Part shown: in pieces, positions 1-36,472 of the stretch
Layout: the number at the start of each line of letters is the position of its first letter
Numbering within the stretch: position 1 is the first letter of the stretch
Source: Chitinophagaceae bacterium
GTDB lineage: Bacteria; Bacteroidota; Bacteroidia; Chitinophagales; Chitinophagaceae
DNA: 36,472 nucleotides
NCBI GenBank assembly: GCA_947452875.1
Contig: CANGEZ010000002.1
Location: 1 to 36,472, forward strand
Direction: 5' to 3'
Made by a program: the position numbers and the translations under genes
The notes under the pieces: model-generated
Seen by the model: only the letters and a program-made list of their open reading frames with translations
Databases searched by the model: none
What the model was told of the DNA's origin: nothing

Positions 1-744
1 TACGACTTGGTGAGCAATGAAGTAACGAACATGAGTAATAGCGATGCATACAAACAAAAAATTCCTTACCAAGTTATACTTCATATCACAGGAAAATTAT
101 TTAAACCGGAAATCAACTTTGACATACAATTGCCTGAACAGGGTTTGAAAGTTAGCAATGAGGTAAAGAACCTTATTGAAAGTAAACTCAACAGATTACG
201 TCAGGACCAAGCCACTTTGAACAAGCAAGTTTTCTCATTATTGTTAATGAATAAATTTATTAGTGAACAAAGCACTGATCTGATAAAATACTCAGGAACA
301 GATTTTTCAAGTATGGCTAAAAAAAGTGTCAGTGGATTTCTAACATCCGCAATCAATGATATTGCAGGAGACATTTTCAAAGGCATTGATGTGGATTTAA
401 ATCTCAACTCTTACAATGATTATACAAAAGGAAACAATGAGCAAAAAACAGATTTAAACATTGCTATTTCTAAAAGTTTTTTTAATAATCGTTTAACCAT
501 AAGTGTTGGTAATAAATTTGGATTATCAGGCCAGCAAGCAGGTGGCAGCAACAATACATTCAGACCTGATGTGAATATGGCTTATAAATTAAGTAAAGAC
601 GGGAAGTACATGCTAAGCGCCTATACTAAAAACCAATTTGAAATTGTACTTGATGGATATGTTGTTGAATCAGGCATTTCCTTTTCTATTACACTTGATT
701 ACGATACATTTAATGAGTTTTTTGGAAATAAAAACAAGAATTGA
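1..744 (+). CDS. tamB: TamB-like translocation/assembly protein, C-terminal part (5' end outside the window)
   Basis: Frame is open from base 1 (YDLVSNEVTN...); beta-rich C-terminus 'LTISVGNKFGLSG...NMAYKLSKDGKYMLSAYTKNQFEIVLDGYVVESGISFSITLDYDTFNEFF' resembles the Bacteroidota TamB C-terminal domain; directly followed by an Omp85/TamL gene. Confidence 0.75.
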   Translation, partial: YDLVSNEVTNMSNSDAYKQKIPYQVILHITGKLFKPEINFDIQLPEQGLKVSNEVKNLIESKLNRLRQDQATLNKQVFSLLLMNKFISEQSTDLIKYSGTDFSSMAKKSVSGFLTSAINDIAGDIFKGIDVDLNLNSYNDYTKGNNEQKTDLNIAISKSFFNNRLTISVGNKFGLSGQQAGGSNNTFRPDVNMAYKLSKDGKYMLSAYTKNQFEIVLDGYVVESGISFSITLDYDTFNEFFGNKNKN

Positions 745-3026
745 AAACAAGACTAATCATATCAACTTTAATACTTGCATTAACTGCTGCTTCATGCAGT
801 GTCAGTAATTATCTTCAGGGTGAAAAATTATTCAAAGGCGCTGAAATTCAAATTGACAAAGCCACTGATGTTAAAGAATCAAATGCTAATCTCAAGTCAG
901 TTATTGAACTGGCCACAAGACCTGATCATAATAAGTTTATTTTAGGATTTCCATATAAGGTATGGTTCTGGTATAAAATAGGTGAGCCTAAAACAGATAA
1001 GGGCATCCGAAAGTTTTTAAGAAAAAAATTGGCTGAACCTCCTGTATTGAGCAACAGGGTGAATGTAAAAGCTGCTGCAGAAAACATTCAATCACTTTTG
1101 GAAAACCTCGGCTATTTTCATTCTACTGCGAAAGGAGATACTGTAAATTCAAAACAATTCTGTAAGGCGATTTATAAAGTAAAAGTTGAACCTCAATATC
1201 TGATTAATGAAGTAAGTTGGGTTAAAGATTCATCTTCTGCTTTGATACAATTGCTTGAAGATGATTCCAAATCAAATAGTTTATTGAATACTGGAGATGC
1301 ATACAGACTAAGTGACATTACTGCAGAACGTGAACGAATAGGTGCATTTGCCAAAACGAAAGGATACTATTATTTTCATCCGGATTATTTAATGGCTTAT
1401 GCAGACAGTACAGTAGGTAATAAAAAAGTAAATCTGTTGCTCAATCTCAAACACACTGCTCCTGCTGAAGCTAGATCTGTATATACCATCAATAGCATTA
1501 CCGTTTACCCAGATTTTTCACTCGGTGGTTATTTTAGTCAAAACCATGTATTGTCTTCGAAAGAAACTGATGGAATCCTCATCAAACAAAATTCGAATCT
1601 TTTCAAAACCGAATTGATTGAAAAATCGATCACCTATCGGCCTGATACAGTTTATAACAGTGAGATGATTAATGCCACATTAAACAGACTTATTAATTTA
1701 GGTACTTTCAAATTTGTAAAAAATAAATTTGATACGATAAGCGGCCATTCCAATAATCAACTTGCTGTGACTTATTTTCTAACTCCCTATAAAAAGAAAT
1801 CCATTCAAACTTCACTTGATGCATTTAGTAAAGACAATAGTTTTGTGGGTAGCAAAATCAGTGTGAACTGGAAAAATAAAAACACATTTGGAGGCGCAGA
1901 ACAATTGGCTGTGAAAGTTTATGGAGGATTTGAAGTAGCCACAACAGATTCTTTAAAAGTAAATAATAATTTCAGAGCCGGTACAGAAGTGTCCCTGAAA
2001 TTTCCAAGTTATGTTGTTCCGTTTTTTAAAATAAAAGAAAACAGTTTTTATCCCGGAAATACAGCAATCAGTATGGGATACGAGTGGTATGAAAAAAGAT
2101 TATACTACACAAAGAATTTTTTCAAATTGCAATACGAGTTTATCAAAAAGCCAAGTGCGAAAACGCAAATTAATTTTGCACCTATAGCATTGAGTTATAC
2201 CAATGCAACCAATGTTACGGATTCTTTTTACAGAGAAGCCAATATCAATCCTTCGTTGCTAGTGAATGTTTATGCTGAAACCATACTTGGCACTTATTTG
2301 TCTTTCAGCAAGTTTTCAGAACAGCCACATCATAAATGGTACATCAACACAAGCATTGATGTTTCTGGAAATATGGCAGGACTGATTACCGGAGCCAAGT
2401 ACTATCGGGAGAAAAAAATAATAAAAGCACCTTTTGCTCAATATGTAAAACTGGATGTTGATTTGCATTATACTGTTACAGCAGGCAGAAAAAAATCATT
2501 AGCCAACAGATTGCAAATTGGTTTGGGTTTGCCTTATCATAATTCAAAGGCGCTTCCTTTTTCTAAGCTATATACAATTGGAGGAGCAAGTTCATTAAGA
2601 GGCTTTAATGCCGGTACTATTGGACCAGGCTCATTAATACCTTCCGCATTAAATCGTGGACTATACCAAATTATTGGTGGTGATATGAAATTGTTATTCA
2701 ACACTGAATTAAGAATGCCCTTAACGAAATATATTAGCCTGGCTTGGTTTGCAGACATTGGCAATACTTGGACAAAAGATACTTTGTTGTTTGGACAACC
2801 CGGAAAAATTTCAAAAGACTTCTACAAAGAAATAGCCTTTTGTACAGGAACAGGATTGCGTTTTGATGCCACTATTTTAGTCATAAGAGCTGATTTGGGC
2901 ATTCCCTTAAGAAAGCCATTTCTTCCAGAAAAGGAAAGATGGGTGATGAATAAAATTGCTTTTGGAGATTCACAATGGCGAAGAGAAAATCTGATTTTGA
3001 ATATTGCTATTGGATTGCCTTTTTAA
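741..3026 (+). CDS. tamL: Omp85/BamA-family outer membrane lipoprotein, TamL-like
   Basis: Signal peptide with lipobox (LALTAASC), POTRA-like region, C-terminal barrel with 'GGASSLRGFNAGTIGPGSL' (Omp85 RGF motif). TTG start overlaps the tamB stop. Confidence 0.82.
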   Translation: MKTRLIISTLILALTAASCSVSNYLQGEKLFKGAEIQIDKATDVKESNANLKSVIELATRPDHNKFILGFPYKVWFWYKIGEPKTDKGIRKFLRKKLAEPPVLSNRVNVKAAAENIQSLLENLGYFHSTAKGDTVNSKQFCKAIYKVKVEPQYLINEVSWVKDSSSALIQLLEDDSKSNSLLNTGDAYRLSDITAERERIGAFAKTKGYYYFHPDYLMAYADSTVGNKKVNLLLNLKHTAPAEARSVYTINSITVYPDFSLGGYFSQNHVLSSKETDGILIKQNSNLFKTELIEKSITYRPDTVYNSEMINATLNRLINLGTFKFVKNKFDTISGHSNNQLAVTYFLTPYKKKSIQTSLDAFSKDNSFVGSKISVNWKNKNTFGGAEQLAVKVYGGFEVATTDSLKVNNNFRAGTEVSLKFPSYVVPFFKIKENSFYPGNTAISMGYEWYEKRLYYTKNFFKLQYEFIKKPSAKTQINFAPIALSYTNATNVTDSFYREANINPSLLVNVYAETILGTYLSFSKFSEQPHHKWYINTSIDVSGNMAGLITGAKYYREKKIIKAPFAQYVKLDVDLHYTVTAGRKKSLANRLQIGLGLPYHNSKALPFSKLYTIGGASSLRGFNAGTIGPGSLIPSALNRGLYQIIGGDMKLLFNTELRMPLTKYISLAWFADIGNTWTKDTLLFGQPGKISKDFYKEIAFCTGTGLRFDATILVIRADLGIPLRKPFLPEKERWVMNKIAFGDSQWRRENLILNIAIGLPF

Positions 3027-3164
3027 TGTTGAACAATCATTTTCTAAGCATCACTTTTTATATCTATAATAATTTTTAGACACGATGATTCTCATCTCTC
3101 AAATGAAAGTCAATTAAGTTTATCGGAATCACACTTTTGCTTTTGTATGTTGTGTTGAGTTTTT

Positions 3165-6100
3165 TTATTCAATAGTAAACCTAACTGATTTTGTATATTG
3201 GCCTGCTTTCAATGATAATTGATACCTACCCGCTTTAAATTCTTTTGTATTGAATTTGAATAGATGACTTCCGGCATCTTCGTCAGCTTCTTTACATGTT
3301 TTTATGAGTGTACCTTTTTCATCATGTAAAGTGATCAGCACGTTCGCTTGTTTTTTCAAATAGTACTCAACTATGTTTTCTGCTTTTAACACATCGGTCT
3401 TCAATACTAATTCCTGAGAAAATGCATTATTGAAATCTTGTGGCGTATTGGATGTCGCATTTTTCAATGTGCCAGGAAGCACAGATGATTCAATCACAAA
3501 CTGCATTAAATCTCCGGCGCAAACATAGTTGGTCGTGCCGCCAGTGCTATACACCCTTAATCTAATTTCTCCGGTTGATGATATATAATTTGCAAAGTTG
3601 TTTGATTGAACAACATTAATGGTTGCGTCTATTGTTGAAACTGTGGAAGAATTTATCAAAGTCCATGAAGATGTTGTCCAGTCATAAAGAAATAAATCCT
3701 GAGTTTGCGAAACTGAATTATTACCATCATAATTAATAGTAAGCTTATTCACTGTGTTTATCGGTTGGTTGATGGTAACACTTCCATACCAATCTACTTT
3801 TCGTGTACCCGTAGTCGTTGACTTAACAGTATAATAATCGGAATTATTGCTGATCAAGGCTCCTGCTTTACATCTGCAACCTGTTCCAAATGAAACATTT
3901 GTGTTAGATGGTGAATATGCATAATTGGTTCGTACAATAAAATTTTGATTCACATTAGTTGCGGCACTATAAATACCATTTCCAGATTGAGATGCTGTAA
4001 TTATTGCAATTCCTGAACCAACCACATGAATCATATTATTTACAATAGTCGCAACTGAAGCATTAGAACTAGAATAAGTAACTGTCAATGCTGAACTTGA
4101 TGTTGCATCTGATGCAAAATCTGCGTCTCCTATTGATTTAAGAGGAAGTGCAGCGAATGTAATAGTTTGAGAAAGATAATTGACAGCCATGGTTAAAGTG
4201 CAAGTTTGTCCACCAAAGCTTAATGCAAAGTTGGCATTACCCGCAGCCGAAGGTGTACCCGTGATGTTATAAGTCAATGTGCCTTCACCATTAACTGATG
4301 TTCCTGCTTGTAAAACTGCATTAAGCCCCGTTACACCTGTAGATGCAATCGCACTTCCTGCAGAATAAGCGATACTGTTTTCTCCAATATAAGGGACAGT
4401 AGCCGTTCCACTATAAACTGTTGTTGCAGATGCTGCAGTTGAAAAAGTTGCTGCACCACAATTCATTGAAATGGCTGTAGGCACTGTTGTTGAAACTCCT
4501 GATCGCTGATAAAACCCTCTGTTGGGAACTGATGTTGAAGAAACTGTATTTCCAAAATAATCAAAGCCTCCATTATTACTAACTAACTTACCCGAATTTA
4601 ATGCAGGTGAACCGGTACGTAATTTATATCCGCTCAATGTATTAATTCCAGTGGCTCCTGTACCAACACCAAGAAAAAGCGGACTCGATATTAGTTTAAA
4701 TGGATCTGCAGGTTCTGTAGCATGATGGCTTCCATAAAAAGTATTATTTGAAATATTTCTGGTTTGCACTCCTGTGCCAGTTCCAAAAACATAATCAGCT
4801 CCGGTAATCGCACTACTCAGGTTATAGATGATGTTGTTGAAAAAATTATACGTATGATTATTGCCACTATTTTCGTGAATGATATTGGGGTTAATTCCTG
4901 ATTTTATATAAAAAACATTGTTGTAAATTTCATTCCCAGCTGAAGAATAATTTAAAAATACCAAATCGCCCAAATCATTCTGACTAACACAATACCTTAA
5001 GGTACATCCAATATCTCCGGGGTCGGGAATACCGGTTGTATTATTAGTTGCGGATCTTGTGTTGCAACCCCAATATATCCCTTGTGAATTATCATGGCTG
5101 TAACTGTATTGAAAAATGATACCTACACTTCCAAAGTCAGGATCATACATGCTTCCATCAATGACTCCGGGATCAACCGTCTGGGTGGTAGCTCTGTTAT
5201 AATAGCCTTCATTGTATTGAAACACCGTTCCTTTGGCACGTGCAGTAAACATGGTGTTACCGGTAGTTCCCAAAGCGGTTTCATAGCAAACATTCTTTTC
5301 AATCAATCCTGTTTCATCGGTGCAACGGATGATCATCGCATTTTTACCAATGTGATGTAGTGTGTTGTTTTTTATCCATACACTACTGAATCTTCTGTTG
5401 TACCAGTTTGTATATTCTGTTTGGTCAGCAGCCACTGATGAATTTTGGCCTCCAGGATAATACACATTCCATTCATTATCTAAAGAAATTCCATTGTTCT
5501 CACAGTAGTAAATATTGCAACTGTCTATCAACACATCATTAAATCTAGATTTTGTTAAACTGGTTTCAACGGTATCCAAAACGGCAAAATAAATACCACC
5601 GGTTCTTTTTGGTGTCGCTCCATTTATTTTCGTACTGCCGCTTCCCAATTGTCCTTTTACATGATGTATATTGAGATTTTTAAGATAAATATGATTTGCT
5701 GTTCCATAACCATCGATGGCCACCATCACACCACGTCTATCTGCTCCAAGTGGATTGAGATTTACCGCAGCTGTATCATTATAAATACCCAGAAAAAAAT
5801 CTGCATCGTTAGGCTGGTTGGGTGTATTTGTAATTTCAAGATTATTGATTTCAATATACTGTTGGTTATATAGATAAACAACGCCCTGACCAATAATTCC
5901 ATTTCCATGAATAATGGGTTTGGCGCCGCTACCATATGAAGTCACAACAATTGAATTTGTTGGGGTACCTGAGCCTTTAAATTTTATTTGCTGTGATGTC
6001 CATACAGAACCTGATTTTAGGTTTATTGTAGATCCGGCAGTCAATGTCAGATTGTAAATTTTGGTAAGGTTTTTCCATGGAGTACCCACTGATGTACCAG

Positions 6101-6206
6101 AGTTGGTATCATTACCTGAAACCTGATCAATGTAATAATTAGTCTGCGCTTGCGAAATATATCCGACAAGAACAAACAACATCACTAAAGGATATTGAAA
6201 TTTCAT
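3165..6206 (-). CDS. Secreted right-handed parallel beta-helix protein with Ig-like region and T9SS-type C-terminal sorting domain
   Basis: Signal peptide (MKFQYPLVMLFVLVGYISQAQ); many 'IxIxNNxI' beta-helix repeats; C-terminal 'VLITLHDEKGTLIKTCKEADEDAGSHLFKFNTKEFKAGRYQLSLKAGQYTKSVRFTIE' resembles T9SS type A. Paralogue of 27978..31094. Confidence 0.8.
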   Translation of the reverse strand: MKFQYPLVMLFVLVGYISQAQTNYYIDQVSGNDTNSGTSVGTPWKNLTKIYNLTLTAGSTINLKSGSVWTSQQIKFKGSGTPTNSIVVTSYGSGAKPIIHGNGIIGQGVVYLYNQQYIEINNLEITNTPNQPNDADFFLGIYNDTAAVNLNPLGADRRGVMVAIDGYGTANHIYLKNLNIHHVKGQLGSGSTKINGATPKRTGGIYFAVLDTVETSLTKSRFNDVLIDSCNIYYCENNGISLDNEWNVYYPGGQNSSVAADQTEYTNWYNRRFSSVWIKNNTLHHIGKNAMIIRCTDETGLIEKNVCYETALGTTGNTMFTARAKGTVFQYNEGYYNRATTQTVDPGVIDGSMYDPDFGSVGIIFQYSYSHDNSQGIYWGCNTRSATNNTTGIPDPGDIGCTLRYCVSQNDLGDLVFLNYSSAGNEIYNNVFYIKSGINPNIIHENSGNNHTYNFFNNIIYNLSSAITGADYVFGTGTGVQTRNISNNTFYGSHHATEPADPFKLISSPLFLGVGTGATGINTLSGYKLRTGSPALNSGKLVSNNGGFDYFGNTVSSTSVPNRGFYQRSGVSTTVPTAISMNCGAATFSTAASATTVYSGTATVPYIGENSIAYSAGSAIASTGVTGLNAVLQAGTSVNGEGTLTYNITGTPSAAGNANFALSFGGQTCTLTMAVNYLSQTITFAALPLKSIGDADFASDATSSSALTVTYSSSNASVATIVNNMIHVVGSGIAIITASQSGNGIYSAATNVNQNFIVRTNYAYSPSNTNVSFGTGCRCKAGALISNNSDYYTVKSTTTGTRKVDWYGSVTINQPINTVNKLTINYDGNNSVSQTQDLFLYDWTTSSWTLINSSTVSTIDATINVVQSNNFANYISSTGEIRLRVYSTGGTTNYVCAGDLMQFVIESSVLPGTLKNATSNTPQDFNNAFSQELVLKTDVLKAENIVEYYLKKQANVLITLHDEKGTLIKTCKEADEDAGSHLFKFNTKEFKAGRYQLSLKAGQYTKSVRFTIE

Positions 6207-6390
6207 AAATAAAAAATAATTAGATTAAAAATAAGCTGTTATTAAAGCAATAACATTCTCTAAGGAGTTGGGGATTTTTGTTTTGAAGGGTGGAATTGGG
6301 GCTTACAATTAAGAGTTTCTAAAAATAGGCCAATTTGTATTTACTTTTTTAATAACTATTTAATAAAAACGGACACACTTGAATGTTTCT

Positions 6391-6406
6391 ACGAAAACGT
6401 TTTCGT
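6391..6406. promoter_or_regulatory. Putative LacI-family operator, perfect 16-bp palindrome ACGAAAACGTTTTCGT
   Basis: Self-reverse-complementary with central CG (LacI/GalR-type); lies between divergent genes starting at 6206 (-) and 6524 (+); degenerate copy at 34276..34291 next to the lacI gene. Confidence 0.7.
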
Positions 6407-6523
6407 GAAATTCAATACGATTCATATCAAGTCTTTTTGAATATGTAGGTTATTAATCAATAATGACGATATTTAAACACTAATTAAAAATGGGTTGAAA
6501 ATCATTTAATAAATGAAAGGTTT

Positions 6524-8047
6524 ATGAAATCAACAAATAGTATTCGTTCTATTATTATCGCTTCTTCATTAGGTACATTAATTGAATGGTACGATTTTTT
6601 TATTTTTGGTAGTTTGGCGGTAGTGATTTCCACAAAATTTTTTCCACAGGGAAATCAAACCGTTGCTTTTCTTTCAACTTTAGCCACTTTTGCTGCAGGA
6701 TTTGTGGTACGTCCTTTTGGTGCTTTGTTTTTTGGAAGATTGGGTGACCTGATAGGCAGAAAATATACCTTCATGGTCACATTGTTATTAATGGGTGGTT
6801 CTACTTTTTTAATTGGTTGTGTACCAAATTATGCCACTATAGGCTATTGGGCTCCCTTGCTGGTATTGATATTGAGATTGCTTCAAGGATTGGCACTAGG
6901 TGGTGAATATGGTGGTGCTGCTACTTACGTTGCCGAATACTCGCCAAGTAGTGAAAGAGGTTTCTGGACTTCTTGGATACAAATCACAGGAGCCGCAGGT
7001 TTATTTATTTCGCTGATTGTGATTTTAATTACCAGAAATATTCTGGGTACTACATCTTTTGAAGATTGGGGATGGCGCATTCCATTTTGGATTTCAATCA
7101 TAATGGTCATCATCTCTTTCTTCATTCGAAGAAATATGGAAGAATCTCCTGTCTATTCAAAAATAAAAGCAGAAGGGAAAGTTTCAAAGAATCCACTAAA
7201 AGAAAGTTTTGGTAATCGATACAATTTCAAATTTGTTTTAGTTGCCTTATTTGGTGTAACTATGGGACAAGGTGTAGTTTGTTACACTGGTCAATTTTAT
7301 GCCTTGAGTTTTATTGGAAAAGTGTGTGGTGTTGTCAACCAACAAACAGATTCAATCATGGCTATCGCATTGTTAGCCACAACTCCATTCTACATTGTGT
7401 TCGGAGGTTTATCAGATAAAATTGGAAGAAAACAAATAATGATGTTTGGCATTTTGCTCGCAATTATTGCTTACCGTCCTATTTACAGTGAAATATTTTC
7501 AAATACAGAATGTTCAAAAAAGATTGAAATCACTGAAAAGAGAAAAACAAAAATCACATCTTTTCCTATTGAAGGAAGTGCTAGCCGTTTGATTCAAACA
7601 ACAGTTACTACAAGTTTCTATACAGATGGAACAACAATGGAACTGATAAAAAAAGATACACTACTCTCCAACGGAATCGTCAAAGAAAATAAAGAAATAA
7701 AAAAATCGATAACGCTGAACAATACTAGTTATTGGACTATCGTATTACTTGTATTCATTCAGCTATTATTTGTAACTATGGTGTATGGTCCGATTGCTGT
7801 ATTTTTGGTAGAGTTGTTTCCAGCGAAAATAAGATACACATCTATGTCATTGCCTTATCATATTGGTAATGGTGTTTTTGGAGGGTTGTTACCAACAGTA
7901 GCTACTTATCTCGTTACTACAGCAAAATCAGAAAACAATCCTGAATGGTATTTGAATGGGTTGTGGTATCCTATAATCATAGGAGCTGTTTGCTTTGTGA
8001 TTGGAATGATTTTCTTAAATAAAACAAATAATAAAACCGAAGATTAA
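6524..8047 (+). CDS. MFS transporter, metabolite:H+ symporter (MHS)-like, with ~75-aa extracytoplasmic insertion
   Basis: MHS-type motifs 'GTLIEWYDFFIFG', 'GRLGDLIGRKYTF', 'RLLQGLALGGEYGGAATYVAEYSP', 'GGLSDKIGRK'; hydrophilic insert at about residues 325-400. Confidence 0.88.
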   Translation: MKSTNSIRSIIIASSLGTLIEWYDFFIFGSLAVVISTKFFPQGNQTVAFLSTLATFAAGFVVRPFGALFFGRLGDLIGRKYTFMVTLLLMGGSTFLIGCVPNYATIGYWAPLLVLILRLLQGLALGGEYGGAATYVAEYSPSSERGFWTSWIQITGAAGLFISLIVILITRNILGTTSFEDWGWRIPFWISIIMVIISFFIRRNMEESPVYSKIKAEGKVSKNPLKESFGNRYNFKFVLVALFGVTMGQGVVCYTGQFYALSFIGKVCGVVNQQTDSIMAIALLATTPFYIVFGGLSDKIGRKQIMMFGILLAIIAYRPIYSEIFSNTECSKKIEITEKRKTKITSFPIEGSASRLIQTTVTTSFYTDGTTMELIKKDTLLSNGIVKENKEIKKSITLNNTSYWTIVLLVFIQLLFVTMVYGPIAVFLVELFPAKIRYTSMSLPYHIGNGVFGGLLPTVATYLVTTAKSENNPEWYLNGLWYPIIIGAVCFVIGMIFLNKTNNKTED

Positions 8048-8050
8048 AAG

Positions 8051-8278
8051 ATGAATACATTAAAAAAATACTCAGGCATAGTTTGGATAGTAATGGGAAT
8101 AGCTGTAGGTTATTTTAACATCATCATTATGGGTATTCCTAAATTTCAAACTGGAAAACAAGACGATCTTGTTTTTGGAATCGTAAACATGTTTGTACTA
8201 ACGCCAATCGTTGTAGGCGGATTATTAATTTTTGGCTATTACGCTCTAAAGGGAGAATATGCAGATGAAAAAGTATAA
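8051..8278 (+). CDS. Small two-TM membrane protein downstream of the MFS transporter (possible accessory subunit, DUF6814-like)
   Basis: 75 aa, two hydrophobic helices (IVWIVMGIAVGYFNIIIMGI; VNMFVLTPIVVGGLLIFGYYAL); starts 3 nt after the MFS stop. Confidence 0.65.
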   Translation: MNTLKKYSGIVWIVMGIAVGYFNIIIMGIPKFQTGKQDDLVFGIVNMFVLTPIVVGGLLIFGYYALKGEYADEKV

Positions 8279-8280
8279 GC

Positions 8281-8853
8281 CTACGCGTTATAATCATAGT
8301 TAATCATAATCCCCCAGCTCTCATTTAATCTTTGTTCACTGTAATCAGCATCAAAATTAATACTGTGGATTCTAGCTCCATTACTCAAATGGAATTTTGC
8401 TACAGGCCCATCCCAAGATTCTAAATATTTTCTGATAGAAGGCTCATCCGGTTTCGTATTGAAACAATCTTTCATCAAAGGAGAAGGAGATAAGGTGTAG
8501 AAATTATTAATGCCTTTCAATCTGCAATGTTCTATCAAAGTTTTTATAGCCATTGTGCCCGCACCTTTTATAGTGCATGTCGACAATCTGAATATGGAAT
8601 AAAATATGGCAAAGGTAACATCGTATTTACTGCTGTATCCATCATCGTTCAACACTTCTGCCATATTATGAGGAATACGATTTCCAATTCTTGCACAAAT
8701 CATAAACTGAGGAATATCATCCTGCGCATAAACAAAAATGGTACGGTTTCCGGTTATTCTTCTTTTTATTGATATACCAGGATGCACGGGGTCTTCTTTT
8801 ATAAAATCAAACCATTCACTTTTAAATGCAGGGGTACCGTGTTCTATAATCAT
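8281..8853 (-). CDS. Stand-alone malonyl-CoA decarboxylase C-terminal (GNAT-fold) catalytic domain
   Basis: Motifs match the MCD C-terminal domain: 'DPVHPGISIKRRI', 'VTFAIFYSIF', 'FYTLSPSPLM' (catalytic Ser), 'GPVAKFHLSNGARIHSINFDADYSEQRLNESWGIMINYDYN' (catalytic His). No N-terminal helical domain. Directly follows madLM. Confidence 0.82.
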   Translation of the reverse strand: MIIEHGTPAFKSEWFDFIKEDPVHPGISIKRRITGNRTIFVYAQDDIPQFMICARIGNRIPHNMAEVLNDDGYSSKYDVTFAIFYSIFRLSTCTIKGAGTMAIKTLIEHCRLKGINNFYTLSPSPLMKDCFNTKPDEPSIRKYLESWDGPVAKFHLSNGARIHSINFDADYSEQRLNESWGIMINYDYNA

Positions 8854-8862
8854 TTTATTTTT

Positions 8863-9615
8863 TTATGCTCCTATGATTTTGTTTACTATAAAATAAAGTA
8901 TTGATGGGCATAACAAGCAACCCATGGCTGTATGAAATGTTGCTGTTAAGGCTCCGTAAGGAACGAGTTTGATATCTGTTGCAGCTAGTCCAGCGGATAC
9001 GCCACTTGTAGAACCAACAACACCTCCAAAAATCATTGCGGATTGAGGGTCGCATACACCAAGCCGCTTCGCAAGGAAAGGTGTTGAGATGGTAACAATA
9101 ACAGACTTAATAACGCCTATGGCTATACTAATGGCAATCACTTCGGATGAAGCACCAACTGCTCCACCTGTAATAGGCCCAACAATGAATGTACAGGCAC
9201 CGCCACCGATCGTAGCAAAACTTTTGGCGTCAGTATATCCCATAGCATAACCTATAGATCCTCCAATCACAAATGCGATTACAGTTCCAATCAACAAACA
9301 GAAAATACCAACCAAGCCGGTCTTTTTAATTTCAGAAAAACTCGCGCCCATGGCAGTTGCGACAATAGCAAAATCTCTCATCATGGAACCACCAAGTATA
9401 GCCAATCCTGAAAATGCAGGAACAGATGCCAAACCTTTTTCACCACCACCAAAATAAGCCAATAACAAACCTACACTAATGGCAATTGCAGCACCAGGTA
9501 TTTTATGATTGGTCAATTTTTTGGAGATAATGTAAGACAAATACATCACGACTCCCACAAATAAGAATGCAAATACCAATCCATTTTTATCTAATATTCC
9601 GGCAAGATCTTTCAT
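8863..9615 (-). CDS. madM: Malonate transporter subunit MadM
   Basis: Polytopic protein with 'GGSMMRDFAIVATAMGAS', 'TIGGGACTFIVGPITGGAVGASSEVIAISIAIGVIKSVIVT', 'GGVVGSTSGVSAGLAATD'; adjacent to MadL. Confidence 0.9.
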   Translation of the reverse strand: MKDLAGILDKNGLVFAFLFVGVVMYLSYIISKKLTNHKIPGAAIAISVGLLLAYFGGGEKGLASVPAFSGLAILGGSMMRDFAIVATAMGASFSEIKKTGLVGIFCLLIGTVIAFVIGGSIGYAMGYTDAKSFATIGGGACTFIVGPITGGAVGASSEVIAISIAIGVIKSVIVTISTPFLAKRLGVCDPQSAMIFGGVVGSTSGVSAGLAATDIKLVPYGALTATFHTAMGCLLCPSILYFIVNKIIGA

Positions 9616-9623
9616 CTTTTATT

Positions 9624-9992
9624 TTATTGTTGAGCTTTATTTTTTACATAACTGATGATCAAAGGCACGGTTGCAAAACATACTACAGTTGCGAATATGC
9701 CAACAAGTAGAGCCACCCAACCTCCCGACATTGCCGCCTTTACATTTTGTGAAGCGGACATCGCAACAACCACAGGAATATACATCGTACTCCAGAATAA
9801 CATCCCACTCTCGGTTTCAGGCTTCAAGATGCCTTTCTTTTTGAAGTAATCATTAAAAAGTATTAAAATCAACATGGCAAAACCGACACCACCTAAATTA
9901 CCACTCATACCCAATGATTTTCCTAGTTGATCGCCCAATACATGACCTACTAAAAAACATCCTGCTAAAATGGCTACTCCATATATTTTCAT
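9624..9992 (-). CDS. madL: Malonate transporter subunit MadL
   Basis: 122 aa, 'YGVAILAGCFLVGHVLGDQLGKSLGMSGNLGGVGFAMLILI', typical MadL; adjacent to MadM. Confidence 0.9.
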   Translation of the reverse strand: MKIYGVAILAGCFLVGHVLGDQLGKSLGMSGNLGGVGFAMLILILFNDYFKKKGILKPETESGMLFWSTMYIPVVVAMSASQNVKAAMSGGWVALLVGIFATVVCFATVPLIISYVKNKAQQ

Positions 9993-10013
9993 TTGTGTTG
10001 TTTTTTATTTTAA

Positions 10014-11582
10014 TTATTTACCTGTTGTAATTTTATTTACAGATTCTTTGATGGATTTTCCCCATAATTTATATCCTTCGTCATTGTAATGCAATTTATC
10101 ATCGCGATATAATGCAGCATTGGGTTTTCCATCAGCATTTAAAAATTGTTGCCCTGCATCTATATAAAATAAATTCGGTTGTGACGCTGTAAATGTTTTT
10201 ACCAAATTATTCGCCTGTTGAATTTTATCCCACACACTCCATCTTTTTTCGCTTGGCGAAATGGCCAACCATGTTATCGGTGTGGTTGGATATTTTTCAC
10301 GGATGGTTTTTACAATGTATTTATACAATTCCAGAACCTGATCAGGTGATTTGTCTTTTTCTGTTGCCGTGATATCATTTCCTACATAAATGAAAATGGC
10401 TTTGGGTTGATGAGGATATACAATACGCTTGATGTAATAAGAAACGTCTATCAAATTAGAACCGCCAAACCCTCGATGAATGATGTCTTTGTAATCCAAG
10501 TCTATTCTGATATTCTTCCACATTCTGATATAAGAACTTCCTATAAACATAATCGCATTATCAGCATATTTTTCTGCTTTATTCAAACTGTCGAATGTGT
10601 TGATGTCTTTGTCCCAACGAAAAACACCTTCCTCATTTTTACCTTTATTGATTTTGAGTTGGGTGTATAACCAGACCGCCATGGATTGCACACAACTGTC
10701 TTGTTTGGTTTTGTTGTTATCTAGCGTGTGTCCGGTACCGTAGAAAGGACGCCATCCTGTAGCGATTCCCAATGAAAGGCAATGCTGGAAGAGTATGTAA
10801 GGTCCATATTTGAATCCGTGGTAATCATAAGAGCTGTCATAAGGAACGGTCTTGTCTTCTGTTCCTGCAGTATTAAACAAAGGCACATCGCCTTTTTGAA
10901 TCCATTTGTAATCAATCATAGCACCCCATGCATTCATGACACCATTGACTTTGGAAGAATACCCTTCATTACCACTGTTGCCTTCAAGCGTTCCCCATTT
11001 TTTTTGATTAACGGCAGCAGGAATTTCATTTTCGTTCATGTAAGCAATAGCCAAACATGTTTTTGAGCCTGCCGAACTTCCGGTTAAGAATATCTGAGAA
11101 GTATCAATGCCATATTCTTCAGCATGTTTCCTGAAAAAACGAACAGCTGCTCTTCCATCCTGCTGGGCACGATATAAGGCTTCTGCATAATCTTTATTAG
11201 TCTTGGCTTCCTTTCCATCTTCATAACCAGATTTTTCAACACCCAAACGGTAATCTATAGACGCTGTAACATATCCTCTTTTTGCAAAAGAATTGCAAAC
11301 CATCGAACTATAACTACCATTTTTAGAATTGTTTTGAAAACCACCGCCATGTATAAAAATCAACAATGGTCGGTATTTCAAGGTATCTCCTCTGGAAGGA
11401 AAAATGACATCAAGCAATAATTTTTCTTTATCTCCCTTTATATTTATGGCTTCTCCATATTGAACATTGTTTACAGAATCTAAAGATGAAAAAACTTCAT
11501 CTTTAAATCTTTTCTGAGCAATTGTATGATTTGCACAAAAGCAAAACAAAAAAAGTAAAATGGATTTTAAAATCTTCATCAT
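10014..11582 (-). CDS. Secreted two-domain esterase: N-terminal alpha/beta-hydrolase (carboxylesterase) fused to C-terminal SGNH/GDSL hydrolase
   Basis: Signal peptide (ILLFLFCFCANHTIAQ); N-domain 'FIHGGGF', 'GSSAGS', 'GTEDKTVPYD', 'GTGHT'; C-domain 'MFIGSSYIRMW', 'GGSN', 'YVGNDI', 'DKLHYNDEGYKLWG'. Confidence 0.85.
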   Translation of the reverse strand: MMKILKSILLFLFCFCANHTIAQKRFKDEVFSSLDSVNNVQYGEAINIKGDKEKLLLDVIFPSRGDTLKYRPLLIFIHGGGFQNNSKNGSYSSMVCNSFAKRGYVTASIDYRLGVEKSGYEDGKEAKTNKDYAEALYRAQQDGRAAVRFFRKHAEEYGIDTSQIFLTGSSAGSKTCLAIAYMNENEIPAAVNQKKWGTLEGNSGNEGYSSKVNGVMNAWGAMIDYKWIQKGDVPLFNTAGTEDKTVPYDSSYDYHGFKYGPYILFQHCLSLGIATGWRPFYGTGHTLDNNKTKQDSCVQSMAVWLYTQLKINKGKNEEGVFRWDKDINTFDSLNKAEKYADNAIMFIGSSYIRMWKNIRIDLDYKDIIHRGFGGSNLIDVSYYIKRIVYPHQPKAIFIYVGNDITATEKDKSPDQVLELYKYIVKTIREKYPTTPITWLAISPSEKRWSVWDKIQQANNLVKTFTASQPNLFYIDAGQQFLNADGKPNAALYRDDKLHYNDEGYKLWGKSIKESVNKITTGK

Positions 11583-13063
11583 GATTCGAATAATTTTTTG
11601 ACATCATTTTTGGTAACCTTACCCATAGCATTTCTTGGCAACTCATCTACAATCAAATATTTCCTTGGAGTTTTATACGCCGCCATTTTTTCTCTGAGCC
11701 ATTTGTTTAATTCATCCGTGTTGATGTTTTCATCTTTATCAACAATGGCTGATACAATCAACTCGCCCCATTCATCATTAGGAATTCCTACAACCGCACA
11801 ATCAGTAATCAATTCATATTTTCTCAGCTCTTCTTCGATTTCCAATGCAGATATTTTATACCCGCCAGATTTGATAATGTCCACTGAATTGCGACCCATG
11901 ATCCTGTAATATCCGTCTTCCACAATCGCTACATCTCCTGTTTTGAACCAACCATCTGCTGTAAATTCTTTTGCAGTGGCTTCTGGTTTTCTCCAATATT
12001 CTTTAAAAACATTTTTGCCGCGCACTAAGATTTCGCCAGATTCTCCAGGTTTAACTTCATGATATTCTTCATTCACCAATTTAACATCTACACCTTCCAA
12101 AGGCTTTCCAATATAACCCGCTCTTCTTTCCTCATGATAGGGATTGCTAATGGCCATTCCGATTTCTGTCATGCCATATCTTTCCAACAACACATGTCCG
12201 CTGATGTTTTTCCATCTTTCCATTACAGAAACTGGCAATGCCGCCGAACCACAAACCATTAATCTGAATTTTGACATACATTCCGTCATTGATTGTTGCT
12301 GCGCCTCAGTTAACGATTCCCAGTAGGTGATGAGTTTGAAATAAATTGTAGGTACTGCCATGAAAACGTTGATGGCTCCTTTTTGAAAAAGTTGGAAGAT
12401 ATGTTCAGCAGAAAATCCGTTTATAAATTCACAAACAGCACCGCTCCATAATGAGCTTGACACCACATTAACGATTCCGTGTACATGATGCAAAGGCAAT
12501 ACGCAAATGGTGTGATCGTTCTGACTCCATTCCCAGGCTTTTACTAAAGTAGAAATCTGCGCTTCGAGATTTTCATGAGTGGTAACCACACCTTTTGGTT
12601 TATTAGTTGTGCCGCTCGTATATAAAATCATGGCGCTTCTTTTGGCATCAATATCAGGTAATGTTTTTGGAGCAACATTGTTTTCATCTCCCAAAACAAT
12701 CAAGCGGATATTTTTTTCAGCAGTAAGGTCTTTCAACAAAGCTTCATACTGAGGTGATACCACAATAATAGAAGCTTCTGTATCTTCAATCACATATTGC
12801 AATGATGGCAACGGATGCGTGAGACACATGGGAACGGTTATACCTCCTGCACGCCAGATGGCCCATTGCACTTTCACATAATCAAAACCAGGGTCTACCA
12901 TAAATCCGATACGCGCTTCATGTAAATCAGCATCAGTTTCGAGCAATAATGATGCAAATTGTTCAGAAGCTTCAAGCAATTGGGCATAACTGTAATCAAC
13001 ACCATTACTGATGATGGCTTTCTTGTTTGTATAACTGATTGCATTGCTGATAATCTCTAACAT
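11579..13063 (-). CDS. matB: Class I adenylate-forming enzyme, malonyl-CoA synthetase (MatB/ACSF3-like)
   Basis: 'LYTSGTTNKPKGVVTTHENL', 'VLPLHHVHGIVNVVSSSLWSGA', 'NVFMAVPTIYFKL', 'LLERYGMTEIGMA', 'GWFKTGDVA...GRNSVDIIKSGGYKISALEIEEEL', 'LPRNAMGKV': close to recalled ACSF3/MatB motifs; adjacent to madLM and MCD. Confidence 0.82.
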   Translation of the reverse strand: MLEIISNAISYTNKKAIISNGVDYSYAQLLEASEQFASLLLETDADLHEARIGFMVDPGFDYVKVQWAIWRAGGITVPMCLTHPLPSLQYVIEDTEASIIVVSPQYEALLKDLTAEKNIRLIVLGDENNVAPKTLPDIDAKRSAMILYTSGTTNKPKGVVTTHENLEAQISTLVKAWEWSQNDHTICVLPLHHVHGIVNVVSSSLWSGAVCEFINGFSAEHIFQLFQKGAINVFMAVPTIYFKLITYWESLTEAQQQSMTECMSKFRLMVCGSAALPVSVMERWKNISGHVLLERYGMTEIGMAISNPYHEERRAGYIGKPLEGVDVKLVNEEYHEVKPGESGEILVRGKNVFKEYWRKPEATAKEFTADGWFKTGDVAIVEDGYYRIMGRNSVDIIKSGGYKISALEIEEELRKYELITDCAVVGIPNDEWGELIVSAIVDKDENINTDELNKWLREKMAAYKTPRKYLIVDELPRNAMGKVTKNDVKKLFES

Positions 13064-13077
13064 CTCAATAAATCTTT

Positions 13078-14526
13078 TTAAAAATTAAAATATTCTTTCG
13101 CATTGTGATAGCAAATATTTTGTACAATATTTCCAATCCATTTGGTATCATCGGGCAACAAACCTTTTTCCATTTCGTCGCCAAATAAATTGCATAAAAC
13201 TCTTCTGAAATATTCATGTCTAGAATATGAAAGAAAACTTCTGCTGTCGGTCAACATACCAACAAACGTGCTTACGGTACCCATATTTGATAAAGCGTTC
13301 AATTGCTTTTCAATACCATCTTTCTGATCTAAAAACCACCAGCCCGAACCATATTGCACTTTTCCTTTGGTGATCCCATCATTAAAATTATAACACATTG
13401 CAGCAAACACATCGTTATCTGCAGGATTGATATTGTATAAAATTGTTTTGGCTAATTGACCTTCTTTTTCAAGAGCATTTAAAAAATTTGCTAACGATGA
13501 CGCTTGACTGAAATCCCCAATTGTATCTACTCCCGCATCAGCACCCAATAAACTCAATAACCTTGAGTTGGTATTTCTGAGCGGACCCAAATGAAACTGT
13601 TGTACCCAGCCACGATTGTGATACATTTTGCATAAGGCAAGCAATACTGCACCAGCAAAGTTTCCAGGTGCAGAAAATGATGTAGCATTAGAACCTTGTA
13701 TGAACAATTCGAATTCTTTTTCAAGAGCGGTATTCATTTCAAATTGATCAGGCATTTTTGTTAAGCCATGATCGGAGATACGAGCACCATTTTCATGAAA
13801 ATAATCCATTCGTTTTTCGAGCGCCTCCAGCAATTGAGCAAATGTTGTGATACTCATGTCGGCAGCTTTTTCCAATTGATGGAAATAAGTAATGAAAGCT
13901 TCGCGGTTTCCAATATTGAAAATTTTATCGGGCCTAAAAGAAGGCAAAACATCTATTCCAATGTTATCTGCTTTTATTTTTTTATGATAAACCAAATCAT
14001 CACAAGGGTCGTCGGTTGTACCCACCATTTCTACCTGATAAGAGTTAAGAATGCCTTGAGTAGAATGGGTGTCTTGTTTTAGTATTTCATTGCAATGATT
14101 ATAAATTTTTATTGCATTGTCTTTGTTTAAATATTCATCAATACCAAAACTGTTTTTCAATTCCAATTGCGACCAGTGAAACAAAGGATTGCGAATGGTG
14201 TCCGGAAAACAAGTTGCCCAAGCCATAAATTTCTCTTCATCTGTTGTATCATTTCCAGTTATGAATTTTTCATTTACAGCCAAACCGCGCATGGCTCTCC
14301 ATTTGTAATGATCACCTTTCAGCCAGATTTCGGTAATAGAATCGAATTTTTTATTAGCCGCTATTTGATCAGGGGGTAAATGATTATGGTAATCAATGAT
14401 AGGCATATCTTTTGCAAAGTCGTGATACAACAGTTTTGCTGTTTCATTTTGCAATAAGAAATTATCATTGATAATAGTTCCAGATTTTTTTTGTTTTGTT
14501 CCGTTCGAAAACACAGCATTTTCCAT
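13078..14526 (-). CDS. uxaC: Glucuronate isomerase
   Basis: 'DMPIIDYHNHLPPDQIAANKKFDSITEIWLKGDHYKWRAMRG', 'GTTDDPCDDL', 'GMLTDSRSFLSYSRHEYFRRVLCNL': typical UxaC. Confidence 0.95.
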   Translation of the reverse strand: MENAVFSNGTKQKKSGTIINDNFLLQNETAKLLYHDFAKDMPIIDYHNHLPPDQIAANKKFDSITEIWLKGDHYKWRAMRGLAVNEKFITGNDTTDEEKFMAWATCFPDTIRNPLFHWSQLELKNSFGIDEYLNKDNAIKIYNHCNEILKQDTHSTQGILNSYQVEMVGTTDDPCDDLVYHKKIKADNIGIDVLPSFRPDKIFNIGNREAFITYFHQLEKAADMSITTFAQLLEALEKRMDYFHENGARISDHGLTKMPDQFEMNTALEKEFELFIQGSNATSFSAPGNFAGAVLLALCKMYHNRGWVQQFHLGPLRNTNSRLLSLLGADAGVDTIGDFSQASSLANFLNALEKEGQLAKTILYNINPADNDVFAAMCYNFNDGITKGKVQYGSGWWFLDQKDGIEKQLNALSNMGTVSTFVGMLTDSRSFLSYSRHEYFRRVLCNLFGDEMEKGLLPDDTKWIGNIVQNICYHNAKEYFNF

Positions 14527-14541
14527 GTTTAAATATTTAAA

Positions 14542-15720
14542 TTATTTTGATTCCAAAACATTTCTCATGATTCCCAATTCCAGTCCTCTTAATTCTGCAA
14601 GTCCTCTTAATCTTCCAATGGCGGAATAACCCGGATTGGTTTTCTTTTTCAAATCATCCAACATTTGATGTCCATGATCTGGACGCATAGGAATAGAAAT
14701 ATTTCTGCTTTGCATGATGCTTACTATTTCTTTAATCACAGCATACATATCGGCATCTCCTTCCAGATGATTGTCTTCATAGAAATCACCGAATTCATTT
14801 CTTTTGGTATTTCTCAAATGAATGAAATTGATTCTGTCGCCGAATTGTTTTACCATGGCTGGCAAATCGTTGTCTTCTCTTACACCAAAAGAACCAGTAC
14901 AAAAACAAAGTCCATTATTTAAAGAAGGAACTGCATCAATCAATTGTTGAACATCAGCAGCAGTACTCACTACACGAGGCAAGCCCAATAAAGGATAAGG
15001 AGGATCGTCAGGATGTATCACCATCTTCACGTTGCATTCATCTGCTACAGGTACAATTTCACTTAAGAAATAAATCAAGTGAGCACGAAGTTTTGCTGCA
15101 TCGATTCCATCGTATTTATCCAAAGCTGCCTGAAATTCTTCAATAGAAAAACTCTCTTCGCTGCCAGGCAAACCTTTAATCATATTTTGTTTGAGTAATT
15201 GCTTCTCATTATCATTCATCTCGGAAAATCTTTTTGTTGCTCTTTCTATTTCTTCAGCAGCATAATCAGCAACTGCATTTTTTCTTTTCAAAATAAACAA
15301 ATCGAAAGCCACCACTTCTGCTCTTACATACAATAACGCCAAAGAACGGTCGGGCATTTCATAAGCCAAATTGGTTCTTGTCCAATCCATTACCGGCATA
15401 AAATTGTAAGTAACAATATGGATTCCGCACGCACTTAAATTTCTGATAGATTGTTTATAGTTGTTGATATAAATCTGATAATTTTCAGCATGTGTTTTTA
15501 TCGCTTCATGCACAGGAACACTTTCTACAACCGACCATACCATACCAGCAGCTTCAACTTCGGCTTTTCTTTTTTGTATTTCTTCTGTAGTCCATACTTC
15601 ACCGTTAGGTATATGGTGTAATGCGGTTACAACTCCTGCACATCCCGCCTGTCTAATATCCCACAAGCTCACTGGGTCATTCGGACCATACCAGCGCATG
15701 GTTTGTTGCATTTGGTTCAT
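14542..15720 (-). CDS. uxuA: Mannonate dehydratase
   Basis: '[36 protein letters not shown]', '[22 protein letters not shown]', '[10 protein letters not shown]', '[12 protein letters not shown]': typical UxuA. Confidence 0.95.
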
Positions 15721-15797
15721 AATGTATGTTTGTTGTTTGGTGTTTATTGTTTGGTGTTTTTGAATTTTTACTTTTTACTTTTGAATTTTGAATTGTT
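15721..15797. repeat. Low-complexity intra-operon spacer with 13-nt direct repeat (TTGTTTGGTGTTT at 15733..15745 and 15747..15759)
   Basis: Direct reading; also CTTTTTACTTTT and GAATTTTGAATT repeats. As RNA (minus strand) it is A/C-rich and G-poor, immediately upstream of uxuA. Confidence 0.7.
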
Positions 15798-17243
15798 TTA
15801 CCACTCATCAGTTCGGAACGACGAAGCCGGCAACCCAGCTGTGTTAAACAATTCCCCTTTCACAAAATCTTTCCATGCATACCTTACTGCTATTGGATTT
15901 GGAACCTTTTCACTCCATACATTCAGGGTTCCGTCTGATTGTATTTTTGCGTTTGCTTGATAGAAAATTTTATCCTCGCCGGCTATTTCAAAATTCACGA
16001 GATCATTTCCATAAGTGCTTAAGCCTCTTTCTGCATAATCGAATTTTATGGTGGCAATATTTTTATTAATGAACATTGAATTATAAATTGGACCACAATA
16101 TGAAATTCCTTTATAACCATATGTTTTTGCCAAAGCCCAATACAACAATCGCTGGCTCACTTCTTTTTTATAAGGAGGATGAATAAATGCTTCAGTGCCA
16201 ATGTCTGTAGTGATCGCCATTCCTGAATTAGGAATAATAGCCATGGCTTTCATCTGCGCTTCACGAACTCCTCTTACACTTTTTGTTGTGTCTTTGTTTC
16301 CATAAGGTGCAATTTGTACATAATAAAAAGGCAGGCTATCCTTCGATTGCCAATGCGTTCTCCAGCTCGAAACCATCTTAGGAAGTAGTTTTAAATAACC
16401 TGCCGGATCATAACGATTGGTTTCGCCCTGGTACCAAATAAAACCTTTAATGCCATATCCTGCAAATGGCGCAATCATTCCATTGAATAACGTAGTGGCC
16501 AATTTGTGTTTTTCTTTTGAGGTATCAATCTTGGTAGTATATTCTTTGATATCTTTTGGGAAATCAGTCAAGGATTCAGCATCCATCCAGGTTTGAATTT
16601 TGGTTCCCCCCCAGCTACTAACGATAATGCCTACAGGCACGTTCAGTTTTTTCTGTAACATCGAGCCATACATATAAGCAACCGCACTAAATTCAGAAGC
16701 AACTTCAGTGTTCGACATTTTCCATTCTCCTCCTACAGTATCTACAGGAATTACGTTTGCATTTCTTTTGGTGTCAAAAAGGCGTAGTTGATTGTTATCT
16801 GCTTCCAATAACATTTCATTGGAATTCGCTACCGGCTGATTTTTAAATCCACGCATGGGCATCTCCATATTGGATTGCCCCGAACAGAACCACACTTCCC
16901 CAATCAGTACATTGTTGATGGTAACGGTATCCTTGTCATATATGGTGATGGTATATGGGCCCCCTGCTGTAGGTGTTTTAATAAATGTCCTCCAACTGCC
17001 ACTCCTATCTGATACACAGGCATATTCAAGAATTGGATATTGCTTTGTACCGCCTGTTCTCCATGGACAAGAAATATGAATGATTGAAGAAGGATTGCCA
17101 CTTCCCCATATAGCGACTTGTGTATTCTGCTGTAACACCATGTTATCACTGAACATGGCAGGCATTATGATTTTTGCAAATGAACTGGTTTGTGTCAATG
17201 ACAAAATCAGTATAATGACGATATGATAGTTTCTTTTTTTCAA
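15798..17243 (-). CDS. Sialate O-acetylesterase-like SGNH carbohydrate esterase
   Basis: 'MPAMFSDNMVLQQNTQVAIWGSG', 'GEVWFCSGQSNMEMPM', 'SSWGGTKIQTWM', 'KGFIWYQGETN', 'TDIGTEAFIHPPYKKEVSQRLLYWAL'; signal peptide. Confidence 0.9.
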   Translation of the reverse strand: MKKRNYHIVIILILSLTQTSSFAKIIMPAMFSDNMVLQQNTQVAIWGSGNPSSIIHISCPWRTGGTKQYPILEYACVSDRSGSWRTFIKTPTAGGPYTITIYDKDTVTINNVLIGEVWFCSGQSNMEMPMRGFKNQPVANSNEMLLEADNNQLRLFDTKRNANVIPVDTVGGEWKMSNTEVASEFSAVAYMYGSMLQKKLNVPVGIIVSSWGGTKIQTWMDAESLTDFPKDIKEYTTKIDTSKEKHKLATTLFNGMIAPFAGYGIKGFIWYQGETNRYDPAGYLKLLPKMVSSWRTHWQSKDSLPFYYVQIAPYGNKDTTKSVRGVREAQMKAMAIIPNSGMAITTDIGTEAFIHPPYKKEVSQRLLYWALAKTYGYKGISYCGPIYNSMFINKNIATIKFDYAERGLSTYGNDLVNFEIAGEDKIFYQANAKIQSDGTLNVWSEKVPNPIAVRYAWKDFVKGELFNTAGLPASSFRTDEW

Positions 17244-17245
17244 TT

Positions 17246-19936
17246 TTATTTTTTTCTTACAGCAATGCCATTCAATATGGCTTTACCTTTTTTGTTTTCA
17301 AATTTTATTTCTATTCCTTGATTATTTTTTGCTGTAATATTGAATTTTTTCATCACGGCTTCGCAGTAAGAAGCTTCTTTATTCAAATCAAAATCAGTCA
17401 AAACTTTATTGTTGTTGATGGTCACATCGAAAACTCTTTTCGCTGCTTCATGAAATTCAGGCTCTGCGAAATACAGTTCAATTTCATAATCACCATCAGG
17501 CATGTCTAAACGATAAAATTTTACATCATTTAAATAAGTGTACAACAATGGAGTCTTATCGGTGTTGGTAATCTTTCCTTTCAAACTAATGAATGATGGT
17601 GTTCCTGAGGTATAACCAAAACTGCCTTTTGAATAAGGCTTGTCTTCAATCCAAATATTCTTATCCTTGTCGATGTATTGCGCATTGGAGCCACAGTTGA
17701 TTTTCAATGTCGACTCATCTATTAAACGCGCAGCACCAAAATTGTTCAATAAAGTGTCATAACTTTTGTATGAAATGTAAAAAGTATCTGTTATTGTTTT
17801 TTTGTTGATAATTGCTTTTGCTATAATGCAATTTTTGATTGGTTCATTATATCTTATTCTGTCCAGATCATCGCTGATCAGAATATCATTAATCAACAAC
17901 AATTTCCACGTCGATTTTCCGATACCGTTAGTTTTCTTTTTACCGACGCTTTTACCATTCAAATACAAACTCACTTCTTTGGCGTTTGAATATACATCAA
18001 TAGTTGAGCTGTCGCCTTTGATTCCCTTTCTGATGGGCCAGTCGCGGGCTGCGATATACACCATCGGCTCGGGATTCCAGTTGGCTTTGTACAAATAGTA
18101 AACGTCTTTGGGCTTTCTGTCCCAAGTGTACATGCCTTTGTGATTGATGTTGGAAATGGTGCCACCGATATTCGGATTGCCAAAATCAAATTGATTCCAA
18201 ATAGCTGATCCCGCGAAGTATGGTCTTTGTTTGATTTGTTCTAAATAAGATTCATGGAAATACCTTTGATACTGACCGGTATTGTCAAGTCTTGTTGGAT
18301 GTTCTGTATTCACACTCAAATCCGATTCGGCGCCGTATTCACTTACCAAAATAATTTGATTGGGCTTGCTTTCATGTTTCTTGTCAAACGTTTTTCCAAA
18401 CTCTTCCACTTTACCACTGTACCAACCATTATAAATATTGTAGCCGGCAACTTGCGGAATCACATCAATTTTAAATTTATCATAATCGCTGCTCATGTGC
18501 ATGGCAAGTGTGCTGTAACGGATACTGTCTTCTTCACGAACGATTCTGTCTAATTTTTCTTCCGTCATTCTTACATTGTCACCGTAAATGGAATCGGTAA
18601 TTTTTTGCGATCGTTTGTTATAGTAATCGTTAAGAAATATTTCATTCATCGAACCCCATAGAATAACTGAAGGATGATTATAATGCTGACGAATCATCTC
18701 TCTGATCATAGTGCCACAGTTGTTTACAAATTCATCGGAGATGTTCATGTAATTGACCAGAGGAATTTCTTCCCATATAAACAAACCCATTTCATCAGCG
18801 CGTTTCAGCACATAAGGATCTTGTGGGTAATGTGCCAGACGCAAAAAATTACAACCCATGTTTTTGATGATTTGCAAATCTCTTTCATGGTCTTCTTCAG
18901 TCAATGCGCTACCCTTGCCCATCATGTCTTGATGACGATTGGTACCTTTTAAGACATATTTTTTTCCGTTTAGGATGAAACCACTGTCAGCATCAAAACG
19001 ATAACGCTTAAACGCCACTGAATTGTAAATGCTGTCCAAAATTTGGCCATCAACTATAATCTTTGTTTCCAGTCTGTATAAATAAGGAAGCTCAGGCGAC
19101 CACAACACTGTATGATTGATGGGTTCGCTCATCATCTGATAGGAACTGTCTTGTTTTCCGTCTATGTTTATTTGCTGATCGAAACTGGCAGTTAAGTTTT
19201 TAAACGGATCATACAATTTGTTTGAAATGGTAAGCTTATTAAAAAGTGGCAATTCATTGCTAATTCTGGTGTTTACTTTGATAATCGGCAATTGTTTTTC
19301 CAAATTGGGCATGGTTACATAAACACCTGATGCGCCATAATCATTCATTGAAAAATGAATTTTGTTTGTTGTAACCAAATGTACATTTCTATATACGCCA
19401 CCATATATGGTGTAACCAATATCCAATGGAGGAAGAAAAAGATTAGGCGCATTATTCACCATTAATGCAATCACATTTTCTGTACCATCAAGTTTTACAA
19501 ATGGCGTAATGTCAACATTGAAAGCGGTGTAGCCTCCTTTATGTCTTCCGGCGAAAGCACCATTTACAAAAACATCTGTAATATTATTGACACCGTCGAA
19601 TCTTAAAAAAAGCTTTTTGTTTTTAACAGATTCATTAAATGCCATCTTTTTTCTGTACCACACTATGCCTCTGTAATAATCATTATCATCATCGTATGGA
19701 TCTGTGCTATTGAAGCAATGAGGTATAGTTACTGATTCCCATTTTGAATCATCGTAATCTGCTCTGAATGGATCGGATGTTGGTTGTTGGGTAAACTTCC
19801 AGTTGTTATTGATTAAACTGTCATTTCTTGAAGACAATGACTGTGAAATAACCTGAGTGCTGAAAAACATTAAAAAACAAAACAGCAAATTTCTGTTTGC
19901 TGTTCTATTATTGATATGAAAGTTGTTATTCACCAT
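17246..19936 (-). CDS. Glycoside hydrolase family 2 (beta-glucuronidase/beta-galactosidase type) with C-terminal malectin-like domain
   Basis: 'KGTNRHQD', 'NFLRLAHYPQDPYVLKRADEMGLFIWEEIPL', acid/base 'WGSMNEIF', nucleophile 'LVSEYGAES', 'NINHKGMYTWDRKPKD' (NxKG). C-terminal 'GDYEIELYFAEPEFHEAAKRVFDVTINNNKVLTDFDL' is malectin-like. Start moved from 19984 to the ATG at 19936, which gives a signal peptide (MVNNNFHINNRTANRNLLFCFLMFFSTQVISQ). Confidence 0.9.
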   Translation of the reverse strand: MVNNNFHINNRTANRNLLFCFLMFFSTQVISQSLSSRNDSLINNNWKFTQQPTSDPFRADYDDSKWESVTIPHCFNSTDPYDDDNDYYRGIVWYRKKMAFNESVKNKKLFLRFDGVNNITDVFVNGAFAGRHKGGYTAFNVDITPFVKLDGTENVIALMVNNAPNLFLPPLDIGYTIYGGVYRNVHLVTTNKIHFSMNDYGASGVYVTMPNLEKQLPIIKVNTRISNELPLFNKLTISNKLYDPFKNLTASFDQQINIDGKQDSSYQMMSEPINHTVLWSPELPYLYRLETKIIVDGQILDSIYNSVAFKRYRFDADSGFILNGKKYVLKGTNRHQDMMGKGSALTEEDHERDLQIIKNMGCNFLRLAHYPQDPYVLKRADEMGLFIWEEIPLVNYMNISDEFVNNCGTMIREMIRQHYNHPSVILWGSMNEIFLNDYYNKRSQKITDSIYGDNVRMTEEKLDRIVREEDSIRYSTLAMHMSSDYDKFKIDVIPQVAGYNIYNGWYSGKVEEFGKTFDKKHESKPNQIILVSEYGAESDLSVNTEHPTRLDNTGQYQRYFHESYLEQIKQRPYFAGSAIWNQFDFGNPNIGGTISNINHKGMYTWDRKPKDVYYLYKANWNPEPMVYIAARDWPIRKGIKGDSSTIDVYSNAKEVSLYLNGKSVGKKKTNGIGKSTWKLLLINDILISDDLDRIRYNEPIKNCIIAKAIINKKTITDTFYISYKSYDTLLNNFGAARLIDESTLKINCGSNAQYIDKDKNIWIEDKPYSKGSFGYTSGTPSFISLKGKITNTDKTPLLYTYLNDVKFYRLDMPDGDYEIELYFAEPEFHEAAKRVFDVTINNNKVLTDFDLNKEASYCEAVMKKFNITAKNNQGIEIKFENKKGKAILNGIAVRKK

Positions 19937-19952
19937 TTTGTTTAATATAATT

Positions 19953-20768
19953 TTATACACCACTGAAAACACTGAATCCACCATCTACACCAATTTGTGT
20001 TCCCGTAACAAATTTTGAGGCGTCGCTTAATAAATAGACCAACGCCCCTATCAATTCATCAGGATTGCCGAATCTTTTAAACGGCGTGTTTTTGATAATA
20101 AGATTTCCGCGATCAGTTAATGACCCATCAGGATTCGTCAGCAAGGTTCTGTTTTGTTCTGTGAGAAAAAAACCGGGCATCAATGCATTCATTCTGATGG
20201 TGTCTCCAAATCGGTTTGCAGTTTCAACCGCGAACCATTGATTATACGCATCTATAGCGGCTTTGCCCATGCTGTATCCCAATACTTTGGTCAACGCACG
20301 TTTAGGACTAACCGAAGAAATGTTCACAATGCTTCCGCCTCCGTTTTGAGCCATTATGCTTCCAAAAATCTGGGTTGGAATCACTGTTCCCCAAACGTTT
20401 AATACAAGTGCATTTTTCATGCCTTCGATATTCAGTTCAAAAATATTTGCGCCATTTTGTAACACACCTTCCGGTATATTTCCACCTGCTGCATTTACAA
20501 GGCCATCTATTTTTCCGAAAACTGAAATGATTTTTTCTTTAGCGGCAATCATCTGTTCTTCGCTCAACACATCAGCTGAAATAGGCAAGGCCTTTCCGCC
20601 ATTGGCATTGATTTCTTCTGCTAGGTCATTTGCTTTATTAATGTCTCTTCCGATAATGACCACACTTCCGCCGGCAGCGGCAATGCCTCTTACAAAAGAT
20701 TTTCCCAGCACACCGGTGCCACCGGTTACGACTATGACTTTGTCTTTTAATGAAAACAATTTGTTCAT
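19953..20768 (-). CDS. SDR-family oxidoreductase, probable D-mannonate oxidoreductase (fructuronate reductase)
   Basis: 'VVTGGTGVLGKSFVRGIAAAGGSVVIIGRD', 'NAAGGN', 'YSMGKAAID', 'MPGFFLTEQNR'; encoded with uxaC and uxuA, with no classical UxuB in the window. Confidence 0.85.
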   Translation of the reverse strand: MNKLFSLKDKVIVVTGGTGVLGKSFVRGIAAAGGSVVIIGRDINKANDLAEEINANGGKALPISADVLSEEQMIAAKEKIISVFGKIDGLVNAAGGNIPEGVLQNGANIFELNIEGMKNALVLNVWGTVIPTQIFGSIMAQNGGGSIVNISSVSPKRALTKVLGYSMGKAAIDAYNQWFAVETANRFGDTIRMNALMPGFFLTEQNRTLLTNPDGSLTDRGNLIIKNTPFKRFGNPDELIGALVYLLSDASKFVTGTQIGVDGGFSVFSGV

Positions 20769-20772
20769 TTTG

Positions 20773-22173
20773 CTAGTTGGTTTTTGAATCGAAAAGGCCG
20801 ATCAGTTGATACTTATGTGTGTTCAACTCCTTCATTTTATCAGCCAGTTCTTTATAAAATTGAAAGTTTAGGTTTACGAGTCCTTTATTAGAATCCTTGT
20901 TGGATTCGTCTGCTTTGGCATCATTTGGATCATTATCCTGATACCTGAACCAATGCCAGCCTACACAGTTTTTTGCTTGTAACAACTGCATGCAAAAATT
21001 CTGGTAATGGATGCCACGATCTTGTTGTGTTTTTACAATCCAGCCCGCACCGCTTTTGTTGCTCATGCCGGTTTCTTCTGCTTTTGTATAAAATTCTGTT
21101 ATGAAAAAAGGTTTGTTTGACCAATTGATCCAATCATTCAAGTAATCTTTTTTAGGTTTCCAGTCGCCATAATAATTGATGGAAATGATGTCTACAAAAG
21201 GTTCTGCCGCATCAAAAATATATTTGTTGTTTTTTGCGTTGGAATGGATTCTTGATCCGATATACATGTGATTGGGATCCGCTTTTTTGATGGCAGCAGC
21301 TACAATGGCATAATATTTTCCGGCCACATAACCGATGAATTGTTTTTTCAAATCGTCGGTCAATGAATCAACACCTTTTGATTTCATCCAGTCTTTCAAA
21401 GCGGTGAAACATTTATCAGCACTGTTGTTGTCATTGAGCAATGATTTCATTTCCGAATTGGTGAATGGCAATTCATTATCGGAGAAATGACCCAATAAGT
21501 TTTTGTCATTTTTCAAATAGGCGATAGTGGCACATTTGTCTTCACAGAAAGCAGGAAAATCTTTGTCGAAAATGAAAGAAAGTGTTGACAAAGATTTTAA
21601 ATCGGGATTTTTCTTTCTGCAATCAGAAGCAAAGCCGGCCAACAAATTCAATTGAGTAGTATAAGCAAAAGGATTTTGTGCAATGCGGTTATATTGTATT
21701 ATTGTTCCTGTATCGCTCCAGCAACCGGCGGTGTTGAAACCTAATTGTCTTAGCGTATCAATGGTTTTTGAAATCCAGTCTATTTTTCCGGAAAATCCTT
21801 CCGGTATAAAATCTGATTTTGAAATTTTGATGCCGTTTACGGCTGTAATAACAATGGCTTCTCCTTCAGGGTTGACCACAAACCATCTGTTGTTTATTTT
21901 TTCAGTGTGAAAAAAACTATTCTTTTTGGATGAAGCATTTACCGTTTTTTCTTTTTGTGAAGGATTGTAGCCAATAACATCCGTAACGCTGTTTGCAGGA
22001 AAAGATTGCCACTCTGAGTAATGAACTTGTTTGTTTTCATCTTTACTCCAGATTTTCGCTTGAATGACGGTACTGTCTGAAAATAATTTTTGAGATTGGG
22101 CATGGCTAATGATTGCTGAAGCAAACAATAACAAAATTGAAACCAATATTTTTTTCCTGCCCTTAATCATCAT
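20773..22173 (-). CDS. Secreted TIM-barrel (clan GH-A-like, agarase/GH50-like) glycoside hydrolase, specificity unknown
   Basis: Signal peptide; 'NRWFVVNPEGEAIVITAVNGIKIS', 'LGHFSDNELPF', 'DPNHMYIGSRIHS', 'FVDIISINYYGDW', 'KPFFITEFYTKAEETGM', 'QAKNCVGWHWFRYQDND', a GH-A-like layout with candidate catalytic Glu in NEL and ITEF. Confidence 0.7.
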   Translation of the reverse strand: MMIKGRKKILVSILLLFASAIISHAQSQKLFSDSTVIQAKIWSKDENKQVHYSEWQSFPANSVTDVIGYNPSQKEKTVNASSKKNSFFHTEKINNRWFVVNPEGEAIVITAVNGIKISKSDFIPEGFSGKIDWISKTIDTLRQLGFNTAGCWSDTGTIIQYNRIAQNPFAYTTQLNLLAGFASDCRKKNPDLKSLSTLSFIFDKDFPAFCEDKCATIAYLKNDKNLLGHFSDNELPFTNSEMKSLLNDNNSADKCFTALKDWMKSKGVDSLTDDLKKQFIGYVAGKYYAIVAAAIKKADPNHMYIGSRIHSNAKNNKYIFDAAEPFVDIISINYYGDWKPKKDYLNDWINWSNKPFFITEFYTKAEETGMSNKSGAGWIVKTQQDRGIHYQNFCMQLLQAKNCVGWHWFRYQDNDPNDAKADESNKDSNKGLVNLNFQFYKELADKMKELNTHKYQLIGLFDSKTN

Positions 22174-22200
22174 TTTTCAATTAATTTTTTACGATTTATT

Positions 22201-23133
22201 TTATTGTACGACTACTGTAAATTCTTTGATAAAGGTTTTATCGAAATTCAGGCGTTTGTATGCTGCAACAAAAGTTGCTTTATACGTTCCTGGCTTGTTA
22301 TATACATAATTGAATTTTGCCAAAGGACTTTGTGTGATATTTTTGATCACAATAGGTGCATCAGGTGCTACAGCACTAGGATTCAATGGACGAGATACAT
22401 GCCAATATTGAGAACCGAAAGGCTCTGTTGTTGAATTTGAAATTTTCAAATAAGTAGATGATGTGGTCACACGAGGTGTTGGATCTGTGAATTGAACGGG
22501 CGCGAAATTTCCGGAAGTAATTTGATTAGAATCGATAACCGCTGCATTGGGAACGCCGTTGGTGAATACATTGTACAACGCCAGTTTACCAACGCTCCAA
22601 ACGATATTTGTAGGTTTGGTATTTTCATATCTGAAAGCAAGGTAACATGGTTGACCCGGTATCACACTATCTGTCAAATCAACAAAATCTCCTGAGGTAG
22701 GACCTGAAGGATAAAAGGTACTGAGTGTAGATGCAGGTGTTGGAAATAAAAACAAATCGGTAAGTCTTTTCCAATGCGCATTGGCAACATTCGTTGAATC
22801 ATAAATGCCGGTGAAATCATTGGATAACATCACATCCAAAGTATCTGCAGGTTGAAACTGAACTCTTGTTTCAAATTTTAATTGGAGTCTCCCACCCTGT
22901 AGAATTGTTCTTTCTCTATTTGCATATTCATGACCAATTTCACCAGAGTAAAAACTAATCACATCAGGATTTTCAGAAAGAAGGAATTGAGCTGTATCAG
23001 CACTATCAATTGTTGCAACAGGCAAGCTGGCATCAAATGAGTAACCATCTTCAGTATATCCCGGAACGTTCTTCTTGCAAGAAAAAAGAAATGCAAGGGA
23101 AATCATACCTGTAAAAAATAAAGTCTTTTTCAT
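22201..23133 (-). CDS. SusE/F-like surface glycan-binding lipoprotein (DUF5017-like)
   Basis: Lipobox (LAFLFSCKK); 'PDVISFYSGEIGHEYANRERT'; directly downstream of susD. Confidence 0.75.
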   Translation of the reverse strand: MKKTLFFTGMISLAFLFSCKKNVPGYTEDGYSFDASLPVATIDSADTAQFLLSENPDVISFYSGEIGHEYANRERTILQGGRLQLKFETRVQFQPADTLDVMLSNDFTGIYDSTNVANAHWKRLTDLFLFPTPASTLSTFYPSGPTSGDFVDLTDSVIPGQPCYLAFRYENTKPTNIVWSVGKLALYNVFTNGVPNAAVIDSNQITSGNFAPVQFTDPTPRVTTSSTYLKISNSTTEPFGSQYWHVSRPLNPSAVAPDAPIVIKNITQSPLAKFNYVYNKPGTYKATFVAAYKRLNFDKTFIKEFTVVVQ

Positions 23134-23162
23134 TATTATAAATGATTTATTCTGTTTTTAAA

Positions 23163-24788
23163 TTACCAGCCTGCGTTTTGAGTCATCAATGAATTCACGG
23201 ATATTTCAGCACTTGGAATGGGCAACAAAGTATCTCTTAGTTTCACATTGAAATAACCACCTAAGAATCTGTTTTTATTGGTTGAAGTTGCAGAGCTGTT
23301 GGCAATAGCATTTTTCGTAAAATCCATTCTTGCATTAAAGATGCCCCATCTGATCAAATCGAATTTTCTAAGTGCTTCAAAACATAACTCTCTGGCTCTT
23401 TCATCCTGAATGATTTTTCTGAAAGCAGCCTGTGTTGAAGCCTGTGAAGGGAAAATTCTCAAGGCTAGCGCACGAGACCTTACTTGATTCAGATAGCCAA
23501 GTGCTTCGGCAGTTGGACCGTCCACCTCATTGATAGCTTCAGCTGCCATCAGTAAAACATCAGAATATCTCAACACCGGAAAATTAGTAGGACCCCAATC
23601 TCTTTGCTTAGGTATTAAAGTTTCATAATCTCTTTTCCATTTGCCGCAATCTCTTTCAAATGTATAAGTACCGGGTGCATAATTTGTTGTTGTTCTCGGA
23701 CTCGTGCTTGAGTTGTAAGTGAATTCCGGCATATTCCAGTTTCTTCTTAAAGTATCTGATGGATAGGTAGCATAAATATTGTAAAGTACACCGCTCGGAA
23801 CATAAGAGCCATAACCATATACAATTTGCGGATTGGGATCAGTTCCTGAATATCGCATGGCCAATTGACTGGCAAAGCGACAGCCCGGAGGAACTGCACC
23901 TTGAGGTGTGTTGTTGCCATAGAATTCAATCTCCCACATACTTTCTTTATAGTCATACAAATCCTGTGAGTGATTGATGAACACCTGCTTGTAACTTGGG
24001 TTCAGTGAATGTACTCCGGAGGTGATTACTTTGAGTGCATAAGTTCTGGCAGAGTCATAGGCAGGTAAACCAAGCATCAGCGGATGCCCGGCCATTTTCA
24101 GATACACCCTTGCCAAAATACCTTCGACTGTTGTTTTTGAAACCCTTGATCCGTTTCCGATTTGAGTAATCTCACGGACAAGTGTATCCGCTGTTTTCAT
24201 ATCTTCCACAATTTTATTGTAAACTTCAATTGAAGGTGTGCGCGGATAATTAGGATTGCTAACTTGTGTTGTCGGGGTGAGAATTAATGGCACATCACCA
24301 AACCTGCTCACTAGTTGAAAATAATTGAAGGCTCTTAAAAACAAAGCCTCTCCTCTGATATTACGTTTTGCTGTATCACTTGCTGTAGCTTTGTCGATGT
24401 TGGCAAGTAAGAGATTGGCTCTGCCGATTCCCTGATAAAGTGCTGTCCAGCAATCAGCATAAATTTTTGTTGATGATTGGCAGTCGTATAAACTTGGAAC
24501 ATTACTATAATTGTTTCTGTTGTTGTAATGGCCCTCATCATTTCCCATTTCAAGCTCTATGGGAATGTATCTTCCGTAAGTTCCATCCTGAGCCAATGAA
24601 CTGTAAACACCGCCCAATGCCATATTTAAATCTGCTTCTGTGTTGAAGTATTGTTCAGATGCGATAAAATCAGCCGGCTTGGAGTCCAGTATTTTATTGC
24701 ATGAAACCGCAACAACAGAAACAAACAATATTCCGGCAGCCATCTTGAAAAAAGTGTTCATGTATTTATTTTTAATTTTTTTAATCAT
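23163..24788 (-). CDS. susD-like: SusD/RagB-family nutrient-uptake outer membrane lipoprotein
   Basis: Lipobox (SVVAVSCNK); 'RGEALFLRAFNYFQLVSRFGDVPLI', 'PVLRYSDVLLMAAEAINE', 'ERARELCFEALRKFDLIRWG'. Confidence 0.96.
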   Translation of the reverse strand: MIKKIKNKYMNTFFKMAAGILFVSVVAVSCNKILDSKPADFIASEQYFNTEADLNMALGGVYSSLAQDGTYGRYIPIELEMGNDEGHYNNRNNYSNVPSLYDCQSSTKIYADCWTALYQGIGRANLLLANIDKATASDTAKRNIRGEALFLRAFNYFQLVSRFGDVPLILTPTTQVSNPNYPRTPSIEVYNKIVEDMKTADTLVREITQIGNGSRVSKTTVEGILARVYLKMAGHPLMLGLPAYDSARTYALKVITSGVHSLNPSYKQVFINHSQDLYDYKESMWEIEFYGNNTPQGAVPPGCRFASQLAMRYSGTDPNPQIVYGYGSYVPSGVLYNIYATYPSDTLRRNWNMPEFTYNSSTSPRTTTNYAPGTYTFERDCGKWKRDYETLIPKQRDWGPTNFPVLRYSDVLLMAAEAINEVDGPTAEALGYLNQVRSRALALRIFPSQASTQAAFRKIIQDERARELCFEALRKFDLIRWGIFNARMDFTKNAIANSSATSTNKNRFLGGYFNVKLRDTLLPIPSAEISVNSLMTQNAGW

Positions 24789-24817
24789 TTGCCATTTTTA
24801 ATTTTGGATTGCATGAA

Positions 24818-27800
24818 TTATAGATTCAAATTCAAACCAAAGGTTAATGTTTTCGCTCTCGGATAAACTGAATAATCAAAGCCTGGTGTTAACGCTGAAT
24901 TGTACACGGAAACCTCAGGATCTACACCTGTGTATTTGGTCCACGTAATGAGATTTTGTGCAGACAAATAAAAACGAAGATTTTTAATCCCTGATTTTTT
25001 CATTAGCTTCTCTGGCATCTGATAACCCAACTGTAAAGTCTTCAAACGCAGGTAAGAACCATCTTCTACAACTCTGGATGAATATACTCTGTCGCCATCA
25101 CCTCTGGCAATAAACATAACATTGTTTTGATTTTCTGGAGACCATCTGTTCAATACTGTGGTGAATTGATTTTGTAAAATCCTTCCCGAGTTGCCTTCGA
25201 ACACCAGTCTGTTGGCATTCAAGATATCATTGCCGTAAGAAAACTGAAAGAAAATATTAAGATCGAAATTTTTATATTTCACATTGTTGGTAAACCCGCC
25301 AATGAAATCAGGATTGGTATTACCGATGATGGTCTTGTCATTGTCATTGATGATTCTGTCGCCATTCAAATCTCTGTATTTGATGTAACCGGGCTGAATA
25401 GCAGGATCATAAACAGATGTATTTGATGTTACCGTGGGATTCAGCGTGTATGTTCCTGCTCCACTTCTGATGAAATCACTATATTGATAGTTTCCATCCC
25501 AAATGACACCATAAATCAAACCCAATGGTTGTCCTACTTTGGCCATGTAAGCAGGCAATCCTCTCCATTGATTATCCCAATTTATATTTGATAACAATGA
25601 TTCCTGACCATCATTAAGCGCAAGCACTTTGTTTCTGTTGAATGAGATATTAAAGCTGGTTGTCCATTTGAAATCATCATGATCAAAATTCTTAGTACTA
25701 ATAGAGAATTCCAATCCTTTGTTTTGTACTTTACCAACATTCTTATACGCTTGTGTGAAGCCTGAAGATGGCGGCAATTGAGCATTCAACAACAAGTTTG
25801 AAGTTACTTTATTGTAAACATCAGTAGTAATGGTAATTTTTTCGCTGAACAAATTCAAATCCAAACCAAGATTTGCTTGGGAAGTAGTTTCCCATTTCAG
25901 ATTGGGATTACCTAGTGCATTGGGAACTATCGTATTTGTAATCACACCATTGAATGGATAAGCAAGAACTGCCTGTGTAGATAACGTACTCAAATAGGCG
26001 AAGTCTGAAACCCTGTTGTTACCGAGTACACCATAGCTGAATCTCAGTTTTCCATCCTTCAGGAATTTGAAACTTTTCATGAAACTTTCTTTGCTGAATC
26101 TCCAGGCCACAGAACCGGAAGGAAAATAACTCCATTTGTTTTTAGGTGCAAACTTTGAAGAGCCATCTGCTCTCATCGACACTGTCATCAAATATTTTGA
26201 ATTGTAATTGTAATTGATCCTAGACAAAAATGAAACGAGATTATTTTTTGACTGGTAAGAAGTAATTGTTGAAGGCCTGCCTTCATCCAAACCAGAAAGA
26301 CCAAGTTGTTCGTTTGGCAATTGAGTGGCAGCAGCTCCAAAAATATTTTGTTTCACACTTTGTACTGTTGCTCCCAAAAGCGCATCAAAACTGTTTTTGT
26401 TGTTGATCTTATGATTGTAGGAAAGTGTATTTTCATTGACGTAAGTATTTTTTGTGTTGTTCACGATGGACCCGTTAACACCATTTACCCTGCCGGCTGC
26501 TGTATTCGGACTTCCTGAATAAGTATTTTTTCCATTGAATTCTTCATTTCTACCTACATCATTGATAACCCCAAAAGTTGATTTGAATAATAGGTCTTTT
26601 CTGATTTGATAATCAAAATTGAAATTGCTGTTCATCACATTGCTGTATCTGTTTCTTTGTTCAAACTGAACAGTTTCCTGGGGATTGAATCTTGAATCAT
26701 TCAAATTCAAATCAAATGCAGGATCTGTACCCGACAAAAGATCAGTAAGACTATCACCTGTAACCGGGCGATATCCCCAAACACTGTACATCAAATTACT
26801 TGTAGATGATGATGAGTTGGATAAAGAGGAAGGAATAGTGCCATAAGATTTTAATGAACTATAGTTGAGATTCATCCCAACTTTTACTTTTTTATTGATT
26901 TTATGGTCTAGTCTTATTCTTCCCTGATAACGATTGTATCCTGAATATTTCACAATACCATCTTGATTTAGTGCAGAGCCCGACAGTGAAAAGCTGGTAA
27001 ATTCATTACCACCGCGAATCGCCAGTTCATGATTCATCATCATTGAATTTCTGAAAATTAAATCTTGCCAGTTTACGCCGTTCACATTTTTATAGTAATC
27101 AATAGTTCTGCCATTACTCAAATAATAATTTTTACAATTGATGGAATCATAGTCGTACTGATATTTAACAAATTCATATGGAGATAGTACGTCGATTTTT
27201 TTGATGATTTGGTTAACGCCTACATATGCATTGTAGCTGATTTCGGTCTTTCCGGATTTCCCTTTTTTGGTAGTGATGATGATTACACCATTTGCCGCTC
27301 TTGCTCCATAAATGGCTGCAGCAGAAGCGTCTTTTAAAACTTCTATAGATTCAATATCAGAAACATTGATCGCATTGTTGTTATACCCTTCTACTGGAAA
27401 ACCATCAACTACATACAAAGGTGAATTGTCTTGAGTGATGGAATTGTTTCCTCTGATGACAATTGAAACCGGTGAACCAGGTTGTCCATCGGAAGAAACC
27501 ACTTGCACACCGGCAGCTCTTCCACCCAAAGCTTCTTCAAAACTTCTCACAGGTGCTTTTGACAAATCTTTCAAATCCAATTTTTCAACCGAACCAGTAA
27601 GATCTTTTCTTCTTGAAGTACCATATCCAACAACTACAACCGCATCAATCTCACTTTGTTTTTTTGCCAGCACGATATTAGGGAAATCAAATTGATTTTT
27701 TATTACAAACTCTTTAGATTCATATCCAATGTGAGAGACCTTAAGTGTTACATTTCCTTTGTCGGGTATGTTTATACTAAACGATCCGTCATTGTCTGTT

Positions 27801-27958
27801 GCGATGTTGAGCTTGGATCCTTTGATTTGAATTGTGGTACCCGACAATGGACCGTTTTCATCACTGAATACTTTACCGGTTACTTTTCTGTTTTGTGCAT
27901 GAGATGCAAAGGCGATAAATAACAGGAAGGCTGCAAATGCAGCAAAGCGTTTACACAT
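24818..27958 (-). CDS. susC-like: SusC/RagA-family TonB-dependent outer membrane transporter
   Basis: CarboxypepD-reg N-domain, plug '[21 protein letters not shown]', '[33 protein letters not shown]', barrel '[31 protein letters not shown]'. Confidence 0.97.
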   Translation of the reverse strand: [1046 protein letters not shown]

Positions 27959-27977
27959 ATTCGATATTGTTTTCTGT

Positions 27978-30900
27978 TTACTTAATAAATAATTTTTCCG
28001 CCAGCATTTTACCGGATTTTGAATCCAATACAGAAATCAAATAAGTTCCTGAAACCAGTTCACTTGTTTTGATTTCGAAATTCGCCGAATTGAAAATTGC
28101 TGACTTTATGTTTCGACCATCAATGTCTTTAATCTGAACACTAACCGGTAGAATAGTAGTAACCGGTAATGCAACATGAATATAATCCGTTGCAGGATTT
28201 GGATAAATACTAATATTTACTCCTTCATCAAAACTTAGTTTCCTGATCCCTGAATATGAATAACTGCCGTCGTTGTCAACCATTTTTAATCTGTAAAAAT
28301 TATTACCGGATAATGGAGACGGATCAAGATAAGAATAAGTTTTTGACGGATTCAAACTAGCTGTTGACATCACATTTCCAATTTTTGAAAACTGAATGTT
28401 ATTACCTGAACGCTCAATTTCAAAATGATGCAAATTGATTTCTTTTGTGGTGTTCCAATGTAATGAAGCGGTTTTTCTGATTTTTAATACATCAAATGAA
28501 GTCAATTCAACAGACAATACCGTTGTGCCCAAACCTTCATAAACACCACGGTTAGGGGCAGTTACAGGCAAGGCCGTTCCAAAAAAATCATGACCACCAT
28601 TGTTTGAAATAATTTTTCCATTGCTGATTGCAGGCGAACCGGGCATTAGCTTATAGCCCGACAAATAAGCAATTCCGGCAATACCAGAACCCGGACTTAA
28701 CAATTTAGGATCAGTTGTAAGTTTAAATGGATCTGAAGGTTCACTTGAGGGATGATTGCCATAAAAAACATTGTACTGAATCGTTCTGGTTTGCACTCCT
28801 GTGCCCGAACCAAAAGCATAATCCGCTGATGAACTTTGGTTATAAATGATATTGTTGTAAAAATTGTATTTGTGATTGTTGTTGTCGTTCTCGGTAATGA
28901 TGGTAGGACTTAATCCGGATTTGGAATAAAAAACGTTGTTGTAAATCTCATTACCTGCAGAAGAATAATTGAAATAAACAAGATGTCCCTTGTCGTTCTG
29001 ACTAATACAATAACGTAAAGTGCATCCCGTATCCTGAACATCAGGTATGCCGGTTGTGTTGTTATTGGAACCCCTTGTATTGCAACCCCAGTAAATACCT
29101 TCAGAATTATCGTGACTGTAACTATATTGGAATATAATACCAATGCTGCCAAAATCAGGATCATACATACTTCCGTCAATTGTTCCCGGATCGATGGTTT
29201 GTGTTGTTGACCTATTATTATAACCTTCATTGTATTGAAACACGGTTCCTTTGGCGCGTGCAGTGAACATGGTATTTCCAGTTGTTCCCAATGCCGTTTC
29301 ATAACATACATTATGTTCTATCAAACCGGTTTCATCAGTACAACGAATGATAACAGCATTCTTGCCGATATGATGAATGATATTGTTACTCAATTTGATG
29401 TTGGTGTATCTTCTGCTATACCAGTCTGCATATTCTGTTCCGCCGGGGTAATAAACATTCCACTCGTTATCAAATGAAACACCGATGTTTTCGCAATAGT
29501 TGATATTACAGCCGTCTATGAGCACATCATTGAATCTTGATTTTGAAGCAGCACTTTCACTATTATTGAGTACAGCAAAATATACACCGCCGGTACGTTT
29601 GGGAACAGCACCATTTACTGATGTCGTTCCGCTTCCCAATTGTCCTTTAATGTGATGAATGTTGAGATTTTTAAGATAGATGTGATTGGCAGTTCCGAAA
29701 TTATCAAGTGCCACCATAACGCCCCTTCTGTCTCCTCCCAAAGGATTTGGATTTGTACCTGTTGTACTATACAAACCAACAAAGAAGTCGGAATTTACCG
29801 GACCATTTGGTGAATTGGTGATTTCAAGATTGCTGATTTCAATGTATTGTTGATTGTACAAATAAACGACAGCTTCTCCGGTTAGGCCATTTCCGGCGAG
29901 CAAAGGCTTGGCACCCGTACTGTAACTGTCTACTTTAATTGGAGCCGTCGCTGTTCCTGAACCTTGGAATTTCAATTTCTGTCCGGTCCAAGTACTTCCA
30001 CATTTCAAATAAATTTCAGTTCCGGGGAGTACAGTTAATGTATTTAATTTGGAAACATTTTGCCAAGGAGTGTTGATAGACCCATTGTTATTGTCATTAC
30101 CTGCCAGTGCATCGATATAATAGCGTGTAACCACTACCGTTCCGTTAGTTGCACCCGATGTGACAACAGCGTTTGAATAATTGAAAGCCTTGTCAGTAGC
30201 ATAAACCCTGTAGTAGTAAGTTGTGTTCGCTGTTAGGCCCTGATCCGTAAATGAAGTAGAAGTTCCGATGTACACCACTTTTCCAGTTCCAATTGCGTTT
30301 CCTGTTTTGTAAATTCCATTACTGTTTGGATTCGGCTCTGCAGACGGATTTGAAGTATACCTCACAACCACATATCCACCGCCGTCAACATCAGCTGCTG
30401 CTGCCCAATTCACGTCTAAAGTTGTTGCTGTCGGATTGGAAGCTGCTGCTAAACCTGGGTCTGAAGGAGCCGTTTCATCCAAAGCTGAACCGGGATAAAC
30501 AACCCAATCATCGATATCCATCGACTTTAAATTGTTTACCGTATTGCTTGAAATTTTTATTGCAGCGAAACCATTGTTGGTGGCCACTGCAGGAGAAGTA
30601 ACAATTACAGAAGTCTTTGTAAATACTGCCGGATTGCCTGAAGGCACGAATGTTGTATAAACAGCCGTAGTCCCTGTGGCAGCGGATACGCCTGCCTGTA
30701 AGGTTGTATTTGGAAAATTCACTCCATCCGTCGCTTTACAATAAAACTGAATAACGTAAGAGACACTCGTACCAACCGGAGATGCAGGTGATAAATAGGT
30801 TCTTGGGCTTGTATTCACCGTATTTTTGGTATTGACAACAGTTATATATTGATCTCCTGTACGCGCACCACCGGTAACTATGGTAGCATTACCTGCACCA

Positions 30901-31094
30901 GAAGTTCCTCCTCTGGACCAAACAGTAACATCTGGCGTGCTGCTGGATGCCGTACTAGATAAAGCTCCTACAGACTGGCCTTCATACCCGCCATCCATTT
31001 GAGAGAATGTTCCAATGTATTGCTGGCCATAAATGAATTGCGAAAAGCAAAACAAAAATGACAATACCAATAGCTTCTTAGCGTTGTTTTTCAT
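27978..31094 (-). CDS. Secreted Fn3 + right-handed beta-helix protein with T9SS type A sorting domain
   Basis: Signal peptide; Fn3-like module ('GGGYVVVRYTSNPSAEPNP...NTTYYYRVYATDKAFNYS'); beta-helix core homologous to 3165..6206; C-terminal 'ISIYPNPATDYIHVALP...LVSGTYLISVLDSKSGKMLAEKLFIK'. Confidence 0.85.
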   Translation of the reverse strand: MKNNAKKLLVLSFLFCFSQFIYGQQYIGTFSQMDGGYEGQSVGALSSTASSSTPDVTVWSRGGTSGAGNATIVTGGARTGDQYITVVNTKNTVNTSPRTYLSPASPVGTSVSYVIQFYCKATDGVNFPNTTLQAGVSAATGTTAVYTTFVPSGNPAVFTKTSVIVTSPAVATNNGFAAIKISSNTVNNLKSMDIDDWVVYPGSALDETAPSDPGLAAASNPTATTLDVNWAAAADVDGGGYVVVRYTSNPSAEPNPNSNGIYKTGNAIGTGKVVYIGTSTSFTDQGLTANTTYYYRVYATDKAFNYSNAVVTSGATNGTVVVTRYYIDALAGNDNNNGSINTPWQNVSKLNTLTVLPGTEIYLKCGSTWTGQKLKFQGSGTATAPIKVDSYSTGAKPLLAGNGLTGEAVVYLYNQQYIEISNLEITNSPNGPVNSDFFVGLYSTTGTNPNPLGGDRRGVMVALDNFGTANHIYLKNLNIHHIKGQLGSGTTSVNGAVPKRTGGVYFAVLNNSESAASKSRFNDVLIDGCNINYCENIGVSFDNEWNVYYPGGTEYADWYSRRYTNIKLSNNIIHHIGKNAVIIRCTDETGLIEHNVCYETALGTTGNTMFTARAKGTVFQYNEGYNNRSTTQTIDPGTIDGSMYDPDFGSIGIIFQYSYSHDNSEGIYWGCNTRGSNNNTTGIPDVQDTGCTLRYCISQNDKGHLVYFNYSSAGNEIYNNVFYSKSGLSPTIITENDNNNHKYNFYNNIIYNQSSSADYAFGSGTGVQTRTIQYNVFYGNHPSSEPSDPFKLTTDPKLLSPGSGIAGIAYLSGYKLMPGSPAISNGKIISNNGGHDFFGTALPVTAPNRGVYEGLGTTVLSVELTSFDVLKIRKTASLHWNTTKEINLHHFEIERSGNNIQFSKIGNVMSTASLNPSKTYSYLDPSPLSGNNFYRLKMVDNDGSYSYSGIRKLSFDEGVNISIYPNPATDYIHVALPVTTILPVSVQIKDIDGRNIKSAIFNSANFEIKTSELVSGTYLISVLDSKSGKMLAEKLFIK

Positions 31095-31106
31095 AACCTA
31101 AATAAT

Positions 31107-31138
31107 AATGCGACTTTGAAAAGATTCAAAGTCGCATT
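31107..31138 (-). terminator. Perfect 14-bp stem / 4-nt loop inverted repeat between two T9SS genes (putative terminator or attenuator)
   Basis: AATGCGACTTTGAA-AAGA-TTCAAAGTCGCATT; lies after the stop at 31152 and before the start at 31094 on the minus strand. Confidence 0.6.
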
Positions 31139-31151
31139 GTGTTGACTTTTA

Positions 31152-34133
31152 TTATTGAATAATTATTTCTGTATTGGTTGAAATTTTGTTACCCACTAAT
31201 TTTACCACATAAGTTCCCTTGCTCAAACTTCCGATTAGTCTAATATTCTCCGACAAAATACTACCGGTATAAACAATTCCATTAGACTGTATCAGTTGTC
31301 CATTCATGCTATACAATTGAACATCATAATTTCCTTTAGGCAAATTGTTCATTTGTAAATGCAATACATTGTTTTGAACCGGATTGTTAAGCACACTGAA
31401 CAAATTTTTCAAGTCATTTTTCAAGCTTATGATAGTGCTGAATTGCTCTCTTCCGTCAAGGCTATTGAATTTCAAACGATAATAGTATTTTCCAACAATG
31501 GTATTCAATCCATTGAAAGAATAGGAATTTGTTCCGGTAATATTATTCGCTGCAATAGTTCCAATTGTTTCAAAATTGATTCCGTCTTTGCTTTCTTCAA
31601 CAACATAAGAAATTAAATTATGTTCTTCTGCAGTTGTCCAAGATAATTTTGCTTTACCATTCAACAATGTACCTTTAAAAGAGATCAACGTCACAGGAAC
31701 TGTTGATGTTGGTTTCAATCCGAAAGTAAACGGACTAAAAGTTGTTTGAACTGTTGAAACTGCTGTTCCGGTGATTGCAGTACCTGGGTTAATTGGAGTT
31801 GCACTGACATTGTTCCAGGTTGCGCCCACAAAATGAGCTACAACGAGTTCATCAGCACCAGTTGCATTCGGAATGGCAGTAGCACCATCTAAAGTCAATG
31901 CCACTGAAGCACTGGCTCCGCTTAACTTTGTCACATCCCAATAGGTGGTATCCACATTTGTAAGTGGTGATGCAACTGTAAGTACACTATAAGGAGTATT
32001 GAAAAACTCTGCCTGATAAACCGATGCAGTGGCCGCACTTGGTTTGATGGTCACCGGACGATACATGCCTCCTTTTCCTGTTGGCAAAACGTAGTTTATA
32101 ATTCCGGCAGTATTTCTTTTAACGGGGCCATTCACATAACTTGTACTGTTACCTCCGGAAACTGTGGCACTGTTAACTAAAACCAGGATGTTGGTGGCGT
32201 CGGTATTGATTTTACCGGCAGTCAAAGTAAGAACTCCATTGACTGTTATCGGACCAGTTCCACTTAAAATAAGACCTGATGCTCCTGTTGTGTTCATGGT
32301 AAGATTACCTGAAATTCCAATTGGCGCGGCAATTGTTTTTGATATGCCCGCTCCGCTGAAAATAATGTTTACATAATCAGCTCTTGGCGTAATTGTTTGA
32401 GTAGTAGTAGTGCTTGTACCTGCATATTCAATTGTAGAAACAGGACCTAAAGTAACAGTGGAACCTGCATCATCAAACTGTATAGCACCTCCTGTTGAAG
32501 TTGGAACTCCACCAGTGTTGTTGCTTTCTAAACCTGCAAGCTTAGGTGTAATCAATTTACCATTAATGACTGCCGAACCTCCGGTTTTAATTTGTATCCA
32601 CCTTGAAGAAAGTGTACCAATTGTTGCGGTGGCGCCTGCTTCAACAAAGAAATAGTTTGTTTTAACAGGAGGTATTGTAGAACTTCCACCATTGAAAGTT
32701 ACATCTGCGTTGTTTTCTATGAAAATCTTATCGTAATCTTTTGTAGTACTTGTTGTAACAGCTGTACCTGAAGCCCTGTAGTGAACTTGTGTAAAGATGT
32801 CAAAAAGTTGATTGATGGCAGGCACATTGGGGGTATTGAAATAAAGTGCAGTTGGGTTGCCATCTATAGATTGATAAATTGAATCAATTGCAGGAAGCGT
32901 AAGAGAATTGAATTGAACGGTTGGAGCATTCACACCTGCAGGGTCTCCGATAATAATAGAAGAACCAAGTCCGGTGATTGAAAGAGATGCCAACAAGTCC
33001 GCGTTGGTTACAATTCTGTATATCTGTCCGGAATTTGAAAAACTTGATGGATGTGTACCTGTAAAATTAGCATTGGTCCACCAATTGGTAAGGGCATCGG
33101 TTGGACCGGTACCATCGTAATAGTAATTGATTTTTGCAGTTGGTGCAGCAGGACCAGCAGTTGTGGCAGTAGAATAGTTGAACGCTTTATCAACAGCATA
33201 CACTCTGTACCAGTAATTAGTTCCGGGAGTTCCACCAGCATCACTGAAACTGGTTTCTGTTCCAACATATACTACAACACCAGTTCCAACAGTATTGGTT
33301 GAAGTGGCTTTGTAAACTGCGTTTTGAAGAGGTGCAGGTTCAGCTGAAGGGTCTGCAACATATCTTACTACCATATAACCACCACCATCAACTCCGGCTG
33401 CAGGTGCAGACCAAGCCAAGTTTACAACGGCAGGGCCAGCTGTTGCAGAGAAGCCGGTAGCTGCATTAGGAGCCGTAATATCTGCAGCAGGTGCAGCCTG
33501 ATTATCGGCAGGATAAATTACAAAATTATCAACGTCAACTACAGCAGAAGCTCCAGTACCGGCAGCGCCAACGATTTTTACATTGATACCCGCTGTGCCG
33601 TTGGTTGTTGCAGGAACAGTAGAACCTACATTGATTGCAGTGGTGAATTTTGTCCAGGCAGCAGGCGTTCCTAAATTTACTTTTGTAGTGATTCTGCCTC
33701 CGGATGTTCCATCTGGACTTATATACACATAAGAAGCCGTGTCAGGAGTTCCTTGATTTTGTTTGTAATGAAACTGAACGATATAATTTGTGTTGAGGGC
33801 AAAACTCGTTGTACTCAAAATGTTACTGATAACAGTGGTTGATGTATTTGAAGTTGGTGCAGATTTTCCTACACTCAAATATTTTGGACCGCCATATCCA
33901 CCTGTTGCGGTGATACTTCTGACCTGGCCATTTCCGCTGCTAACAAACGACCAAGCAGTAGTGCTGGTATTTGGATTAAGTGCCGGTAGATTTCCGGTAC
34001 TTTGACTCTCAAAACCCGCGTCAATAGTGGCATAAGCGCCGATATTTTGCTGCGAAAACGCAGTTTGATGGATAGCAATCAAAACAAAATTCAAGAGCAA
34101 TGCAGAAAAAATAAAACTGTAATTCTTTTTCAT
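31152..34133 (-). CDS. Large secreted T9SS surface protein with N-terminal CBM-like module and Fn3 domain; central region of unknown function
   Basis: Signal peptide; 'GGGYMVVRYVADPSAEPAP...NYWYRVYAVDKAFNYST' Fn3; C-terminal 'LQMNNLPKGNYDVQLYSMNGQLIQSN...SKGTYVVKLVGNKISTNTEIIIQ' T9SS-type. Confidence 0.8.
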   Translation of the reverse strand: MKKNYSFIFSALLLNFVLIAIHQTAFSQQNIGAYATIDAGFESQSTGNLPALNPNTSTTAWSFVSSGNGQVRSITATGGYGGPKYLSVGKSAPTSNTSTTVISNILSTTSFALNTNYIVQFHYKQNQGTPDTASYVYISPDGTSGGRITTKVNLGTPAAWTKFTTAINVGSTVPATTNGTAGINVKIVGAAGTGASAVVDVDNFVIYPADNQAAPAADITAPNAATGFSATAGPAVVNLAWSAPAAGVDGGGYMVVRYVADPSAEPAPLQNAVYKATSTNTVGTGVVVYVGTETSFSDAGGTPGTNYWYRVYAVDKAFNYSTATTAGPAAPTAKINYYYDGTGPTDALTNWWTNANFTGTHPSSFSNSGQIYRIVTNADLLASLSITGLGSSIIIGDPAGVNAPTVQFNSLTLPAIDSIYQSIDGNPTALYFNTPNVPAINQLFDIFTQVHYRASGTAVTTSTTKDYDKIFIENNADVTFNGGSSTIPPVKTNYFFVEAGATATIGTLSSRWIQIKTGGSAVINGKLITPKLAGLESNNTGGVPTSTGGAIQFDDAGSTVTLGPVSTIEYAGTSTTTTQTITPRADYVNIIFSGAGISKTIAAPIGISGNLTMNTTGASGLILSGTGPITVNGVLTLTAGKINTDATNILVLVNSATVSGGNSTSYVNGPVKRNTAGIINYVLPTGKGGMYRPVTIKPSAATASVYQAEFFNTPYSVLTVASPLTNVDTTYWDVTKLSGASASVALTLDGATAIPNATGADELVVAHFVGATWNNVSATPINPGTAITGTAVSTVQTTFSPFTFGLKPTSTVPVTLISFKGTLLNGKAKLSWTTAEEHNLISYVVEESKDGINFETIGTIAANNITGTNSYSFNGLNTIVGKYYYRLKFNSLDGREQFSTIISLKNDLKNLFSVLNNPVQNNVLHLQMNNLPKGNYDVQLYSMNGQLIQSNGIVYTGSILSENIRLIGSLSKGTYVVKLVGNKISTNTEIIIQ

Positions 34134-34275
34134 AATTTACCAGTTGATGCCTTTAAGTTGAAAATATTTAAATGTTGATAAAATCAAACAGAAATTAATA
34201 CGTCAGCCTCGGTTTGATAGTTTGTAAAAATCATCTTTCTTATCGTTAAAAAGTTTATGGAATGTATAATTATTT

Positions 34276-34291
34276 GCGAAATCGTTTTAGT
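34276..34291. promoter_or_regulatory. Putative degenerate LacI operator GCGAAATCGTTTTAGT (13/16 identical to 6391..6406)
   Basis: Direct comparison; lies in the divergent intergenic region between the main operon (start 34133, -) and lacI (start 34372, +). Confidence 0.55.
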
Positions 34292-34371
34292 AAATTTTCG
34301 AAAGATTTTAATTAATTTACATCACATTTATTACTCAAATTTTCTTTAGAGTATCACCAATAATTACTAAA

Positions 34372-35388
34372 ATGAATCTCAAGCAGCTTGCTAAAGAGCT
34401 AAACTTATCTATTTCTGCTGTCTCAAAAGCGTTGAGAGATAGTCATGAAATCAGTGCTGCTACGAAAGCTACTGTTATTGCGAAAGCGAAAGAGCTGAAT
34501 TATCAGGTAAATCCTTTTGCAAGCAGTTTAAGAAAACAAAAAAGTAAAACGATTGCCGTTGTGGTTCCCGAAATAGCCAATAATTTTTTCTCTTTGGCCA
34601 TAAACGGCATAGAATCTATAGCCCAGGAAAGAGGTTATCATGTACTGATTTATTTGACTCATGAAGATTTTCAAAAAGAAATAGCCATCACTAAATTGCT
34701 TCAAAATGGAAGAGTGGACGGCATCTTGATGTCATTATCAAGCCAGACAGCCAACATCCTGCACTTGGAAGAAATTAAAGAAAAACAAATTCCACTGGTA
34801 TTGTTCGACAGGGTTGCAGAGAGCATTGATTGCCCTAAAGTAAATGCCGATGATTACAAAAGTGCTTTAAAAGCTACCGAACACCTCATAGAAAACGGAT
34901 GCAGAAATATCGCTTTTCTCTCCATATCTAACTATTTGTCTATAAGCAACAAAAGAATGAAAGGTTATGTTGATGCTTTGAGATCAAATGGTTTGAAATC
35001 CGAAAACAGCATGATAATAGAGTGCTCCAATCATGAAGAAAACAACAAATCACTGATAAAAAAATTACTAAAATCCAAACACAGGCCAGATGCCATTTTC
35101 GCTTCCGTAGAAAAATTGGCCTTAAATGTTTACGATGTTTGCAAAGAATTAAAAGTAAATATTCCCAAGGATTTGAAAGTAATTGGCTTTTCAAACCTTC
35201 AGACAGCAACTTTTCTGAATCCGTCACTGACCACCATCACACAACCTGCCTATGAGATGGGAAGAGAAGCTACTTCCATCCTTTTTAAAATAATTGAAAA
35301 AAGAGGCTACAATATGATTCTGGAAAAAACTACTTTAAAATCAGAAATCATCATCAGAGAGTCCACACTTGCCGTTTCAAAAAAATAA
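34372..35388 (+). CDS. LacI/GalR-family transcriptional regulator
   Basis: N-terminal HTH 'NLKQLAKELNLSISAVSKALRDSHEISAATKATVIAKAKELNYQVNPFASSLRKQKSKTIAVVVPEI' plus periplasmic-binding-like effector domain. Confidence 0.95.
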   Translation: MNLKQLAKELNLSISAVSKALRDSHEISAATKATVIAKAKELNYQVNPFASSLRKQKSKTIAVVVPEIANNFFSLAINGIESIAQERGYHVLIYLTHEDFQKEIAITKLLQNGRVDGILMSLSSQTANILHLEEIKEKQIPLVLFDRVAESIDCPKVNADDYKSALKATEHLIENGCRNIAFLSISNYLSISNKRMKGYVDALRSNGLKSENSMIIECSNHEENNKSLIKKLLKSKHRPDAIFASVEKLALNVYDVCKELKVNIPKDLKVIGFSNLQTATFLNPSLTTITQPAYEMGREATSILFKIIEKRGYNMILEKTTLKSEIIIRESTLAVSKK

Positions 35389-35390
35389 AT

Positions 35391-36472
35391 TCACTTAATG
35401 CATTTTTTAATTGCATTAAGATAAGCATCAATTACAAATTGTTTGTCGAATTCCTTTACCACTTTCTTTCTTGCATTAGCGCCCATAGCTTGCCTTAGCT
35501 CGTCTGAAAGTCCTATCATCTTTCTCATTTTTTCTGCCAAATCAACAGCATCTGCAACATTACATAGTAAACCCGTTACACCATGTTCCACTATTTCTCT
35601 GCATCCGGTTGTATCACAAGTTATACAAGGCTTTTCCATACTGGAAGCTTCCAATAATACATTACTGATACCTTCACGATAAGATGGAAGCACCACACAA
35701 TCAGAGGCTGCTATATGAGACCTGACATCATCTGAAGCACCACAATAAACTATTATATTTTCTGATACCCAGGCGTTAATGTCAGCTTCGGTAATGGTAT
35801 TTTTTCTGAGATTTTGTTGCCAGGTTGGACCTACAATTTTACATTCAATATCAAGTCTTTCCTCACGCAACATTCTGGATGCTTCCACATATTCAATTAC
35901 ACCTTTGTCTTTCAGCAATCGGCCGATGAATAAAAAAGTAAATTTTTTATTTTCAGCTTTAGGTTGTGGTTGGAAATATTCGTGATCAACTCCAGAACCC
36001 GGTATTAATGCGGCTTTGTCTGATGAAACAAATCGATGTATTACAAACAAATTCATATCATCTCTGTTTTGAAAAAACAATTGTGCTGTTCTTCTCAACA
36101 CAAATTTATATAAAAATCTGGCGAGTAAATAAGCAGGATTATGACTACTGAATAATGGACCAATGCCTGTGATATTTGTTATAGTAGGAATTCCCAATTG
36201 ACCGGTTACATAATTTCCCCAAATGGCAGGTCGCATCGTGAAAGTAAGACAAACATCAGCTTTTATTTTTTTCAACGCTCTTCTGATGTTACTGATGTAT
36301 CTAAAAACATGAAAAGGATTGATATTGCTGCTTTTCACGTCTATAACAGTGATGCCGTTTTTTCTAGCAATCGCCATGTCTTCATCAGTTCCGGTAGTTA
36401 ACACAACCACATTAAAACCCTGACGCATCAATTCAAGCGTCAACTTGTTTCGCATCGTGTTCGTGGAAACAA
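35391..36472 (-). CDS. Glycosyltransferase family 4 (N-terminus continues outside the window)
   Basis: 'FTFLFIGRLLKDKGVIEYVEASRML', 'SDCVVLPSYREGISNVLLEASSMEKPCITCDTTGCREIVEHGVTGLL': GT4 signature; frame is open upstream of the ATG at 36455 (VSTNT-MRNKLTLELMRQG), so the true start is off-window. Confidence 0.92.
   Translation of the reverse strand, partial: VSTNTMRNKLTLELMRQGFNVVVLTTGTDEDMAIARKNGITVIDVKSSNINPFHVFRYISNIRRALKKIKADVCLTFTMRPAIWGNYVTGQLGIPTITNITGIGPLFSSHNPAYLLARFLYKFVLRRTAQLFFQNRDDMNLFVIHRFVSSDKAALIPGSGVDHEYFQPQPKAENKKFTFLFIGRLLKDKGVIEYVEASRMLREERLDIECKIVGPTWQQNLRKNTITEADINAWVSENIIVYCGASDDVRSHIAASDCVVLPSYREGISNVLLEASSMEKPCITCDTTGCREIVEHGVTGLLCNVADAVDLAEKMRKMIGLSDELRQAMGANARKKVVKEFDKQFVIDAYLNAIKKCIK

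Follow-up and report, generated by a model that had tools for sequence, protein, structure and literature searches.

A predicted stand-alone malonyl-CoA decarboxylase in Chitinophagaceae malonate loci, with relatives in large tRNA-rich phages

Results

A short gene closes a malonate operon

The window, by which we mean the whole 36,472-nt stretch of Chitinophagaceae contig CANGEZ010000002.1 that was analyzed, contains a same-strand run of genes in the order uxuA-uxaC-matB-esterase-madL-madM-MCD, separated by gaps of 8–21 nt or by a 4-nt overlap. The run comprises genes for a mannonate dehydratase (uxuA; 14542–15720 (−), PF03786, 439 bits), a glucuronate isomerase (uxaC; 13078–14526 (−), PF02614, 626 bits), a MatB-like malonyl-CoA synthetase (11579–13063 (−)), a two-domain esterase that overlaps matB by 4 nt (10014–11582 (−)), the malonate transporter subunits MadL (9624–9992 (−); TIGR00807 equivalog, 143 bits against a cut-off of 113) and MadM (8863–9615 (−); TIGR00808 equivalog, 325.7 bits against a cut-off of 236) and, last, a short protein matching malonyl-CoA decarboxylase (MCD; 8281–8853 (−)). 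The MatB-like ligase is best matched in NCBIfam by malonyl-CoA synthase (386 bits, below the cut-off of 558) and in the PDB by R. palustris MatB (4fuq, E = 3e-76). It keeps the equivalents of Arg299, His209, Ser277, Met247 and Met486 of that enzyme (residues according to PMC6122825), with Arg255 replaced by lysine. The esterase combines a BD-FAE α/β-hydrolase domain with an SGNH/GDSL domain (Pfam, with weak matches to solved esterases), begins with an N-terminal signal-like stretch, and may release malonate esterified to a glycan or glycoside. An esterase of this architecture is kept beside matB in several loci and is a candidate malonyl esterase.

Genes for a GH2 enzyme, an SASA esterase and SusC/SusD proteins lie upstream of the run, which places the cassette near a polysaccharide-utilization-type locus with a glucuronate branch. 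On the other side, a convergent gene for a metabolite/H+ symporter-like MFS protein (6524–8047 (+)), in which a long stretch after residue 325 falls outside the main family match, is followed by one for a DUF6814 protein (8051–8278 (+)); an MFS gene of the same kind also lies downstream of the short MCD at three other loci (L003–L005). Two large secreted proteins (3165–6206 and 27978–31094) flank the locus and have long stretches in common (such as 'DRRGVMVA...NHIYLKNLNIHH'); no recognized catalytic Pfam domain was found in either.

The MCD reading frame starts with ATG, encodes 190 residues and contains no internal stop. Its sole Pfam match is PF05292 (MCD; 83.8 bits against a cut-off of 23.2, E = 1.9e-23), and PF17408 (MCD_N) was found neither in the protein nor, as a separate gene, in its genome, in agreement with a first-pass annotation that had described an MCD catalytic domain lacking the N-terminal helical domain. 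That annotation had also placed the start 9 nt from the madM stop; indeed, madM ends at 8863 and the frame starts at 8853, leaving the gap 8854–8862. Neither the intact full-length MCD that would have spoken against a minimal enzyme nor any other MCD was found in the source genome, although at 90.9% completeness of that genome the missing second MCD is not absolute; nor was a malonate decarboxylase alpha subunit found there. No NCBIfam model recognizes the short protein, nor the one full-length MCD tried.

A complete active site in a reduced scaffold

Canonical MCD consists of a helical oligomerization domain of 130–150 residues and a catalytic domain of 270–300 residues, in which a helical insert between β5 and β6 blocks the usual GNAT strand pairing and to whose active site other subunits contribute little (Froese et al. 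2013, PMC3701320). The full-length MCDs compared here have 417–528 residues, with the N-terminal region present. By contrast, the short protein has less than half the usual size; its homology begins at residue 1, equivalent to β1 of the catalytic domain, and its C terminus lies just past the equivalent of human Tyr456. Three elements are thus gone: the N-domain, most of the β5–β6 helical insert, and the C-tail. The first-pass alignment, which ran from 'HP...KRR' to 'GIMINYDYN', was right in both coordinates and motifs.

The active site was compared across 33 sequences (14 bacterial short proteins, 8 short proteins of phages and 11 full-length MCDs). The catalytic pair of human MCD, Ser329/His423 (PMC3701320), corresponds to Ser122 (codon 8488–8490 (−)) and His155 (codon 8389–8391 (−)), each invariant in 33 of 33; both codons had been singled out from the letters alone, and they align with the catalytic serine and histidine of five PDB MCDs. 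Equally invariant in all 33 are Tyr188 (codon 8290–8292 (−); human Tyr456, which holds the catalytic histidine), with a His–Tyr spacing of 33 in all sequences listed, and Phe84 (codon 8602–8604 (−); human Phe288, which lines the leaving CO2). The Ser–His spacing, however, is 33 in the short proteins versus 49–90 in the 11 full-length MCDs; by published numbering it is 94 in human MCD and 34 for Thr355–His389 of CurA (PMC3701320). Asp170 (codon 8344–8346 (−); R. palustris Asp404) is an aspartate in 22 of 22 short proteins, whereas CurA has at this position Arg404, an arginine linked to S-transfer (PMC3701320). Glu178 and Trp180 ('ESW') are likewise invariant in all 22, with Trp180 occurring in none of the full-length sequences.

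The main live alternative is the decarboxylation of another malonyl thioester, be it methylmalonyl-CoA, malonyl-ACP or a further β-carboxyacyl-CoA. Related GNAT domains of polyketide synthases (PKS) act on ACP-bound malonyl groups (PMC10127204), MatB enzymes accept methylmalonate as well (PMC6122825), and the phage proteins have FYT in place of FYS at the pocket strand. The pocket residues of the short protein are nevertheless those of MCD, and the bacterial operon is geared to malonate, as seen from its MadLM equivalogs and the carboxylate-binding residues of its MatB. We therefore regard another substrate as improbable; the changed substrate for which the first-pass annotation had allowed gained no positive support.

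Malonyl-CoA decarboxylases are the nearest structural relatives

Searched as a single sequence against the PDB, the short protein matched five MCD sequences (E = 2e-11 to 5e-6), followed by a GNAT at E = 0.8; a profile built from 11 homologues matched MCDs exclusively. An AlphaFold2 model of the protein (mean pLDDT 91.3, pTM 0.87) retrieved all 17 MCD chains of the PDB at Foldseek ranks 1–17 (best E = 1.9e-12). These were followed by the GNATL domain of CurA (9e-7) and then by acetyltransferases mixed with the decarboxylases GphF and SxtA.

That the protein is an ordinary GNAT N-acetyltransferase, or a malonyl/acetyl transferase, merely resembling MCD is very unlikely. It is short, has the GNAT fold, and carries in motif A a GxG loop (G97, G99) that lacks two residues relative to MCD and is nearer to that of GNATs; moreover, aminoglycoside acetyltransferases appear in the Foldseek list from rank 19. 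The first of these, however, scores E = 4e-6 against 2e-12 for MCD, so the better GNAT match that could have undercut the first-pass reading did not materialize. MCD comes first in Pfam, in PDB sequence and profile searches and in Foldseek, with no GNAT Pfam match at all; the general-acid tyrosine position of canonical GNATs is occupied by a histidine, and the Ser/Tyr/Phe/Asp set of MCD is present. On these profile, PDB and fold rankings, a plain GNAT acetyltransferase was rejected.

Among known systems, canonical MCD (PF17408 plus PF05292; structures from human, R. palustris, A. vitis and C. metallidurans) is alike in catalytic family, fold and active-site set. The short MCD differs from it in being 24–34% identical, in lacking the helical domain and C-tail, in its closer Ser–His spacing and in forming a separate clade. 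The GNAT-like decarboxylase domains of PKS (CurA GNATL, GphF, SxtA) are also compact, at ~200 residues without a helical domain, and use a Ser/Thr–His dyad whose spacing in CurA nearly equals that of the short MCD. They are, however, embedded in PKS and act on ACP-bound substrates, whereas the short MCD has a gene of its own within a malonate operon, and the profile search yielded no detectable sequence match to them. The malonyl-ACP decarboxylases MadA/MadB (PF09500) are small malonyl-thioester decarboxylases too; their activity resides in a hot-dog domain and not in a GNAT domain (PMC8666670), and this different fold rules out kinship.

A constrained family in Chitinophagaceae

Of 299 genomes sampled from the family, 8 carry the short gene; one genus has it in 7 of 13, and it also occurs in three named Chitinophagaceae metagenome-assembled genomes (83–92% identity). 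Neither searching 398 genomes of the phylum with PF05292 nor screening 249 genomes of the order with a profile brought up a further carrier, and a sample of the class (296 genomes) contained, besides the window, two full-length MCDs and nothing else. All 14 bacterial proteins compared have 190–199 residues; the same length at 13 further loci argues against a local frameshift or truncation in the window.

A matB-like gene belongs to the cluster at all 12 short-MCD loci with a visible neighborhood (truncated in one), and uxuA lies within the same cluster in several. MadLM accompanies the short gene in the window and at L003–L005, and an unrelated MFS protein takes its place at L014, L016, L017, L018, L020, L041 and L042; MadM was absent from the seven other carrier genomes tested. 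At the locus with the truncated ligase (L019, genome G252), only 316 residues of that enzyme are left, and they run into the apparent end of an MFS gene; nothing of the esterase and little of the MFS gene remains, no transporter is left, and the short MCD is intact. This arrangement looks like a recent deletion or an assembly join.

As the full-length MCDs compared have an N-terminal region, the short protein could be a degraded remnant of one, or one part of a split enzyme with the N-domain encoded at another locus, but this is extremely unlikely and was rejected on the neighborhoods, the MCD_N search and the substitution pattern: the upstream neighbor varies among loci (MadM, MFS or MatB), so that no N-terminal half has been lost, in line with the first-pass remark that there is no upstream half; no convincing MCD_N was found in eight carrier genomes (the source and seven related ones; one weak sub-threshold match in G203 contains an internal stop), with a control in which the same model finds MCD_N in two full-length Bacteroidota MCDs at E of about 1e-16; and the architecture recurs in 14 bacterial and 8 phage proteins with dN/dS of ~0.02 in three pairs with estimable, if high, dS, a ratio that points to strong purifying constraint.

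In a tree of catalytic domains, a branch supported at 100/100 separates the bacterial and phage short proteins from the full-length MCDs, and the bacterial short proteins have 95/98 support. The tree is unrooted, since the profile search missed CurA and so provided no outgroup, and would be compatible both with reduction from a full-length MCD and with descent from an older compact form. A short enzyme conserved in bacteria, with relatives in phages, is a real protein family and not a broken gene.

Clusters of matB-madL-madM without any MCD occur in six other Chitinophagaceae (L056–L061; genomes G026, G256, G216, G262, G011 and G208), in which no short MCD was found beside the cluster or elsewhere; G011 retains the complete uxuA-uxaC-matB-esterase-madLM order without the short MCD. 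The decarboxylase is thus optional in the cassette, and malonyl-CoA in these organisms may go directly to fatty-acid synthesis.

Relatives in large tRNA-rich phages

A scan of IMG/VR returned 13 loci with eight distinct, unannotated lone-domain MCD homologues of 183–199 residues, 39–49% identical to the bacterial short proteins (contigs with such homologues: L062–L074 and L077–L089). They are encoded by two lineages of tRNA-rich phage contigs of up to 364 kb, with 14–33 tRNA genes in the stretches examined, and contigs of different metagenomes have a common gene order around the MCD homologue. Members of the first lineage (L063, L064, L065, L067, L069 and copies), to which contigs of up to 364 kb belong, have among the features read a kinase, a virion structural protein, AhpC and AhpD-like genes and a T4-type RNA ligase (phrog_562, E = 1.5e-54), and as many as 28 tRNA genes lie within 20 kb. 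The second (L062, L066, L068) carries UvsX and UvsY (read on L089) and 31–33 tRNAs.

Two phage homologues score 74 bits for MCD in Pfam, and a fold model of one (pLDDT 94.2) matched the 17 MCD chains first. PHROGs contains no family for these homologues, INPHARED gave one weak match only, and the matches in BFVD were ordinary GNATs or unrelated proteins, none of them MCD-like. No MatB or MadLM partner is visible beside the homologues in the stretches examined, so their function there need not be malonate catabolism, and no close viral relative of the MatB of the window was found. Mosig_00145 of Pelagibacter phage Mosig, considered as a further short MCD, was rejected as a weak match whose nearest Pfam family is Acetyltransf_1, just below the cut-off. 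This 161-residue GNAT-like protein (L076:7920–8405) adjoins a thymidylate synthase gene and has TLSP and FHIRNGA motifs that resemble the MCD dyad.

Discussion

The gene at the end of the operon very probably encodes a naturally minimal, stand-alone MCD for the final step of malonate catabolism, a member of a distinct family shared with large tRNA-rich phages. This reading, in which the first-pass proposal of a naturally minimal decarboxylase is upheld, rests on computed evidence: a profile match to MCD alone, a fold nearest to MCD, a full active site, monophyly and purifying selection of the short family, the malonate operon, the phage relatives, and a genome in which no other MCD and no MCD_N was found. 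Catalytic activity and substrate are deduced from these data. MadLM would import malonate, which the operon esterase probably releases outside the cytoplasm; the MatB-like ligase would turn it into malonyl-CoA, from which the short MCD would then yield acetyl-CoA and CO2 by the MCD mechanism. Ser122 and His155 would polarize the thioester carbonyl, with Tyr188 orienting His155; CO2 would leave by an apolar exit over Phe84, and Ser122 would protonate the enolate. Neither the helical domain nor the β5–β6 insert would be needed for the reaction. With the oligomerization domain gone, a changed quaternary structure is likely, and the short MCD is probably monomeric, or dimeric in the manner of GNATs, rather than the dimer or tetramer built on helical domains.

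The operon itself has precedents. Canonical MCD of alphaproteobacteria has the same MatB/MadLM partners as the window, and Paracoccus has a GntR-MCD-MatB-MadL-MadM cluster of the same composition but with a full-length MCD. The MatA/MatB operons of rhizobia and Rhodobacterales likewise unite a transporter, a malonyl-CoA synthetase and an MCD, whereas here the MCD is short, the run includes hexuronate catabolism genes and a SusCD locus is near. Compact GNAT-type decarboxylase domains are already known from PKS (CurA, GphF, SxtA), which limits the novelty; what raises it is the free-standing enzyme in a malonate operon and, more than anything, the phage relatives. A partial literature search found nothing on MCD in Chitinophagaceae, and in the main text of the large-phage papers covered the word 'malonyl' is absent.

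A bolder proposition, which we hold with about even confidence, is that the short MCDs are a family not described before, made up of stand-alone malonyl-CoA decarboxylases with a GNAT fold and occurring both in malonate/glycan loci of Bacteroidota and in large tRNA-rich phages of at least two lineages. In the phages they would act as auxiliary metabolic genes that turn host malonyl-CoA into acetyl-CoA, throttling host fatty-acid synthesis or redirecting carbon during infection.

If the predicted activity holds, the MCD reaction in primary metabolism would need the GNAT core alone, and the short MCD would offer a minimal model of an enzyme that in humans is linked to disease and serves as a drug target. 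It would also connect MCD, in both sequence and architecture, with the GNAT decarboxylases of PKS. The phage homologues suggest that some phages may act on malonyl-CoA, the compound through which membrane lipid synthesis is entered.
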